Source: Phycisphaerales bacterium (GTDB taxonomy: Bacteria > Planctomycetota > Phycisphaerae > Phycisphaerales > UBA1924). Taken from it: a DNA stretch of 64,000 bases. Shown here in pieces: positions 1-64,000 of this stretch. The notes under the pieces are model-generated. The model had not been told where the DNA came from and made no database searches. It saw only the letters and a program-made list of their open reading frames with translations. The DNA lies in NCBI GenBank assembly GCA_905339235.1, contig CAJPFG010000003.1:186001-250000 (forward strand). The letters run 5' to 3'. The translations under genes were made by a program, and so were the position numbers. The number at the start of each line of letters is the position of its first letter. Position 1 is the stretch's first letter.

Positions 1-125
1 TTCACCACGTGCAGCGCGTGGAGCGCCGCGTTGTTCCAGGCGGCGATCCGGGCGGCCTGCCGGAACGCGTCGGAAGAACAGAGCGAGAAATCGACGGCGA
101 CGAGGATGGTCTTGAGGCGGTCCAT
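1..125 (-). CDS. Universal stress protein, N-terminal fragment cut by the window edge
   Basis: The first 41 codons are visible. The protein begins MDRLKTILVAVDFS and continues with an Ala/Arg-rich helix and a LHALHVV strand, the usual first beta-alpha-beta unit of a UspA nucleotide-binding fold. The rest lies outside the window. It starts 27 nt after the stop of the larger tandem usp gene, with GGAG 8-11 nt before ATG, so the two are probably one transcript. The family binds ATP or acts as a stress-state sensor in the cytoplasm; the exact role here is unknown. Confidence 0.85.
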   Translation of the reverse strand, partial: MDRLKTILVAVDFSLCSSDAFRQAARIAAWNNAALHALHVV

Positions 126-152
126 GTTGGCTCCTGAGAACGGGGAAGGGGC

Positions 153-1139
153 TCAGACTGGCGGCCGCAACTGCATCACCCGCGGCTGCTCGTCCTTGGC
201 CAGCGGGTGCTCGAAGTTCTCGGGCTTGACGGCGAGGATCGAGCAGGGCGATTCTTCGAGGGCCTTCTCCGCCGTGCTGCCCAGCAGGAGGTCGCGGAGG
301 TTGGTGCGGCCGCGCGTGCCCAGGACGATCAGGTCGGCGGAGACGCTCTTGGCGTACTCGACGATGCCAGAGCGGTGGCCGTTGTAGTCGTAGCAGATCG
401 TGCGGAGGCGCAGGCCCGGATGGGCGTCTGCGATCGGGCGGGCGAAGTCGGCGAGGCGGCGCTCAAGCCCGTCGCGATACTGCTTCTGGAGGTGGGGCGG
501 GGCCAGGGGCGTGGGGGCCCGGTAGTGCAGTTGGTGCCAGGGGGCGGCGAAGACATGCAGGATGTGCAACTCCGCGTTGTCCTTGGCCGCAAAGAGCGCG
601 GCCCGTGCCAGGGCCTTGGCGGAGGTCTCGGAGAAGTCCACCGCGGCGACGACGGTCTTGAACGCCCCCTTCTGGGTGTCGCGCACCAGCAGCACGTCGG
701 TCATGCTCTTGCGCACGCACGCGGTGGCGACGGTGCCGAAGCCGACATCGGGAGTTCGATCGCCGAAGGCGCCCATGACGAGCAGGTCGGCCTTGTTCTC
801 GCGGGCGCGGCGGAGGATGCCGACGATGCGGTTGTCGATCGAGACCTCGATGGGCAGGCCGCCCGCGCCGGGAATGCCTTTGGCAAACTCAACCCAGGCC
901 CGTTCGGCGTCCTTGGTCAAGTTGTCGCGGATGCCCTGCTGGAACGAGGAGAGCGCCGACTCGATCTCGATGACGACCGTGGTGTCGATGACGTGGACCA
1001 CGTGGACCCTCGACCCCTCCGCGCCCGACCACCCGGCGATGCGGATCGCCTGCCCCAGCGCCACGGCGGAACACGGCGTGAAGTCGGTGCCGACGACGAT
1101 GGAGGTGATGGTGCGGGTTGGGCTTGCTGCGGCGGGCAT
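153..1139 (-). CDS. Tandem-domain universal stress protein
   Basis: A 328-residue protein with two UspA domains, roughly residues 10-155 and 158-305. The second domain carries the ATP-binding signature in VLGTRGRTNLRDLLLGSTAE, followed by a PCSILAVKP strand. The first domain has a looser version. A start at the ATG ending at 1139 is supported by AGGAG 7-11 nt upstream. It lies upstream of another usp gene, and a copy of the island's 22-bp box sits 48 nt before the start. Tandem Usps are typical of dormancy and oxygen-limitation regulons. A cytoplasmic ATP-binding stress role is inferred from the family. Confidence 0.93.
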   Translation of the reverse strand: MPAAASPTRTITSIVVGTDFTPCSAVALGQAIRIAGWSGAEGSRVHVVHVIDTTVVIEIESALSSFQQGIRDNLTKDAERAWVEFAKGIPGAGGLPIEVSIDNRIVGILRRARENKADLLVMGAFGDRTPDVGFGTVATACVRKSMTDVLLVRDTQKGAFKTVVAAVDFSETSAKALARAALFAAKDNAELHILHVFAAPWHQLHYRAPTPLAPPHLQKQYRDGLERRLADFARPIADAHPGLRLRTICYDYNGHRSGIVEYAKSVSADLIVLGTRGRTNLRDLLLGSTAEKALEESPCSILAVKPENFEHPLAKDEQPRVMQLRPPV

Positions 1140-1187
1140 GGGGTACTCCTTGAACGCTCAAAGGTAGCGGCCGGGGCGGTCTGCGGA

Positions 1188-1209
1188 CGACAAGGAAGTT
1201 TCCTTGATG
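1188..1209 (-). promoter_or_regulatory. 22-bp stress-island box upstream of the tandem usp gene
   Basis: On the minus strand this reads CATCAAGGAAAC then TTCCTTGTCG. It matches the box upstream of the plus-strand usp gene at 16 of 22 positions. The core AAGGAA-AC-TTCCTT is a perfect inverted repeat, the most symmetrical copy in the island. It ends 48 nt before the usp start codon. Confidence 0.5.
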
Positions 1210-1328
1210 GGGGAGGTCGAATCGGTCGTGCGGGCTGAGCCAAGTCAGGTGGGTTCGTCGGACTCACTTCCGCCCGGTCGGGCGTTCTTGCCCGGCCGCA
1301 TAAGCGAGGCCGGTGTGTCGGGCGACTT

Positions 1329-3908
<2,580 letters not shown>

Positions 3909-3940
3909 GCAAGAACGGTCGCGCTCCCGCGTCGCCGCCA

Positions 3941-3962
3941 CCACGCGGAAATATCCCTGATG
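3941..3962 (-). promoter_or_regulatory. 22-bp stress-island box upstream of ppsA
   Basis: Minus-strand sequence CATCAGGGATAT then TTCCGCGTGG, identical at 20 of 22 positions to the box before the plus-strand usp gene. Exactly 32 nt separate it from the ATG in both cases. The spacer itself is similar, with GCGAC, one nt, GTTC shared just before GCATGA. The constant spacing argues for a functional promoter or activator site. Confidence 0.7.
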
Positions 3963-3971
3963 ATGCACGAC

Positions 3972-5422
3972 TCAGTGCTCGGACGCCGTCGGGGGCGTGG
4001 CGGCGACTGTCGGTCGGCAGGTCAGCAGCACGCCCGCGCCCAGCACCGCGGCCAGCGTCGAGCCGGTCAGCACCGCCAACTTGGCGATCTCCAACCGCTC
4101 CGAACTCCCGAACGCCAGGTGCGCGATGAAGAGCGACATCGTGAAGCCGATGCCGCCCAGGAGCGCAGCCCCCAGCATGTGCCGCCACGTCACGCCCGTC
4201 GGCAGCACGCTCAGGCCCAGCCGCACGGCCAGGAACGAGGCCCCGAGGATGCCCACCGTCTTTCCGACCACCAGCCCCAGCACGATGCCCCAGGCCTCGC
4301 TGTCGCGCACCGCGCGCCCGGCCACATCGCCCACCGACACGCCCGCGTTGGCCAGCGCGAAGACCGGCACCACGAAGAACGCCGCCAGCGGGACCATGCC
4401 CTTCTCTAGCCGTTGCAGGGGCGTCTGCGCGCCCTCGGTCAGTTGCTCCATCGTCCGCAGCACGCCCTGCTGGACCGGGCTGGTGACGAGCATCGTCTTC
4501 TTCTCGTTGCCATCCCCGCCCGCTCCCCCGTTTGCCACGGCCGCGTCGCGGTCGAACTCGTCGGCCAGCCGTCGCGCGGCCTTCGTGAACTCCGCGCCGT
4601 CAATCCGCGTCCGCACCGGGATCATCATCGCCCCCATGACGCCCGCGATGGTCGGGTGGACGCCCGATTGCAGCACGAAGTACCACAGCGCCAGCCCCAC
4701 GAGGCCGAACACCCACCACCGCCGCACGCCCAGCAGGTTCATGCCGCCCATCACGCCCATCGCCGCCGCGGCCAGGCCCAGGGACGCCATGCTCAGATGC
4801 TCGGAACTGGTGTAGAAGATCGCGATGATGAGCAGCGCGCCCAGGTCGTCGGCGATGGCCAGCGTCACCAGGAAGACGCGCAGCCCGGGCGGGATGCGCC
4901 GGCCCAGGAGCGCCAAGACGCCCAGCGCGAACGCGATGTCGGTCGCGGTGGGGATCGCCCAGCCGCGCATCGCCTCGCCGCCCCAGTTGAACGCCGCGTA
5001 GATCAGCCCCGGCACCGCCATGCCCCCGACCGCGGCCACCAGCGGCAGGGCGGCCTTGCGCGGGTCCCTCAGTTCGCCCGCGAGGAACTCGCGCTTGATC
5101 TCCAGGCCGATCACGAAGAAGAAGGCCGCCATGAGCGCGTCGTTCACCCACCATTCGAGGTGTGCCGGGTGCTTGCCCGACGGGAAGACCCACGAGCCGA
5201 CGTTGAGCGTGATGGGCGTGCCCGTCCAGAACTCGTGGAAGGCAAGCCCCACCCCCCCGAGCGGGAAGTTGGCGAGCACCAGGGCCGCGACCGCGCCGAC
5301 CATGAGCACGATCCCGCCCGCGGCCTCCTTCTTCATGAAGTAGGCCAGCGGCGCGACGGCGGCGTCGATGGGCCGCGGCGTCGTGTTCACGTCCTTGAAG
5401 TAGTCGGGGCTTTGGTGCGACA
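3972..5422 (-). CDS. nhaA: Na+/H+ antiporter NhaA
   Basis: A 483-residue inner-membrane protein with about 12 hydrophobic segments. The family exchanges Na+ for H+ and controls cytoplasmic pH and sodium. The signature TLAIADDLGALLIIAIFYTS contains the paired aspartates of the ion-binding site. It is longer than E. coli NhaA (388 residues): there is an extra N-terminal tail and a hydrophilic loop of about 50 residues (around EFDRDAAVANGGAGGDGNEK) before the last helices. The start MSHQSPDYFKD at 5422 is preceded by AAAAGAGAA, a weak ribosome site. It lies 119 nt after the phosphoketolase gene and may share its transcript. Confidence 0.95.
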
Positions 5423-5540
5423 TCGAGTGTTCTCTTTTCTGGCGCGAGACGGACGTGATGAGACGAATCGCACACACCAGCCGACGTTCCTGTTCAAGCG
5501 GGCACAGTGGCTTGGTAGGCCAGATTTGTCCCGGAAGCGA

Positions 5541-8039
5541 TCAGAAGAGAATACCGCCGGGTGCCGTAACGCCGTTGATGGCATCGAGTTCGGAGCGCGA
5601 GAGAAAATCGCCGGCATCGCGGCCCGCCGCCCGCGCGACCGCGGCCACGGCGTGGGCCCAGGTGCAGCGGTTGGCGAAGAGCAGCCCATTGGTGTCCAGG
5701 GTTCCGCCGTGGTTGGTGTAGCCCAGCGCGATCGTGCGCCCCGGCCCGGTGTCCAGCGGCCGCAGCACGCCCAGCAGCGGCTCGGGCCGCGTGTGCGTGA
5801 GCAGGACGCGGACCTCGGCGCACGAGGGGAAGAACCGCGAGCGGCGATCGGCGTCCGATTCCCCCTTGCTTCCATTGATGAACGCCGCCTCCATCGCGTC
5901 ACGCGGTGCGCGGAACCGGCCCGGCTCCAGGATGTACACCACCGAACTCGCCAGGCCGCGCTCGCCCAGCCGCTCGGAGGCCCGCAGCGCCTCGGCGAGC
6001 TGGTACGCGCCGAGGGCGATCAGGCAGACCCGCTCGCGCCCCGTCCCACGGAGTCGCGCCGCGCCGTCGTCGATCAGAGCCTCGGCCTGCTCGGCGGTGA
6101 AGCGCACGGGCATCGGCCGCTTGGAGACCACCAGCGTCCACACCTCGCCCCGCCCCCGGTAGACCCGGCGGAGCGTCGCCAATGCGGAGTTGTGGTCGCA
6201 CGGGAACGCGACCCGCGACACGTCGCTCATCTCGCCCAGGAGCGCCTCGGCCAGCGTCGGATCCTGGTGCGACTGCTCGTTCTTCCCGTTCTCCCAGGTG
6301 TGCGAGGTGGCCACGATCGGCACGCTCACCCACCCCGGCGGGCGGCCCGCGGCCCGCTGATGCCGGGCGAAGATCAGGTCCTGGCGGATCGAGCCGAGCA
6401 TCTTCACCGCGAACGCCTCGTAGGAGACGGCGATGCCGATCCCGCCGGTGTTGGCGAGCACGGCGGCGACGATCGCCTCCTCGTTGAGCGCGGTGATCAC
6501 GCCGCCGTGGAGCGACTCCGCCACGCCCGCCCCCCCCGCCTCGGGCGCCGTGACGCGGTGCTTGAGCAGGTCGAGCGTCCGGTTCATCCGGTTGCTGCGC
6601 ATCTCGTCGGGGTTGCCGACGCGGGGGCGCAGCGTGGGATTGGCGCGCACGACCGCGCTGAAGTACTCGTCGATCGCGTCCATCGCCGACGCCGCGCCCG
6701 ACGCAGTGAGCCAGGGTGGCTCAGGAAGAACCACGCCGTCGATCTGCCGCCGCGCTAGGGCGTGGTCCCGCTCGCGGCACCGCCCCTGTCCCTCGTGGCC
6801 GTTCAGGGCCCGCACCGCGCCCTGAAGTTCGCCCGCCGGCACCCACAGCCGATAAGCACCCTCGTTGAAGGTTCGCCGTGCCTCGGGGTCCAGAGCCGGG
6901 TTCGCCCCCAGCGGCAGGTTGTGCGCGGCGTTGGTCCCCGCGCCGGGGAACCCGTAGCCCTTGATGGTCTGGGCGACGGCGTAGGGAAGCGGGATCGGGT
7001 AGCAGGCGTCGCCGCGCTTCACGGCGTCGTGGCGCGCGCCCTGCCGCAGCTCCATCTCGATGATCGCCCATGCGATCGAGGCCGGGTCTCGTCCGTCCAC
7101 CGCGATGGGGTCGAAGCCGTTGAGGCGCAGGTGGTCGTGGAACCAGCCGACTCCGCCCTCCCCGCAATCCTGGGCCATCGTCGTGCGCTGGTCGATGCGC
7201 CGGCCGTTGGCCACCATGATGGGTGCGACCAGGCCGCAATCCTCGCCTCGCCACCAGCGCGGCGCCCAGTCGGGACCACGCTGCTCCTCGAATGCGCCAT
7301 CGCTGAGGAACGCGACCAGCCGCTCCCCGGGCAGGGGCATGTGGACATAGGTCAGACCGACAAAGCCCAGGTAGCCCCCCTCGCTCATACCGCCGGCGGT
7401 GAACGGGTTGACGTGGCTGCCGACCGGGGACTCGGGCCGGCCGTCGGCCCGAACGGTGTAGCGGTAGAAGTCGCGCACAAAACGGGAGAGTTTCTCGTCG
7501 CTCAGTCCGTAACGCTCCTCGTGTTCGGGGAGCATGTTCCCGACGATCACGTTGAGCGCATCGATCGCGGCGACGCAGTGCCCCTGCTCCATGATCCACG
7601 AGCGCGTCAGGCCGCTCAGGGCGTTGGCCGCCAGGTAACCCGCGTAGCCGACCGCCATGTTCAGCGCGCCCCCGGTGTGCCCCTCGGGCTCGCGCTTGAA
7701 GTCAGCGGTCTCCAGGGTGCGCCCGTCCAGGTACACGTTGTGGGCGTAGGCCATGTGGACCACCAGCCACATCGACGCGCTGGCCACGCGGTCCACGGCG
7801 GCCAGCAGGTCGTACAGGTCGGCGGGGGGAGGCGCGGCCGGTCGTTCCCGGCACATCGCGGCCACCATCTCATGCACGCGAATCTGTGTCTCTTCGGTGT
7901 GGCGGATCACGCCGTAGCCCGCGGCCCATCGCGCAAAGCCCGCCTCTGCCGCGCGGAAGCCCGCGGCGCGTTCTTCAATCAGGCGGCGATCGGACATGTC
8001 TTCCGCGACGCCCGCGGTGGTGTTGGACTTCAGACTCAT
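5541..8039 (-). CDS. Divergent phosphoketolase (XFP-like), TPP-dependent
   Basis: An 832-residue protein. Phosphoketolases split xylulose-5-P or fructose-6-P with phosphate to give acetyl phosphate. The order is an N-terminal TPP half (PEGHTGGALNMAVGYAGYLA near residue 135; FLSDGAFEEQRGPDWAPRWW near 245, where canonical enzymes have GDGEAE), a central pyrimidine-binding half, and a C-terminal domain. The altered TPP motif marks a separate subfamily, sometimes labelled xylulose-5-P 3-epimerase in databases, so substrate is uncertain. The gene starts 12 nt after ackA ends. This pairing supports acetyl-phosphate to acetate plus ATP conversion, a fermentative energy route. Confidence 0.82.
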   Translation of the reverse strand: MSLKSNTTAGVAEDMSDRRLIEERAAGFRAAEAGFARWAAGYGVIRHTEETQIRVHEMVAAMCRERPAAPPPADLYDLLAAVDRVASASMWLVVHMAYAHNVYLDGRTLETADFKREPEGHTGGALNMAVGYAGYLAANALSGLTRSWIMEQGHCVAAIDALNVIVGNMLPEHEERYGLSDEKLSRFVRDFYRYTVRADGRPESPVGSHVNPFTAGGMSEGGYLGFVGLTYVHMPLPGERLVAFLSDGAFEEQRGPDWAPRWWRGEDCGLVAPIMVANGRRIDQRTTMAQDCGEGGVGWFHDHLRLNGFDPIAVDGRDPASIAWAIIEMELRQGARHDAVKRGDACYPIPLPYAVAQTIKGYGFPGAGTNAAHNLPLGANPALDPEARRTFNEGAYRLWVPAGELQGAVRALNGHEGQGRCRERDHALARRQIDGVVLPEPPWLTASGAASAMDAIDEYFSAVVRANPTLRPRVGNPDEMRSNRMNRTLDLLKHRVTAPEAGGAGVAESLHGGVITALNEEAIVAAVLANTGGIGIAVSYEAFAVKMLGSIRQDLIFARHQRAAGRPPGWVSVPIVATSHTWENGKNEQSHQDPTLAEALLGEMSDVSRVAFPCDHNSALATLRRVYRGRGEVWTLVVSKRPMPVRFTAEQAEALIDDGAARLRGTGRERVCLIALGAYQLAEALRASERLGERGLASSVVYILEPGRFRAPRDAMEAAFINGSKGESDADRRSRFFPSCAEVRVLLTHTRPEPLLGVLRPLDTGPGRTIALGYTNHGGTLDTNGLLFANRCTWAHAVAAVARAAGRDAGDFLSRSELDAINGVTAPGGILF

Positions 8040-8051
8040 GGTGCCGCTCCG

Positions 8052-9161
8052 TTAGTGCTCGTTGAGAAGATTCATCGCTTCCTCGGCCAGGATGGTTCCC
8101 TCGTCCACCGGCACGACCCATGCCGCGACGGGGCTTGCCGGTGTCGAGATCCGAGATTCGTGCCCGACCGCAGCGTCGTTGGCGGCGGCGTCCAGTTCGA
8201 TCCCGCACCAGCCCATGCCCTCAAGGATCGCGGCGCGAACCTCCGGTACATGCTCGCCCACGCCGCCTCCAAACACAACGCCGTCGATCCCACCCAGGAT
8301 TGCGGCATAGGCGCCGAGATACTTGCGGGCCCGGTAGCAGTACAGATCGAATGCCAGGCGTTCCAACGGATCCTTCGATCCGGCCAAATCGCGAAGGTCG
8401 GTCGTTCGTGCCATCGACCGCAGTCCGGCGCCGCCGTTGAGCAGGGCCTCCACCTCGGCAACGCCCATGCCGGCGACTCGGAGCAGAAACGGCATGATCT
8501 GTGGGTCCAGGTCTCCGCCGCGAGTCGCCATGACCAGCCCTTCGAGCGGAGAGAATCCCATCGATGTATCGAGCGGGCGACCCCGCCCGATCGCTGCGGC
8601 CGAGCACCCCGAGCCGAGTTGAAACGTCACCAACCGGCCGCCGCCGGGCAGGTCGGGGCGAAGTTCAGACCACCGCCGCCACATCGCCCGGTGCGCCAGC
8701 CCGTGGAAGCCGTACCGTTGAATGCCGTGCGCTGCACACAGGTCCGGCGGCAGCGCGTACGTCGAGGCGACCGCCGGCAGGGCCGCGAAGAATGCCGTGT
8801 CGAACACCGCGATCTGCGGAACACGCCCTTCGAGCGCTTCGCGGCACGACCGGATGCACGCCAGAGCCGCCGGGTTGTGGAGCGGTGCCAGGGGCGAAAG
8901 CCGCATGATCTCCTGTTCGACGCCCGCATCGATCACCACCGACGTGGTGAACATGCGGCCGCCATGCACTACGCGGTGCGCCACGCACCCGTTGCCCGCA
9001 CGATGGGCCTCAAAAAACTCGGCACACACCTCTTCAGGTCGGCGCAGACCGATCTCCTGCCGGAGCGACGCTTCGCGCTTCGACTTGCCTCCGCTGATTG
9101 CGAAGATGTCGAGCCGGATCGATGAACTCCCGAGATTGACCGTAGCGATCTTCACTGTCAA
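8052..9161 (-). CDS. ackA: Acetate kinase family protein
   Basis: A 369-residue ASKHA-fold kinase, a little shorter than typical AckA (~400). Visible motifs are NLGSSSIRLDIF at the N terminus, CVAHRVVHGG, FDTAFFAALP (canonical FDTAFH), and QRYGFHGLAHRAM (canonical RRYGFHGTSH). The substitutions suggest a divergent member. It converts acetyl phosphate and ADP to acetate and ATP. It is the first gene of an ackA-phosphoketolase pair. A weaker copy of the 22-bp box lies 67 nt upstream of the start. Confidence 0.9.
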   Translation of the reverse strand: MTVKIATVNLGSSSIRLDIFAISGGKSKREASLRQEIGLRRPEEVCAEFFEAHRAGNGCVAHRVVHGGRMFTTSVVIDAGVEQEIMRLSPLAPLHNPAALACIRSCREALEGRVPQIAVFDTAFFAALPAVASTYALPPDLCAAHGIQRYGFHGLAHRAMWRRWSELRPDLPGGGRLVTFQLGSGCSAAAIGRGRPLDTSMGFSPLEGLVMATRGGDLDPQIMPFLLRVAGMGVAEVEALLNGGAGLRSMARTTDLRDLAGSKDPLERLAFDLYCYRARKYLGAYAAILGGIDGVVFGGGVGEHVPEVRAAILEGMGWCGIELDAAANDAAVGHESRISTPASPVAAWVVPVDEGTILAEEAMNLLNEH

Positions 9162-9228
9162 GTCGTCTCCGAATGGAACTCGCCGCGCACCACCGTAGAG
9201 TCAGCAGCGGCGGACTCGATCGGATGAC

Positions 9229-9250
9229 AACCCAGCAAAGCCCCCTGATC
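9229..9250 (-). promoter_or_regulatory. Weak 22-bp stress-island box upstream of ackA
   Basis: The minus strand reads GATCAGGGGGCTTT followed by GCTGGGTT. Only 13 of 22 positions match the usp box, concentrated in ATCAGGG and CTTT. Its position 67 nt before ackA, inside the same island, makes it plausible but not certain. Confidence 0.3.
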
Positions 9251-9300
9251 CGCTGGTGAACACCCTCCATCATTGGCTCGCGGACTGCGCCGTCGGCAGA

Positions 9301-10383
9301 TCACCCGAACACAATCAGCGGCTTGACCATCCCGTCTTGCTTGGTCTGCATCATCGTGAACGCTCGCTCGATGTCCTTGAACGGGAAGCGGTGCGTGGTC
9401 AGGGCGAGCGGGTCCACGCGGCCCGATTCGATCAGCCGCAGCAGGCGGCCCATGCGCTCGCTCCCGCCCGGGCAGAGCGCGGTGCGGATGGTCTTGTCGC
9501 TCATCCCCACGCCCCAGGCCAGGCGCGGGATCGGCACGGTGTCGCCGTCCCCGTGGTAGCCGACGTTGGAGATCGTTCCGCCCGGGCGCGTCGCGCTCAC
9601 GCACGCGGCGAAGGTCTGCGGCGAACCGAGGGCCTCGATCGCCGAGTCCACGCCCTTGCCGCCGGTGATCTTCATGATCGCCTCGACCGGGTCCTCCTTG
9701 CTGTAGTCGATGACCACATCGCAGCCGTACTTCTTGGCCAGGGCGATGCGGTTGGGCATGGACTCGACGCCGATGACCAGCCCCGCGCCGCGCAGGCGAG
9801 CGCCGACGGTGGCCATCAGCCCCACCGGCCCCTGCGCAAAGACCGCGACCGAGCCGCCGATGGGGATGTTGGCAAACTCGGCCCCGATGAAGCCGGTCGA
9901 GAGCATGTCGCAGCAGTACGCGGCCTGCTCGTCGGTGAGGCCGTCGGGGATGGGCGCGAGGTTGGCGATGGCGTTGTTGACGTGGAAGTACTCCGCCATC
10001 GCGCCGTCCTTGACGTTGGCGAACTTCCACCCGCCGAGCATCCCGCCGCACTGCGACGAATAGCCGCGCTGGCAGTTGTCGCAGGCGTAGCAGGGCGTGA
10101 TGGCGTTGACGGCGACACGCTGCCCGACCTTGAACAGCCCCGCGGCCTTCACGGCCTCACCCAGCTCGTGGATCACGCCGACGGACTCGTGCCCGAGCGT
10201 GAGGTCGTGGCGGTCACCGATCGCGCCCGCCACGGTGTGCGTGTCGCTGGTGCAGATGAGCGCGGCGGTGGTGCGGATGATCGCGTCATGGGGGCCGGGG
10301 CGGGGGATGGGCTTGTCCATCACGCCGACCTTGCCGATGCCTCGCATCACAAAGCATTTCATCATCGTGGAGGTCTCGGGCAT
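9301..10383 (-). CDS. Zinc-dependent alcohol dehydrogenase, MDR family
   Basis: A 360-residue cytoplasmic enzyme of the medium-chain dehydrogenase family, which interconverts alcohols and aldehydes with NAD(P). Residues 30-130 show the catalytic zinc context (CTSDTHTV, GHESVGVI) and the structural zinc loop CYACDNCQRGYSSQC. The Rossmann part has VFAQGPVGLMATVGARLRGA near residue 180. The start MPETSTMMK at 10383 is preceded by AGGAG 6 nt upstream. The gene sits between the phosphoketolase/acetate kinase pair and the CBS operon, consistent with a fermentative sink for reducing power. The real substrate cannot be read from sequence. Confidence 0.93.
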   Translation of the reverse strand: MPETSTMMKCFVMRGIGKVGVMDKPIPRPGPHDAIIRTTAALICTSDTHTVAGAIGDRHDLTLGHESVGVIHELGEAVKAAGLFKVGQRVAVNAITPCYACDNCQRGYSSQCGGMLGGWKFANVKDGAMAEYFHVNNAIANLAPIPDGLTDEQAAYCCDMLSTGFIGAEFANIPIGGSVAVFAQGPVGLMATVGARLRGAGLVIGVESMPNRIALAKKYGCDVVIDYSKEDPVEAIMKITGGKGVDSAIEALGSPQTFAACVSATRPGGTISNVGYHGDGDTVPIPRLAWGVGMSDKTIRTALCPGGSERMGRLLRLIESGRVDPLALTTHRFPFKDIERAFTMMQTKQDGMVKPLIVFG

Positions 10384-10429
10384 CTCGGACTCCTACTGGG
10401 AAGTGGGTGGGCTGGAGGAATGAAGAAAC

Positions 10430-10459
10430 CGCGGCGCGCCGTGTTCGGGTCGCGCCGCG
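10430..10459 (-). terminator. Hairpin between the DUF2934 gene and the alcohol dehydrogenase
   Basis: Perfect 9-bp inverted repeat CGCGGCGCG/CGCGCCGCG with a 12-nt loop. On the minus strand it is followed by GGTTTCTTC, a weak T-rich tail. It would end the transcript coming from the CBS/DUF2934 operon, partly or fully, before the dehydrogenase. Confidence 0.5.
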
Positions 10460-10510
10460 TGAATGCGGCGGGAACAGACGTGAAGCACCCCGTGGGGGGG
10501 GCGTGGGGCG

Positions 10511-10879
10511 TCACAGCCCGCCGCGGATGCCTGCGCCCGCCTCGGCGCTGCAAGGCGACTGCGTCCGGGTCTTGATCTCCAGCGTGGCCTGATCGCAGGC
10601 GGTTTCGCCGCCCGCGCACTGCGAACTCGATTGGCCGTTGAGCTCCCGCTCGGCCTGGCACCAGTCCGAGATCGGGTCTTCCGGCGCGCCGTTGTGGGCG
10701 AGGTAGATCTCGTAGGCCCGGATGCGGATGCGCTCGGGCGTGATCTCGATGTGGACTCCCTCGGACACCTTGTGGACCAAGGTGGGCGAGGCGGCGTCCG
10801 GGGGGGTGCGGCGCTGGGTGTCCTTGCTGATGGGGGTGGGTGCGGCGGTTTCCTTCACGATGGTTTTGGGCGAGTTCAT
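10511..10879 (-). CDS. DUF2934 domain protein
   Basis: About 122 residues, beginning MNSPKTIVKETAAPTP. Residues ~50-80 hold the DUF2934 signature RIRAYEIYLAHNGAPEDP followed by ISDWCQAEREL. The N-terminal ~40 residues are low in structure and the C-terminal tail is Cys-containing and non-conserved. The start at 10879 has AGGAG 6-10 nt upstream. The function of DUF2934 is unknown; members often lie beside stress and CBS-domain genes, as here. It is the last gene of a four-gene minus-strand cluster. Confidence 0.85.
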   Translation of the reverse strand: MNSPKTIVKETAAPTPISKDTQRRTPPDAASPTLVHKVSEGVHIEITPERIRIRAYEIYLAHNGAPEDPISDWCQAERELNGQSSSQCAGGETACDQATLEIKTRTQSPCSAEAGAGIRGGL

Positions 10880-10948
10880 GCGAGTCTCCTTTTGGTTCTC
10901 TGACAGATTGATGTTTATCTTCTTCGCCACGGCGATACTCACCGAGTC

Positions 10949-11446
10949 CTATCGCTCGGGACGCGGGAAGACCTTCAGAACGTCCAACGTGGTAATCATG
11001 CCGAGGGGGAAACCCTCCTCGTCCACCACGACCACGCGGTGGATGTGCTTGTCCGACATCAGCGCGGCGACCTCATGCACCGGGGCGCTCGGGCGCACCG
11101 TCACGGCGCTCTCGGTCATGAAGTCCTGCACGCAGATCAGCGGCTCGGGGATCGGGCCGGCGGCATCGCCCTCTCCGCTTCCTCCGCCCTGTTCGCACAC
11201 GACCTCGAAGAGGTACGCCGGCGGGATGTCGGCGGTGCCCTCGGAGCAGCGGCGGATCAGGTCGGTCTTGCTGACCACGCCGATGACCTTTCCCTCCTCA
11301 TTCACCACCGGGCAGCCGGAGATGTCGTTCTCCTCGAAGAGGCGGGCCAGTTGCCGGATCGTCGTGGCCGGCTCAGCGCACACCGGCTCGGGGGTCATGA
11401 TGCCTTGGGCTGTGTGTGGTAGGGACTTGTCTGTAACCTTGTTCAT
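10949..11446 (-). CDS. Tandem CBS domain protein
   Basis: A 165-residue protein made almost only of two CBS domains: residues ~15-65 (IMTPEPVCAEP to VSKTDLIRRC) and ~105-160 (DFMTESAVTVRP to MITTLDVLKVF). Such pairs form a Bateman module that binds adenosine nucleotides and senses energy charge. There is no fused enzyme, so it likely regulates a partner or acts as a sensor. Its ATG overlaps the stop of the upstream HMA-like gene by 4 nt, showing translational coupling. Confidence 0.93.
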   Translation of the reverse strand: MNKVTDKSLPHTAQGIMTPEPVCAEPATTIRQLARLFEENDISGCPVVNEEGKVIGVVSKTDLIRRCSEGTADIPPAYLFEVVCEQGGGSGEGDAAGPIPEPLICVQDFMTESAVTVRPSAPVHEVAALMSDKHIHRVVVVDEEGFPLGMITTLDVLKVFPRPER

Positions 11447-11724
11447 GGCTTTTTCCTCATGTTCTTTGCGGGCAAAGGGTCGGCTGCGGGGGTAAGTAGG
11501 GGCTGAATGGCCTGTGCCTGAAACCCCGCCGCGCTCACGGCGGCGACCAAGTCCCCCGGCGAGCAGCGCCCGTCATGCACGATCACGGCCTCAGCGCGGT
11601 ACATGTTCACACGAACCTCCTTCACACCCGACACCTCATCCAGCGCCCGGGACACGGCCTCGCGGGCCTCCTCGCTCGAGACGCCGTACAACATCAACAC
11701 GGTCTGGTTCACCTGGATTCTCAC
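11443..11724 (-). CDS. Small HMA-fold protein lacking the metal-binding CxxC
   Basis: A 93-residue protein with a GTG start. Its pattern (VNQTVLMLYGVSSEEAREAV, then VKEVRVNMYRAEAVIVHDG, then LVAAVSAAGFQAQ) follows the beta-alpha-beta-beta-alpha-beta layout of heavy-metal-associated domains. The loop that normally reads GMxCxxC is LYGVSS here, so it is unlikely to bind copper in the usual way. It overlaps the CBS gene by 4 nt. A protein-interaction or sensory role in the CBS operon is possible; function is unknown. Confidence 0.75.
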   Translation of the reverse strand: MRIQVNQTVLMLYGVSSEEAREAVSRALDEVSGVKEVRVNMYRAEAVIVHDGRCSPGDLVAAVSAAGFQAQAIQPLLTPAADPLPAKNMRKKP

Positions 11725-11759
11725 TTCGCGTCCATGCCACCGACAGACTGCGCTCCTCG

Positions 11760-12224
11760 CTACACCGCACCGACCTTGTCCTTGCCGCGGCTTCCTTGTC
11801 TCAGACCCTTGCTCACCTCGGAGCCGCGCCGCGGCCTCGTGCGAGCACCCGGCGACGGGTCTCTCCTTTCGCCGTTATGATCCATCGCGGGCCGCGGCTT
11901 GACCCTCTCGTCCGAAGGCAAGCCGTTCGCGTCTCCCTGGCCGTCCATCCGCGTCACCATGACGAACAACCGCTCGCGGGTCAGGTCCGACTCGCGGCGA
12001 GCCTCGTCGAGCGCTTCGGCTCGCGCCTTCTCGATCGCCTCACCGTTCACCTGCCCGCGCACCGACTCGACGAGGCGCTGGAGGTGCAACTCGGCCTCCA
12101 CCCAGTTGAGTTGCTCGTTGCCGCCGTAGAGCGACCAGAGTTCCTCGGCGATCGTCGCCGTCAGGCGGTGGGTCAGGTCGATCTCGCGCTGCGGGTCCTG
12201 GACGGGGCGGATGACAAGTCTCAT
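11760..12224 (-). CDS. Uncharacterised protein heading the CBS operon
   Basis: About 154 residues starting MRLVIRPVQDPQREIDLTHR, with GAGAGG 9 nt before the ATG at 12224. The first ~75 residues look folded, with an alpha-helical pattern around IAEELWSLYGGNEQLNWVEA. The C-terminal third is basic and low-complexity (PGARTRPRRGSEVSK). I do not recognise a named family. It is followed at 35 nt by the HMA-like and CBS genes, so it is probably the first gene of that operon. A copy of the 22-bp box lies 69 nt upstream. Confidence 0.72.
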   Translation of the reverse strand: MRLVIRPVQDPQREIDLTHRLTATIAEELWSLYGGNEQLNWVEAELHLQRLVESVRGQVNGEAIEKARAEALDEARRESDLTRERLFVMVTRMDGQGDANGLPSDERVKPRPAMDHNGERRDPSPGARTRPRRGSEVSKGLRQGSRGKDKVGAV

Positions 12225-12265
12225 GGTGGGCCTCTCTGTCGATGCGATCGTGCTGTTCAATGCCA

Positions 12266-12631
12266 TCATCGTCGTTCCCGCGGCCCGCGCCGGCTACGCG
12301 GAAAAGTCCTTGATCGCGAGTGAGACTCCATGTACCGGGTCACCAGTCGCTTGAGGGTGTGCGATGCTCCGGCGATGGCCGCATAGAAGCCCGCGGCGCA
12401 CTCTCGCGCGATGACGACGCTGCCACCCCCCTTCCCACGGCCATTCACCGTGGCGAGGATCACGCACCGCTTGTCCAGCCCGCCCTTCGGGCCGTTCACG
12501 TCCACGATTCGGACGCGGACCTCTCGCAGGCGTGACGCAAACCTCCCCACTGCGGCGGCGAGGCGGGTGTGAACAAACTCCAACATGCCGGGCGTGGTGG
12601 CGATGCGGCCGTCGATGAGTCGGATCTGCAT
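12266..12631 (-). CDS. hpf: Ribosome hibernation-promoting factor / S30AE family protein
   Basis: About 121 residues (MQIRLIDGRIATTPGMLEFV). It shows the beta-alpha-beta-beta-beta-alpha pattern of the HPF/RaiA family, with RFASRLREVRVRIVDVNGPK and RCVILATVNGRGKGG, then a helix and a basic Ser/Arg-rich tail. The family binds the 30S decoding site and silences ribosomes in stationary phase or low energy. GGAG lies 9-12 nt before the chosen ATG. It is a short form without the long-HPF dimerisation domain. A copy of the 22-bp box lies 100 nt upstream, which fits co-regulation with the usp and ppsA genes. Confidence 0.88.
   Translation of the reverse strand: MQIRLIDGRIATTPGMLEFVHTRLAAAVGRFASRLREVRVRIVDVNGPKGGLDKRCVILATVNGRGKGGGSVVIARECAAGFYAAIAGASHTLKRLVTRYMESHSRSRTFPRSRRGPRERR
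12294..12315 (-). promoter_or_regulatory. 22-bp stress-island box inside the 3' end of hpf, before the CBS operon
   Basis: The minus strand reads GATCAAGGACTT then TTCCGCGTAG, matching the usp box at 17 of 22 positions. It lies within the last codons of hpf and 69 nt before the first gene of the CBS operon, so it could drive that operon independently. Confidence 0.5.
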
Positions 12632-12731
12632 GGCGGTACTCCGTAAAAGTGCGAGGGGGGACTGTTCTTGGCAAGCGAGGACCGGATGGGCCACTGATAC
12701 GAGCAATGATGCTCGCTGTGCCGGGTGTGCC

Positions 12732-12753
12732 CCACGCGGAAAAATCCCCTATC
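12732..12753 (-). promoter_or_regulatory. 22-bp stress-island box upstream of hpf
   Basis: The minus strand reads GATAGGGGATTT then TTCCGCGTGG, matching the usp box at 17 of 22 positions with an unbroken TTTCCGCGTGG. It points towards hpf, 100 nt from its start codon. It also lies about 50 nt before the divergent histidine kinase start, so it could serve both directions. Confidence 0.55.
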
Positions 12754-12804
12754 ACTCTCGTGCAAACGCCGTCCCTGCCACTTGCGCCGATACCATGTCT
12801 CTCG

Positions 12805-14523
12805 ATGCTCTCCGCTCGTTCGAAGCGCAACAGTCCGCGGCCAGCCAAGACGCCTTCTCAGGGCGCTCCCAACACCCGAGCCGCGCTCACCGACCCAGGC
12901 CGGAGGCCGCAGGATCGGAAGCGGCTTGAGGCGGCGCTGCGCGCCAGCGAGGATCGCTACCGGTCGCTCTTTGAGCATGACCTGACGGGGGACTTCATTG
13001 CCCGGCCCGACGGAACGCTCCTGGTCTGCAACCCCGCCTTCGCCGCGATCTTCGGGTTTGCCAGCCCGAAGGAGGCGCTCGCCCCCCCGGCCTGCAAGCT
13101 GGCCCGGCTGCTCCCCGATCCCGACTCCTGGCCCAAACTCATGCGGCTTCTGAAGAGGCACAAATGTGTGACGCGACGCGCCTGCGACTGGGTGCGCCTT
13201 GATGGCACGCCCTTGCGCATCGTCCAGACCCTGGTGGGCAAGTTCAACCCCCCCACGGTGAAGGGGCGGGGGCGGGGGGGCGAACTGGTGGAGGTGCAGG
13301 GGTATCTGTTCGATGACACCAAGCGCACGCGGGCCGCGGCGGAACTGGCCCGCTCTCGCTCGAGAATCGAGGACCTCGTCAAGGAACGAACCAAGGACTT
13401 GGAGGCGGCTCACCTCCGGCTGCACCTGTCCGACCGCCTGGCCTCCATCGGCACGCTCGCGGCGGGCCTGGGGCACGACATGAACAACGTGCTGCTGCCC
13501 GTGCGGGCGCGGCTCAACGTGCTGCGGGCCGCGTGCGGGGGTGGCACGGGTCTCCAGAGCCGTGTGCCCGACACGGGTCAGGAGACCCGTGCCACCCGTC
13601 CCAGCCTGCGCCCGCACATCGAGGCCATCGCCAAGAGCGTCGCGTACCTGCAGCAACTCGCCGATGGGCTGCACTACCTCGCGCAGGACCCCGAGAACAC
13701 GCAACCCGACGACGCCGCGACGGACCTGCGCCGCTGGTGGTCGCAGACGGGCGTCATCATCGCCAAGGCGGTGCCGCGGCACGTCAAACTCACGGCGTCG
13801 TTCCCCGGGGGGGCGGCCTTGCCGCCGGTCTCGGTCGCGCCGCACCGGCTCACGCAGGCCGTGCTCAACCTGGTGGTCAACGCGGGCGAGGCGATCCCGC
13901 CGCTGGCCGCCGATCCCCGCCGCAAGCGCCGGCAGGGGCGCGTGCGCGTGTGGGCCGAAGCACACCAGGACCGCGATGGGCGGGCGTGGGTAAGGCTCGG
14001 TGTCACGGACAACGGCGTGGGCATGACGCCGGAGGTCAAACGCCGCGCCTTCGAGCTGTTCTTCACTACCAAGACCCGCGGGCACGGCACGGGGCTGGGC
14101 CTGCCGCTGGTCTACAAGGTGGCCACGCGCGTCGGCGGCGCCGTCGAGATCGACTCGAAACTCGGCAAGGGCACCACGGTCACAATGAAACTCCCCGCGG
14201 CAGGCTCCTCTGCCCCCGCCGTGTCTGCGAACGCCGGCACCGATGCCCGGGCCTCGCTCCGCGCCGTGGTGACCATCGCCGACGGGCGGATCGCGGCGAT
14301 GGCGCGCCATGTGTTGGAGGCGGCCGGGTGCGAGGTCGCCACCGCCGATGCGCCGGGCGACGTCCAGGTGTGGGTTGCCGATGCCCGCGCGGCGAAGCGA
14401 GGGGGCACAAAGTCGCGGAAACGATCCGGCGCGCGGGCGATGCGGGGGCCGGTTATCATTGAGGACGCGGCTGATTTCGAGACCATCCGCGCCGCGATCG
14501 CACAAGCCCTCATTCATCGATAG
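12805..14523 (+). CDS. PAS-domain histidine kinase with degenerate receiver
   Basis: About 572 residues from the ATG at 12805; the frame is open further upstream, but that would run through the box at 12732. Domains: PAS (residues ~35-160, YRSLFEHDLTGDFIARPDG), DHp with the phosphoacceptor His near residue 224 (ASIGTLAAGLGHDMNNVLLP), HATPase with N-box QAVLNLVVNAGEAI, G1 VTDNGVGM and G2 GHGTGLGLPLVYKV, then ~100 C-terminal residues that look like a receiver missing its Asp. No membrane segment is seen, so it is cytoplasmic. A palindromic repeat lies in the DHp turn. The response regulator follows 36 nt downstream, so the two form a pair. Confidence 0.9.
   Translation: MLSARSKRNSPRPAKTPSQGAPNTRAALTDPGRRPQDRKRLEAALRASEDRYRSLFEHDLTGDFIARPDGTLLVCNPAFAAIFGFASPKEALAPPACKLARLLPDPDSWPKLMRLLKRHKCVTRRACDWVRLDGTPLRIVQTLVGKFNPPTVKGRGRGGELVEVQGYLFDDTKRTRAAAELARSRSRIEDLVKERTKDLEAAHLRLHLSDRLASIGTLAAGLGHDMNNVLLPVRARLNVLRAACGGGTGLQSRVPDTGQETRATRPSLRPHIEAIAKSVAYLQQLADGLHYLAQDPENTQPDDAATDLRRWWSQTGVIIAKAVPRHVKLTASFPGGAALPPVSVAPHRLTQAVLNLVVNAGEAIPPLAADPRRKRRQGRVRVWAEAHQDRDGRAWVRLGVTDNGVGMTPEVKRRAFELFFTTKTRGHGTGLGLPLVYKVATRVGGAVEIDSKLGKGTTVTMKLPAAGSSAPAVSANAGTDARASLRAVVTIADGRIAAMARHVLEAAGCEVATADAPGDVQVWVADARAAKRGGTKSRKRSGARAMRGPVIIEDAADFETIRAAIAQALIHR
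13539..13597. repeat. REP-like palindromic element inside the histidine kinase gene
   Basis: A 17-bp perfect inverted repeat, GGGTGGCACGGGTCTCC and its complement at 13581-13597, encloses a second hairpin CCGTGT-GCCCG-ACACGG (13560-13576). The 59-bp unit stays in frame and encodes about 20 residues just after the phosphoacceptor helix, at the turn of the DHp hairpin. Its nested symmetry is typical of mobile REP/RAYT-type elements rather than of coding constraint. No second copy was seen in this window. Confidence 0.75.
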
Positions 14524-14559
14524 CCGTTTCCCCCCCGTCACGCCGCCCCGATACCAACC

Positions 14560-15423
14560 ATGCCCAAACCTGCCCCCAAGAAGCCGCCCGCTCCCCCCCG
14601 CCCGGCATCGGCGCGCGGGTTCGGGCGTGGGAGCTTGGGAGCGTCCGGCGATAACTCGGGGGAGGATGGTGGTGCGGGGGGGGGCATCCGCGTGCTGTGC
14701 GTGGACGACCACGCGGTGCTGGTTGAAGGGCTCAAGGCTCAGTTCACGCTCGATCCATCCATCCGCTGCATCGGCTCGCTGCCGACGGCGGAGCGGCTGC
14801 TTGAGGAAGTCGCGCGGCTCAAACCCGACGTGGTGCTGCTGGACATCGAGATGCCCGGCCCCGACGCCTTCGAGATGGCCGACCGGCTCCGCCACATGCA
14901 CCCGCGGACGCGGGTCATCATCCTCAGCGCCCACATCCGCGACGGGTACATCAACGCGGCCTTCAAGTGCGGTGCGTGGGGATACTTCGCCAAGTCCGAC
15001 GACCTCGAGGCGATCGTGGCGGGCATCCGCGAGGTCGCGAGAAGTTCCGAGGGGGGCGGAACGGTTGTCCTGGGGCCAAAGATCAAGGAGCGCTGCGCCC
15101 CGGCGAACGCCGCGGGCTCGGGTGTCGGTGATCGATTCACGATGGGCAAGGGGACGCGCCGCCCGACGCGCTCCGCAAAATCTCCAATGGGCGATCGCCG
15201 CCCCGGCGCGCCGACGACTCGTCTGGATGCGCTGAGCGTCCGCGAGGTGGAGGTGCTGCGCCTGATCGGCAAGGGGTTGTCGCGGACGCAGATCGCCGCC
15301 GAACTCGCCCGCGCTGTCAAGACCATCGACGGCCACCAGGACCGCATCATGGAGAAGCTCGGCGTCGAGTCCCGCGCCGACCTCATGCGACTGGCCATCC
15401 GCGAGGGCTTCGCGGAGGCGTAG
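14560..15423 (+). CDS. LuxR/NarL-type response regulator
   Basis: A 287-residue DNA-binding regulator. Residues 1-42 are a Pro/Gly-rich extension. The receiver domain (~43-165) has the acidic pair VDDH and phosphoacceptor Asp near residue 95 in VVLLDIEMPG. A ~55-residue low-complexity linker follows. The C-terminal helix-turn-helix (~225-285) starts LSVREVEVLRLIGKGLSRTQ and contains VKTIDGHQDRIMEKLGV. It lies 36 nt after the histidine kinase and is almost certainly its partner. It is the best local candidate to bind the 22-bp box found before usp, ppsA, hpf and the CBS operon, but no direct evidence links them. Confidence 0.93.
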   Translation: MPKPAPKKPPAPPRPASARGFGRGSLGASGDNSGEDGGAGGGIRVLCVDDHAVLVEGLKAQFTLDPSIRCIGSLPTAERLLEEVARLKPDVVLLDIEMPGPDAFEMADRLRHMHPRTRVIILSAHIRDGYINAAFKCGAWGYFAKSDDLEAIVAGIREVARSSEGGGTVVLGPKIKERCAPANAAGSGVGDRFTMGKGTRRPTRSAKSPMGDRRPGAPTTRLDALSVREVEVLRLIGKGLSRTQIAAELARAVKTIDGHQDRIMEKLGVESRADLMRLAIREGFAEA

Positions 15424-15456
15424 CACGCCAGCGCCGAGTGCGGCGAATTGCTAGAG

Positions 15457-15478
15457 CATCAGGGAACTTTCCGCGTGG
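15457..15478 (+). promoter_or_regulatory. 22-bp stress-island box upstream of usp (reference copy)
   Basis: The sequence is CATCAGGGAACT then TTCCGCGTGG. It begins 33 nt after the response regulator stop and ends 32 nt before the usp ATG. GGAACTT within it resembles the -35 element of ECF sigma promoters, an alternative reading. The ppsA copy has GATATTT at that place, which fits an ECF -35 poorly. Confidence 0.7.
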
Positions 15479-15510
15479 CGACGGTGTTTGCACACCGCGA
15501 CAGTTCCCGC

Positions 15511-16446
15511 ATGAACGCCCTTCGCACCATCGTCGTCGGATTGGACTTCACCCCCGCCTCGCGGGCGGCGCTGCGGCAGGCGGCGCGGATGGCCGCGTGG
15601 AACGAGGCGGCGCTGCACGCCGTCCACGTCGTCGAGTCGTCCTGGATCGACGACCTGGCCGGGGTGCTGGGCCTTGACCGCGACCGCTTCGCGCGCGAGG
15701 TCGAGGAGCGCAGCCGCAAGGCCGCCGAGGATGTGGCCGCGCAGGGCGAACTGGCGGTGGGCGCGCGCGTGGATGTGGCCGTGGGTTCGACGGCGGACAT
15801 GCTCATGCGTTCCGTCAAAGCACACGCCGCGGACCTGCTGGTGCTGGGCGTCCGCAGCCCCGTGAGCGCGGGGAGAGGCCCGGGGCCGGTGGCCACCGCG
15901 TGCCTGCGTCGCACCCGCACCAAGGTTCTCCTGGCCCATGAGGACCACACCGGGCCGTACCGCACGATCGTCGCCTGCACGGACTTCTCCGACACGTCCT
16001 TCCGCGCCCTGCAGATGGCCGTGCGCGTGGCCCAGCAGGACAAGGCCGCCCTGCGCATTGTGCACGTGGCCATCCCGCCCAGACTCGACATGGCCTACGC
16101 GGGCCATCCGCTGGGGATGTGGCCCGGCCAGCCGCTCAAGGTCATGGAGATGTGGAACACCTACCGCGCCGCGCTGGACCCGCGGCTGGAGAAGTTCGTC
16201 GAGCCGCTCCGCCACGAGATGGTCGCGCTCAATGTCACGCTCGACATCGCCGAGCACGACCACTACGGGCGCGGCATCGCGGCCTACGCCAAGGAGCACG
16301 CCGCCGACCTCCTGGTGCTGGGCACACAGGGGAAGACCAACCTGCGGTACGCGCTCCTGGGCAGCACCGCCGAGCGCGTGCTCGGCGAACTGCCCTGCTC
16401 GGCGCTGACCGTCAAGCCCGCCGAGTTCGCGATGGACATTGATTAG
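15511..16446 (+). CDS. Tandem-domain universal stress protein
   Basis: A 311-residue protein with two UspA domains. The first begins MNALRTIVVGLDFTPASRAA. The second begins YRTIVACTDFSDTSFRALQM near residue 150 and ends with the ATP-binding signature VLGTQGKTNLRYALLGSTAE plus PCSALTVKP. I chose the ATG at 15511, which lines up with MDRLKTILVAVDFS in the first usp gene. The box and 32-nt spacer match those of ppsA. It follows the response regulator and precedes an AhpD-like gene. Cytoplasmic ATP-linked stress role inferred from family. Confidence 0.94.
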   Translation: MNALRTIVVGLDFTPASRAALRQAARMAAWNEAALHAVHVVESSWIDDLAGVLGLDRDRFAREVEERSRKAAEDVAAQGELAVGARVDVAVGSTADMLMRSVKAHAADLLVLGVRSPVSAGRGPGPVATACLRRTRTKVLLAHEDHTGPYRTIVACTDFSDTSFRALQMAVRVAQQDKAALRIVHVAIPPRLDMAYAGHPLGMWPGQPLKVMEMWNTYRAALDPRLEKFVEPLRHEMVALNVTLDIAEHDHYGRGIAAYAKEHAADLLVLGTQGKTNLRYALLGSTAERVLGELPCSALTVKPAEFAMDID

Positions 16447-16509
16447 TTCCCGCGCGGCCGCTCGTCCAATGCCGCTTCACTTCCACCCTTTCCCTAGGAG
16501 TCTGAGACC

Positions 16510-16854
16510 ATGACCAACTGCAACGGATCGTGCACGAACCCCCGCGACGCCGCCATGAACGCCATGAAGGCCCGCGCGCCCGACATCGCCAAGGCCTTCG
16601 GCCCCTTCTTCCACGCCCTGATGAAGGACGGGGCGCTCCCCGTCAAGCAGAAGGAACTCATCGCCGTGGGGATCGCGGTGGCCGTGCGCTGCGAAGGGTG
16701 CATCGACGCGCACGTGGAGAAGTGCCTCAAAGCCGGGGCGAGCAGCGCGGAGATCATGGAGGCCGCGGGCGTCGCGGTCCTCATGGGCGGCGGCCCGGCG
16801 TACACCTACGCGGCGAGCGCCGCCGCGGCGCTGGAGCGGGCCGAGAAAGTGTGA
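16510..16854 (+). CDS. Carboxymuconolactone decarboxylase / AhpD-like protein
   Basis: A 114-residue all-helical protein. The signature CEGCIDAHVEKCLKAGAS (residues ~60-78) has the CxxC redox pair and following His of AhpD-type peroxidase partners, plus the helix ELIAVGIAVAVRCEGC. The family includes alkylhydroperoxidase components and decarboxylases; the CxxC-His set favours a thiol redox role. AGGAG lies 10-14 nt before ATG. It is 63 nt downstream of usp. No 22-bp box precedes it, so it may be read through from usp. Confidence 0.88.
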   Translation: MTNCNGSCTNPRDAAMNAMKARAPDIAKAFGPFFHALMKDGALPVKQKELIAVGIAVAVRCEGCIDAHVEKCLKAGASSAEIMEAAGVAVLMGGGPAYTYAASAAAALERAEKV

Positions 16855-16923
16855 GCGGCGACGAACCCCTACGATCCCGCCCACGACCATCCTCGCCCGC
16901 ATACGCATACAGGAGTCCAACCG

Positions 16924-17607
16924 ATGAGACATTTCAGTTCGGCCCACGCGATTCTCCTCACCGCCGCGCTGGTCGCAGGGATAACCGGATGCGATCGGGG
17001 CAAGCCCACGAACTCGCCCCCCGTGAATCCTCCGCAACCCGCGGCGGCCCCCACACCGCCCGTAGCGCCACCCGTGGCCGCGCCCACGACACCTCCCCAA
17101 ACCACCGCGCCCCCCGCGCCCGCCGCCCACACCGCCATCACCACCGACAAACTCGAGCCCTACGAGTGCGGCACGATCACGCGGCTGCACACGCTCGGTG
17201 GAGTCTTCCTCGCCAGCCAGCCCAAGCCCGAGGACTTCGCGCAGGCCAAGAAGGGGGGCGTGAAGACCGTCATCAACCTCCGCCACGCGAGCGAGATCAA
17301 GGACTTCGACGAGAAGCAGGTCGTGGAGGCCGAGGGCCTGGCGTACATCCACCTCCCCTGGGACGGCCCCGCCGAACTCACCGACGCCGTGTTCGATCAG
17401 ACCCGCGAATACCTCAAGACCGCCGCGCGGCCGATCCTGCTCCACTGCTCGTCGGCCAACCGCGTCGGCGCGGTGTGGCTCCCCTACCGCGTGCTCGACG
17501 GCGGCCTGTCGTGGGACGCCGCGCTCGCGGAGGCCAAGACCGTGGGCCTGAAAAGCCCCGACTACGAGGCCAAGGCTAAGGACTACATCGAGCGCCACAC
17601 GAAGTAA
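16924..17607 (+). CDS. Lipoprotein with cysteine-phosphatase (DSP-like) domain
   Basis: A 227-residue protein. The N terminus (ILLTAALVAGITGCDRG) is a lipoprotein signal with a lipobox Cys near residue 21. A Pro/Ala-rich spacer (~30-75) follows, then a dual-specificity-phosphatase-like domain. The active-site loop ILLHCSSANRVGAVWLPYR has the HC(x5)R motif, and the upstream acid region is YIHLPWDG. It resembles the beta-lactamase-hydrolase-like phosphatase family (DUF442-like). It is probably anchored facing the periplasm; substrate unknown. AGGAG lies 9 nt before the ATG. Confidence 0.85.
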   Translation: MRHFSSAHAILLTAALVAGITGCDRGKPTNSPPVNPPQPAAAPTPPVAPPVAAPTTPPQTTAPPAPAAHTAITTDKLEPYECGTITRLHTLGGVFLASQPKPEDFAQAKKGGVKTVINLRHASEIKDFDEKQVVEAEGLAYIHLPWDGPAELTDAVFDQTREYLKTAARPILLHCSSANRVGAVWLPYRVLDGGLSWDAALAEAKTVGLKSPDYEAKAKDYIERHTK

Positions 17608-17693
17608 CCCGCCCGCTCGCCGCGCCCCGCCCTTTGCACCGTGGATGCACGCGAGTCGTCCGACGATTGCGCTGCAATCATGGTCGCGGCGTG

Positions 17694-18554
17694 CTACGCG
17701 CATGCCGGCTTGGTGGCCGTGATGAGCACGGCGGGCATGGGCAGCATGTGCGCCTCGTCGGCCCCGTTGCCGACGCGGTAGCCCGCGACCCGCTGCTTCA
17801 TGTGTTCACGAATGCGCTCCAACGCCGCGGGCGTCTGGGCCTTGAGCAGGCCCGAGGTGCGGACCCCCGCCTCGAGCATGATTTGGAAGAGCGCATCCGG
17901 GTCCGCCAGCGCGAGCGTGATGGGCAGCGGCCGGAAGCCGATGTCCACAAACCCCGCCGCGCCGAGCACCCGCCGGGCCTCGTGGGAATCCGCGAATCGG
18001 AACATGGGCGGGCCGGGCGGCACCCCGATGTTCGGCACGCCGTGTTGCTCGACCGCCTCCAGCACAATGGCGAAGGGCACGGTCTCTGGCGGCGGCACCC
18101 ACACCGTGAACGCCAATCGCCCGCCCCCTCTTCCCGGCCGCAGCACGCGGAAGGCCTCGGTGATCGCCCGGTCGGGATCGGCCAGGTGGAGCACGCCGAA
18201 GTTCATGAGAACAGCGTCGAACTCCGCGTCGGGCAGGTCCAGATTCTCGGCGTCGCCCTCGCGGAACTCGACGCCCGGCCACTTACGCCGCGCGAGCGCG
18301 ACCATCTCCGCCGCGAAGTCCACGCCCAGCGCGCTCGCCCCGCGCCCCGCCGCGGCGGCGGAGGCGTCGCCGGGACCGCACGCTACATCAAGCAGCCGCA
18401 CCGACGGGCCGACACCGAGCGCGTCGAGCATCGGCCCGATCGACTGCCCGGTCGCGCCGCTGAACGCCGGGCCGTACCGCTCGGCGACGGCCCGCCAGCC
18501 GCGGTGCTCGAAGTGCTTGAAGGGTTGGAACGCGGCCTCGGTGGTGTCAGACAT
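17694..18554 (-). CDS. Class I SAM-dependent methyltransferase
   Basis: A 286-residue protein. The SAM-binding motif I VRLLDVACGPGDASAAAA is near residue 52, followed by GVDFAAEMVALARRK (motif II acid), EGDAENLDLPDAEFDAVLMN, and the methyltransferase_11-like VLHLADPDRAITEAFRVLRP. The fold fits ubiquinone/menaquinone or small-molecule methyltransferases. Substrate is unknown. It is a lone minus-strand gene, convergent with the phosphatase gene and divergent from the RMD1 gene; the intervening DNA contains a 21-bp tandem repeat. Confidence 0.92.
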   Translation of the reverse strand: MSDTTEAAFQPFKHFEHRGWRAVAERYGPAFSGATGQSIGPMLDALGVGPSVRLLDVACGPGDASAAAAGRGASALGVDFAAEMVALARRKWPGVEFREGDAENLDLPDAEFDAVLMNFGVLHLADPDRAITEAFRVLRPGRGGGRLAFTVWVPPPETVPFAIVLEAVEQHGVPNIGVPPGPPMFRFADSHEARRVLGAAGFVDIGFRPLPITLALADPDALFQIMLEAGVRTSGLLKAQTPAALERIREHMKQRVAGYRVGNGADEAHMLPMPAVLITATKPACA

Positions 18555-18990
18555 GACCGCATTGTACAGCGCGGGCGAAGGAGCCTCCGGTTGCGCCGCG
18601 CCGCCGTCACGGTCATGGACCGCGCGGCACCGTCACGCCGACACCGTCGCCGCCGCGCACGGGGGGGAAACCGCGGCGCACGGACGGGATGCCGCCGCCG
18701 CCGCTCCCGGACGGGCCGCCTGTCCCGCCGCCCGCAAGGTCCGTGCTCGGGGAGGATTGCGGCGTGCTCGGGGATCATCGGACCGTGCCGGAGCGCGATG
18801 GAGCCGTCCCCGGGGATTCGTCGCGCGTCCCCGGGGACGGACGACCTGTGCCCGGGGACGAGCGGCCCGGCCCCGAGCACCATCGGCCCGGCAAGGAGCG
18901 GTCACGGCGCACGCCAGCCCCGGCGCGGCGTGCGCGACCGAGGCGTGATCGCGGAACCTTCCCCGATCCTTCGCCGGGACGTGGACCGCT
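18555..18990. other. 436-nt divergent intergenic region
   Basis: It lies between the divergent methyltransferase and RMD1 genes. The main structure is an eight-unit, 21-bp degenerate tandem repeat at 18743-18910. The left part is GC-rich with runs of CCGCCGCCG and GGGGGGG. An open frame from 18689 to 19006 runs through the repeats, but it has no clear ribosome site and overlaps the RMD1 start. I see no RNA gene. Confidence 0.6.
18743..18910 (+). repeat. Eight-unit 21-bp degenerate tandem repeat
   Basis: Eight consecutive 21-nt units without gaps. Most begin GTGCTCGGGGA or GTCCCCGGGGA followed by a more variable half. Read in the plus frame they give a heptapeptide series such as VLGDHRT, VPERDGA, VPGDSSR, VPGDGRP, VPGDERP. 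The period is a multiple of three and close to two helical turns of DNA, so either a peptide repeat or an array of protein-binding sites is possible. Confidence 0.8.
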
Positions 18991-20283
18991 ATGCTCATCA
19001 CCATGAGCGATGTTCCCCAGAGTCCCTTGCCCGCCGGCGCCGCCACGGCGCAGGTGTTGCGCGTCCACGAGGGGGATTGCTGGGTCTACTTTGCGTTCGA
19101 TGTCGGGCACGCCATCGACCTGGACGCGGCCCAGCGCCTGCTGGCGGCGGAGGCTGGAAAAGCCGCACCCCCCGTCCGCCGCGAGGAGATCCCGCACGGT
19201 TCGGCGGGACGGGGGGGGTGCCGCCGCGTGCCCGCGTCGGCCCGGTTCCAGCCCGCGCCGCTGCGCGTGGACCAGGCCGCGCCGGACCTGGCGAAGGTGA
19301 CGCTCGGCGGCTTCGCCGTCGCGGGAAACGTCGTATGCACGCTCTTTGACTTCGGGGCCGTCTCCGTGGCGTACCGCGTCCCGCTGCGTGGCGGCGAACC
19401 GGGCCTTTCGCTGGACGCCCTGCTGCCGCTGGCGGCCGCGCTCTTCGACTGCGCGCCGCTGCGCGATGACGCCGCGCGGCGGGTGGCGCGGCTGGTGTCG
19501 CAACTCGGCGGGACGATCGACCGGGCCAACGTCGCCGCGATCGTCGAGGACTACACCGTCTACCACGCCAGCCGGTGGAGCGCCGTCCCTCCTCCCGCCG
19601 GGGCCGTGCGTGAAGTCACCTCAAGCGACACCGCGCCGCTCATCTCCGCCAATGGCGAGGCCATCGCCCGCCTCCTCCTGGCCGAGTCCGGCGCCGATGG
19701 CTTGTCGCTCCAGACCGTCGAGTCGGTCCTGTCGGCGCGCGTGTCGTACTCCGCCGCCGACGCGGCGGTGATCGACTGGAACGCCGCGCTGGTGGTCGGG
19801 CCCGACGAGGCGGACACGCTCGCCGTGCTGGAGTTCGCCAACGTCGAACTCCTGGAGATGCGGTTCCTCGACGACCGGCTGGACGCAGCCCTGGACCGCT
19901 CGTACTCGACGCTGCTGCGCCGCGACGCGCGGGGGCGCACGCCCCGCTCCCCGCTGGGGCTGATCTTCGACCCGCACCGCGCCGAGCGCCGCCGCATGGC
20001 CGCCCTCCAGATGGAGAGCGCGGTCCTGTTCGAGGGCGTCAACAACGCGCTCAAACTCGTGGGCGACCAGCACCTGGCCCGCCTCTACGCCGCCGCCGCC
20101 AAGCGCTTCCACCTGGCCGAGTGGGACCGGAGCATCCTGCGGAAGTTGCACACCATCGAGGGCCTGTACCAGAAGCTCGCCGACGAGCAGGCCAACCGCC
20201 GCATGGAGGTGCTCGAGTGGATCATCATCATCCTCATCGCGGTGTCGATCGTGCTGCCGTTCCTGCCGGGGGTGGGGAAGTAG
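18991..20283 (+). CDS. RMD1/YagE (DUF155) family protein with C-terminal membrane anchor
   Basis: About 430 residues; a second possible ATG lies at 19003 (MSDVPQSPLP). The family pattern is clear in the second half: DRLDAALDRSYSTLLRRDAR, an INNALK-like helix VNNALKLVGDQHLARLYAAA, and RMEVLEWIIIILIAVSIVLP as a C-terminal transmembrane helix. Yeast homologues act in mitochondrial and meiotic division; bacterial function is unknown. It is probably tail-anchored with the body in the cytoplasm. No operon partner is evident. Confidence 0.85.
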   Translation: MLITMSDVPQSPLPAGAATAQVLRVHEGDCWVYFAFDVGHAIDLDAAQRLLAAEAGKAAPPVRREEIPHGSAGRGGCRRVPASARFQPAPLRVDQAAPDLAKVTLGGFAVAGNVVCTLFDFGAVSVAYRVPLRGGEPGLSLDALLPLAAALFDCAPLRDDAARRVARLVSQLGGTIDRANVAAIVEDYTVYHASRWSAVPPPAGAVREVTSSDTAPLISANGEAIARLLLAESGADGLSLQTVESVLSARVSYSAADAAVIDWNAALVVGPDEADTLAVLEFANVELLEMRFLDDRLDAALDRSYSTLLRRDARGRTPRSPLGLIFDPHRAERRRMAALQMESAVLFEGVNNALKLVGDQHLARLYAAAAKRFHLAEWDRSILRKLHTIEGLYQKLADEQANRRMEVLEWIIIILIAVSIVLPFLPGVGK

Positions 20284-20378
20284 ACGGCCTGCCGACCCGT
20301 GCATGACTGACTGCCGCAGCCGAGCGTATTTATCAACACGCCGATCCATGCGTGCGCGAACGGTGTGGCCGAAGAGAA

Positions 20379-20400
20379 AGCCGCGACGAGCGTCGCGGCT
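20379..20400 (-). terminator. Intrinsic terminator after the 20424-21758 gene group
   Basis: Perfect 9-bp stem AGCCGCGAC/GTCGCGGCT with a GAGC loop. On the minus strand it is followed by TTCTCTT. It sits 24 nt after the stop of the small minus-strand gene and separates the convergent RMD1 gene from the accessory region. Confidence 0.75.
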
Positions 20401-20423
20401 GGGGGTGAGGCGTGATGAACGCC

Positions 20424-20666
20424 TCACTCGACGAGATTCGGGTGCGGGCCGTCGGTCGCTTCGTCCCATTCGAGGGCGTAGCGCTCCGCGATGTCCTCGA
20501 GGTCGTGCTCGGTCAGGTAGTCGGCGGTCTTGTGCTCTTGGCAGGCCGCGACCGCGCGGGCGAGGTCCGTCCATTCCTCGAGCGTGAGCATCTGGTCTTG
20601 GCGTGCGCCGAGCAGGTGGTTGGCGGCGGCGAGAACGGCCTCGAGTTGGGCGTGCGTGGCCTGCAT
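20424..20666 (-). CDS. Small hypothetical protein
   Basis: An 80-residue acidic, mostly helical protein (MQATHAQLEAVLAAANHLLG). I recognise no family. Its stop is followed by an intrinsic terminator and its start lies 4 nt after the stop of the HARE-HTH gene, so it is probably co-translated with it. GGAGCC precedes the ATG within the upstream stop region. Low-complexity bias is absent, which supports a real gene. Confidence 0.65.
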   Translation of the reverse strand: MQATHAQLEAVLAAANHLLGARQDQMLTLEEWTDLARAVAACQEHKTADYLTEHDLEDIAERYALEWDEATDGPHPNLVE

Positions 20667-20669
20667 GGT

Positions 20670-21113
20670 TCAGGCTCCCTTCCCGGCGACGAAGACGCCC
20701 CTGTCGTGCTTCTTGAACCGGGCCGCGTTCCCCTTGGCGGCGATCTCCCGGATGATCGCGGCGTAGAGCGTGGCCTCGGGGGTCTTGCCGCCGGGGCTCT
20801 TCCAGAGTCCCTTGGCCTCCATCTCCGCGATCATGTCCGTCGCACGCATGGGCTTGGTGGCCTTGGCGAGCACCTGCGCGGCGGCGTCGAGGGCGCTCAC
20901 TCGCTTGGCCTTCTTCTCCTTCGCGGGCTTCGGGGCCTTGGGCGTCTTGGGAGCCTTGCCGCCCGTGGCCTTCTCGGCGGCGGGCTTGCCGTCCAGCCGG
21001 TCCTTGATTTCGGCGAGCGCGGCCTTGCGGAGGCGTTCGCTGCGGGCGACCCCCTCAGCGCGGGCGGCGCTCTTGGACATGCGGGCGGGCTTCTTGGTCG
21101 TCTTCGTACTCAT
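20670..21113 (-). CDS. HARE-HTH domain protein with Lys/Ala-rich N terminus
   Basis: About 147 residues from the ATG at 21113. Residues 1-70 are Lys/Ala/Pro-rich ([16 protein letters not shown]) and histone H1-like. Residues ~75-147 form a HARE-HTH winged helix: [55 protein letters not shown] and [13 protein letters not shown]. The domain is found in RNA polymerase delta subunits and in restriction or chromatin proteins, where it may sense DNA modification. A DNA-binding role is likely. Neighbours are accessory genes, so it may belong to the mobile module. Confidence 0.85.
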
Positions 21114-21212
21114 GCTGGTCTCCAAACTACGGGTGCGGAATCCCGTCGCACATTGCGGCGGGGAATCGCGTGCGGCGCGGTGTCCCGCGTCGTCGCGTGC
21201 CGGGGCGGCAGG

Positions 21213-21758
21213 TCACTTCCCGAAGATGTGTTCGGCGAGGCCCGCGGCGAGCAGGCCGACGAGCGCCTTGGCCGCGTCGGTCGTGGGCTTGCGGTCCCAG
21301 CCCCGGTCGAAGCAGGCGACCTCGGTGTGCGTGAAATGCTCCTGCAACCAGAGCTTCGAGATTCGGCTGTCGTCGAGTTCGTATGCGGCGTCGGTCGCGT
21401 GCTCGGGGAAGACCAGCGCCTCGAAGGCGTGGCCCGCGATATTGCCCTTCACCCAGGTTCCGCCCGTCGGGCGTCCGGTCTTCTTGGTGATCTCCAGCGT
21501 GTCGAGCATCGCACCCGGGTCGGCGGGGTCGTACTTGAAGGGGGCGGGGGCACTGCTGCCTGCGGCGAACCCGGCCTCGAAGGCGAGGGCGATCGCGTCG
21601 CGGATGCTCGCCACCGAAATGTCGTGGAAGTTGAGGGCGTCGCGTTTGCGGTCCTCGAGCGTTTCCAACCCGAGGCGGTTGCGGACCGCTTCGGCCGCCG
21701 CCGCCATGTGGCGGGCCTTGGTCTTGTTCGTCGTCGTCGTGTTCTTCTTCGCGTTCAT
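21213..21758 (-). CDS. Plasmid/phage-type hypothetical protein
   Basis: About 181 residues starting MNAKKNTTTTNKTKARHM; AGGAGAC lies 9 nt upstream. Two blocks are visible. Residues ~25-65 (DRKRDALNFHDISVASIRDA) resemble small plasmid proteins annotated DUF6900. Residues ~95-140 (WVKGNIAGHAFEALVFPEHA, then SRISKLWLQEHF) resemble DUF7678. Both matches are from memory of motif shape. Function unknown. It lies at the left part of the accessory module. Confidence 0.6.
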   Translation of the reverse strand: MNAKKNTTTTNKTKARHMAAAAEAVRNRLGLETLEDRKRDALNFHDISVASIRDAIALAFEAGFAAGSSAPAPFKYDPADPGAMLDTLEITKKTGRPTGGTWVKGNIAGHAFEALVFPEHATDAAYELDDSRISKLWLQEHFTHTEVACFDRGWDRKPTTDAAKALVGLLAAGLAEHIFGK

Positions 21759-22537
21759 GTTCGTGGTCTCCTTTGCGGGGTTCCGCCCCGCGTTGTGACA
21801 CATGAAGCCATGACACTCGCCAACCGGCAAGGCAAAGCCGCGAGGATTCGCCGAGAATCTCGCTGTTGTGGGCAACGTCCACATTGATGTGGGTAACGCG
21901 CGATTCCGCGCCGACGGACGACCGCACGTCGCGCCCCCGCGTCCCGGCGCGCCCGTTGGCCACCCGTTGGCCCACGGTCGCCCACGTCGCGTCCTTGTCG
22001 CTGGGGCGTACCACCCCCCGCCGCGGATTGGCGCTCGGACAGCGCAAACAAACTCTGTCTCCAAGCGCGGCTGTTCCCGCGGGCGTCGGCTTTCGATTCC
22101 GGCGGGGAAGTACCTATTGACCCCCTCCCCTCCCCCGTTCGGACTCCGGCTGTGAGGCTTCGGGTAGGCGCTGCCTGGCACGCCAACTGCATGTCCGAAA
22201 CCGTGCGTCGATGGCGTGCGATCCGCACGCCGGTTGCCCGTTGCGCCAAACCTGTTGCGCGCCCGTCGCGCCAGCGCCGGCGCGGGGGGGGTGGGCGCAA
22301 CAGGTAGTAAAGAGGGGGGTGTGTTGTTGTTTGCTCCATGATTTCTCGATGTTCCCGCGATGAACCTATTGCGCGCAAGAGGTTGCAATAGGCGCAACAG
22401 GTTGCTGCGCACCCGCGCTGGCGCTGCGGAATCGAGGGTGCGATCTCGTGCTCGCGCCGCGCCGGAGGGCTTCTGCACGGCGATTGAGGGGAGGAAGGCG
22501 CTGCGCGGACCGCTTTGTGCGGCTTTGGAGCGCGTTT
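21759..22537. other. 779-nt gene-free region with TTGCGC repeats
   Basis: No convincing gene is seen. The left half is high-GC. The right half, next to the replication gene, is locally AT-richer (GTGTTGTTGTTTGCTCCATG) and carries four CCTRTTGCGC-type repeats in both orientations. Together with the primase gene that follows, it could hold a replication origin or an operator region. This is an inference from layout. Confidence 0.5.
22251..22401. repeat. Cluster of inverted CCTRTTGCGC repeats
   Basis: CCTGTTGCGC at 22251-22260 and GCGCAACAGG at 22295-22304 and again at 22392-22401; CCTATTGCGC at 22365-22374 pairs with GCAATAGG at 22385-22392. The repeats flank an AT-richer stretch 150 nt upstream of the replication gene's stop side. 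They may be iterons of a plasmid-like origin or sites for the module's HTH proteins. Confidence 0.55.
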
Positions 22538-24877
22538 TCATGCTTCGGCAACGTCCTCGACGAGGCGGTACAGCCTCTGGGGCGTGCCGCCGGTTGCCCG
22601 CTCGGCGAACTGGATGCGACGCTGATCGACCAGCGCCTGCCGGACTTCGTCGTGCTCGCGAGGCGACCACGCCAGGCGCCTGCTCAGTTGCCAGAAGGGC
22701 ATCCAAGGGTCGGCGGGGTGCTTGACCGCCCACTCCCGGAGGACGCGGATCATCGCCTTGCACTGGCTCTCGAAATCGCCGGCGCTGACATGCTGACTGG
22801 CCTTGAATAGCATGCGACGCGTCTGGTGATCAACGAGCGCCCACGCCCAGTCCACGGCCTCGACAGTGATCTGCGGGCGGCGGTGCGCCGCGCTGCACGC
22901 GTGAACGAGCGCCAGCCGGCGGGCCTTCTCGTTGGCGCGGGCCCAGAGCGCCATGCCCGCGTGATCCGACTTGGCTTCGGCCTCGGCATACTCGGCGTCG
23001 GCCAGGGCGCGGACCTCGCCGAACCGCACTCGCGCATCGGCGGTTGGCTCGATCAGCCTCGGCACCGGATGTTCGGTCTTGAGGTTGCCCCTGCCCGGCT
23101 TGAGCTCCGACCACCACCGCGCCCGCTTCAGGATCGACTTCGGGAGGTCGCGTACATCCACATCTTGGCCGAGCCCGCGGCGGCCGGCCTCGAAGATGAG
23201 CATGCGCGCGAAGAAGCCGTTGGAGAGCATCTTCGGCGACAGCGCTTCATAGAAGATGTCCGGGATGGCCGTCCCGAAGAGGCACAGGCACGGCTGATCG
23301 ATGATGCGGGGCTCCTCGTCGCTGGCCTTGACGCGGAGCGGGTAGATCGTGTTGGCCGAGGTGTACAGCTTCAGCAGAGTCTGCATGATCCCCTCGTAGC
23401 GAGGGTCGCGCTTGGTACCGTACCCGCTGATCGCCTGCATGAGCGTGTCGATCTCGTCGGTCTGGAAGAGCATGACCGGCGTCAGGTACATTCGGTCCTC
23501 GAGCCCTTCGCCGCTGGCGAAGCCGTCCGCGACAGCGCCGGCCATGCCCGAGTCAGCGAGGATCCGCTGGTTGACCTTGCGCGGGAAGTCTTTACCCGTG
23601 CCGGTGTTGGCCAGGCCCAGAAGATAGATCGCGGTGCGGTTGTCCTGCGGGTCGCGGACCTTGCGGCCGGCGAGCGCGGCCTGCAGCGCCACTGCTCCGC
23701 AGAACGCCAGCACGGGTTCGGGGTATGGCGCGTTGGCGAGCGTGTGGTCGATGACTTCGTCGATGAAACCGGGAACGCGCAGCAGCGCCGGCGGCACGGG
23801 ACCGGGATCGATCGGTGCGGACGGCGACGGCTCCGCCTGCGGGGCTTTGACTTTGAAGCCCGACAGATCGACATCGCCGGAGGCTGGTTCCGCACCGAAT
23901 CCGTCGCGCCGCAGCGCCCGGGCCGCTGCCGCAAAGTCGCCGTCGTGCCTGAGCAGCGTGTAGACCGCGAAGAGCGAGTAGCCGCGGCCGTCCTCGAATG
24001 GCGGGGCGTTGGTCGAGAACACAAAGAACACGCCGCTCTTGAGCGTGGCGCTGCAGCCCCGGTCCTTGCCAGGGCGGGCCCAGTGCTCATTCTCACCTCC
24101 GCTCACGCGAGTCCAGCCGTGCTCGACCAACAAATCGCGGATACTGCCGCGCTGGTTGAAGTCGTCGCCGGGCTTTAGAGCACTGGTGGATGAGGCCGAG
24201 AGTGCCTTGGGGCGCGGACCATCCTCCACAGGATGCTGAGCCTCGTTGAGCTCCCATGCGCAGGCCAACAGGCACTCACGTTCTTCGGGCGTGATGACCG
24301 GCAACGCGGCCAGATCGCCAGCCGTGAGCACGTAGTTGTTCGACGGTGCGCACAGGAACATCCCGCCCTCGCCCCGGGTCTCGATCATCGTGGCGACGGC
24401 TCGCCAGCGGCCGTCGGGACCTTTTCGCGGCGTGAACCGCTTCCCGGCAACCTCGATCGGCTCGGGCCCAGGAGCGTCGCAGGACCGCTGGGCGAGCTTC
24501 ATGTTGCCGCAGACCGGACCCGAGCATCGGTAGACGACATGGCGACCGCCCGAAGGCGTCGTCTCGACGACCAGGCGATTGATGAGTTCCGGGCACACCG
24601 CATTAACCCGCTCCCGCCACGGATCGAAGGCAGCGCCGGCCAGGTCGAAGTCGATCATCTCGACATTGCCCGACACCGCGCCGCAGACGATGCACAGATC
24701 GCGCGGGGCGGGCCCTGCGAACCACCGCGCGTGCTCCGCCGTTGTCGGGAGCCGCGTCTGATACGGCTTCCACGAGCGCAGGGCAACGCGCTTGTCGTCG
24801 CCCTCGCGGATCGCCGGCAGGACGCACAGCCCCGCCGACGCGTAGCGCCGAGCCGTTGCGAGGGTCGGGGGCGTCAT
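22538..24877 (-). CDS. Primase-polymerase / DUF3987 replication protein
   Basis: About 779 residues. The N-terminal ~200 residues form a bifunctional primase/polymerase (archaeo-eukaryotic primase) domain: ARRYASAGLCVLPAIREGDD, the catalytic acid motif VEMIDFDLAGAAF near residue 88, and TTPSGGRHVVYRC. The rest matches DUF3987-type helicase-like proteins, with a Walker A-like LGLANTGTGKDFPRKV and an acidic FQTDEIDTLMQ. Such proteins start replication of plasmids, satellites and phages. The ATG overlaps the upstream stop by 4 nt. It is the last gene of a five-gene coupled operon. Confidence 0.85.
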   Translation of the reverse strand: MTPPTLATARRYASAGLCVLPAIREGDDKRVALRSWKPYQTRLPTTAEHARWFAGPAPRDLCIVCGAVSGNVEMIDFDLAGAAFDPWRERVNAVCPELINRLVVETTPSGGRHVVYRCSGPVCGNMKLAQRSCDAPGPEPIEVAGKRFTPRKGPDGRWRAVATMIETRGEGGMFLCAPSNNYVLTAGDLAALPVITPEERECLLACAWELNEAQHPVEDGPRPKALSASSTSALKPGDDFNQRGSIRDLLVEHGWTRVSGGENEHWARPGKDRGCSATLKSGVFFVFSTNAPPFEDGRGYSLFAVYTLLRHDGDFAAAARALRRDGFGAEPASGDVDLSGFKVKAPQAEPSPSAPIDPGPVPPALLRVPGFIDEVIDHTLANAPYPEPVLAFCGAVALQAALAGRKVRDPQDNRTAIYLLGLANTGTGKDFPRKVNQRILADSGMAGAVADGFASGEGLEDRMYLTPVMLFQTDEIDTLMQAISGYGTKRDPRYEGIMQTLLKLYTSANTIYPLRVKASDEEPRIIDQPCLCLFGTAIPDIFYEALSPKMLSNGFFARMLIFEAGRRGLGQDVDVRDLPKSILKRARWWSELKPGRGNLKTEHPVPRLIEPTADARVRFGEVRALADAEYAEAEAKSDHAGMALWARANEKARRLALVHACSAAHRRPQITVEAVDWAWALVDHQTRRMLFKASQHVSAGDFESQCKAMIRVLREWAVKHPADPWMPFWQLSRRLAWSPREHDEVRQALVDQRRIQFAERATGGTPQRLYRLVEDVAEA

Positions 24878-25458
24878 TCGAACGGCACCTCCCACGCCAG
24901 CGCTCGGTCAAGCGCTTCGGCGGGAGATGCATGCACGTGCGCGGTCGTCCGCGGGCAGTGGCGGGCGAACCACATCTGCCGCGCCAGGTCCCGCGTCGAG
25001 AATGCCAGGTACACCGGCTTGCCTAGAGCGTGCGCCCAGCCCAGCTCCAGAAGCGTGGCGTGGCAGTCCGTGGCATTGATCCAGGCGAAGAACAGGTCCG
25101 ACTCCCGGATCCACTCCATGCACAGCCCGGGCACCACCCACCGGGGGCGGCTGAACTCGGGGGCGGGCCAAGGACTCGAGTCGTGCTGCTCGACGCCAGC
25201 GTGCCAACCGACCCACTCGTGACTCTGGCCGCAGAAGGGAACGAAGTGCGGCCCCGTGAAAATGAAGCGACCGCAGTCGATCGGCTGGCCGAACGGCTCG
25301 ACGCCGAGCCGCGGCACCAGCGGCAACCGCCAGTTGCCCGATCCGTGCATCTTCCCGGCGAGGTACACGCGCCGCTTGGTTCTGGGGAGGGGCGCACCTG
25401 CCACAGCGGCGCGGGGCGTCGTGCCGGGGGGAATGGATGAAAGCGTGCGGGTCGTCAT
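24874..25458 (-). CDS. Nucleoside 2-deoxyribosyltransferase-like protein
   Basis: About 194 residues from the ATG at 25458. It shows the flavodoxin-like NDT pattern: RRVYLAGKMHGSGNW at the N terminus, then DLFFAWINATDCHATLLELG, a place where NDT has its catalytic Glu, and WAHALGKPVYLAFS. The family moves deoxyribose between bases or hydrolyses nucleotides; phage and plasmid relatives often alter nucleotide pools. It overlaps both neighbours by 4 nt, between the sigma-like and primase genes. A role in nucleotide supply, or in signalling or defence, is inference. Confidence 0.72.
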   Translation of the reverse strand: MTTRTLSSIPPGTTPRAAVAGAPLPRTKRRVYLAGKMHGSGNWRLPLVPRLGVEPFGQPIDCGRFIFTGPHFVPFCGQSHEWVGWHAGVEQHDSSPWPAPEFSRPRWVVPGLCMEWIRESDLFFAWINATDCHATLLELGWAHALGKPVYLAFSTRDLARQMWFARHCPRTTAHVHASPAEALDRALAWEVPFE

Positions 25459-26003
25459 GACAAGTCCTCCGAGAATCCGACGGATTGGAAGTGACGGCGG
25501 AGCGCGACAATGGCCGCATCTCCGAGCGAGGGTCGACGGCGGCCATCCGTGGCCGCCTCGAGAAAGTCGTTGCAGACCGTGGCGAGGTCCTCGGGTAGGC
25601 CGCCGATCGCGGCGCGAACGTCGAGTTCGAGGTCGCGCCGAGCGATCGGGGACGCCGTTGCGAGCGACGGGTGCCGCCCGGGCTTGGCCGCCATCACGTC
25701 GCTGAGCGGCACGTTCATCGACCGGCCGCCGCGCTTGGCGGCGCGCTGGCCCCGGAGGATCGATGATCCGGCCCGGGTTATGGCGACGGCAAGGAACGCC
25801 ATCGGGCGGCCGCGAGAGGGCTTGAACCGTGGCCATCTCTCCAGTGCGGCCAAGATGAGGTCCGACCGGAGATCTGCATGCCCGTCTCCCCTTCGGCAGG
25901 GTCCGGCGAGCCGGTTCGCCACGCCGTGGGCGACTGCGCCGAGTCGATCGATGTCGATCGCATCGAATCCGAGATGGATCGGCGAGGAAGCGAGCTCAAC
26001 CAC
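25455..26003 (-). CDS. Sigma-70-like small protein of the mobile module
   Basis: About 182 residues. I chose the GTG at 26003, which overlaps the previous stop by 8 nt. Residues ~15-85 resemble sigma region 2: DIDRLGAVAHGVANRLAGPC, ADLRSDLILAALERWPRFKP, SRGRPMAFLAVAITRAGSSI. A C-terminal block (GLPEDLATVCNDFLEAATDG to LRRHFQSVGF) is where region 4 lies in related phage sigma factors, but the helix-turn-helix looks shortened or degenerate. It may be an ECF-like factor or a derived regulator. The neighbours are replication genes. Confidence 0.6.
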   Translation of the reverse strand: MVELASSPIHLGFDAIDIDRLGAVAHGVANRLAGPCRRGDGHADLRSDLILAALERWPRFKPSRGRPMAFLAVAITRAGSSILRGQRAAKRGGRSMNVPLSDVMAAKPGRHPSLATASPIARRDLELDVRAAIGGLPEDLATVCNDFLEAATDGRRRPSLGDAAIVALRRHFQSVGFSEDLS

Positions 26004-26334
26004 GAGCCACCTCCTCGACGATGAGGCGCGCGGGCAAGCCGTGGCGTACCTCGATGGCGACAGTGGCAGAGCCAACGACGGTCAACTCGGCGAGGAGATC
26101 AACCACCGCTCGCTTGACCGTGAAGCCGGCTGGGCTGTCGTGCCCCTGACTGGTTCGTTCTGCCCCTAGCTTGACCTCTCGGATCACGCGAGGCGGCGGG
26201 TCCAACGCCGGCTGGCCGTCGAGTACGCGCAGCGACTCGATCCGGCCGAATCCGATGCGCTGCATGAGCGCGATCAGCCGCCTTGAGCCTTGGTCGAGCG
26301 ATGAGGAGTGGACCTGAGCGGTGGTGCCGTTCAA
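25996..26334 (-). CDS. Hypothetical protein in the replication operon
   Basis: A 112-residue protein (MNGTTAQVHSSSLDQGSRRL). It looks like a small alpha/beta fold with VIREVKLGAERTSQGHDSPA and a C-terminal strand-helix VAIEVRHGLPARLIVEEVAR. No family recognised. Its ATG overlaps the HTH gene stop by 4 nt and its own stop lies inside the sigma-like gene start, so it is translationally coupled on both sides. Confidence 0.7.
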   Translation of the reverse strand: MNGTTAQVHSSSLDQGSRRLIALMQRIGFGRIESLRVLDGQPALDPPPRVIREVKLGAERTSQGHDSPAGFTVKRAVVDLLAELTVVGSATVAIEVRHGLPARLIVEEVARG

Positions 26335-26585
26335 TCCGCACCGCCTTGCCCGACCGGCACGCGGCGGCGATCGATCCTGGCGAGCTCGGCGCGGACCTGC
26401 TCGATGGCCCGGCGGTCAAAAAGTCGGACCCGACCGGCCAATGCGGCCGGCTTTATCCAAGGGCGCGTGGCCAAGACCCGCACGACGCGGTGGATGGGCT
26501 GGCCGAGTTCGCTGGCGATCACCCCGGCGGTGATCAGCACCGGCGGGGGCGCAACCTGACGGATGAGTGGGGGCGCGATTGCCAT
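26331..26585 (-). CDS. Small helix-turn-helix protein (excisionase/MerR-like)
   Basis: An 84-residue protein. GVIASELGQPIHRVVRVLAT followed by IKPAALAGRVRLFDRRAIEQ looks like a winged-helix DNA-binding domain of the MerR/excisionase type. It leads the coupled replication operon, so it may be the operon's regulator or a directionality factor. No recombinase is next to it. Conservation is inferred from pattern only. Confidence 0.7.
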   Translation of the reverse strand: MAIAPPLIRQVAPPPVLITAGVIASELGQPIHRVVRVLATRPWIKPAALAGRVRLFDRRAIEQVRAELARIDRRRVPVGQGGAD

Positions 26586-26725
26586 TGCGGCGACTCCGTT
26601 CCCGGGCGATGGGCCCGGTTACAAGTCCGCAAGTGGTCGCGTGACTACCTCGAATGTTTCGTGATTCGCAGGCTTGAGGCCGGTCGCGACTGGGCGCGAC
26701 CACCGGCAGCAGAGGCTGGCAACCC

Positions 26726-27862
26726 CTACCGCTCTGGCCGCTTCTTGACCGATCTCCGCTGGCGTTCCTCCCGCGTGCGTTCGGCCTGCTGCTCCGCAAT
26801 CAGATTCGCGATTGTTTCGTCGCGGTTTGCCGGTGCCTCGTCATCGCCTGCGTGGTAGGCGTCCACGGGCGGGTGGGTCTCACCCGCGTCGATGCGATCA
26901 TCCACCGCCTCCTGTGCCGACTTGGCATCGGCCCGGGTGTTGCCGAGTTTGTCGGACGACCCGACCTCCTTTGCCTTGCTCGCACCCGCAGATTCCGCTC
27001 GGCGGGCCTTCAGGTACGTGGAGTGCTTGAGCACTTTCGTCATCGTGGCCGGCGAACATCCCACGATGCTGGCGAGCTCATTCCGCCCCGGGAAGAAGCC
27101 GCCGTGCTTCTTCACGTGCTCTTCGGCGTGCCGCATCGCGTCCTGCCACAACATCGAGCCAGCCTGCGGCGCCTTGGAGGCTGACGAGCGCCCGTTGACA
27201 CGAGCCCCGCCGCCGACAACCGCTTCCACCAAGGGCAGCATCGCCTCCCGGAACGCCGCTGCTACGTCCGCGGCGTTGGTCAAGTTCACATGCGTCGTTT
27301 GGGGCGTCGCCTTCTCCGCGGCGACGCTGCGGAAAGACACGAGTTGCCCGGCCCCATGAACCAAAGGGCGATCTTCCAGTGCGCCGGCCTTCATGACGAA
27401 ATCGATCACGCGTTCCCGACTGGCAACGACCGCGGCGTGCTCGCGGGACAGCTTCGAGTCCAGCGGGACGCTGAGGTCCGCTCTCGCGAGCAGCCCGTGC
27501 TCGGTGAGCCGCCATTCGTCGCCGCCGACTTTCGTGACCCTGAACGGCCGGCTGGCCGCCCCCGTGCGCCGACGCCAGTCCTCAATGGCCCCCGACCACC
27601 GGCTCCAAGACTCGGCGAGCACGGGCTCGATCGCCATGAGAAGGCCCGCTTCGCCCGTCACGGCGATGGTGGCCTCAAAGGACTCGTTCTGACCCGCCAT
27701 GTCCAGTCGAAGGGTGTTGCGCCGTTCCACAAGTCCTGCTGCCACAAGGCGCAGGAGCGTTTGGTGCTCGGTGACGGAGAACTGGTCGGTATACACACGT
27801 TGCCACTTGTCCGGTATGCGCCGGAGGAGGTCCTCGATCGCCTTTGCCAGTTCCCGATTCAT
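26726..27862 (-). CDS. Hypothetical accessory protein with HTH-like segment
   Basis: About 378 residues from the ATG at 27862 (MNRELAKAIEDLLRRIPDKW); the frame is open 23 codons further. Residues ~1-150 have a winged-helix-like start (FSVTEHQTLLRLVAAGLVER). Residues ~265-300 hold GFFPGRNELASIVGCSPATM then TKVLKHSTYLK, a helix-turn-helix pattern. The C-terminal 60 residues are acidic then basic (EERQRRSVKKRPER). No named family. It ends the mobile-like module on its high-coordinate side, next to a broken glycosyltransferase. Confidence 0.7.
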   Translation of the reverse strand: MNRELAKAIEDLLRRIPDKWQRVYTDQFSVTEHQTLLRLVAAGLVERRNTLRLDMAGQNESFEATIAVTGEAGLLMAIEPVLAESWSRWSGAIEDWRRRTGAASRPFRVTKVGGDEWRLTEHGLLARADLSVPLDSKLSREHAAVVASRERVIDFVMKAGALEDRPLVHGAGQLVSFRSVAAEKATPQTTHVNLTNAADVAAAFREAMLPLVEAVVGGGARVNGRSSASKAPQAGSMLWQDAMRHAEEHVKKHGGFFPGRNELASIVGCSPATMTKVLKHSTYLKARRAESAGASKAKEVGSSDKLGNTRADAKSAQEAVDDRIDAGETHPPVDAYHAGDDEAPANRDETIANLIAEQQAERTREERQRRSVKKRPER

Positions 27863-27954
27863 GCGCACAGATCGTAAACCGCCGGGGACCGGGCGTCCCT
27901 GTGAATCGAAACCTTGTTCGTGCGAGCCCATGGCACTTGCGCAGTCAGAGGAAG

Positions 27955-28539
27955 GTAGATCGGCCCTTCGCCGACATGAACCCGCACTGGGAGATGCGGC
28001 TGTGGACCGACGACAACCTGCCGCCGATTCTCAACCGCAACGCTTGGGCGGCGTGCGGCAATGTCGGCAGCACACCAGGCTGCGTGATGCGCTCGGACAT
28101 CCTGTAGTTCGAACTCCTGGCCCGCTTCGGCGGCGTCTACCTCGATACGGACGTGAAGCCGATCCCCCCGCTGGACGAGATATGCCCGCCCGAGGTCCGG
28201 TGCTGGGCGGCGTGCGAGCAGCTCGACATCGTCACCAACGCCGCGATTGGCTTCCCGCTCAATCACCCGGCGATGTGGCACGCGGTGGCGGTGGTCGAGG
28301 AGTCGTTCTTCGAGCGGCGGTATGTCGGCGATCAAGCCGGACTGGGGCTGCTCGCTCGCGTGGTCACCCAGTACGACGACGTGGAGCTCTCTCCGCCGGC
28401 GTACTTCCACCCGACGGTTGGTGAGACCAAGTCCAATCCCGATGTGAAACACTACCTTCTGGGCGCACATCTCTTTGCGGGAACGTGGGTGGAGGAGAAT
28501 CGACCGAAGCACAGTGTCTTGTGGAATGCCAATGCCTGA
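27955..28539 (+). pseudogene. Glycosyltransferase (GT32-like) pseudogene, 5'-truncated with in-frame stop
   Basis: The conceptual protein runs PFADMNPHWEMRLWTDDNLP to SDIL, a TAG stop at 28105-28107, then FELLARFGGVYLDTDVKPIP in the same frame. GGVYLDTDV is the DxD sugar-nucleotide motif of GT32/capsular glycosyltransferases. The usual N-terminal IPRIIHQ-type strand is absent. The gene is thus cut at the 5' end at the edge of the mobile-like module and carries a nonsense codon. It ends at TGA 28537-28539, 4 nt before the stop of copA on the other strand. Confidence 0.8.
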
Positions 28540-28543
28540 CCGC

Positions 28544-31000
28544 TCAACGAGAGTGGCGTAATCGGAGACTATTAAGCACGACGCTCACACTACTAAACGC
28601 CATCGCCGCGCTCGCGATGATCGGCGAGAGCAGCCAGCCCGTGAAAGGGAACAGCACGCCCGCCGCGATGGGGATGCCGACGACGTTGTAGATGAACGCC
28701 CAGAAGAGGTTCTGCCTGATTGTGCGCATGGTGGCGTGCGACAGCGCAATAGCCTGGGGAACGGCCCGGAGGTCGCCGCGCATGAGCGTGATGTCGGCGG
28801 ACTCCATCGCCACGTCCGTGCCTGTTCCGACCGCGAGGCCCACGTCGGCCTGGGCGAGCGCCGGGGCATCATTGATGCCGTCGCCGACCATTCCCACGAT
28901 GTGACCCTCGGCTTGGAGAGCCTTGACCTTGTCCGCCTTGTCCTTGGGCAGGACCTCGGCGAAGACCACATCGACGCCCACTTGCGAGCCGACCGCCTCG
29001 GCCGTCCGTTGGTTGTCGCCGGTCATCATGACCACACGCAGCCCGAGAGCGTGCATGGTGGCGATGGCCTCCTTCGACTCGGGCCGCACCGTGTCGGCGA
29101 CCGCAACGATCCCGGCTTCGCGCCCGTCCACGGCGACGAAAATGGGCGTGCGCCCCATCGCCGCCAAGCCCGCGGCCCTCTCCGCCAGCGTGGAGCGGAT
29201 GCCGCGCTGCTCAAGCAACGCCGCCTTGCCGACCAATACGCCGCGGCCATCCACCGTGGCCTCGATCCCATGCCCGACCACGGCCTGGAAGCCGGTCGGC
29301 TCGGTGAGGGGCAGCCCGCGTGCCGTGGCCTCACGCACGATCGCCGCGGCGAGCGGGTGCTCGCTGTACCGCTCGGCCGATGCGGACAGCCGGAGCAGCT
29401 CGCGTTCATCGAGTGGACCCCCGGGTGCCGGGATGACGTCGGTTACGGCGGGCTTGCCGTGCGTGATGGTGCCTGTCTTGTCGAGCACGATGACGGTCAG
29501 CTTGTGGGCGGTCTCCAGGGCCTCGCCGCCCTTGATCAGGATGCCCTTTTCCGCGCCGCGCCCGGTTCCCACCATGATCGCCGTTGGCGTAGCGAGCCCC
29601 AGGGCGCACGGGCACGCGATGATGAGCACGGAGACGGCCGTGACCAACGCCATACTCAGCCGAGAATCCACCGGCGAGACAAACCACCAGACCACGAAAG
29701 TTACGAGGGCGATCGCGATGACGATGGGCACAAACACGCCGCTGATCCTGTCGGCCAGGCGGGCGATCGGGGCCTTGCTCCCCTGGGCCTCTTGCACGAG
29801 CCGCACGATCTGCTGGAGGGCCGAGTCGGCCCCGACCTTGGTCGCCACCAGCCGCAGGGCGCCGGTCGTGTTCATCGTCGCTCCAAGGACGCTGTCACCG
29901 GCCGCCTTCTCGACCGGCACGCTCTCGCCGGTGAGCATCGACTCGTCCACCGCGGACTGGCCGCTCTCGACACTCCCGTCTACAGGTATCTTCTCGCCGG
30001 GGCGCACCAGCACGCGGTCACCCACGACGACGGTTTCAATGGGCACGTCCTGTTCGGTGCCATTCCGCAGAACGCGAGCCGTCCTGGCCTGCATCCCGAT
30101 GAGCCGCTTGATAGCGGCACTCGTCCGCCCTGTCGCCCGGGCCTCGAAGTACTTGCCCAACAGGATCAGCACGATGATGATGGCCGCGGCCTCGTAGTAC
30201 ACGGGCACCATCGCCATGCCGTCCATCGTCCCCGCCGCGTGCGCCGTCTTCGCTACGGCCCCGCCGACACCCGCAAAGAAGCTGGGCCAGATCGTCGCTG
30301 CGAGCGAGTAGAGGTACGCCGCGCCGGTCCCCATCGCCACCAGCGTGTCCATGTTGGCGCTGAAGTGCCGAAGGCCTTTCCACGCGGAGCGGAAGAACTG
30401 CCAGCCGCACCAGAACATCACCGGCGTCGTCAAGACGAGCTGGAGCCAGTTGATCCAGGGAACGTTCAGTGCCTCGATCTTGCCGTGCGACATGGCGATG
30501 ACCAGCACCGGCAGCGACAACGCCGCGCCGACGATTGTCTTGGTGAGCAGCCGCCGCGTCTCCGCCTCCCCGACATGCATGTGCGCCGAATGGTCCTCGC
30601 CGCCGCTCACAGAATGCTCAGCGTGCGCGCCAGTTCCCTGCGCCGCGAGCATCGCCGCATGGTCGTGACCAGCCTGCCCATGGGCGGGATTCACCGCTGC
30701 GTGTTTGGCTCCAGCCGCCGGGGGCACGATCGCCTTGTACCCGATGTCGTCCACGGCCTTGGCAAGCGCCGCCGGCCCCGTTGTCGCTGGATCGTACTTC
30801 ACGGTCGCCACCTTGGTGGCGAAGTTCACGTTCGCCGACGACACCCCCGGCTGTTTCGCCAGTCGCCTTTCGACGCGGCTCGCGCACGAAGCGCACGTCA
30901 TCCCTTCGATCGGCAGGTCGGCCCGCTCGCTGGCTGGCGGTGCTTCCGCATTGTGCATCGAGTCGCCCGCGTGGTTGTTGTGGTGATCGTGGTTACTCAA
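28544..31000 (-). CDS. copA: Cu(I)-exporting P1B-type ATPase
   Basis: An 818-residue inner-membrane pump that exports cytoplasmic copper at ATP cost. The N terminus is His-rich ([11 protein letters not shown]), followed by one HMA domain with [15 protein letters not shown] (residues ~33-100) and a second His-rich linker. The membrane core has [20 protein letters not shown] (CPC motif), the phosphorylation site [26 protein letters not shown], and near the C terminus [14 protein letters not shown]. These match Cu(I) rather than Zn or Cd pumps. It is the last gene of the copZ-csoR-TM-CDF-copA run, under a probable CsoR operator. Confidence 0.96.
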
Positions 31001-31006
31001 AGCCAG

Positions 31007-31690
31007 TTATCCTCTGCCGCCTGCACATCCACCCGCCGCGCACCCGCACGCCTCACCGCACCACGCGCTGCGGGCTTCCTTCACGATGAACGGCACGAGC
31101 AACAGCCCCGCGACCGGGTCCGCCCAGGCCCATCCGAGCGCGGCGTTCATCGCAAGCCCCACGAATGTCGCCAGCGAGAGCCACCAGCACGCGAGCGTCT
31201 GCACGCCGTCGGCCCGCACCGCCGCGCTGTTGAGTTCCCGCGCCACGCGCCGCTTGGCCAGGTACAAGCCCGGCATGACCACGAGCGAGACCGCCGTGAG
31301 CACGAGGCCGACCACGCTTTCCCTGGACTCCGGCCCCCATCCCGCCAATCGCCGCATCGATTCAGAAGCGATGTACGCCGCGAGCACCCACAACAGCCCC
31401 GACATCCACCGCATGGCTTTACGCTCGCTCGCGTCCGTTCGCGCGGCTTCGCGCGCCGTCCACAACCGCCACGCGATGACCGCCGCGCTGGCCGTTTCGA
31501 TGAACGAGTTGATCCCGAAGCCCACCAGGGCCACCGAATCGGCGACCTCGCCCGCCCACACCGCGATCACGCCCTCGGTCACGTTCCAGACCAGCGAAAT
31601 CACCGTACACCACCACCCGATGCGGACCCATCGCGCCAGGCGCGTCGAGCTGGTGGTTTCAAGCGCGGTTGTTGGAGCGATGGTGGTCAT
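31007..31690 (-). CDS. CDF-like cation transporter
   Basis: A 227-residue membrane protein with about six hydrophobic segments. VADSVALVGFGINSFIETAS in helix 2 and WADPVAGLLLVPFIVKEARS in helix 5 follow the cation diffusion facilitator pattern with metal-site Asp residues. The C terminus replaces the usual cytoplasmic domain by a Cys-rich tail (CGEACGCAAGGCAGG). It lies 6 nt before copA. It probably moves a divalent cation or copper; ion not determined. Confidence 0.82.
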   Translation of the reverse strand: MTTIAPTTALETTSSTRLARWVRIGWWCTVISLVWNVTEGVIAVWAGEVADSVALVGFGINSFIETASAAVIAWRLWTAREAARTDASERKAMRWMSGLLWVLAAYIASESMRRLAGWGPESRESVVGLVLTAVSLVVMPGLYLAKRRVARELNSAAVRADGVQTLACWWLSLATFVGLAMNAALGWAWADPVAGLLLVPFIVKEARSAWCGEACGCAAGGCAGGRG

Positions 31691-31693
31691 GGA

Positions 31694-31888
31694 TCAACGC
31701 CCCGTCAGCGGTCCGGGAGCAGTCTGGGCGGTCGAGGTCGCCGCCGGCTCCTTTGCCCGAGCATCCTTCTTGAGCACCGCGGCCGCGATGAGCGCGCCGA
31801 CCACCGCTACGCCCACGATCAAGGGCACGAACTTCCTCCATCCCGTCGCCGGGGGTCTGTTGTCATGGCATCCGCAGTTGCAACTCAT
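31694..31888 (-). CDS. Small Cys-rich single-membrane-pass protein
   Basis: 64 residues: MSCNCGCHDNRPP, then one hydrophobic helix (FVPLIVGVAVVGALIAAAVL) and a Lys/Ala/Pro tail. The CxCGCH start could bind metal on the cytoplasmic side. It lies 3 nt upstream of the CDF-like gene and 24 nt after csoR, inside the same run. No family recognised. Confidence 0.7.
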   Translation of the reverse strand: MSCNCGCHDNRPPATGWRKFVPLIVGVAVVGALIAAAVLKKDARAKEPAATSTAQTAPGPLTGR

Positions 31889-31912
31889 GGTTCACCCCTC
31901 GGTCATGCGCGC

Positions 31913-32332
31913 TCACCTCGCGACCTTGCCCACCAGTTCCAACAGTTCCTCGATCATGTCGTCTCGCTTGGCTTCATCCGCTTGCATGGCCGCCGCGGCG
32001 CAGTGCGTGAGGTGGTTCCGCAGCAGGTTCTTGGCGACCGAGCGCAGCGATTCCTGTACTGCCGCAGCCTGCTGGATGATGTCGGCGCAGTAGCGGTCCT
32101 CCTCGATCATCGCCGCGATGCCGCGCACCTGCCCCTCGATCCGCCGCAGGTGCTTGAGATTGGACGCCTTGATCGCGACATCCACACCGACGGCGTGCGC
32201 CCCCGGCCCCACACCGTCGCGGACCGGGCCGGAGGGCGCCCCCGCCCCGGGCACGCACCCGCACGCTGCGCCGTTCAACCCTGATCGCGCCGCACGCTCG
32301 GAAGCACTCTTGCTCGACTTGCGCTTGGCCAT
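31913..32332 (-). CDS. csoR: CsoR/DUF156-family metal-sensing repressor
   Basis: About 139 residues; an alternative ATG lies 6 nt upstream. A Ser/Ala/Gly-rich N-terminal extension (~50 residues) precedes the helical CsoR core: LKHLRRIEGQVRGIAAMIEE, DRYCADIIQQAAAVQESLRS, and NHLTHCAAAAM. The Cys of RYC with the His and Cys of NHLTHC give the Cu(I)-binding C-H-C set. Apo-CsoR represses; copper binding releases DNA. The adjacent 17-bp palindrome at 32723 is a likely operator, with a second copy at 51541. Confidence 0.92.
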   Translation of the reverse strand: MAKRKSSKSASERAARSGLNGAACGCVPGAGAPSGPVRDGVGPGAHAVGVDVAIKASNLKHLRRIEGQVRGIAAMIEEDRYCADIIQQAAAVQESLRSVAKNLLRNHLTHCAAAAMQADEAKRDDMIEELLELVGKVAR

Positions 32333-32368
32333 CGCCATTGCTCCTTGGTTCCGTGCTTCAGCGTCCAC

Positions 32369-32701
32369 TCACCCGCAGCAACCGCCAGCGGGCTTCGCCC
32401 CCGAGGCGTCCTTGGCTCCGCCGCAACAGCCGCCGCCGCCCTTGGCCGGTCTTCTTGAACCCGCGGCAGCAGCGTCATTCACCGCCTTTGCCGGATATCC
32501 GGCCTCGTCGAGCGCGGCCACGGCCTTGCCCGCCGCCCATCCGTCATCCATTTCGATCACCGCCGAACCCACCGTCACCAACTTGACCTTCAATCCCGGC
32601 ACCGCCGAGAGGGCCTTGGTGACGGCCTGCACGCAGTGCCCGCAGGTCATGCCGTCGATGGAAAGCGTGGTGGACTGAACGTGCTGAGTTGTTGTGTTCA
32701 T
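32369..32701 (-). CDS. CopZ-like HMA metallochaperone with Cys-rich tail
   Basis: A 110-residue protein. The HMA domain (residues ~10-75) has TTLSIDGMTCGHCVQAVTKA with the CxxC pair. The tail GGGGCCGGAKDASGAKPAGG ends CCG and may hold extra metal. It is cytoplasmic with no signal peptide. It would deliver copper to CopA or to CsoR. It is first in the run copZ-csoR-TM-CDF-copA, 21 nt downstream of the proposed operator. Confidence 0.9.
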   Translation of the reverse strand: MNTTTQHVQSTTLSIDGMTCGHCVQAVTKALSAVPGLKVKLVTVGSAVIEMDDGWAAGKAVAALDEAGYPAKAVNDAAAAGSRRPAKGGGGCCGGAKDASGAKPAGGCCG

Positions 32702-32722
32702 GCTGAGTTCCTTTTAGGAAGT

Positions 32723-32739
32723 ATACTCCCCCGGAGTAT
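32723..32739. promoter_or_regulatory. Probable CsoR operator
   Basis: ATACTCC-CCC-GGAGTAT, a perfect 7-bp inverted repeat with a CCC centre, in the style of known GC-centred CsoR sites. It ends 21 nt before the copZ-like start. An almost identical site is at 51541-51557. Confidence 0.75.
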
Positions 32740-32794
32740 GTACGTCGGCGTCTGCCAGCGGGTTCACCGCGGCTCCTTCTTGCTCGGCTTGGGA

Positions 32795-34126
32795 TTAGAC
32801 CGGCTCCGCGACCGACCCCGTTGGGTGCTCGTACCAGCCCGGGTCTGTCCCTACGGTCAGATCCTTCCGGACCTTCAAGACGGTGAACATCCCGCCCGCG
32901 TCGATCTCGTCGAACGGGCCCTCGGTGCTGCTGCCGATAGTGTTCTTCGGGCGGCCCATCTCCATCATGTGCCCCATGCCTACCGAGAGAGGCATCGCAC
33001 CGGGCAGCGCCTTGGCGAGCCGCTCGTTCACTTCGCTCGTGTCTATGCCCACGACGATGGGCAGATTGTGCCCCATGCCGTTCATCAGGTGGTGGACCTT
33101 GTGGCAGTGGAACGCCCAGTCACCCTCGTTGTCCGCGACGAACTCAATGTCGCGCGTCGCGCCCGTGGGAACGTTGACGGTGACCTCCGGCCACTGCGCC
33201 GACTCGGGGATCGGGCCGCCGTCGGTGCCCGTGACCTTGAACGAGTAGCCGTGCAGGTGGATGGGGTGCGCGTTGGTCGTGCTCAGGTTGCCGATGCGGA
33301 TGCGGACACGCTCACCGATGCGGGCCAGGAGCGGGGACGTGCCGGGGAAGACGCGGCCGTTGAACGTGAAAAGATTGAACGCGGTCATTTCCGTGGGGTC
33401 GGGCGTGGCCGCGCCGGGTGCGACCGCCCACTCGTTGAGGAGGATGGCGTAGTCCCGATCGACCGCGGGTTGGCGGGCCTCCTTGGGGTGGACAACAAAT
33501 AGCCCCATCATTCCCAGACCCATCTGGAACATCTCGTCGAAGTGCGGGTGGTACATGTAGGTGCCGTGCCCGCGGATCGTCCACTCGTACTTGAAGGTCT
33601 GCCCGGGGCGGATGTGCTTCTGCGTCAGGCCGCCGACCCCGTCCATGCCGTTGGGGAGCAGCAGGCCGTGCCAGTGGACGGTGGTGTGCACCGGAAGGTT
33701 GTTGGTCACGAGGATGCGGATGCGGTCCCCCTCGACCGCCTCGATCATCGGTCCTGGAGACTGGCCGTTGTACCCCCAGCAGTTCACCACCAGTCCCGGG
33801 GCGAACTCGCGGGCGACGGGTTCGGCGGTGAGGCGGAAGACCTTCACGCCGTTGTCCAACTCGAACGGAAGCGTGGGCGAATCCGGAGCAATGACCGGGC
33901 GGTAGAGAAGGTTCGCGGGTGCCGCCACCGGGCTGGGCGCATGCCCCTCATGCCCTTGCGCGGGCGGGGTGGGGGGCGGGGAGGGCGGCGTCGCCGCGGG
34001 CTTGTGGCCTTGGTGCTCGGGCTGCATGCTCGCCGCGGCGCGCATCATGGGGGTGATGGCGACAAGACCGGCCGTCGTCGCAAGGACCTGTCGCCGAGTA
34101 AGCGTGGATTGGTCGTTGGTGTTCAT
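32795..34126 (-). CDS. Multicopper oxidase (three-domain laccase-like)
   Basis: A 443-residue exported protein. The N terminus TRRQVLATTAGLVAITPM is a twin-arginine signal, followed by a His/Pro linker. All four copper motifs are visible: HWHG near residue 152, HPHFDEM near 194, HPIHLHGYSF near 287, and FHCHKVHHLMNGM near 342. The last provides T1 and trinuclear ligands. It couples oxidation of Cu(I) or phenolic substrates to O2 reduction. It lies 7 nt after the TolC gene. Confidence 0.94.
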   Translation of the reverse strand: MNTNDQSTLTRRQVLATTAGLVAITPMMRAAASMQPEHQGHKPAATPPSPPPTPPAQGHEGHAPSPVAAPANLLYRPVIAPDSPTLPFELDNGVKVFRLTAEPVAREFAPGLVVNCWGYNGQSPGPMIEAVEGDRIRILVTNNLPVHTTVHWHGLLLPNGMDGVGGLTQKHIRPGQTFKYEWTIRGHGTYMYHPHFDEMFQMGLGMMGLFVVHPKEARQPAVDRDYAILLNEWAVAPGAATPDPTEMTAFNLFTFNGRVFPGTSPLLARIGERVRIRIGNLSTTNAHPIHLHGYSFKVTGTDGGPIPESAQWPEVTVNVPTGATRDIEFVADNEGDWAFHCHKVHHLMNGMGHNLPIVVGIDTSEVNERLAKALPGAMPLSVGMGHMMEMGRPKNTIGSSTEGPFDEIDAGGMFTVLKVRKDLTVGTDPGWYEHPTGSVAEPV

Positions 34127-34132
34127 GGCGGT

Positions 34133-35593
34133 TCACCTCGGCTGGTGCTGCTGGTGGGGATTCGGGGGGGATGTGGGCGGCGGCGGTGGAGCGGCCTCCG
34201 CCGCCGACGGGTTGGCGGCAGGCAACGGAACGTCCGGGAGGCGCGTGCCGACGGCGACCTCGAGGTCCGACCGGGCGGTCCAGTACTCCTGGAGCGCCCG
34301 CGCGAAGCCGGTCTCGGCCGTGGTGAGCTCGGACTTCGTAGTCAGGAGTTCGAAGACTCCAACGAACATCGAGTTGTACCGGTCCTGCACGGCGGCGAGC
34401 GTGGCCCGTCGCAGAGGCAGGATCTCGTCGCGGTAAAGCACCACGACCTCGCGTGCCGCCGAGACACGCTGCAGCGCGGTGCGGACCTCCGTGCGGGCCT
34501 GCCCCTGCAGCGCGGTGCGCCGCCGCTGCACCTGGCGGATCACCGCCTCCTGGCGGGCGATCTCGCCCTGGCGCTGGTTGAAGATCGGGAGCTCAGCCGA
34601 GAAGTGCGGGCCGGTGGTGTACTGCCCGTCGGTGCTCTCTTCCGTCTCCACGCCGACCTGTACGGTCGAGAGCCACCACTTCTTGCTCAGCTCGAGGGCG
34701 TATTCCTGCCTCTGCACCTCCGCGTCGGCCGCCTTCACGTCAAGCCTGGAGCCGAGCGCAAGGGCGAGCAGTTCGTCCTCGCCCGGTTCGCCGCTGGTCG
34801 GTCCGGGCGCCTCGCGCACGAGCATCCAAGCCACTGGCCGGTCGGTCAGGCCCATGAGGGCTCGCAGCCGTTCCAGACTTGCCCGCTCCGCAGATCGGGC
34901 CTGAAGGAGCGAGAGTGTTGCCTGTTGGTACGCGCTGCGGTCCGCGGCGACGCGCAGGTCGTCCGCGTTTCCGGAGGCGCCCTGCGCCCGCGAGAGGTCG
35001 AGCGCCAACCGCGCGACCTCCGCCAGGCTCTCTTGTGCGCGCACCGCCGCGGAGTCCGCCTGCAACGCGAAGTACGCGGCGCGGGTGTCGGCGGCCAGGC
35101 GCACGACCTGCTGTGTGACGAGCCGCAGCGTCTGGTCCTCTGAGGCATTCGCGAGCCGCTGGCGGACCGGCACGAGGAAGGCGTCCAGAAGCCACGCGTC
35201 GATCCCGATGTTCCAGTTGAGACCGCTCGGGGGCGAGCTGGGGAATCGGAAGAACCCGGCAATATCGGGATTGCGGAGCTGCCCGGCGGTCACGACCTCC
35301 GCCTGGGCGATGCCGAGGTCCTCGAACGTGGCCTGCAGGCCGGCGTTGTTGAACAGCGCGACTTGAACGGCGTCGTCGGCGCTGAGCGGCTGCCCGAGCA
35401 GCGCCGCGATCCGCTGGTCCACCAGGTCGTCCGCCGCTGTCCCCTGTCGCCACTCGACGCGGCCGCCGACGCGTGCCAACGTGTCGGCCTGAACCTCCGG
35501 GAAGCGTTGGTCAGGAGTCACCGATGCGCACCCGCCAACGCCGGCGGCGATGAGGAACGCGAGTGCGATGGCTTTGGATCGTGTGGTTCTCAT
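34133..35593 (-). CDS. TolC-family outer-membrane efflux lipoprotein
   Basis: A 486-residue protein. The signal IALAFLIAAGVGGCASVTPD contains a lipobox Cys. The body has the two repeated long-helix blocks of outer-membrane efflux proteins (AEVVTAGQLRNPDIAGFFRF; KSELTTAETGFARALQEYWT). The Pro-rich tail ends NPHQQHQPR. It forms the outer-membrane channel of an RND or ABC pump. A second TolC gene is present in the island, so this one may serve a different pump. Confidence 0.9.
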   Translation of the reverse strand: MRTTRSKAIALAFLIAAGVGGCASVTPDQRFPEVQADTLARVGGRVEWRQGTAADDLVDQRIAALLGQPLSADDAVQVALFNNAGLQATFEDLGIAQAEVVTAGQLRNPDIAGFFRFPSSPPSGLNWNIGIDAWLLDAFLVPVRQRLANASEDQTLRLVTQQVVRLAADTRAAYFALQADSAAVRAQESLAEVARLALDLSRAQGASGNADDLRVAADRSAYQQATLSLLQARSAERASLERLRALMGLTDRPVAWMLVREAPGPTSGEPGEDELLALALGSRLDVKAADAEVQRQEYALELSKKWWLSTVQVGVETEESTDGQYTTGPHFSAELPIFNQRQGEIARQEAVIRQVQRRRTALQGQARTEVRTALQRVSAAREVVVLYRDEILPLRRATLAAVQDRYNSMFVGVFELLTTKSELTTAETGFARALQEYWTARSDLEVAVGTRLPDVPLPAANPSAAEAAPPPPPTSPPNPHQQHQPR

Positions 35594-35614
35594 GCGCGTC
35601 TCCGTACTCGGCGC

Positions 35615-36433
35615 TCAGTGGTGCTTGTACCAGCCGACTCCCTTGATGTCGTTCCACGAGTTGGTCTTGTGGCACAGGAAGCACTGGCTTACCTCTGCGT
35701 GCTCGATGCCCGCCACTTTCATCGAGACCATGTGGAAGTGCTCCATGTAGTGGCTCGGGGGCGCCTGATGGCACTGGGCGCAGTCGGTCGAGAGCGAGGA
35801 GGGGTGGCGGAATTCAGGGATCGTCCACCCGCCCCCCCCTCCCCCCCAACCCTGCACCACGCCCGTGGCGTGGCAGGACGCGCAGTTGGTCCCCATGAGG
35901 CCGCGGTGCGGGTCCTGGTTCGCGTGGCAGGCGTTGCAGTCGAGCGTGAGCTCGCGGGCGGCGATCCGTGGATGGGGAGGCGTCGCGTTCGATGCCTTGG
36001 CGATCGCCTCGAGGATCTGCTCCGGCGTGCCAGCGCGGGCTGGGGCCGTGCGCGCCGCCGCGTCGACCAGCGCGTTGTGGACCATCGCCACAGGTCGGTG
36101 CTCGTGGCCGAGGTGCTCGACGTGGCACCCCGTGCACGCGCCGATGTCGGCGTGGAAGCGGGTGCTCTGCTTGGCCAGAAGACCCTCCGCCGCGCCCCCG
36201 CTCGCGTGGCAGGCTATGCACTTGTCGGCGGTCGGACCTTTGTGCGGGGTGTGGCATGACTCGCACCGGGACGAGAGGAACTCGTGCTTGGCCGAGAGCG
36301 GACCGGGGTTGACAAAGTCGGCCCAGCCGGGAGCGGCGGCCGTGCCCCCGCGGTGCGAGACAAACGGCAGTGCCGCGGCGGCCCCGAGCGCCCCGACCAT
36401 CACGACCGCGTAGATGATCTCGAGTTTCTTCAT
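35615..36433 (-). CDS. Seven-haem membrane-anchored cytochrome c
   Basis: About 272 residues. One N-terminal helix (IIYAVVMVGALGAAAALPFV) anchors it to the membrane with the haem part periplasmic. Seven CxxCH sites are seen: CESCH, CIACH, CTGCH, CNACH, CASCH, CAQCH, CFLCH. Extra His residues could be distal ligands. It resembles NapC/NrfH- and cytochrome c7-type electron carriers but I cannot assign a closer family. Its start overlaps the stop of the b-type membrane gene by 4 nt, which implies a complex. Confidence 0.92.
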   Translation of the reverse strand: MKKLEIIYAVVMVGALGAAAALPFVSHRGGTAAAPGWADFVNPGPLSAKHEFLSSRCESCHTPHKGPTADKCIACHASGGAAEGLLAKQSTRFHADIGACTGCHVEHLGHEHRPVAMVHNALVDAAARTAPARAGTPEQILEAIAKASNATPPHPRIAARELTLDCNACHANQDPHRGLMGTNCASCHATGVVQGWGGGGGGWTIPEFRHPSSLSTDCAQCHQAPPSHYMEHFHMVSMKVAGIEHAEVSQCFLCHKTNSWNDIKGVGWYKHH

Positions 36434-37176
36434 GGGAGCCACCGGATTCCGAAGTACCAGGCCGACCAGATGTGCATGGCCAGCAGCGCATAGAGGATGA
36501 TGGCGATCACGATGTGGCACGCGAGCCAGCGACCGAACATGCCCTTGATTAGCTCATGAGACTTGATGGCGTACTCGACGTCCGCGATCGACTCCGACAA
36601 CTTGAACGCACGCGCCGGTGCCGTTAGCTCGGCTTGACGAACGAAGAACGGCGCGGCGAGGCGTGAAAAGAAGCCCGCGAAGGGCTTCAGACGCGCGGCC
36701 TTGTCGGGCTCCTTGATCAACTCGCCCGCGGTGCGCTCGTAGGCAACGCGCAGCCCCGCGAGCAGTTGCTGCCGGTCACGCATGCCCATCGACATCCGGG
36801 CCATGAGGTACCGGCCCACGAAGCCGCTCAGAGCCACGATCAGCATCACCGCGGTCAAGGCGATTCCCAGCGGGCTCTCGAACCGGTGGCCGCTGTGGAG
36901 CACCCCGAGGATCGGGGCGAGCACGCCCGCGTAGATGTGGATGGCCAGGAGAGTCCGCATCGACACGCCGTGCGTAACACGCTTCTTGAGGAAGGGCACA
37001 CGCTTGACGACCAGGTAGGCCAGCGGCACGAGCATGAGGGCCGCCGCCGAGATCCCCAGCACGCCGCCCGCAAGGCTGCCCGGGAACCTCGGGTCGCGGT
37101 GGACGTAGAATCCGAGCACCAAGACCACCAGGAGCAGGACGAGGCCGGTCACGATGGCACGTTCGCGTTCCTGCAT
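36430..37176 (-). CDS. Membrane cytochrome b-like protein
   Basis: A 248-residue protein with about five hydrophobic helices. Four His residues lie in or beside helices: LAIHIYAGVLAPI, VLHSGHRFE, LACHIVIAIIL and LLAMHIWSAWY. This is the spacing expected for one or two bis-His b-haems. A ~90-residue soluble loop lies between helices four and five. It sits between the flavin/2Fe-2S reductase gene and the seven-haem cytochrome gene, with 3 nt and -4 nt spacing. A transmembrane electron conduit role is inference. Confidence 0.75.
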   Translation of the reverse strand: MQERERAIVTGLVLLLVVLVLGFYVHRDPRFPGSLAGGVLGISAAALMLVPLAYLVVKRVPFLKKRVTHGVSMRTLLAIHIYAGVLAPILGVLHSGHRFESPLGIALTAVMLIVALSGFVGRYLMARMSMGMRDRQQLLAGLRVAYERTAGELIKEPDKAARLKPFAGFFSRLAAPFFVRQAELTAPARAFKLSESIADVEYAIKSHELIKGMFGRWLACHIVIAIILYALLAMHIWSAWYFGIRWLP

Positions 37177-37179
37177 GCT

Positions 37180-39036
37180 TCAGGCCTCCACCTCGATGTT
37201 GGTCTTGGACTTGGCCTGACAGGCGAGGATGATCCCCTGAGTCTTCTCCTCGGCCGACAGCGCATCCTCAACGGCCATTGTCACCGCACCCTTGAGGAGC
37301 CTCACCTTGCACAGGCCGCAGGTGCCCGCACGGCAGGAGTTGTCGATGGAGACGCCGACGTGCTCCGCGGCCTCGAGCACCGAGGTATCCGGCGGGAGCG
37401 GCGCCGCCTTCTGCGAGATGGAGAATGACACGACCGGCGTGGTCTCGGCGGGGGCCTCGACCATCGCGGTCTGCACCGCGGATCGGCGAGCTTCCTTCTT
37501 CTCGGCAGGGCCGAACGCCTCGGTCCAGACCTGCTCGGGCTTCACGCCGAGCTCGGCCAGCATCACCCTCGTTGCGTCCATCATGGCCGACGGGCCGCAG
37601 ACGTGGATGCGCCGCGTCGGGAGATCTGGAACGGACTGGGCGATCAACTCCTTGGTCAGCCGTCCCTTGGGCCCCATCCACACCGTCCCGTCGCTGCGCG
37701 TCATCGTGGCCACGACGTGAAGGTTGTGGTGCCGCTTCTGGAGGCGTTCGAGCTCGTCGCGGAACACGAAGTCCTCGGAGGTTCGGCACGCGAAGAGCAG
37801 GAACATATCCTTGTTCCACCCGCGGTCGGTGAGGGAGCGGATGATGCACATCAGCGGCGTGATGCCCACGCCCGCCCCGATGAGCACGATGCTCTCGGCC
37901 TCCGACCCCGAGAATGTAAACCGCCCCTGCGGAGCGGAGATCTGCAGCAGATCACCGGGCGCCACACGGTCGTGGAGGTACCTCGACACCACGCCCTGCT
38001 CTTCGCGCTTGACGGTGATCTCCACGTAGTCGCGCTGAGCGGCTGACGAGGCGATCGTGTAGGAGCGCTTGGTGGTCGTTCCCGCCAACGCGACCGCGAG
38101 CGTGAGGAACTGCCCGGGAACGAACGAGAACGGAATCGATCCTCCGGTGGGGTTCACCAGCCGGAGTGTCTTGATGGCGGGCGTCTCTACAAAGACGTTG
38201 GAGACCCGCAGCGATCCGCTCCAAGGCCTGATCGCCGTCGCTGGCGCTTGGGCGATCGCTTGAGGCGCTGCCGCTGTTACGGCCGGCGTTGCGACTACCT
38301 TCGGGGCAGGAGCGACCACCGCGCCCGCGGGCGGTTCCGTGAGACGCCGCAGAAGCGAACTGGCCCGCCGCATCTTCACGAAGTACATGCCGATCACTGC
38401 AAGGCCGAACCCGGCGAGCAGCACCATGATCACCCAGTGGCCCAGCGACCATCCGAGCCAGCCATGCCGCTCTTGGGGTTGCGGTTCAGGAAGGTCCATC
38501 TGCCGCTTGAACCACTGAAGCCCGACCTGCTGGGGCGGCAGACCCTCCGCGATCGCCCGATGGGTGCTCAGCCCGCTGTCGAACCGGGCCGCACCCTCGC
38601 GCAGGCGATTCAGTGCATCCTGCATCGCGGCGTAGTCATTGAGCCCCGCTCGGGTGAGCAAGATGTCCATCGCCTCGCCCATCATCTTGGTGCCGGACTC
38701 CATCCGCTCGTGGGCGGCTCGCTGCAGTTCATCCTTCTGCTCGGGCGTGAGCGACGGCAGTTCCATCAGGCGCGGGTAGAGCTCCTTTGGCGGCACGCGG
38801 AGCATCCCCTCCATCATGCCTTCCATGCCCGCCATGCCGCCCGGGGACGTGGCGGAAGTACTCCCGGGCTGCTGCGCGCCTGCGCCCTGTGGGTGGTGCT
38901 TGGCGTGCTCCTCGGGAGAGACCTGCGCGCTCAGTGGCGAACCCATCACGCTTAGGCCCACCGCAACGATGGCGCGTGTGACGAACAGCCATCGCGGTTT
39001 CGGCGAGAACAGTCCCACGGAGAAGGGTTCAAGCAT
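37180..39036 (-). CDS. Membrane-bound FAD/NAD(P) reductase with 2Fe-2S ferredoxin domain
   Basis: A 618-residue fusion. Order: signal/anchor (1-38), a Met-rich helical segment with LTPEQKDELQRAAHERM (40-190, Spy/CpxP-like), one membrane helix (GHWVIMVLLAGFGLAVIGMY, ~205-225), FAD-binding barrel (KRSYTIASSA), NAD(P) domain (GAGVGITPLMCIIRSL), then a plant-type [2Fe-2S] domain with CRAGTCGLCKVRL and a later Cys near ILACQ. It probably moves electrons from NAD(P)H to the neighbouring b-type protein. A periplasmic metal-sensing-like head joined to a cytoplasmic reductase is unusual. Confidence 0.85.
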   Translation of the reverse strand: MLEPFSVGLFSPKPRWLFVTRAIVAVGLSVMGSPLSAQVSPEEHAKHHPQGAGAQQPGSTSATSPGGMAGMEGMMEGMLRVPPKELYPRLMELPSLTPEQKDELQRAAHERMESGTKMMGEAMDILLTRAGLNDYAAMQDALNRLREGAARFDSGLSTHRAIAEGLPPQQVGLQWFKRQMDLPEPQPQERHGWLGWSLGHWVIMVLLAGFGLAVIGMYFVKMRRASSLLRRLTEPPAGAVVAPAPKVVATPAVTAAAPQAIAQAPATAIRPWSGSLRVSNVFVETPAIKTLRLVNPTGGSIPFSFVPGQFLTLAVALAGTTTKRSYTIASSAAQRDYVEITVKREEQGVVSRYLHDRVAPGDLLQISAPQGRFTFSGSEAESIVLIGAGVGITPLMCIIRSLTDRGWNKDMFLLFACRTSEDFVFRDELERLQKRHHNLHVVATMTRSDGTVWMGPKGRLTKELIAQSVPDLPTRRIHVCGPSAMMDATRVMLAELGVKPEQVWTEAFGPAEKKEARRSAVQTAMVEAPAETTPVVSFSISQKAAPLPPDTSVLEAAEHVGVSIDNSCRAGTCGLCKVRLLKGAVTMAVEDALSAEEKTQGIILACQAKSKTNIEVEA

Positions 39037-39048
39037 GGAGGAAGTCTC

Positions 39049-39486
39049 CTAGCTGACAGTGGACTCGGTGCGAGGATCGTGCGGCTGCGGCCTGCCCCTC
39101 TGTTCCGCCTCGTAGGCGCGGCGGATGACCTCGTCGCGCTGCCACTTGCGGAAGTTGGCGGAGTGGACAAGTTGCCCGGTCGTCAGGCCGACCACCAGGT
39201 ACACCGCGGGCCACGCGAACTGGTCCGCGTTGCTCATGGCGGACCCGCGCCAACTCCAGAAAAGGTGAGCGAGGTACAGCACGCTCACACAAGCGGCGGC
39301 GATCAGTCCGCCGCGGCGCTCCATCGCCACCGCTGCCGTGATGACTGGGATCAAGAAGAGGCCAGCCAGCACAATGTGGAGGCCGTGAACCGTGTGGGTC
39401 CGTGTCCCGAGGGCAAAGTGCAAGACGGTGAGCACCACGGCCCACGCGCAGGCACTCCTGATCTGGCTGGCCTTCTCCGTATCCAT
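39049..39486 (-). CDS. Small membrane protein, DUF4118-like
   Basis: A 145-residue protein with four hydrophobic helices, like the sensor module found at the N terminus of some histidine kinases, here without a kinase. The C-terminal tail is charged (ANFRKWQRDEVIRRAYEAEQ). It lies 12 nt upstream of the FAD/2Fe-2S gene, in the same run. Function unknown. Confidence 0.65.
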   Translation of the reverse strand: MDTEKASQIRSACAWAVVLTVLHFALGTRTHTVHGLHIVLAGLFLIPVITAAVAMERRGGLIAAACVSVLYLAHLFWSWRGSAMSNADQFAWPAVYLVVGLTTGQLVHSANFRKWQRDEVIRRAYEAEQRGRPQPHDPRTESTVS

Positions 39487-39495
39487 TGATGATGC

Positions 39496-39843
39496 TCACA
39501 GGTTCTGACCCGACGCCAGCGCGGGCTCCGGGTCGGGCCCTACCACTAGGACCCGGTTCATGGTTCCGAACTGATTGGGCACGCAGCCGGGACAGCCGTT
39601 GTATGCGGGGTCACACCCCGGTTCGCTGCACCACCGACCGTCGACCACAAACTTGTACTCGTACCTGCCCGGCGGCAAGTCGAGCCGGCTGGCCCATGTT
39701 CCGTCTTCGGGTGATCGCTTCAGGCGGTGGTCATGCGGTTTCCAGTTGTTGAACGTGCCCGCGACGTACACCTCCTTGGCTTCGGGTGCCTTGATCGACA
39801 CGGCGACGCCGCCGGTCTTGCGTTGCGATGTGTGCCTGCTCAT
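39496..39843 (-). CDS. Glycogen-binding/CBM48-like small protein
   Basis: About 115 residues from the ATG at 39843. VAVSIKAPEAKEVYVAGTFN, NWKPHDHRLKRSPEDGTWAS and LPPGRYEYKFVVDGRW match the E-set/AMPK glycogen-binding domain. The tail has PGCDPAYNGCPGCVPNQFG, an unusual Cys-rich insert that might bind metal. Stand-alone domains of this kind occur widely in planctomycetes and proteobacteria. Its place inside a copper island is unexplained. Confidence 0.8.
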   Translation of the reverse strand: MSRHTSQRKTGGVAVSIKAPEAKEVYVAGTFNNWKPHDHRLKRSPEDGTWASRLDLPPGRYEYKFVVDGRWCSEPGCDPAYNGCPGCVPNQFGTMNRVLVVGPDPEPALASGQNL

Positions 39844-39881
39844 GGTGTGTCTCCTTTGGCGTGTCGGTCCGTGTGGTTCGG

Positions 39882-40931
39882 TCACATGTCTCCCATCCCT
39901 CCGGCTCCGCCGCCCATGCCCGGCATCGCACCGGGTTGATTGGCGGGCGCCGGATTGGCGGGCACCATGCCGGTAAGCTGCTTGCGCTGGTCGTCGGTGA
40001 GCACGGCGGCGGCCTTGCCCACGTCGCGGATGAACGAGATGCGTTGCTCGCTCTTGAGCTGCTCGATCTCGCGGGCCTTTGCCTCGACCTTCGCGGCGTC
40101 GGGCGCGTCGGCGCCGGTCAGGTCCCAGAGCTCCTGTTCGGCCTGATCGATCTTGCGCTGCAGCGTCGCCTGGTTGAGCAGGGACTGTTCCTTGATCTCG
40201 CCGAGCTGCTTCTGCTGCTCAACGGTGAGCGTGACGTGCGAGCCGTGGTCGAGGAAGAAGCCCGTGGCCCCGAGGTGGTAGATGTGGGAAGCGCCAGGGA
40301 ATCCGGGGAGGGCCGACGCCATCCCGCCCGTGTTCATGCCGCCTCCCATGCGCGACATGCCCATCCCCATCATCTGATCCATCATGCCCATCATGCCGGA
40401 CATGCCGCCGCCCGAGCCACCGCCCATACCACCCATCATCATCTTGTCCATGTCCATCATGCCCATCCCGCCCCCGCCGGACATGCCTGGCATGGACGAA
40501 CTGCCGCTCGGCATGCCCTGCATGGCACCGCCGCCCTGCGGCATCGCGCCTCCACCCATGCCCTTCATTCCCATGCCCGGCCCCCCCGACCCCATCTGAG
40601 GCCGTCCCATCTGCATGCCGGGCTGCATGCCGCCCTGGGGCATCGGCTGCGGTGCCCCCCCGGAGGCGTGCCCCTGGGCCAAGGCAGCCTGGAGCTGCGC
40701 GATCTGCGCACGGAGTTCCGCGAGTTGCCGCACCAGTTCGGCGTTGTCGGCCGGCTGAGCAGCCGTCTGGGGGTGGGCCCCCGCTCCCTGCGCCACGTGG
40801 GCGGCGTGGATTGCCGGATCGACCCCGGGCGGGGGCTGAGACCCGGCCGGGGCCTGCGGCTGCGCGAACGCGAACGAGCTGAGGACGGTGCCGGCGACAA
40901 GCGCCACGATCGACATGCGAGAACGGTTCAT
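39882..40931 (-). CDS. Secreted Met/Gly-rich Spy-like protein
   Basis: A 349-residue protein with a Sec signal (SIVALVAGTVLSSFAFAQ). Residues ~75-215 are extremely Met/Gly-rich, with repeats such as GMGMMDMDKMMMGGMGGG, a likely Cu(I)/Ag(I)-binding sink. The rest is helical with LTVEQQKQLGEIKEQSLLNQ and LTDDQRKQLTGM, the LTxxQ motif of Spy/CpxP periplasmic chaperones. It probably binds copper in the periplasm. Its ATG overlaps the stop of the previous gene by 4 nt. Confidence 0.85.
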   Translation of the reverse strand: MNRSRMSIVALVAGTVLSSFAFAQPQAPAGSQPPPGVDPAIHAAHVAQGAGAHPQTAAQPADNAELVRQLAELRAQIAQLQAALAQGHASGGAPQPMPQGGMQPGMQMGRPQMGSGGPGMGMKGMGGGAMPQGGGAMQGMPSGSSSMPGMSGGGGMGMMDMDKMMMGGMGGGSGGGMSGMMGMMDQMMGMGMSRMGGGMNTGGMASALPGFPGASHIYHLGATGFFLDHGSHVTLTVEQQKQLGEIKEQSLLNQATLQRKIDQAEQELWDLTGADAPDAAKVEAKAREIEQLKSEQRISFIRDVGKAAAVLTDDQRKQLTGMVPANPAPANQPGAMPGMGGGAGGMGDM

Positions 40932-41593
40932 GAGCGATCTCCTTTTGCAGGTGCGGGACTCGAGGACGAAGACGGAGCGCGACGCCCGCGCTCAGCTTTT
41001 TCCAATGTCAACAGGAAACTCAGGCCCGGGTCCTTCGACTCCGAGGCCTGCAATCGCGGCCAATGACGGCGCACATAGCCGCGCAGGTAGTCCAGGACCG
41101 ATCCGAGCAGAATGACCTGGAAGCGGCGGGAGGGTGCCTCCGGGGGCAGTGAGCCAAACGCAACCAGTCGCACGCGATGGCCGGCAGGGGTGCGTGCATG
41201 CCCTTCGCGCACCAGCCGATGCGCGAGCTCCACGGCCACAGTCGGCTCGCAGCAGCCGAAGCGCGTGAGCGCTGCCGCGAGCACCCCGGGGTCGGATGCC
41301 GCGCGGTTCAGCACCGCCCGCCCCTCCTTCACCTCACCGACAATCATGTCCGGCGTTCCCGCCCGAACATCAAGCGCCGGGTCCGTCTCGATCTCGCACG
41401 CCGCGTCCGCTCCGTCCGAGCCGATCGGTGCGCGCAGTGTGCAGGAATGTCCGAATCGAAAGCCCAGCACGTCCAGATCGGTGGCCGCCTGATACCCACC
41501 GGCCGGAAGCGCCTCAACGACCGGGTACTCGGTGACGGTCAGGTAGCCGTTGACCCGCAGGTATGTCTGCACCAACGCAACAGCGTTATCCAT
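40928..41593 (-). CDS. Hypothetical protein with possible PD-(D/E)xK nuclease fold
   Basis: About 221 residues from the ATG at 41593. MDNAVALVQTYLRVNGYLTV is followed by TDLDVLGFRFG and later PDMIVGEVKEGRAVLN, a D...ExK spacing like PD-(D/E)xK nucleases. The C-terminal ~30 residues are Ser/Pro/basic. No copper link is evident. It overlaps the Met-rich gene by 4 nt. Nuclease activity is a motif-level guess. Confidence 0.6.
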   Translation of the reverse strand: MDNAVALVQTYLRVNGYLTVTEYPVVEALPAGGYQAATDLDVLGFRFGHSCTLRAPIGSDGADAACEIETDPALDVRAGTPDMIVGEVKEGRAVLNRAASDPGVLAAALTRFGCCEPTVAVELAHRLVREGHARTPAGHRVRLVAFGSLPPEAPSRRFQVILLGSVLDYLRGYVRRHWPRLQASESKDPGLSFLLTLEKAERGRRAPSSSSSPAPAKGDRS

Positions 41594-41668
41594 GATCGCC
41601 ACCTCCCTTCGGGCCATCGAGGCGGCCGGTCGAGGACTGAGTGGCGCCCGATCCTTGAAATGGTCCGT

Positions 41669-43087
41669 TCATAGTGAAGGCCCCTGAGCGCCGCTTGCTT
41701 TGGCTGGCTCCGGAGCGGCCAGCCGACCTCCGACCGCCTCCTCAAGCGCAACGCGAGCGAGCCGCGCATCGCGCTCCAAATCGTTCAGTGTGCGCCGAGC
41801 CTCGATCACTTCGCGCTGCGCGTCCAGCAGCACCGTTACGTCCGCCTGTCCTGCCTTGAGGGCAGCCTCTGCAAGCGTCAGATTGTGCTCGGAGAGCGCC
41901 AGCACGGTGGTGCGGTACTGCTCGAGGAGCCGCGCGGCACTGTCAAGTTCGATCCACGCCACTCGGGCTTCGCGGACGGCCCGCTGCGCGACGGCCTCGT
42001 GCGTGGCCAGGGCCGCCCGTGCCATCGACCCGGCCTTGGCGATCTGAGCCTCGTTGGTGTCGAAGATTGGGATCGCCAACTCGACCACCGGACCGATGGA
42101 CTTGTCGCCCGACTCCGACCGCTCGAAGTCGGCACCGAGGCCCAAGTCCCGCAGGCGGCTCCGCTGCTCGACCGAGAGGTCCGCGCTCAGGGCGAGCGCA
42201 ACCGACCGCGACGCCGCGACATCCAGCCGCTGCGACCCCGCCAGAGCGATCACGGTGGCCTCATCGAGCGTCTGCGGCGCAGACACCAACGCGCCTTCAT
42301 CGACGGCCCAGTCCGCGTTCTCTGCCGCAAAGCCGATCAGCTCGAGCATCCGGCGGCGCTCTTTGGCCAGCTCTCGCATGACCACAACCCGCTCGGCATC
42401 GGCCTTGGCCAGCTGCTGACGGGCGCGGTTGACGTCCAGCGTCGTCCCCTCGCCGCCTCGCACTCGGGCGTCGAGGGAATTGATCGACTTCTGGATGGTC
42501 GCGAGGTTCTGTTCTGCTAGCGCGACCGCACGCTGACCAAAGGCGATGCGCGTATGCAAGGCCTTCACCTCCGCGACCAGCGCGAGGGCCTTGTCAGATA
42601 CGTCCAGCACGGTCTGGTTGAGCCTCGCATCAGCTGCCCGGATCTTTCCTCCCCGGAGCCAGAGGGCCGTAAAGGACTGGACAAGCTGCGCCCCGACAAA
42701 CGTGCCACCGCTCACAGGGTCGAAGGGGAATCGCAGCGTGAGCCCGACGACGGGGTTGGGCAACAGTCCCGCCTGCACAAGGTCTGCCCGTGAGGCCGCG
42801 ATCAGTTCAACCTCCGATCTGATGTCGCGGTTGTTCCTGAGCGCCATCCCCAGGGCCAACTCAACCGTGAGGGGCGAGCGTCCGTCCCACGTTGTCAGCG
42901 ACGCCTCCCAGGGACCATCCCATCCGGGCGCAACGCCCGATCGGTCGGTGACCGTGTGCGCGGCGCGGTCGATGTCCGCCTTCGGATCGAGCGAGGCGCA
43001 TCCGCCCGCGAGCACCGCGAGCGCCAGCGCGACCGGGGCCATCGGGCGGGTGAAGTGAGGTGGGCACTTGAAGCGTTGGAACATCAT
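41669..43087 (-). CDS. TolC-family outer-membrane efflux lipoprotein (second copy)
   Basis: About 472 residues from MMFQRFKCPPHF. The signal APVALALAVLAGGCASLDPK has a lipobox Cys. The OEP blocks are visible: NNRDIRSEVELIAASRADLV and EHNLTLAEAALKAGQADVTV. It is the more likely partner of CusA/CusB because the metal-binding genes between them belong to the same run, but pairing is inferred from location only. Confidence 0.88.
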   Translation of the reverse strand: MMFQRFKCPPHFTRPMAPVALALAVLAGGCASLDPKADIDRAAHTVTDRSGVAPGWDGPWEASLTTWDGRSPLTVELALGMALRNNRDIRSEVELIAASRADLVQAGLLPNPVVGLTLRFPFDPVSGGTFVGAQLVQSFTALWLRGGKIRAADARLNQTVLDVSDKALALVAEVKALHTRIAFGQRAVALAEQNLATIQKSINSLDARVRGGEGTTLDVNRARQQLAKADAERVVVMRELAKERRRMLELIGFAAENADWAVDEGALVSAPQTLDEATVIALAGSQRLDVAASRSVALALSADLSVEQRSRLRDLGLGADFERSESGDKSIGPVVELAIPIFDTNEAQIAKAGSMARAALATHEAVAQRAVREARVAWIELDSAARLLEQYRTTVLALSEHNLTLAEAALKAGQADVTVLLDAQREVIEARRTLNDLERDARLARVALEEAVGGRLAAPEPAKASGAQGPSL

Positions 43088-43150
43088 GCGGGCAGTCTCC
43101 ACGGTCGAATCAGCCCGCGCAACTCTTGCAGCGCGGGACTAGGTGGGTTC

Positions 43151-44251
43151 TTACTTGTGCTCGTGGTGGTGCCCGTCGTCGGGCTGAGCGCCGTGCGGCG
43201 TCTTCGCCGTCGTACCGGCGATCGCATCCGCGAGTTTCTTGGTACGCACCTCTTCGGTGAGCCCGCCCCATCGCAGGGCGCAATCACCGTCACAGAATCC
43301 GACGGTCAGCCCGTTGAACTCCCGCGTGTGGAACTCGTTCACCTTGTCGCCGGTCATCGGGCAGATCTCATTGACCGTCTTGCCCGCCGCCTGGACCGTG
43401 GGCTCCGCCTTCCGCTCCGGCCGGCTCGACCAGTGCAGGTGCGCGATCTTCTGCGTCCCGCCCTCGTCCACGACGACATAGGTCACGGCGGCGAGGTACT
43501 TCTTGGTGAGTTCCTTATGGTTAGGGTCGGGAACGGTGAACGAGCCGATGTGGCGGACGATCGTGGTGGTGCCGAAGGTCTGCATGTCCTCCTTGGTCAG
43601 GGTCATCGTGAAATCCGGCATTTCCTTGAGTTCCGGCAGCAGGTGGTGGTCGCGGTAGGTCTCCCACGTCCCCTCGTCACTGGCGTTCTCGCTCACTGTG
43701 GCACGGCCATTATCCAGGAAGAGCGCGTTGAGGGCCGCTGCGTCCGCCTTCGCGCACGCGGCGAGATAGCCGCGGGCGGCCGCCAACGCCGGGTTGCTCT
43801 GGAGCGTGCCCGCACCGACCCGGTTGTCCTGGCCGATGTAGGCCGGCGCGAGCGCCGCCGGAGCGTTGATCGCCGTCACGGCCTCGGGCGCGTGCTTGGC
43901 GAGCAGGGCCATCTTCTCCTCGTCGGTCTTCTTGTCCCACTTGCCCTCGCAGCCGGGGCAGCAGAACCCGATGGTCACGCCCTTGAACAAGCGCGTGGGG
44001 GACTTCTTGTCCACCTCGTTGCCCTTGATGGGGCAGACCTTGTTGACGGGCTCGGCGCCCACGCTCGCCATCGACGCCGCGAGCACGGCCAGCGCGGCGG
44101 GCGATCCCGAGCCCGCCGGGGACACGCTCGCCGATTCAGTCGTGGTTGCCGCGGTCTTGGGCGCACCGCAGCACTGCGAGAGTGCCGCGGGCGTGAGCAT
44201 CCCTGCGACGAGGATTGAGGTCGAAGTGAACAGGACGGTGGCACGGATCAT
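43151..44251 (-). CDS. Secreted protein with two YHS/TRASH-like domains
   Basis: A 366-residue protein with a Sec signal (TSILVAGMLTPAALSQ). Residues ~70-115 (KVCPIKGNEVDKKSP to FCCPGCEGKW) and ~305-345 (ICPMTGDKVNEFHTREF to FCDGDCALRW) are Cys motifs of YHS/TRASH-type heavy-metal domains. The middle (~150-290) looks like a nuclear-transport-factor-2-like fold (ARGYLAACAKADAAALNALF). The tail is His-rich (GHHHEHK). A periplasmic metal-binding role is likely; the arrangement is unusual. Confidence 0.78.
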   Translation of the reverse strand: MIRATVLFTSTSILVAGMLTPAALSQCCGAPKTAATTTESASVSPAGSGSPAALAVLAASMASVGAEPVNKVCPIKGNEVDKKSPTRLFKGVTIGFCCPGCEGKWDKKTDEEKMALLAKHAPEAVTAINAPAALAPAYIGQDNRVGAGTLQSNPALAAARGYLAACAKADAAALNALFLDNGRATVSENASDEGTWETYRDHHLLPELKEMPDFTMTLTKEDMQTFGTTTIVRHIGSFTVPDPNHKELTKKYLAAVTYVVVDEGGTQKIAHLHWSSRPERKAEPTVQAAGKTVNEICPMTGDKVNEFHTREFNGLTVGFCDGDCALRWGGLTEEVRTKKLADAIAGTTAKTPHGAQPDDGHHHEHK

Positions 44252-44296
44252 CGGGAATCTCCAAAGAAAGTGGTTCTGGTCAACGGAGACACGGGT

Positions 44297-44629
44297 TCAC
44301 TTGGCGGCGGTCTTGGGCACGCACCGGTCACAGTCCACGCCCTCCGGGGCGCAGGTGGCGCACCGGACCTTCAGCACGCCGTCCTTCTCGTAGATGGTCA
44401 TCTCGTCCTTGCAGTCCTCGCACATGTGCGTGGTGATGGTGCGGTTCGTGGCCAAGCCGCCGCGCGGGCCGCCGGTGCTCCGGGCTTTGCGGATCTGGTC
44501 GTAACACTTGGTACACACAGAGACCTGCCCGGCCTCGGCCTTGGCCACATCGTGCTTGCTGGTCGCACAGCCTTGGGCGAGCAGCACGGATGCGGCGGCG
44601 AGCAGTAGAAGCGGGCGGATGGGTGTCAT
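44297..44629 (-). CDS. Cys-rich lipoprotein
   Basis: A 110-residue lipoprotein (LLLLAAASVLLAQGCATSK). Four CxxC-type pairs follow: CTKCYDQI, CEDCKDEM, CATCAPEG and CDRCVPK, i.e. two zinc-ribbon-like modules. This composition fits metal or redox binding in the periplasm. No named family. It is part of the minus-strand metal run, 108 nt downstream of the heavy-metal-binding gene. Confidence 0.75.
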   Translation of the reverse strand: MTPIRPLLLLAAASVLLAQGCATSKHDVAKAEAGQVSVCTKCYDQIRKARSTGGPRGGLATNRTITTHMCEDCKDEMTIYEKDGVLKVRCATCAPEGVDCDRCVPKTAAK

Positions 44630-44737
44630 GGGCCGATCTCCGGGAACAGGGCGTGCTCCTCCCGCCGCACCGTGCGGCGAGACGACGAGCGATGAATCGG
44701 CCCGTGCCGCTTTCGCGGCGCGGGGCGCGGTGGTTAC

Positions 44738-46081
44738 TTACTTGCCGTGATCGTGCGGCTTGGCCTCGCCCGAGCCCTCGCCCTTGGCGACATTGAACGT
44801 GAAGGGCACGGTGATGACCTTGCCGTTGTGCTGGAACTGGGCCCATCCCTTGTAGAGCCCCGCGGCCTTGAAGTGCGCCTCGAAGTCCACCTTCGGGCCG
44901 CCCTTCGTGTCGCTGTGCCCCTGCTTGGCGTGGTCGTGGTCGCCCTCGGCGTGCTCGTGCGGATGGCTGTGGACGAACTCCTTGAGGTCCTGGCTCATGA
45001 TGACCAGGTGCCCCATCGCGCCGAGGTAGGGCGTCAGGTCGCTCACGGGCTTGCCGTCCTTGGCGATCGTGTACGACATCGTCGTCGGCTTGCCCGTGGT
45101 CACGGGTCCGCCGGTGTTGAGCGTGACGGTGTACCCGTCCACCGTCTTGGGCTTGTCGCTGTCGGCCTTAAGTGCAACTGGCGCGGCGGGCGCGCCCTCG
45201 ACTTTCAGCGTCACCGGCACAACCTGCATCCCCACGTCCTTGGGCGTGAAGTCGTGGAAGAGCGTGTACTCACCGCCGGCGGGGAAGGTCCAGGTGAACG
45301 TGAACGTGCCGTCGGGCTGGAGCGCCGGGTGCTCGTGGGCGTACCACGAGAGGTCCTTGCTGACCATCAAGAGGTGCAGCGGCATCTCGTGGACGATCTC
45401 GACGGTCTTGACGGCCAGGCCGCGCGGGTCCTTGATCGTAAACAGCAGGTTCGCGGGCTTACCCGCCGTGATGGTCCCGCCGATGGGCTTGACCTCGACC
45501 GTGAACTGCTCGCTGGTCTGCTTCTTGAGTTTCATGTGGCAGACCGGGCACTCGCCGGGCTTGTCGTAGGTCTTGCTTCCCTCGCAGTGCATCGGGCAGT
45601 AGTACGTGGCGGGCGCGACCGCCTCGATCTTCGCCGCCGCTGCCTTCACCTTGTCGAACTGGGACTTGCTGGCCGCGAGGTCACCCTTGTCGGCGATCTC
45701 GTGCAGGGCGTCGGCTGCCTCGGCGAGTTCCTTGCCGGCAAGGTTGGCATCCTTGACCTTCTCGCGCGGGACGCCGCTGTCCTTCGCCAGCGACAGGGCG
45801 CCCAGGTCCTTGGCCAGCGCGTTCACGGCATTGGCGCGATCGGACACACCCGCGACCGAGCCGCCGGTGAGGGCAGCCTCGATCGCCTTGATCTCATCGG
45901 CGATGCGCCGCGCGGCCTCGCCGAAGGTCTTGGCCTTGGCAACTTCGCCGTGTGCATGACCATCGTCATGCCCGGGCTGAGCCTTCTTGTCACCGTGATC
46001 GTGTTGGGCCATGACGGGCGTGGCCCAGAGCGCCGCGGCCGCGAGGGCCGCCAGGAAGGTCGATGCGGAACGCTTGTTCAT
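44738..46081 (-). CDS. Heavy-metal-binding periplasmic protein with FixH/YtkA-like domains
   Basis: A 447-residue protein with a Sec signal (AALAAAALWATPVMAQ) and a His-rich start (HDHGDKK). A helical region (~50-150) is followed by a heavy-metal-binding domain YYCPMHCEGSKTYDKPGECP, then VCHMKLKK. Two beta-sandwich repeats of YtkA type follow (PANLLFTIKDPRGLAVKTVE; PTTMSYTIAKDGKPVSDLTP), each with nearby His/Met (HEMPLHLLMV; GHLVIMSQ). It probably presents copper to CusBA. It lies 12 nt after cusA. Confidence 0.85.
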   Translation of the reverse strand: MNKRSASTFLAALAAAALWATPVMAQHDHGDKKAQPGHDDGHAHGEVAKAKTFGEAARRIADEIKAIEAALTGGSVAGVSDRANAVNALAKDLGALSLAKDSGVPREKVKDANLAGKELAEAADALHEIADKGDLAASKSQFDKVKAAAAKIEAVAPATYYCPMHCEGSKTYDKPGECPVCHMKLKKQTSEQFTVEVKPIGGTITAGKPANLLFTIKDPRGLAVKTVEIVHEMPLHLLMVSKDLSWYAHEHPALQPDGTFTFTWTFPAGGEYTLFHDFTPKDVGMQVVPVTLKVEGAPAAPVALKADSDKPKTVDGYTVTLNTGGPVTTGKPTTMSYTIAKDGKPVSDLTPYLGAMGHLVIMSQDLKEFVHSHPHEHAEGDHDHAKQGHSDTKGGPKVDFEAHFKAAGLYKGWAQFQHNGKVITVPFTFNVAKGEGSGEAKPHDHGK

Positions 46082-46093
46082 GCGAGAACTCCT

Positions 46094-49000
46094 TCAGGTG
46101 GCCGGGTTATGGCCATCTTTCCTTGAGGCAGAGGCGGATGCGCTGCCGCCGTCGCTCGCCTCTGCCGGAGGTGCGACGTGGTCACTTGATAGACTTGAGA
46201 CGGGTTCAGCCGTCACTGTGGCGATTGCTTGTGCTGGCACACTGCCCGGTGACGTACCGATGCCGCCGTGCTTCTCGGCGTGCTCCCTGGCCAACCGTTC
46301 CGCTGCGGTCTTTCCGAAGCGGTAGAAGATCGCCGGGGTCACGAAGAAGTCCAGCAGCGTGCTGGTGATGAGGCCGCCGAGGATGACCACCGCGACGGGG
46401 TACAGGATCTCCTTGCCCGGCTCGCCCTTGCTGAGCACCAGGGGAATGAGGCCCAGCCCCGCGGTGACGGCGGTCATCAGGACCGGGGCCACGCGCTCCT
46501 GGCTGCCCCGGATGATGAGCTCCTTGCTCCAGGTCTGCCGCTCCTCGGTCATGAGGTGGATGTAGTGGCTGACCATCAGCACGCCGTTGCGGGTGGCGAT
46601 GCCGGTGAGTGAGATGAAGCCCACGAGCGAGGCGACGCTGAACGGCTCGCGGGTGATCGCAAGCGCCGTCACGCTGCCGATGAGCGCGAACGGGACGTTG
46701 AGCATAATCTGGGCCGCCACCATGCCCGAGCGGTAGTGGGTGTAGAGGATGACGAAGATGGCGACCAGCGACCCGAGACCCAGGATCAAGAGCAGCCGGG
46801 TCGATTCCTGCTGCGCCTCGTAGAGACCCCCGTACTGCAGCGTGTAGCCCTGCGGCAGCTTCAGATCCATCGCGATCGACTTCTGGATGTCCTCAACCGT
46901 CGACCCCAGATCGCGGCCGCGGACGTTGCACTGCACCACGATGCGGCGGCGGAGGTTCTCGCGGGCCACCTCATTGGGGCCGAGCTTCTCGACGACCTCA
47001 GCCACGTCGCGCAGGAGCACGATGGCCCCCGTGGGAGAGACCAGTCGGACCTCCTCGAGGCGCGTCGGGTCGGTGCGGTGGTGATCGTCGAGCGTGAGCG
47101 TGATGTCGAACGACTTGAGCCCCTCGAGCACCTGGCCGACCACCTTACCCTTCGTCGCCGTTTCCATCGCGTCGGTGAGCATCGCGGGCGTAAAGCCCAC
47201 GCGGGCGGCGGCATCGCGGTTCACGCTGATGTGCAGCTGAGGCACCAGCACCTGCTGCTCGACCTGAAGGTCGGCAACACCGGGGATGCCCTCCATCGCG
47301 GCCTTGGTCTGATCCGCGAGTGTGCGGAGCGTGTTGAGGTCGTCGCCGAAGATCTTGATCGCCACCATCGCCCGGACGCCCGACAGGAGGTGCTCGATGC
47401 GGTGGCTGATCGGTTGGCCGACGCCGACATTCACACCGGGGAAGACTTCGAGCTTCTCTTGAATCTGTGCGAACACTTCCTCGCGCGGGCGGATGTCCTT
47501 CACGGGCGGTGGCCTGCGGCCGCTGGCGACCGGGTGCTTGTCGGGGTTCTTGGCCTCTTCCTTGGTCCACAGGTCCACGTCGATCTCCGAGGAATGGACT
47601 CCCTCGGCGTGTTCATCCTGCTCCGCGCGGCCCGTGCGACGACCGACGTTCTTCACCTGCGGGATCGAGAGGATGGCTTCTTCGGCCCTCGCGGCGATCC
47701 GGTTGGATTCCTCGAGCGAGACGCCCGGCGTGAGCATGAAGGAGACGGTCGCCGTGCCTTCGTTGAAAGGCGGCAGGAACTCCGAGCCCAGCCGCGTGAC
47801 CATGAAGAGCGCGGCAGCGACCATCACGCCCAGCGTCGCGAGCACCGCGATTGGGCGCGGCATCGAGATCGAATAGGACTTGAGCGCTAGCCGCTTGCAG
47901 ACGCGGAGCAAGAAACCGTCCTTGCCGTGCGTCATGCGCTTGATGCCCGGGAGCAGGTAGAAGGCCAGAACGGGAGTGATCGTGAGCGCCACGAGCAGAG
48001 ACGCGAAGATGCTGATGATGTACGCGGTCGCCAGGGGCGTGAAGAGCCTCCCCTCGATCCCGGGCAGGAAGAACGTGGGGAGAAAGACGAGGTTGACGAT
48101 GACGGTGCCCAGGATGATCGGGTTGCGGATCTCGCTGGAGGCATCGAAGACGACCTGCACGATCGGCCTGGCATTGGCGGCACGGCGGTTCTCGCCCAGG
48201 CGCCGGTACACGTTCTCGACGTCGACGACCGCGTCGTCCACCAGTTCACCAATCGCCACCGCCAGCCCGCCCAGCGTCATGGTGTTGACGCTCATCCCGA
48301 GCCAGTGGAACACCATAAAGGTCGTGATGATCGAGAGCGGCAGGGCCGTGAGCGTGACGATTGTCGTCCGCACGTTCATGAGGAACAGAACCAGGATGAT
48401 CACGACAAGGATTGCGCCGAGTTCCAGGGCTTCGATGACATTGCCGATCGATGCCCGGATGAAGTGCTCCTGCCTGAAGAGGTCGGCGTTGAGGTCCAGA
48501 CCCGCTGGCAGTGTGGGCTTGATCTGGGCGAGCGTCGCGTCCAAAGCCCGAGTGAGCGTGAGGGTGTCCGCGCCGGGCTGCTTTTGGATCGCCATGATGA
48601 CGGCCGGTGCCGCGTTCTCCGATCCGTCGCCGCGCTTGATCGTCGGGCCGGCCTCGATGACCGTGGCCACGTCTCGAATCAACACGGCGCGGGGCGGCGA
48701 GTTGTGGTCACCGGGCTCGTTGGTGATAAGGGACGCCGCAATGTCGTCGGCGGTCTGTACACGGCCAAGGTTGCGGACGACCAGTTCTTGCGCGCCACTG
48801 GAGAGGAAGCCGCCGCCCGTGTTCTGGTTCGCCGCCTGCAGCGCCCGCTCAACATCCTCGAGAGTGAGGTCGAACAGCCGCAGCTTGTCCGGGTCGGCCT
48901 GGACGCGGAACTGCTTGAGGTCGCCACCCATCACGGTCACTTGCGCGATGCCGGGAATGGACAGGATGGCAGGGCGGAGCACGAACTCGGCCTGCGTCCG

Positions 49001-49462
49001 CACGTCCATGGGCGAGAGCGTCTTGCTCGATGCGCTGATGAGGGCGATCTCGCCCATGATGCTCGACGCCGGAGTCATCACCGGAACGATGCCGGGCGGG
49101 AGTTTCTCTGCGACGGTCCCAAGCCGCTCGGTGACGACCTGACGGTTGTACTTGGGGTCAGTGCCCCACGCGAACTCGACATAGACGATGGAGAGGCCGA
49201 GCGCGCTCCGGCTCCGCACACGCTCAACGCCGGGTGCGCCGTTGACTGCGGTTTCGATTGGATATGTGACCTGGGCCTCGACCTCCTCGGGCGCAAGGCC
49301 CGGAGCCTCGCCGAAGATGGTGACCACCGGCCGGTTGAGGTCGGGCAACACGTCCGTGGGCGTGTTGAACGTGACGTAGAGGCCGTAGACCGACACCAGG
49401 AGCGCAGCGATGATCACAAGCACGCGGTTGTTCAGCGATGATCGGATGATCCAGTTCAGCAA
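46094..49462 (-). CDS. cusA: Heavy-metal RND efflux pump, CusA/CzcA family
   Basis: A 1122-residue inner-membrane proton antiporter with two groups of transmembrane helices and two periplasmic loops. The N terminus LNWIIRSSLNNRVLVIIAAL, GEAPGLAPEEVEAQVTYPIE, and helix-4 signature AIGELVDDAVVDVENVYRRL are HME-RND features. The helix-4 acids suit metal/proton coupling; the DDAVVDVEN form is not the classic CusA or CzcA string, so Cu versus Zn/Co cannot be settled. The C-terminal tail after PAIFYRFGKTAAERLAREHAEKHGG is extra. It is preceded by the adaptor gene. Confidence 0.93.
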   Translation of the reverse strand: MLNWIIRSSLNNRVLVIIAALLVSVYGLYVTFNTPTDVLPDLNRPVVTIFGEAPGLAPEEVEAQVTYPIETAVNGAPGVERVRSRSALGLSIVYVEFAWGTDPKYNRQVVTERLGTVAEKLPPGIVPVMTPASSIMGEIALISASSKTLSPMDVRTQAEFVLRPAILSIPGIAQVTVMGGDLKQFRVQADPDKLRLFDLTLEDVERALQAANQNTGGGFLSSGAQELVVRNLGRVQTADDIAASLITNEPGDHNSPPRAVLIRDVATVIEAGPTIKRGDGSENAAPAVIMAIQKQPGADTLTLTRALDATLAQIKPTLPAGLDLNADLFRQEHFIRASIGNVIEALELGAILVVIILVLFLMNVRTTIVTLTALPLSIITTFMVFHWLGMSVNTMTLGGLAVAIGELVDDAVVDVENVYRRLGENRRAANARPIVQVVFDASSEIRNPIILGTVIVNLVFLPTFFLPGIEGRLFTPLATAYIISIFASLLVALTITPVLAFYLLPGIKRMTHGKDGFLLRVCKRLALKSYSISMPRPIAVLATLGVMVAAALFMVTRLGSEFLPPFNEGTATVSFMLTPGVSLEESNRIAARAEEAILSIPQVKNVGRRTGRAEQDEHAEGVHSSEIDVDLWTKEEAKNPDKHPVASGRRPPPVKDIRPREEVFAQIQEKLEVFPGVNVGVGQPISHRIEHLLSGVRAMVAIKIFGDDLNTLRTLADQTKAAMEGIPGVADLQVEQQVLVPQLHISVNRDAAARVGFTPAMLTDAMETATKGKVVGQVLEGLKSFDITLTLDDHHRTDPTRLEEVRLVSPTGAIVLLRDVAEVVEKLGPNEVARENLRRRIVVQCNVRGRDLGSTVEDIQKSIAMDLKLPQGYTLQYGGLYEAQQESTRLLLILGLGSLVAIFVILYTHYRSGMVAAQIMLNVPFALIGSVTALAITREPFSVASLVGFISLTGIATRNGVLMVSHYIHLMTEERQTWSKELIIRGSQERVAPVLMTAVTAGLGLIPLVLSKGEPGKEILYPVAVVILGGLITSTLLDFFVTPAIFYRFGKTAAERLAREHAEKHGGIGTSPGSVPAQAIATVTAEPVSSLSSDHVAPPAEASDGGSASASASRKDGHNPAT

Positions 49463-49504
49463 GGGAGGGTCCTCTTCTTCGGGGGCGAGTCGCGGAAATG
49501 TCGA

Positions 49505-50902
49505 TCAGTGCGAGTGACCGTGGCCGTCGGGGTTCTGCGCGGGCGCGGCGGGCTCCGGCGCGCCGGGCACGAAGCCGCGAAGCTGCGAGAGGCTGAACGC
49601 GCCGCTCACAGCGATCACATCGCCGGGCACCAGACCTAGCTTGATCTCGACCACGCGATCATCACGGACGCCCGCGGCGATGTCGCGCTTCTTGTAGACG
49701 ACGTCGTCACTCTTCCCCTCCCTTACGAAGACGTACTGAAGGGGACCCTCTTTGACGATGGCCGACGCCGGGATCACCACCGCCGAGTCGTTGGCGGCAA
49801 TCACGATCGACAGGTCCACGAACTGACCCTGGCGGAGCAGCCCCTTCGCGTTCTCCGCATCAACCAACACGTGCGCGGTGCGCTTGGTGGCGTCGATCAC
49901 CGGGCTGACGAAGCGGACCGATCCTTCCGCGACCACATCGCTTGCCGCGCCGACGCCGCGTCGGATGCGGACCTTGCTGCCGCTGGCAGCAGTGAGGCGG
50001 TCGACGAGGCCTTCGGGCAACTCGCCCTCGATCTGGACCCGCGCGAAGTCCCCGATCGTCAGCAGGGGCTGACCGGCTTCGACGCCCTGGCCGACCGCCG
50101 CGCTTCGTGTGGTGACCACGCCGTCGATCGGTGCCAGAAAGCGAATCAGGCCCGGCCGAGCGGGATCGGCGAGCACTTCGACCGCGTGCGGATCGTTCTC
50201 AGCGGGGAGTGTTCCCCTGAGAGCCTCCGCTGAAGCGTGTGTGGTTTCGACCTGTTTCCGCAGCGAGACAAGCTCCGCCCGAGCCTGCTCCAAGGCGACC
50301 CGGCGAAGGCCGGCGTCGGCCCGCAGCTTGATCGCTTCGGATCTGCGTTGAGTCAGCAGGTTGGCGGAGACGTTTTCGCCCGCACTCGTGAGTCTCTGTA
50401 CCTCGGCCTCGAGCAGTTCCGCGCCTTGCGTGAGGGCGGGCAGCTCGATCTCAAGCGACTGCACCTGCGACTCAGCCCGCTTCAGCTCAGCGTTCAGCCG
50501 CTCGGATTCTCCTTCCAACCGGCGGACGTCATAGAGCAGCTTGGCCATCTCCGGCGAATCAACCTCGGCCAGCGTCGCGCCCTTCACAACGAGGTCGCCC
50601 GGCTGGACGGCGACAAGGCGAACTACGCCCGCGTAGCGCGGTGAGACGGCCACCAGCGCGTCCGGGCGCGCCCGGACCATTCCGGTCAGGCGGACAACAT
50701 CTTCGACCTGGCCGAAGTCCACCTCGGCGGTGGCAAGGCCAATCGCCGCAGCGGTCGCCTCCGAGACCCTCTTCGGCGCGTTCGGATCGAACGTCGCCCC
50801 GGAGGGTTTATTGTGCCCTTCGTGGGCGTAGACAGGAATCAGGATCGCCGCGGTAGCGAGCGCCAGTGCGCCCAGCCCCACAGCCGCGCGTGAGCGTGCC
50901 AT
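49505..50902 (-). CDS. cusB: RND periplasmic adaptor, CusB/CzcB family
   Basis: A 465-residue membrane-fusion protein. One N-terminal helix (GLGALALATAAILIPVYA) is followed by a His-containing start (HEGHNKP). The lipoyl/barrel halves are LVAVSPRYAGVVRLVAVQPG and LIRFLAPIDGVVTTRSAAVG. The coiled-coil hairpin lies at ~130-230 (ESERLNAELKRAESQVQSLE). The tail ends DGHGHSH, a small metal-binding end. It links CusA to a TolC channel. Confidence 0.92.
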   Translation of the reverse strand: MARSRAAVGLGALALATAAILIPVYAHEGHNKPSGATFDPNAPKRVSEATAAAIGLATAEVDFGQVEDVVRLTGMVRARPDALVAVSPRYAGVVRLVAVQPGDLVVKGATLAEVDSPEMAKLLYDVRRLEGESERLNAELKRAESQVQSLEIELPALTQGAELLEAEVQRLTSAGENVSANLLTQRRSEAIKLRADAGLRRVALEQARAELVSLRKQVETTHASAEALRGTLPAENDPHAVEVLADPARPGLIRFLAPIDGVVTTRSAAVGQGVEAGQPLLTIGDFARVQIEGELPEGLVDRLTAASGSKVRIRRGVGAASDVVAEGSVRFVSPVIDATKRTAHVLVDAENAKGLLRQGQFVDLSIVIAANDSAVVIPASAIVKEGPLQYVFVREGKSDDVVYKKRDIAAGVRDDRVVEIKLGLVPGDVIAVSGAFSLSQLRGFVPGAPEPAAPAQNPDGHGHSH

Positions 50903-51059
50903 GCGAGACCTCCGGTGAGGGTGCGAGAACAGGTCAGTCAGATGGATGGGGTGCGCCGAAGCGCGATGGGGGCGCGCGGCAGCCCGCCGACGATTCCGGA
51001 GTCTCCAATCGCACTTTTAGCGCTTCGGCGACTGCGAATCGTCGGTACGGGCCGAATTG

Positions 51060-51542
51060 CTACACGATGAGCGCGCAGTGCAGGCGCAGAAGCGATGTCT
51101 GCGGTCGTTCGACGACGCGCTGCTCCCGATCCAAGGCCCGGAACAGGGCTGTCGGAAGCACATCAGCGGGCAGGGCCCAGTCGAGAACAGCGATGACCAC
51201 TGGCGCGGGCAACTCGACGGTCGACTGCTGGACCGTGAGCATCATCCCGCTGTTCTTGCCGCAGTCGCAGTCGTGCTCGTCACCCGGCGCGCACGGCTTG
51301 GGGGAGTGATCGTCCCCATCGTTGGACGCAGGCCCGTCTTGGTGCTCATGGTGGGAGGAGTGAACGTGGCTCGCCCCGTCGGCGTGAACATGAGCCAGTG
51401 TCTCGCCTTGGCGATCCGAAGCAGGAGCCTGGCACGGACCGCACGCGCTGAACCAAGAGTGGAAGTTGCAGCAGCAGAATGGAACCGCGACCGCCAAGAG
51501 GACGGTCACGAGAAGCCGGAATGGACTGCCGCGGTGGAGCAT
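51060..51542 (-). CDS. Small Cys/His-rich membrane protein under a CsoR-type operator
   Basis: About 160 residues if the ATG at 51542 is used; an in-frame ATG at 51569 would place the operator inside the gene. One hydrophobic helix (LLVTVLLAVAVPFCCCNF) is followed by CGPCQAP, a His-rich stretch (HVHADGASHVHSSHHEHQDG), and CAPGDEHDCDCGKNSGMM. This is a strong metal-binding composition, probably periplasmic. It is the most upstream gene of the copper island. Start choice is uncertain. Confidence 0.7.
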   Translation of the reverse strand: MLHRGSPFRLLVTVLLAVAVPFCCCNFHSWFSACGPCQAPASDRQGETLAHVHADGASHVHSSHHEHQDGPASNDGDDHSPKPCAPGDEHDCDCGKNSGMMLTVQQSTVELPAPVVIAVLDWALPADVLPTALFRALDREQRVVERPQTSLLRLHCALIV

Positions 51543-51557
51543 ACTTCCCCGGAGTAT
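51541..51557. promoter_or_regulatory. Second probable CsoR operator
   Basis: ATACTTC-CCC-GGAGTAT differs from the copZ site at one base of 17. It overlaps the proposed start codon of the Cys/His-rich gene, so binding would block transcription or initiation there. Confidence 0.7.
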
Positions 51558-51569
51558 ATCGGTGGTCAT

Positions 51570-51987
51570 GGTACGGCGTTGCGGACCCGCGGGTTCGATT
51601 TCCACCGAGCGGTCGACCCGAGGCTATCGGTTCAGGGAACTTTCCGCCCGACCGGATGGCTACCCCTCGTGGCCGAGGGAGGCGTCGTCGCGCGTCAACC
51701 GGCAAGTTTGGTCCACAGGCCCCGGATCACCTGTTGTGAGAATTGGTTCGCCGAAGCTTTGAATACGGACGCTCAACACGCCACATGTGGTTCGCACGAA
51801 CGCACCGGAGGGACGCGCCCGTGCCTCCGATCTCGGCGGCGTCGGGCGTGAGCGACGGAGCCCCGTTCGAGCCGGGCTATCCACCCGCCATTTGCATACC
51901 CCCGGGTTGCGAGACTCGCTGGTTGTCGTTTGAGTTTGCATGCCTCAGACTTCGCTTCCCACGTTCACGAGGTCCGTCGGGCTGTTG
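51570..51987. other. 418-nt gene-free region between copper island and recombinase cassette
   Basis: No gene is convincing. A 22-bp-box-like sequence lies at 51630-51651. The right part is mixed-composition DNA with a GAATTGGTT/AAGCTTTG stretch and no visible promoter. It may be scar DNA from insertion of the recombinase cassette. Confidence 0.5.
51630..51651 (+). promoter_or_regulatory. Isolated sequence resembling the stress-island box
   Basis: GTTCAGGGAACT then TTCCGCCCGA matches the usp box at 17 of 22 positions, with identical CAGGGAACTTTCCGC. No gene starts within 300 nt downstream on this strand. It may be an ECF-type -35 region (GGAACTT) of a lost gene, or chance. Confidence 0.25.
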
Positions 51988-52419
51988 TCAGTTCTGTGGG
52001 CCACGTGCAGCGCCCGCCAACTCCCGCCAGCGCCGACGCTGCTCGCGCCAGTCCGAGACGGCGCACACTGTGCGCAGTTCGTGCTCGCTGACTGCATCCC
52101 GCTCACGCTCAACGCGAGGCAGGAAAAGCAACTCCTCCTGGATGTCCGGAGCCAGGCACAGCAGGTCCATGATCTGGCTGATCCGAGCCCGTGTGATCTG
52201 GCCGAGGCGGGCCAGATCGGCATGGGATTCGACCTCTCCCAGCCGAACCAGCTCCTCGAACCGGATCGCTAAGGCCATCAGACGGGAGATGCGAGGCACG
52301 CGGTCGCGTTCTACCGCCGGCGCGGCGGGCTCGACGCCGACGTTGACCTCTTTCCGGCCGGCCGTCCCCCGCGTGAAGTGCACCGGGAACTCGATCGTGA
52401 CCTCGTCCATGCCGTTCAT
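51988..52419 (-). CDS. HTH protein associated with serine recombinase
   Basis: A 143-residue protein. RISRLMALAIRFEELVRLGE is followed by YADLARLGQ-like DLARLGQITRARISQIMDLL and LAPDIQEELLFLP, a ParB/KorB-like helix-turn-helix seen beside large serine recombinases in planctomycetes and proteobacteria. It overlaps the recombinase stop by 4 nt. It probably helps regulate or direct recombination; function is unproven. Confidence 0.75.
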   Translation of the reverse strand: MNGMDEVTIEFPVHFTRGTAGRKEVNVGVEPAAPAVERDRVPRISRLMALAIRFEELVRLGEVESHADLARLGQITRARISQIMDLLCLAPDIQEELLFLPRVERERDAVSEHELRTVCAVSDWREQRRRWRELAGAARGPQN

Positions 52420-54008
52420 GCTGCCTCCTCATCTTCAGCGGGCGACTGGCCGAGCGTCCGCAGCCCCGCAGGATGGAGTGTGATCGATACCGTCTTCTTC
52501 GCGCCGTCGTAATCCACCCGCTTGACCAGGTTCGCCAGCATCGCCGCCTGTTCACGCGGGTAGAGCACGTCCCACGTCGCCGCGAACTCGCGGAGCGCCT
52601 CCGCGACTTCGGCCTGGGTGATCGACTCGCTCTGCATCTGGTCCCTCTCGGCGCGAAGAGCCCGCGCCTGCTCGTTGGCCGCGGCGAGGCGTTCGTGAAG
52701 GTCGGCCAGACGGGCGGCGGCGTTGGCGTCCGTGCCGGCCGTCATCGCGGCCTTGCGGATGTCGCCCTCAATCTTCTGGATCTCGCGCTTGCTCGCAGTG
52801 TGGTCCTTCTCGATCTGGGCGCTCCGAGAGCGGACGCCGCTCTGCAACTGGCGGAATGTGGCGGCGACCAGCGTGGCGTCGCCGCCTATGTGTTTGATCC
52901 GGTCGACCACCAGCCGCTCGATCTGTTCCGCGGGCAGCGAACCCGACGGGCACGCGTGCCAGCCCTGCTTCTGGGCGACGTAGCACACGTAGTAGCGGTA
53001 GGCCGCCTTTCCGTCCTTGACGCTGTAGGAGTGGCCCATCGCGTGCCCGCACGGGCCGCAGTGGATCAGACCCTTGAGCAGCGCCCCGTGCTGGTTGCGG
53101 ACGTGCATGCCGCCGGTGCGACCGTTGTGCTTGATGATTCCGTACACCTGCTGCCAGAGCGGTTCGTCGATGATGGCGGCGTGCTCGCCGGCGAACAGTT
53201 CCTTCTTGTGCTTGATCTTGCCAACGTAGGCCGGGTTGGTGAGCAAGTTGATCAGCAGGTGTTTGTCCCACACGCGGCCGCCGACCGCCGTGCCCTTGCG
53301 GGTCGTCCATCGCTTGCTCGTACAGCCGCGGGCGTTGAGGATCTGGGCCACTTTGGTGAGCGAGCGGTGCTCCAGGTACAGTTGGTAGATTTCGCGGACG
53401 ACCTCCGCCTCCGCCGCGTTGACCACGAGTTTGCTTCCGCCAGCGGGCTGGGGCGCGAGGTCGTACCCCAGGATCGGCTTGCCGCCGAACCACTTGCCCT
53501 TTCGCTTGGAGGCGGCGATCTTGTCGCGGGTGCGCTCGGAGATGATCTCTCGCTCGAACTGCGCGAACGAGAGCAGGATGTTCAGCGTGAGCCGCCCCAT
53601 CGATTGCGTGGTGTTGAATTGCTGCGTCACCGACACGAACGAAACGCGGTGCTTCTCAAACACCGACATCATCCGGGCGAAGTCCATCAAGGAACGCGAG
53701 AGACGGTCCACCTTGTAGACCACCACGCAGTTCACCTTGCCGGCCTCGATGTCGGCCATCAGCCGCTGGCAGCCCGGACGGTCGGTGTTCCCGCCGGTGA
53801 AGCCGCCGTCGTTGTACTGGTCGGGCAGCGCGACCCAGCCCTCGTGCTTCATGCTGGCGACGTAGGCCTCGCCGCTCTCGCGCTGGGCGTGCAGCGAGTT
53901 GAACTCCTGCTCGAGTCCCTGCTCGCTCGACTTACGGGTGTAGATAGCGCAGCGGACGGTCGCCACGCCGACGTTCTTCGCGGGTTTGGTTTCGACCGAG
54001 GTCCTCAT
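52416..54008 (-). CDS. Large serine recombinase (resolvase/invertase family)
   Basis: About 530 residues from the ATG at 54008 (MRTSVETKPAKN). The resolvase domain has RCAIYTRKSSEQGLEQEFNS with the nucleophilic Ser, then VVYKVDRLSRSLMDFARMM and FAQFEREIISERTRDKIAAS. A recombinase domain (~190-290) and a zinc-ribbon motif CGPCGHAMGHSY with a following CYVAQKQGWHAC lead to a coiled coil (AARLADLHERLAAANEQARA). It integrates or excises DNA by a 2-bp staggered cut. It is coupled by 4-nt overlaps to DUF2924 and the HTH gene. Confidence 0.94.
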   Translation of the reverse strand: MRTSVETKPAKNVGVATVRCAIYTRKSSEQGLEQEFNSLHAQRESGEAYVASMKHEGWVALPDQYNDGGFTGGNTDRPGCQRLMADIEAGKVNCVVVYKVDRLSRSLMDFARMMSVFEKHRVSFVSVTQQFNTTQSMGRLTLNILLSFAQFEREIISERTRDKIAASKRKGKWFGGKPILGYDLAPQPAGGSKLVVNAAEAEVVREIYQLYLEHRSLTKVAQILNARGCTSKRWTTRKGTAVGGRVWDKHLLINLLTNPAYVGKIKHKKELFAGEHAAIIDEPLWQQVYGIIKHNGRTGGMHVRNQHGALLKGLIHCGPCGHAMGHSYSVKDGKAAYRYYVCYVAQKQGWHACPSGSLPAEQIERLVVDRIKHIGGDATLVAATFRQLQSGVRSRSAQIEKDHTASKREIQKIEGDIRKAAMTAGTDANAAARLADLHERLAAANEQARALRAERDQMQSESITQAEVAEALREFAATWDVLYPREQAAMLANLVKRVDYDGAKKTVSITLHPAGLRTLGQSPAEDEEAA

Positions 54009-54526
54009 GCCTTGCCCTCCGTGATGCCGGGCTTGCAGAGCCCGAAGAATCGGAATCCGTTCCAATGCGAACCGGTCACCTTCGCCGCGATGGCGCTGAG
54101 CGACCGGAAGACCTCGCCCTCGTACTCGAACCCCTTGGGCAGCACCCGGACCAGCACGGCTCGGCCCTTGTACTGGCGTCGGAGCACCGACCCGGGCGCG
54201 GGTAGGCGTGCGTCATCGCCCGCGGGGAGGGCAACGCGGACCACGCTCTCGCCGTTGGCCCGCGGCGTCGGCCCGTCCGACGCTGACACGCGTGGCGGGC
54301 TTCGCCGCAGATCGGCGTCGTTGGCCAGTTCGCGTGCCCGCTGGCGTGCCCGCTCCGAGAGGTCCCCCTCCCGTAGCGCCTGCATCCGCCAGAGAATCCG
54401 TTTGATGAGCAGCACCTTGTGGTGCGTCCGCGTTTCTTCGCCGTAGACTTTGGCGTACCGCTGCTTCAGTTGCGGCACGGTCATCATCTCCAAGGCCCGC
54501 TCGGCTGCATTCACATCGATCGCCAT
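54005..54526 (-). CDS. DUF2924 protein, recombinase-associated
   Basis: A 173-residue protein. TVPQLKQRYAKVYGEETRTH and LIKRILWRMQALREGDLSER open the domain; LPAPGSVLRRQYKGRAVLVR, GFEYEGEVFRSLSAIAAKVT and GSHWNGFRFFGL close it. This order is the DUF2924 signature, almost always beside large serine recombinases. The gene starts a coupled cassette. Role unknown; possibly a recombination partner. Confidence 0.9.
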   Translation of the reverse strand: MAIDVNAAERALEMMTVPQLKQRYAKVYGEETRTHHKVLLIKRILWRMQALREGDLSERARQRARELANDADLRRSPPRVSASDGPTPRANGESVVRVALPAGDDARLPAPGSVLRRQYKGRAVLVRVLPKGFEYEGEVFRSLSAIAAKVTGSHWNGFRFFGLCKPGITEGKA

Positions 54527-54550
54527 TCGGGGTCTCCGTTCTCGTGGCCG

Positions 54551-54811
54551 TTAACCACGCGACCCATCAGGGCGGGCATGCTCGGACAGTTCAAGGCGAG
54601 CCGGAGAGCCTTCTTGATGCTCGATGTTCGACCCCGAAATCGCGACCTGTCGCCGCCGGCGGCGGATGCCTTCGGCGAGGATGGCGGCGATGCCGTCCAG
54701 CCGCGCGGCGGGCGTGGTTGGGCCATTGGGGTCGAGCGTGGCGGTGGGGGCGGGAGCATCGTCCATGAGCGCGGTGTTGTGCACGGGCACATCCTCCGTG
54801 AAGGGGGACAT
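54551..54811 (-). CDS. Small protein upstream of the recombinase cassette
   Basis: About 86 residues from the ATG at 54811 (MSPFTEDVPVHNTA). The segment AARLDGIAAILAEGIRRRRR resembles short proteins found just upstream of DUF2924 genes. The rest is low-complexity. AGGGGGA precedes the start. It ends 24 nt before the DUF2924 start and may be translated with it. Confidence 0.6.
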   Translation of the reverse strand: MSPFTEDVPVHNTALMDDAPAPTATLDPNGPTTPAARLDGIAAILAEGIRRRRRQVAISGSNIEHQEGSPARLELSEHARPDGSRG

Positions 54812-55004
54812 GCATCCGTGCGGGCGTGCGCGTGGCGCTCGGCTTCGCACCTGATGCTGGAATGGGGCCCGCGTCCGGTGCGGGCCGTCTGCCTTCTGAA
54901 TACGCGAAACGGTCAGGGAGCGCCGCGGACGGCGAAGGGCACCCCTCGTTCACCCCGGCAGCGCGTTAACCCCGACGCCCAGAGAGTTTGAGAGCGCGGA
55001 GAGA

Positions 55005-55134
55005 CTTTTGGCCCCCAACCCCGGCGTGGCGACCGATCCGCCGATACGATGTCTCGGATTCGAGAGCGCTCGGCGAATCGTGGACTCTCAGGAAGTCCCA
55101 CGAATCCCGAGAGATACTCGCGGTGGGCCAAAAG
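55005..55134. repeat. 130-bp unit with perfect 10-bp terminal inverted repeats
   Basis: CTTTTGGCCC at 55005-55014 and GGGCCAAAAG at 55125-55134 are exact inverted repeats. Between them lie further inverted pairs: GATTCG/CGAATC and GTGGACT/AGTCCCAC. The whole unit can fold as a long hairpin. It may be a MITE, a structured RNA, or a recombinase target. Confidence 0.55.
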
Positions 55135-55152
55135 CCCAGACCGTTAACGAGA

Positions 55153-55175
55153 AAAGGCCTCTTTACGAGGCCTTT
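55153..55175 (-). terminator. Intrinsic terminator of tRNA-Asn
   Basis: AAAGGCCTC-TTTAC-GAGGCCTTT is a perfect 9-bp stem. Read on the minus strand it follows the tRNA 3' end by 7 nt and is trailed by TCTCG, a weak T tail. Confidence 0.8.
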
Positions 55176-55182
55176 CTCAGAA

Positions 55183-55254
55183 CTCCCCCACTAGGACTCG
55201 AACCTAGAACCTACCGGTTAACAGCCGGTCGCTCTACCATTGAGCTATGGAGGA
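55183..55254 (-). tRNA. tRNA-Asn (anticodon GTT)
   Basis: A 72-nt cloverleaf: acceptor TCCTCCA/TGGGGGA, D arm AGCTCAATGGTAGAGC, anticodon stem ACCGG/CCGGT with loop CTGTTAA giving anticodon GTT, and T arm CTAGG-TTCGAGT-CCTAG. CCA is not encoded. The recombinase cassette lies on its 3' side, the usual side of integration. Confidence 0.97.
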
Positions 55255-55559
55255 ATCGCACGCGTCGGGGCCGTTTCTGGCCGCGGGGCGTTTGGGGGCG
55301 GGACGGGCTGGTCCCGGGTGAGAAGGCTAGCCGGTACCCTTTATCGGTCAAGCGGGCGGGTGGGTGAAGTTCGGTTGTCGGGACCACCTGGCACTGGCGG
55401 CGGTTGGGCCGCGGCCAGCGTCGGGCCTCCGGCTTCGGCCGCGGCTTTCAGGCTTTCGGCCCTGGCGAATACCGACGATCACCACGACGGATTGAGGGGG
55501 GCGAGGTCGGGGGCTATCATCCCAGCCCGTTCCGTGCCGAACGGGCCCAGAGGTGCTCC
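55255..55559. other. 305-nt intergenic region before rpmE
   Basis: Divergent leader between tRNA-Asn and rpmE. It contains GC-rich inverted words (GGCCGCGG, CGGCCGCG), but I see no clear promoter, riboswitch or open frame with family similarity. Confidence 0.4.
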
Positions 55560-55787
55560 ATGAAAGAAGGCGTCCATCCGCGGTACTTCAATAACTGCAA
55601 GGTCTTCCACAACGGCCAGGTCGTGATGACGGTCGGGGCGACGGTGCCCGAGTTGCACGTGGAAGTGTGGTCGGGGTCGCACCCGTTCTTCACCGGCAAG
55701 CACACGTTCGTGGACGCCGCGGGACGCGTCGAGAAGTTCCAGCGCAAGTACGCCGGGGACTATTTCTCGAAGAGCAAGAAGGCCTGA
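55560..55787 (+). CDS. rpmE: Ribosomal protein L31
   Basis: A 75-residue protein (MKEGVHPRYFNNCKVFHNGQ). VWSGSHPFFTGKHTFVDAAG, RVEKFQRKYAG and a basic end match L31. The CxxC zinc pairs of the zinc-binding form are absent (one Cys, NNCKVF), so it is of the C- type. GAGGTG lies 5 nt before ATG. A strong intrinsic terminator follows. It belongs to the large ribosomal subunit. Confidence 0.95.
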   Translation: MKEGVHPRYFNNCKVFHNGQVVMTVGATVPELHVEVWSGSHPFFTGKHTFVDAAGRVEKFQRKYAGDYFSKSKKA

Positions 55788-55811
55788 GACACGCGAACCT
55801 CGATTCCACCA

Positions 55812-55848
55812 CGCCCGGTCGAAATCGGCCGGGCGTTCTGTTTTTTTT
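55812..55848 (+). terminator. Intrinsic terminator of rpmE
   Basis: CGCCCGGTCGA-AA-TCGGCCGGGCG forms a GC-rich stem with one mismatch, followed by TTCTG and eight T residues. It ends 25-60 nt after the rpmE stop. Confidence 0.9.
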
Positions 55849-55948
55849 GGGGGGTCAGGGCGCAACCCGCCGGTTGGCCATGAACGGACCAAGGTGCCAT
55901 TTCGGTCGCCTTCGGACGGGTCTGGCGCATGACTGCTCGGCGGCCGGG

Positions 55949-57325
55949 CTACCGCACCAGCCCCACCGGCTCGAATCCCTTCCGATACTCCCGGCGGACG
56001 ATCGTCTTGTTGGCCTCGGCGTGATTGGTAAACGCCAATCTCTCGCGGTCCCATTCCAGAACCTGGCCGGGGAACTTGGCGGCCTTCACCGCCAGCAGGC
56101 CCGGCTCGGTGCAGCGCAGGCCGATGTTCAACGGCATCCACAGATGGGGCGTGTCTTTGCCCAGGGCCTTGTCAACCCAGGCGTGCCAGTGGTTGAACTG
56201 CTCGTACGCGGGGAGGCCGGGCCATTGCATTCCGTCGGTCTTCTGGCCGTCGCGCCAAATCTCCAGCGGGCCCTCGGGCGCGAGGACCAGCGTGCCGCCC
56301 TCGCAGACCACGATGGTGAGGATGCCGCTGGGCCACTCGCCCTCGCCCACGCCGACCTGGGCGCGGTCGGGCTTCAGGTCGGAGTCGTAGAAGTAGAAGT
56401 TGCAGGTCGAGTTCGCGAACTTGTCGCCGCTCACGGGGTAGGTAAGCGTCGAGAGCACGCGGTCGGCGTGGAAGAACGAAAGATCGCGTGACGGCGTCCG
56501 CGAGCAGACCCTCTCGGGGCTCTGCAGTTCCGGGAACGCGTAGAAAAGCACGTCGGTCAGGTGGACGACCCAATCGGCGATCTGGCCGCCGCCGTACTTC
56601 CACCAACTGCGCCATTGGCGCTGAACCATGTTCGGGCGGCAAGGCTCCTCCTGAGCGCCATTCAGCCAGAGGTTGTAGTCAAAGCCCGCGGGCGGGTCGA
56701 TGGGGTCGCCCACCGGGCCGCTGGCGAAGTAGTGGCCGCCCGCGCGGGCGCCGCCGCCAAAGGCGATGTGCACCTCGATCACACGCCCCAGGCCGCCGCT
56801 CTTGAGGATGTCCACGGCCGCGCGGCGCGGCGCGTGCTCGATCCGCTGGGCGCCGGTCTGCGTCACCAGGTCCGGACGCTCTCGCACGGCGCGGCCGAGC
56901 GTTTCCAGTTCTTCGAGTTGCTGAACCACCGGCTTCTGCGCGTACAGGTGCTTGCCCCGCGAGAGCGCGAGCGTCATGATGCTGCAGTGCGAGTGATCCG
57001 GCGTCGCGACAACTACCGCGTCGAACTTGTCGCCGTGCTTGTCGAAGGCCTCGCGGTAGTCCGAGCAGGTAAAGGCGCTGGGATGGTCCTTCGCCGCCTC
57101 GGAGATGGCGTTGGCGTCCACATCGCACAAGCCCACCATGTCAACGAGCGGGTGGGCCGCGATCGTGCGGCGGTCGTGCCCGCCGATCGTGCCGACGACC
57201 CCGATGGAGAGCACGCGAAGACGGGTGTCGCGCAGGGCCGCGAACAGGCGCGGCCCTGTGAGGGCGACGGCGCCCGCGGCGGTGATGTGCCGGACAAACT
57301 GACGACGGGAGATCTTGCTGTTCAT
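55949..57325 (-). CDS. Tat-exported Gfo/Idh/MocA family oxidoreductase
   Basis: About 458 residues from the ATG at 57325. The N terminus SRRQFVRHITAAGAVALTGP is a twin-arginine signal. The Rossmann part has RVLSIGVVGTIGGHDRRTIA and CDVDANAISEAAKDHPSA; the EKP-type motif appears as LYAQKPVVQQLEELETLGRA, with the active-site Lys. The rest is the Gfo/Idh/MocA C-terminal domain. Such exported NAD(P)-dependent sugar-related oxidoreductases are abundant in planctomycetes. Substrate unknown. Confidence 0.9.
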   Translation of the reverse strand: MNSKISRRQFVRHITAAGAVALTGPRLFAALRDTRLRVLSIGVVGTIGGHDRRTIAAHPLVDMVGLCDVDANAISEAAKDHPSAFTCSDYREAFDKHGDKFDAVVVATPDHSHCSIMTLALSRGKHLYAQKPVVQQLEELETLGRAVRERPDLVTQTGAQRIEHAPRRAAVDILKSGGLGRVIEVHIAFGGGARAGGHYFASGPVGDPIDPPAGFDYNLWLNGAQEEPCRPNMVQRQWRSWWKYGGGQIADWVVHLTDVLFYAFPELQSPERVCSRTPSRDLSFFHADRVLSTLTYPVSGDKFANSTCNFYFYDSDLKPDRAQVGVGEGEWPSGILTIVVCEGGTLVLAPEGPLEIWRDGQKTDGMQWPGLPAYEQFNHWHAWVDKALGKDTPHLWMPLNIGLRCTEPGLLAVKAAKFPGQVLEWDRERLAFTNHAEANKTIVRREYRKGFEPVGLVR

Positions 57326-57483
57326 GGGAACCCTCTCGGCCGTGGCGATGCACGCCAGTGCGCGACAGTCTACCGACTTTTGGCGTGTGTGGGCCGGCGT
57401 CCGGGCGGACCACGGGTCTGCCTTACGGTCGTCGGCGGCCCCGCGGAACTGCGGAGCCCTTCTCGACACGTGCGACGCGGTCC

Positions 57484-57843
57484 CTACGCGCGGGCCACCC
57501 GCGGGCTGGGCTTCAGGCTCAGCGCGATGAACGGCAGCGCCAGGATGAGGTGAAGCCAGTTGTCCGCCGGGTTCAGGTGGAGGAGATCGACCACCGCCCG
57601 AACTCCCGCGAAGCCGAGCACCGCCACCAGCGCGTAGACGATCCCGAACACCAGCGAGACGACTCGCGCGACCGGGAGATCGGCGAATCCCGCGGCGAAG
57701 AGGCCCAGGCCCGAGAGCAGGTGCACCACGTTGTGGGCCGTGTTTACGTGAAATATCAGGACGCGCTCACCGTCGAGGAACCCCCATATCGCGATCAGAA
57801 TGAACACGACCCCTGATACCCGCAGGAAGGAGTGGAGCGACAT
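57484..57843 (-). CDS. DUF4383 membrane protein
   Basis: A 119-residue protein with four transmembrane helices. NTAHNVVHLLSGLGLFAAGF and LNPADNWLHLILALPFIALS show the family's paired His/Asn pattern. Function unknown. AGGAG lies 9 nt before the ATG. It follows the BON-domain gene by about 105 nt. Confidence 0.85.
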   Translation of the reverse strand: MSLHSFLRVSGVVFILIAIWGFLDGERVLIFHVNTAHNVVHLLSGLGLFAAGFADLPVARVVSLVFGIVYALVAVLGFAGVRAVVDLLHLNPADNWLHLILALPFIALSLKPSPRVARA

Positions 57844-57948
57844 CGGTGATACTCCTATTAACGCGGAACACGGGAAGCCGTCCTCCCGGTGGGGACCGGG
57901 AGGAAAGCAAGGTGGCGAGATCCCCAGCGCGGGGGTCCCGAGGGTTCT

Positions 57949-58947
57949 CTACTCGCGGCGCGCGCCGGCGCCCGTCTTCTGCTGGCTGCCGGGCGATCCG
58001 GAGGATTGTGCGTTCCCGCTCGCGCCCGTGGAACTCCGCTCGGAGCGCGACGAATCGGCCTTCTTGATCCGAACCTGATTCTCCACATCCTGCACGCCCG
58101 AAACTTCCGCCGCGATCTGCTCGATGCGGTGTTTGTCGCGTCGGTCTTCCACCTCGCCGGTCAGCACCACGACGGCCTCCTTCACCTTGACATCGACCTC
58201 GCCGGCATCGATGCCGTCGTCCATGATGCGCTCGCACACGTCCTCCTGAATGCGGTCGTCGGAGCGCTTGTAGCCCTTCGGCGCGGTGCCCCGGCGACGC
58301 TGGGCCGAGCGTCCCCAAGTCTCCTGGCTCGAGCGATCTCCTATCGTGCCGAACCGCGCCATCCCGCCTCGCTGCCGGCTCTCCTGCGAGTAGTCCGGAT
58401 ACCCGCCGCGAGCATCGCCCCACTCGCCGAAACCGCCCTGGTCCGCGCTCCAGTGTCCCGGCCCGCGCTGCGCCCCTTGCTGGTACCCACCGTACTGCTC
58501 GCCGTATTCCTGGCCGCGCCAGTTCTGCTCGTTCCACGGTCTTGCCGGGCCGTAGGTGCCGCCCTGGCTTGGGTAGTAGTACGACTGGCCGTAGCCGGTG
58601 CCCTGCCCTTGGGCGCTCTGGCCGTAGCCGGATCCTTGCCCGATTGCGCCGCCGGAAGTGCCACCCCACGACTCGCCGAAGCGTCCCTGCCCGTATCCGC
58701 CGGGACCGTTACCGCTTCGCGAGGGGTAGCGTCCGTCGTCGTAATCTCGCGGCCTGCTTTCGGATCCGGGGCGCGCATATCCCACGTCGCCCTCCGAGGG
58801 GTACCTCGCGCCGTATCGGTCCTGGCTCTCCCAGCCGCGCCTCGAATCCCAGTCGAATCGCCCGCCCTGATTGCGTTCCCGCCAATCGCGGTCTTCGATC
58901 CGCTCGGCCGTGCGCTCGCCCTGCTCTCTGTTGTCGTAGTTCCGCAT
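57949..58947 (-). CDS. BON-domain protein with Gly/Tyr/Arg-rich N-terminal region
   Basis: About 332 residues from the ATG at 58947 (MRNYDNREQGERTAERIEDR). Residues 1-210 are low-complexity, rich in Gly, Tyr, Arg, Ser and Gln (GYGQSYYYPSQGG), like RNA-binding or surface-exposed disordered segments. Residues ~215-295 are one BON domain: SDDRIQEDVCERIMDDGIDA, VDVKVKEAVVVLTGEVEDRR and IAAEVSGVQDVENQVRIKK. BON domains bind phospholipid or membranes. It has no signal peptide. A stress-related envelope role is possible. Confidence 0.82.
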   Translation of the reverse strand: MRNYDNREQGERTAERIEDRDWRERNQGGRFDWDSRRGWESQDRYGARYPSEGDVGYARPGSESRPRDYDDGRYPSRSGNGPGGYGQGRFGESWGGTSGGAIGQGSGYGQSAQGQGTGYGQSYYYPSQGGTYGPARPWNEQNWRGQEYGEQYGGYQQGAQRGPGHWSADQGGFGEWGDARGGYPDYSQESRQRGGMARFGTIGDRSSQETWGRSAQRRRGTAPKGYKRSDDRIQEDVCERIMDDGIDAGEVDVKVKEAVVVLTGEVEDRRDKHRIEQIAAEVSGVQDVENQVRIKKADSSRSERSSTGASGNAQSSGSPGSQQKTGAGARRE

Positions 58948-59111
58948 AAATAAAGTCCTTTCGAGATCCCCAAAGTGGGCGGCAAAGGGGCCCGCGCGGA
59001 CCAGTTTCATCGCCGCCCGACTCAAAGTGGGATCTCTGCATCACAGGTATCCGACCCAGATGAGCGGACGAACGGCTTTCGGCTGAAAGCGACTTAATGG
59101 CGCGACGCACC

Positions 59112-62100
59112 TCACGCCTGCGCGGCCACGCCTACTTCCCCTTCGTGATCTGCCGGTGTTGTCGCGAGCGGCTGCGCTGTTTCACGCGCGCTCGCCGCCC
59201 GATGACCCAAATACCGCCCGAGCGCCTGCACCGCCTGGTCCGCGCCGCGAAATACCGGGATGCCGCGTTCGCGGATCCGCTGGACCAGCGGCTCATACGC
59301 CGCGCCCGAATCCACCGTCGCCGCGACCGGCTTGTCCGACGCCCCTGCGAGGCGGACCAGCATGTCCGCGATCGATTCGTGCTTTTCGATCTCGTCGGGA
59401 GTGGTCGCCAACGCGGGGGTCAGCGGCACCGCCGACACGAGCAGCGCGTCGATCTCTTCGCAATCCAGCAGGACCCTTGCCGCGGCCTCGTACGCCGCTT
59501 CGTTGGCCATCGGCGTGAGGTCCAAGGGGTTGCGCGCGTTCACCAGCCCCGCGAGGTGGTGCCGCCCGAGCACCTGCTCGATCTGGGCGCGGGTTTCTTC
59601 GGACAACTCCGGGAGTTGCAGTTCGTACCGGGGTCCGCGCACGCGATCCGCGATGCCGACGGTCTCGAATCCGGCATTCGAGACGGCCGCGAGCCTCGTC
59701 CCCCCGATGCGCTTGCCGTGGAATGCCGCCGACACGGCGAGCAGTTGCTCGAACTCGGCGAAGGAGTCGGCAACCAGCGCCCCCGCGGCGGTCGCGCCCG
59801 CTTCACAGATGTCGTAGTCCCCCGCAACGGACGCGGTGTGCCCCGCCGCGGCGTCGCGACCCTGGTCGGTGCGGCCCGCCTTGTAGAACACCACGCTCTT
59901 GCCGCCCTGGGTGATCCGACGCACCGCCTGCAGCATCTCCAGCCCGTCAAGATCGTTGAATCCCTCGACGTAGACCCCGATCGTGTGGATGTCCGCGCGA
60001 TCCCCCACCGCCCGCACCACGTCGGCGATCGTCAGGTCCGCCTGATTCCCGATCGACACCGTGATCCGCGGGTCCAGCGTCTGCAAGTTGCTCAAGCGCG
60101 TGATGATGAACGCCCCGCTCTGGGAGAGCAGCGCCACGCCGCGCCCCGGGGCCTGTCGCCGCGGGTCGAGTTTGTTCGCGGGGATGAAGAACGTGTCGTA
60201 CTTCCCGGGGCGGGACTGCACACCCAGGCAGTTGGGCCCGAGCACCACGGGCCCGCCGCCCGGCGTGTCGCGCCCTCGCGCCAGCGACTCGCGCACGCGC
60301 CTCAGGATCTCCTCGCTGCCCCGCGTTTCGCCGGCGCCGCCGGGGATCACGATCGCCGAGCGCACGTTGCCCGAATCCACGCATTCGTCGATGATCCCGG
60401 GCAGGTGGTCCGCGGCGGTCGCGATCACCAGCAGGTCGGTTTCACCCGGCAGCGCTCCGATCGAAGGCACACACGCCACGCCGTCGATCGCGTCGTGCCC
60501 CGCCTTGACGACCCGCACGCTCGCGCGATCGAACCCGCACTCGATGATGTTGTTGAGGATGATCCGCCCGAAGTTGCGAGTCTGCGCCGAGACCCCCACC
60601 ACCGCGATCGCCCGCGGCTCGAGCATGTGCCGGATGTGCTGGATGGGCCGCGCGCGCGGGCGCGGCGTGGCGGTCGCCAATCGCCCCCGCCCGTCCAGCG
60701 GCACCATGTGCTGCTGCCGGAACGCGAAGGGATTGACCTCGAGTTCCGCCATGTCCGGCCCGGTCGCGCCCCGGTCCACGCAGAAGCGCCGCGCCAGCGC
60801 AATGAACGCCCGGAAGCACCGCAGCAGTTCGCCGTCCGACACGATCCGCCGGTGACCCCGAGCCTGGCCTGAGATCATCTCGTACGCGGCCGTGCGGCGG
60901 AACAAGCCGAAGAACTCCTCGGCCGTGGTCTCCGTGGCGACGGCCTTCGCGACCGCAACGCCGGGCCGCATGACGCGCGCGAGATACTCGGTATCAACCC
61001 CGCCCAGCCCGGCGGCGACGACCGGGCCGAACTCGCGCGTCGAACGGATGCCGACGAACAACTCCTCCCCAAGCCCCTGCCCGCCGCGCTCGACGCACTC
61101 CACAACCAGCACGCCATCGACCTTCGCCCCGCGCTGGCGGTGAAGGGCGATGAGCCGGTCGATCTCGCGCTTGACCATTTCGTACCGCTTGCCGCAGAAG
61201 ACCACTCCCTTGGCGTCGGACTTGTGAACGACATCGGCGGACACGATCTTGAGCACCACCCGCTCACCGGGGAACCCGGCGAGGGCTTCTTCCGAGATCA
61301 GGTTGTCCACTCCCAGGAACACATGGTGCGGAGGCGAAATCGCGCCGACGAACTGCACGATCTGGTACACCTCGTGCTCGTACAACTGCCGCCGGCCCGA
61401 CTCGTACACGTCGGCCAGCAGGCGCTCCACCGCGTGGGCTTCCGCCCCCGACAGCCGATCGTCGGCTTGGGAGGCATCAAACACCGGCCCGTCCGGTCGC
61501 TCGCCCGCGGCGAGGTGCTCGGGCTTGAGCGTGTCCACCCACTGCCGGACCGCGCGCGAGGACCCGCCGCGATCCAGCCCCTGGAGGTACGCCGCGGCGG
61601 CGCTCCGCCCAAACCGAAACGCCCGCGTGTTGACTTCCACCACCTTCCCGCCCTTTGACGCGAACATCTCCGCGATCGATTTTTCCAGTTCGTCCACGCG
61701 CAAGCACAGAAAGTGCGACGCGGCACCAAGCATCACGAGGTTTCCCGAACGCCCCGAGCCCGCCGCCCGCGCCAGCCGATCCGCATCCACGATCACGTGG
61801 CGCGGCATCGCCGTGATCCGGTCTATCACCTGCTCCACCGGCGGGTAGTTGCCGATGTTCACGAACGCATTGGACGAGGCCACAACCACTCCCTCGGGCG
61901 ACAGCATGTGGACGTACCGCAGCGCCTCCAGCGGCTCGATCGCGACCAGCACATTCACGCGCCCCCCGGGGATGAGGTCCGAGTGAATCTCCTCCTCCCC
62001 GATCCGCAGGTGCGACTGCACCGCCCCGCCCCGCTGGCTCATCCCGTGCACCTCGGCCTGCTTCACGTGCATGCCGCGCGCCGCGGCGGCGCCCGAAATC

Positions 62101-62162
62101 GCCTTCGCGATCGTCAAGATCCCCTGCCCGCCGACCCCCGCCATCATCATGTCCTGTTGCAC
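59112..62162 (-). CDS. iorB: IorB fused to ADP-forming acyl-CoA synthetase (beta and alpha halves)
   Basis: A 1016-residue three-part fusion. Residues 1-195 are the indolepyruvate oxidoreductase beta/POR-gamma domain (MMAGVGGQGILTIAKAISGA, AEVHGMSQRGGAVQSHLRIG). Residues ~240-480 are an ATP-grasp domain (VVLKIVSADVVHKSDAKGVV, MAELEVNPFAF). Residues ~500-1000 are the CoA-binding and ligase part (PRAIAVVGVSAQTRNFGRII, VVLGPNCLGVQSRPGK, AAAGHTASVAGDYDICEAGA with the phosphohistidine near 775). One chain could make aryl-CoA and convert it to acid plus ATP. It lies 12 nt after iorA. Confidence 0.9.
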   Translation of the reverse strand: MQQDMMMAGVGGQGILTIAKAISGAAAARGMHVKQAEVHGMSQRGGAVQSHLRIGEEEIHSDLIPGGRVNVLVAIEPLEALRYVHMLSPEGVVVASSNAFVNIGNYPPVEQVIDRITAMPRHVIVDADRLARAAGSGRSGNLVMLGAASHFLCLRVDELEKSIAEMFASKGGKVVEVNTRAFRFGRSAAAAYLQGLDRGGSSRAVRQWVDTLKPEHLAAGERPDGPVFDASQADDRLSGAEAHAVERLLADVYESGRRQLYEHEVYQIVQFVGAISPPHHVFLGVDNLISEEALAGFPGERVVLKIVSADVVHKSDAKGVVFCGKRYEMVKREIDRLIALHRQRGAKVDGVLVVECVERGGQGLGEELFVGIRSTREFGPVVAAGLGGVDTEYLARVMRPGVAVAKAVATETTAEEFFGLFRRTAAYEMISGQARGHRRIVSDGELLRCFRAFIALARRFCVDRGATGPDMAELEVNPFAFRQQHMVPLDGRGRLATATPRPRARPIQHIRHMLEPRAIAVVGVSAQTRNFGRIILNNIIECGFDRASVRVVKAGHDAIDGVACVPSIGALPGETDLLVIATAADHLPGIIDECVDSGNVRSAIVIPGGAGETRGSEEILRRVRESLARGRDTPGGGPVVLGPNCLGVQSRPGKYDTFFIPANKLDPRRQAPGRGVALLSQSGAFIITRLSNLQTLDPRITVSIGNQADLTIADVVRAVGDRADIHTIGVYVEGFNDLDGLEMLQAVRRITQGGKSVVFYKAGRTDQGRDAAAGHTASVAGDYDICEAGATAAGALVADSFAEFEQLLAVSAAFHGKRIGGTRLAAVSNAGFETVGIADRVRGPRYELQLPELSEETRAQIEQVLGRHHLAGLVNARNPLDLTPMANEAAYEAAARVLLDCEEIDALLVSAVPLTPALATTPDEIEKHESIADMLVRLAGASDKPVAATVDSGAAYEPLVQRIRERGIPVFRGADQAVQALGRYLGHRAASARETAQPLATTPADHEGEVGVAAQA

Positions 62163-62174
62163 GGGCGACTCCTG

Positions 62175-63893
62175 TTAATCCGGCCGGGCGTGGACCGTCA
62201 GGGGCGTGCACTCGCACGCCGGTGTGCACGCCGGCTCCTTGCCCTTGCGCTTGACGTGGATGCACGCGCGGCGCGGCACGATCACGCTCAGCCCGCGATA
62301 CTCGATCTCACGCCGGATCAGCGCCACGTTGGCCGCGTGGTTCTTCGGAAGCGGGTCGATCACGTGAAGATGGTCCGGGTGCACTCCCAGCCCGCGGATC
62401 ACGGCGATCAACTGCTCGCCGCAGCACATCGAATCCTGTGTCCCGGTCATCCCCACCGTCGCGTTGTCGAGCACGAACACGGTCATGTTGGCGTTGGCCC
62501 GGGCCGCCCCGATCAGCGGCGTCATCCCCGAGTGCGCAAACGTCGAGTCGCCGATCGTGCAGATCACCGGGTGCGCCCCGGCCTGCACCGCGCCGTGCGC
62601 CATCGCGATCGATGCCCCCATGTCCACGCACGAGTGCACCGCGCGGAACGGCGGGGCAACCCCCAGGGCGTAGCACCCGATGTCGCTGAACATGTACGCG
62701 TGGCCCAGCGGCGCCGCGGCCTCCACGATCGCCTTGAAACTGTCCGCGTGCGGACAGCCCTTGCACAACTGCGGCGGTCGGGCCGCGAGCCCCTCGAGCG
62801 GGAACGCCGGGCTCACGTAGGGCACTCCCAGCGCCGCCGCCACGCTGTCGGGGGTCAGTTCCCCGTCGAGCGGAGTATCACCGGTCAGCCTTCCCCGGAT
62901 CGACTTTCCCGGTATACCCAGCAGCCCGTTCAGCCGGCGCTCGATGAACGGGTATCCATCCTCGAACACCAGGATCTGATCGCAGTGGTCCACCAAGGCG
63001 CGGACTTGCGCCACCGGCAGCGGGTACCGGCCGATTTGGAGCGTCGAATCGTCATCCCCCGCGCCAAGGACCTCGCCCACGTAGTTGCCGGCGATGCCCG
63101 CGGCGATGATCCCTCGCTTCCCCGCCAAGCGCAGCCGGTTCGCGGGTGATTCCTCCGAATCTCGCAGCAACCGCGGCTGGAGATCGAGCAGGCGCCGATA
63201 TCTCCGCCGCGCATTCGTGGGCACGAGCACCCAGTCGTTGGGCTCCGGTCTTGGATATTCGCGGTGGGCCTGTCCGTTCGGAGGTGTGCCCGTCGCGGAG
63301 AGATCCCGGAGCGCGACATTCGCCCGGCTGTGGCATAGGCGCGTCACCATCCTCACCATCACCGGCAGCCCCACGCGTTCCGAGTAATCGAACGCCTCGA
63401 TCACCATCTCGTAGGTCTGCTGCTGGGTGCCGGGCTCGAAGAGCGGCAACTGCGCGAACTCGTGGAAGTATCGAGTATCCTGCTCGTTCTGCGAGGAGTG
63501 CATTCCCGGATCATCCGCGACGATCAGGACCAGTCCGGCGTTGACCCCCGTGGCCGCGGAACTCATGAACGGGTCCGCCGCGACGTTCAGCCCGACGTGC
63601 TTCATGCTGACCAACGCGCGGCGGCCGGCGTAGGACATTCCCAGGGCTTCCTCATACGCGACCTTCTCATTGGCGGACCACAGGGCGCTGATCCCGGCTG
63701 CGCTTCCCAGTTGGCGGACATGCTCCTCGACACACTCGAAAATCTCGGTGGCCGGCGTTCCCGGATACGAGAAGACCCCACCGATCCCGGCGTCGATGGC
63801 GCCCCGGGCCGCGGCCTCGTCGCCCAGCAGCAACTCAGCCTTCACTCCTGTGCCTGACGTGCTGGAAAGCCCGGATGTCCGTATTGATGACAT
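62175..63893 (-). CDS. iorA: Indolepyruvate ferredoxin oxidoreductase alpha subunit lacking the ferredoxin tail
   Basis: A 572-residue TPP enzyme. The N-terminal pyrimidine domain has YPGTPATEIFECVEEHVRQL and WSANEKVAYEEALGMSYAGR; the C-terminal TPP domain has CKGCPHADSFKAIVEAAAPL, FSDIGCYALGVAPPF, GDSTFAHSGMTPLIGAARAN. Normal IorA ends with two 4Fe-4S clusters (eight Cys). Here the end is ACIHVKRKGKEPACTPACEC, with no ferredoxin motif, so electrons may go to another partner. It is the first gene of the operon with the IorB fusion. Confidence 0.88.
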   Translation of the reverse strand: MSSIRTSGLSSTSGTGVKAELLLGDEAAARGAIDAGIGGVFSYPGTPATEIFECVEEHVRQLGSAAGISALWSANEKVAYEEALGMSYAGRRALVSMKHVGLNVAADPFMSSAATGVNAGLVLIVADDPGMHSSQNEQDTRYFHEFAQLPLFEPGTQQQTYEMVIEAFDYSERVGLPVMVRMVTRLCHSRANVALRDLSATGTPPNGQAHREYPRPEPNDWVLVPTNARRRYRRLLDLQPRLLRDSEESPANRLRLAGKRGIIAAGIAGNYVGEVLGAGDDDSTLQIGRYPLPVAQVRALVDHCDQILVFEDGYPFIERRLNGLLGIPGKSIRGRLTGDTPLDGELTPDSVAAALGVPYVSPAFPLEGLAARPPQLCKGCPHADSFKAIVEAAAPLGHAYMFSDIGCYALGVAPPFRAVHSCVDMGASIAMAHGAVQAGAHPVICTIGDSTFAHSGMTPLIGAARANANMTVFVLDNATVGMTGTQDSMCCGEQLIAVIRGLGVHPDHLHVIDPLPKNHAANVALIRREIEYRGLSVIVPRRACIHVKRKGKEPACTPACECTPLTVHARPD

Positions 63894-64000
63894 GCGTATC
63901 CTATATTAGCCGCGCTTCTCGCGCCGGGGTGCCGGGTTGGAGTCCCGGAGCCTGAAAGCGTTTACACTTCCTCGTCCGTACGGAGCGACGAATGCTCACC
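63894..64000. other. Upstream region of iorA and window end
   Basis: No complete gene. AATATAGGATACGC on the minus strand directly precedes iorA and could include a -10-like TATAGG. A final ATG at 63992 on the plus strand may start another gene beyond the window, but only three codons are visible. Confidence 0.3.

Follow-up and report, generated by a model that had tools for sequence, protein, structure and literature searches.

A split transmembrane NAD(P)H:heptahaem cytochrome c oxidoreductase predicted in bacterial copper islands

Introduction

Copper resistance in bacteria is commonly divided into three arms: export, binding and oxidation. The Cop/Pco/Cus and Spy/CpxP/ZraP-type systems comprise the components that are frequent neighbours of the genes described here, namely multicopper oxidases (MCOs), CopB, CopA-like ATPases, CusAB, CsoR and Met-rich periplasmic proteins; none of these systems is known to contain a chain of an NAD(P)H reductase, b haems and c haems.

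Two families come closest to such a chain. In the NOX/FRE superfamily, which includes SpNOX and NOX5, an FNR-type FAD/NAD(P)H domain is joined in one chain to a membrane domain with two HX13H-type His pairs on transmembrane helices TM3 and TM5. The inner-membrane proteins of the PCC3/PCC4 conduits contain five TM helices, an SGXXG motif in TM4 and HX13H in TM3 and TM5, and have multihaem c partners (He et al. 2017, PMC5566968). In addition, the orf1 and cyt genes of an Alteromonas [NiFe] hydrogenase cluster probably correspond, by gene order, to the membrane protein and seven-haem cytochrome c studied here; the passages of that report that were available treat them as possible hydrogenase accessory genes and mention neither the reductase nor a copper link (PMC3102683).

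Results

The window, that is, the whole stretch of 64,000 nucleotides that was analysed, contains three adjacent genes, hereafter the trio:

37180..39036, minus strand, reductase gene, 618 aa; FAD_binding_6 (PF00970), NAD_binding_1 (PF00175) and Fer2 (PF00111) by Pfam
38332..38931, minus strand, Met/His-rich N-terminal domain and TM helix of the reductase, from alignment and AlphaFold2
36430..37176, minus strand, membrane-protein gene, 248 aa; predicted bis-haem b protein; model mean pLDDT of 82.7
35615..36433, minus strand, seven-haem cytochrome c gene, 272 aa; PF14522/PF14537; N-terminal hydrophobic segment

A preliminary description had proposed an electron chain from NAD(P)H to the periplasm, and this proposal is supported by the domains, the spacing of the His pairs, the predicted topology and the strict co-conservation of the proteins. 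The three Pfam matches bear out its FAD/NAD(P)/2Fe-2S reductase, and its junctions agree with the coordinates: the reductase stop is separated from the membrane-protein gene by 3 nt, and the start of the cytochrome c gene overlaps the membrane-protein gene by 4 nt. Its statement that no named system with this gene order was known also stood, as none was found in the open-access papers searched.

The reductase is laid out as a signal/TM segment, a Met/His-rich, predicted periplasmic helical domain of ~150 residues, a TM helix and a cytosolic FAD/NAD(P)/plant-type 2Fe-2S part. The membrane helix described earlier was present but was not the only hydrophobic segment, because the signal/TM segment precedes the Met/His-rich stretch; the predicted periplasmic domain itself had gone unreported. 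In the cytosolic part, the Fer2 Cys pattern was kept in 79/79 reductases, RxY[ST] in 77/79 and the NAD motif GxG[IV][TA]P in 75/79. In the N-terminal linker, Met accounted for 13.1% of residues (48 sequences) versus 2.7% in the core, and HxxHH was found in 71/79 reductases; the alignment of the N-terminal domain was made from HxxHH-bearing reductases only and gives no frequency for this motif. The AlphaFold2 model of this domain revealed a helical hairpin and the TM helix, with a mean pLDDT of 81.4 and a pTM of 0.52. Structural comparison of the model gave no informative match, and Spy, CnrX and ZraP were absent among the matches listed.

In the membrane protein, five TM helices were predicted from the hydrophobic segments and the structure model. 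The four His residues that had been noted before were located as two pairs, H80-x13-H94 in TM3 and H221-x13-H235 in TM5, and six His residues, both HX13H pairs among them, were invariant in 81/81 aligned rows. Judged by sequence, the two pairs are spaced as in the bis-haem-b NOX/ferric reductases and in the PCC3/PCC4 inner-membrane proteins, and haem b binding is predicted from the invariant candidate ligands. The SGXXG motif was present in 79/81 rows (SGFVG at 117-121 in the window protein). A Pfam scan at E ≤ 0.01 assigned the window membrane protein to no family, PF01794 included, searches of PDB sequences with the membrane protein and with the cytochrome each gave 0 matches, and Foldseek at E ≤ 0.001 found no match for either predicted model, that of the membrane protein included. 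Upon superposition, SpNOX matched the membrane-protein model with a Z-score of 9.6 and an rmsd of 3.5 over 121 aligned residues, and NOX5 with a Z-score of 7.8 and an rmsd of 3.6 over 126, both values lying below the caution level of the tool for helical bundles. Bis-haem proteins as a group matched at Z-scores of 7.8-9.8, with unrelated helical bundles interspersed at similar values.

The distribution of Lys and Arg suggests an orientation that places the reductase and the haem c on the appropriate sides of the membrane. Loop 2-3, predicted inside, contained a mean of 6.2 Lys and Arg in 17 residues, while the segments predicted outside contained few, with 1.6 in 15 residues in loop 1-2, 1.0 in 10 in loop 3-4 and 1.0 in 12 at the C-terminus. 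Loop 4-5, with 13.9 Lys and Arg in about 95 residues (net +2.4), is long but weakly basic, so that the topology rests mainly on loop 2-3.

The cytochrome was described earlier as a seven-haem protein, and exactly seven CXXCH motifs were found in its 272 residues. Exactly seven motifs together with seven further invariant His residues were also present in 85/85 aligned cytochromes, which fits a wire in which all haems are bis-His ligated. The C-terminal end was Met/His-rich, with HxMxHFxM in 73/85 sequences and His as the last residue in 77/85.

We compared the best 80 of 265 relatives. Several of these loci are near-copies (L038/L039, L059/L060, the Legionella rows and others), so that the counts refer to loci and not to independent events. 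The trio recurred in nearly all of the loci examined, in answer to the earlier suggestion to search for it and to see whether it ever recurs together. In 78/80 loci the reductase gene immediately preceded the membrane-protein gene, and the seven-haem cytochrome c lay directly downstream in 62/80 and within 1.6 kb in 17 further loci, which gave 79/80, the last being cut by a contig end. Chance adjacency of the three genes was ruled out by the 78/80 and 79/80 counts, and a trio restricted to a single phylum was likewise excluded, as the rows that could be placed from submitters' titles (77/81) spanned 11 phyla. The trio is no peculiarity of this genome, which is that of a planctomycete, probably a member of the Phycisphaerales. 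The pairwise distances of the three proteins co-varied (r of 0.80, 0.73 and 0.68; 76 rows; 0/1000 permutations as high), and this co-variation is partly owed to shared descent. A DUF547 fusion was matched by Pfam in one protein (L080) and was assigned to 14 others on visual inspection of frame lengths and common sequence.

The membrane protein was found on 52 plasmid records, and the trio is plasmid-borne in the culturable genera Sphingobium (Sphingobium sp. SYK-6) and Alteromonas. A recombinase was also found, and presence was patchy: 5/293 other Planctomycetota genomes contained a match at E ≤ 1e-20, and strong matches (E ≤ 4.3e-90) occurred in 7/60 relatives. The membrane-protein tree required 14 phylum changes against a minimum possible of 10, a weak sign of horizontal transfer, so that the case for transfer rests on the plasmids, the recombinase and the patchy presence.

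The copper island reported in the preliminary description is evident from the surrounding genes:

28544..31000, minus strand, HMA-domain heavy-metal P-type ATPase (CopA-like), PF00122 and PF00403
31913..32368, minus strand, CsoR-type metal-sensing repressor, PF02583
32369..32701, minus strand, CopZ-like HMA-domain protein, PF00403
32795..34126, minus strand, multicopper oxidase, 443 aa, PF07732 and PF07731
34133..35593, minus strand, TolC-family outer membrane efflux protein, PF02321
39882..40931, minus strand, Spy/CpxP-like (LTXXQ) Met-rich protein upstream of the trio, PF07813 at E 3.2e-4, below the curated cut-off
41669..43102, minus strand, second TolC-family outer membrane efflux protein, PF02321
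46094..49462, minus strand, CusA-like RND permease, PF00873
49505..50902, minus strand, CusB-like membrane-fusion protein, PF16576

The trio was enriched beside copper genes. With a neighbour panel whose proteins came from the window and from plasmids, a source that favours near relatives, strong copper-type markers were found near the trio in 51/80 loci and a Spy/heavy-metal-sensor-like ORF in 55/80. The flanks of the other 29/80 loci yielded no strong copper-type marker, although 31 of the 80 loci span 20 kb or less. ATPase and RND matches in this panel are not necessarily copper-specific. Copper genes adjoined 9/12 plasmid trios viewed at length (of 52 plasmid records), and 3/12 had no copper gene. 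The trio was present on pAM1A3 of A. macleodii HOT1A3, and in the passages available this plasmid is reported to accompany resistance to copper, zinc and mercury (PMC4781885).

The multicopper oxidase does not follow the trio immediately, as had been stated; the TolC-family gene intervenes and the oxidase comes second. This nearby oxidase, two genes from the trio, raises the possibility that the chain feeds it, with electrons passing from NAD(P)H through the seven-haem cytochrome c and the MCO to O2; such a periplasmic oxidase would remove O2 or keep the MCO turning over. A separate HMM detected an MCO-like ORF in the flank of 40/80 loci, and clustering likewise gave 40/80 among the matches listed. 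In the 49 longer loci (>20 kb), the panel found MCOs in 23 and the HMM in 30. As a background, the genomes of 23 hand-chosen hosts (23/80 loci; 120.6 Mb together) contained 87 MCO-domain matches, which corresponds to ~1.0 expected in all 1.41 Mb of flank; an MCO domain was present somewhere in all 23 of these genomes. However, the HMM detected no MCO-like ORF within ~10 kb of the trio in 19/49 longer loci, and the distance, strand and subtype of the MCO varied between loci. These counts (40/80, 30/49) indicate that supplying electrons to a neighbouring oxidase is not a general requirement, and we consider the feeding of an MCO unlikely.

Discussion

The trio differs from each of the closest systems. 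Like the NOX/FRE proteins, it combines an FNR-type flavin domain with two HX13H-type pairs on TM3 and TM5, a likeness drawn from sequence spacing. In contrast to their single chain, the membrane and flavin parts are encoded separately, both in the window and in 78/80 loci, the membrane protein lacks a match to the ferric reductase-like family PF01794, and the trio further includes a seven-haem c partner and, in the reductase, a plant-type 2Fe-2S domain and the Met/His-rich domain predicted to be periplasmic. Compared by published motifs, the membrane protein resembles the PCC3/PCC4 inner-membrane proteins in its five TM helices, SGXXG, HX13H pairs and multihaem c partner. Whereas WX3HX13H occurs on both TM3 and TM5 in those proteins, in the window protein the Trp is confined to TM5 (W217-x3-H221). 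The trio also encodes an NAD(P)H reductase where a quinone pool is proposed for PCC3/PCC4 (PMC5566968), and it lies in copper islands.

A respiratory or extracellular electron-transfer module akin to PCC3/PCC4, with copper genes as neighbours only through shared mobile islands, would account for the common helices and motifs, for the mobility indicated by plasmids and a recombinase, and for a second cluster in the host that encodes a flavoprotein/membrane-domain fusion and frames with many haems. We regard such a module as improbable. Porin families gave no match among the scanned window proteins, and the trio, adjoined by a TolC-family protein, has one seven-haem c, whereas PCC3/PCC4 comprise a porin with extracellular and periplasmic multihaem cytochromes c. 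The haem number is fixed at seven, the reductase bears a Met/His-rich domain, and the copper association recurs in several unrelated plasmid hosts.

Electrons could also flow inwards, from a periplasmic donor through the cytochrome c to NAD(P)H, for example from hydrogenase in Alteromonas, where trio copies adjoin the [NiFe] hydrogenase as well as copC/copD. Bis-haem chains can run reversibly, which is in keeping with such a direction. Copper and iron donors are nevertheless too oxidising for NAD(P)+ reduction unless energy is supplied, and a hydrogenase small-subunit probe found no match in any of the 80 loci (best 80 of 265). According to the passages available, the Alteromonas hydrogenase did not require Orf1 and Cyt of its cluster to be maximally active in E. 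coli (PMC3102683). Inward flow appears very unlikely.

We propose that the trio is probably a split transmembrane NAD(P)H:heptahaem-c oxidoreductase that belongs to copper islands and most likely sets the redox state of copper in the periplasm. Support for the electron path is good, and the terminal acceptor is inferred. The three proteins may act as a single complex, with cytosolic NAD(P)H delivering electrons to the FAD of the reductase. From there they would pass through the 2Fe-2S domain to a putative inner b haem (H80/H221), across the membrane to an outer b haem (H94/H235), and on to the bis-His seven-haem cytochrome c, whose end bears Met and His side chains. The periplasm would thereby gain reducing power during copper stress, and copper would most likely be held as Cu(I), which Met-rich carriers and Cus-type efflux could then handle; the multicopper oxidase would form the opposing, oxidising arm. 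Because copper can become more toxic when Cu(II) is reduced to Cu(I), a reductase in a resistance island must be coupled to a sink.

At somewhat short of even odds, the trio may also define an unnamed, plasmid-mobile branch of copper resistance, in which cytosolic NAD(P)H is spent, through a split NOX-like bis-haem membrane pair and a dedicated seven-haem wire, on setting the redox state of copper in the periplasm; a copper-binding, Met/His-rich domain within the electron donor would act as the gate, and the MCO as the opposing arm.

Judged by motif, the PCC3/PCC4 inner-membrane proteins, themselves unexplained, have in the trio a relative that is linked to NAD(P)H. As the unit is small, its candidate ligands are strictly conserved and plasmids of culturable genera carry it, the proposal is directly testable. 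If it is true, copper resistance would have a fourth arm, an electron line to the periplasm that is conserved, mobile and driven by NAD(P)H, and copper defence would be linked to electron export.

Organization and predicted anatomy of the trio

The three adjacent genes were found where the preliminary description had placed them, junctions included, and lie on the minus strand:

39036-37180, minus strand, reductase
37176-36430, minus strand, membrane protein, separated from the reductase gene by 3 nt
36433-35615, minus strand, cytochrome c, overlapping the membrane protein gene by 4 nt

The Pfam scan revealed all three of the cofactor domains described for the reductase (FAD, NAD(P) and 2Fe-2S), and the description of the cytochrome as a seven-haem protein was borne out by a count of exactly seven CXXCH motifs. 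For the membrane protein, the scan returned zero families at E<=0.01. A multicopper oxidase (MCO) had also been described as following the trio; an MCO is indeed present nearby, but a TolC-family gene sits between the two.

From its N-terminus, the reductase contains a signal/TM segment, HxxHH (71/79 reductases), a Met/Gly-rich linker, a helical hairpin and a TM helix; the plant-type 2Fe-2S cysteine pattern was present in 79/79. Mean Met content was 13.1% in the linker versus 2.7% in the core (48 sequences that could be delimited).

In the membrane protein, H26, H80, H94, H97, H221 and H235 were invariant in 81/81 rows, and H80-x13-H94 and H221-x13-H235 have bis-haem spacing. The Lys+Arg count was 6.2 in the 17 residues of loop 2-3 and 1.0-1.6 in each of loops 1-2 and 3-4 and the C-terminus, which places the former in the cytosol and the latter three in the periplasm; loop 4-5, only mildly basic per residue, was assigned by alternation. 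The inner haem would be held by H80/H221 and the outer haem by H94/H235, while H26 and H97 would lie on the outer side. An AlphaFold2 model (53 rows; mean pLDDT 82.7, pTM 0.71) gave zero Foldseek matches at E<=0.001. In VIA-align, Z was 7.8-9.8 for SpNOX, cytochrome b6f, hydrogenase-1 cytochrome b, b561, Dcytb and NOX5, with unrelated bundles interspersed at similar Z; the likeness of the model to bis-haem proteins is suggestive and no proof.

Seven haem motifs and seven additional conserved His were found in all 85 cytochromes compared (the window, 79 loci and five plasmids), a pattern that fits bis-His ligation of every haem and suggests a wire, not an open-site enzyme. The C-terminal part carries HxMxHFxM in 73/85 and ends in His in 77/85, and this Met/His end is a plausible metal or partner contact.

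Recurrence of the trio

A scan with the membrane protein alignment, taking one genome per species, yielded 265 relatives, and the best 80 of the 265 were analysed. Those nearest to the window protein among the named ones come from Phycisphaerales MAGs (L033, 92% identity), and the host is probably of this order too. The preliminary description had proposed a search for the conserved trio, which does recur. The reductase was directly upstream in 78/80 loci, with spacing from a 4-nt overlap to a 169-nt gap; of the other two, L099 showed no reductase and L110 lies at a contig edge. The seven-haem cytochrome was found in 79/80, starting at most about 0.2 kb downstream in 62 loci; of the other 18, 17 have it within 1.6 kb. 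In the remaining locus, L062, a contig end cuts the cytochrome region and three haem motifs were seen.

In 15 of those 18 loci (L047, L049, L055, L062, L063, L065, L073, L078, L080, L081, L085, L086, L094, L098 and L103), an extra domain continues the membrane protein on the predicted outer side. This DUF547-type extension (E 1.6e-15 for the one protein tested with Pfam, L080) would form a periplasmic C-terminus. In six of the 15, the cytochrome HxMxHFxM is replaced by a more Met-rich form. A transposase-like frame lies between membrane protein and cytochrome in L084, and another gene in L082.

By submitters' titles, the trio spans eleven phyla. Its presence is patchy (5/293 other Planctomycetota genomes; strong hits in 7/60 relatives), and this distribution looks like that of accessory, mobile content. 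Pairwise distances of the three proteins correlated at 0.80, 0.73 and 0.68 (76 rows; 0/1000 permutations as high), and part of this correlation is shared descent.

The membrane protein was also present in 52/72,556 plasmid records, 26 of the 52 being typed conjugative. Reductase motifs were found upstream in 11/12 plasmid records tested; L030 failed this test, although an FAD/NAD(P) oxidoreductase is annotated at that place. A seven-haem cytochrome was downstream in 11/12, and a Roseomonas plasmid showed only four haem motifs in one frame. Close to the trio in plasmid loci L031, L032, L123 and L127 are dehydrogenases that could be an NAD(P)H source; their annotations are AdhP, aldehyde dehydrogenase, succinate-semialdehyde dehydrogenase or type II GAPDH. 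On a Methylophaga plasmid, a ccm cytochrome c maturation operon (L027:14751-20753) lies just downstream of the trio, spanning ccmA to ccmI, the latter incomplete at the end of the stretch.

Association with copper genes

The island around the trio contains an HMA-domain P-type ATPase, a cation-efflux protein, a CsoR-type repressor, a CopZ-like protein, the MCO, two TolC-family proteins, a Met-rich Spy-like protein, a heavy-metal-binding-domain protein and CusA and CusB homologues. It is probably a mobile island; past CusB, at the island edge, lies a possible integration site:

52416-54065, serine recombinase
54005-54526, DUF2924 protein
55182-55255, tRNA-Asn gene, adjoining these two genes

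Also within the island are an AMPK1_CBM/CBM48 glycogen-binding-like protein (39496-39885), found near the trio in 25/80 loci, and a 229-aa protein (40928-41617) with no family in the Pfam scan and homologues near the trio in 9/80.

A panel of island proteins, in which copper-type ATPase, MCO, CusA and CopB counted as strong markers, detected at least one of these in the stored flank of 51/80 loci and none in that of 29/80; a Spy/metal-sensor-like ORF was present in 55/80. MCO-like ORFs were detected in 40/80 loci by unsupervised clustering and again in 40/80 by a separate HMM; among loci >20 kb, one was found in 30/49 and not in 19/49. As a control, 23 host genomes (120.6 Mb) gave 87 MCO-domain hits, or 0.72 per Mb, so that about 1.0 would be expected in the stored sequence of all 80 loci together (1.41 Mb). 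In the 4.55 Mb host genome of the window, MCO hits are confined to two places, and there are seven hits to P-type ATPases. Copper genes adjoin the trio in 9 of the 12 plasmid loci viewed at length, and none were seen beside it on the L. anisa, Pontibacter and Methylocystis plasmids.

Plasmid pAM1A3 carries the trio, and its bearer A. macleodii HOT1A3 is reported to withstand copper, zinc and mercury where other strains of the species are inhibited (PMC4781885); the passages there on metal tolerance leave the trio genes unnamed.

Relationship to known systems

The inner-membrane proteins of PCC3/PCC4 clusters, as characterized in the relevant passages of He et al. 2017, combine five TM with SGXXG and two copies of WX3HX13H, and resemble the ferric reductase domain (PMC5566968). 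The membrane protein shares with them SGXXG (79/81 rows) and both HX13H pairs, whereas in the window its Trp of WX3HX13H is present at TM5 only. A distant paralogue in the host (G000:C10; 27% identity, E 1.4e-5) carries both WX3HX13H motifs. It is part of a second electron-export-like cluster (G000:C10:203320-212011, equal to L024:7321-16012), where a single 808-aa frame encodes 4Fe-4S and pyridine-nucleotide oxidoreductase domains and then the bis-haem-type membrane domain with these two motifs; the frames after it contain 23 and 34 CXXCH. With the trio and this paralogue cluster, the host therefore has two builds of flavoprotein, bis-haem membrane domain and multihaem cytochrome c.

The Alteromonas hydrogenase cluster includes orf1 and cyt (PMC3102683), which, judged by gene order, probably correspond to two of the trio genes. 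In function the trio would resemble a NOX/ferric reductase coupled to a cytochrome wire, and we assign it to neither NOX/ferric reductase nor PCC3/PCC4. The preliminary description knew of no named system with this gene order, and the open-access papers searched likewise offered no name.

The trio is a real and conserved unit for electron export, apparently without a name so far and tied to copper islands. Electrons very probably pass from the NAD(P)H reductase through the membrane protein to the seven-haem cytochrome. A copper-related role is likely, and Cu(II) reduction is a tentative candidate for its exact job.
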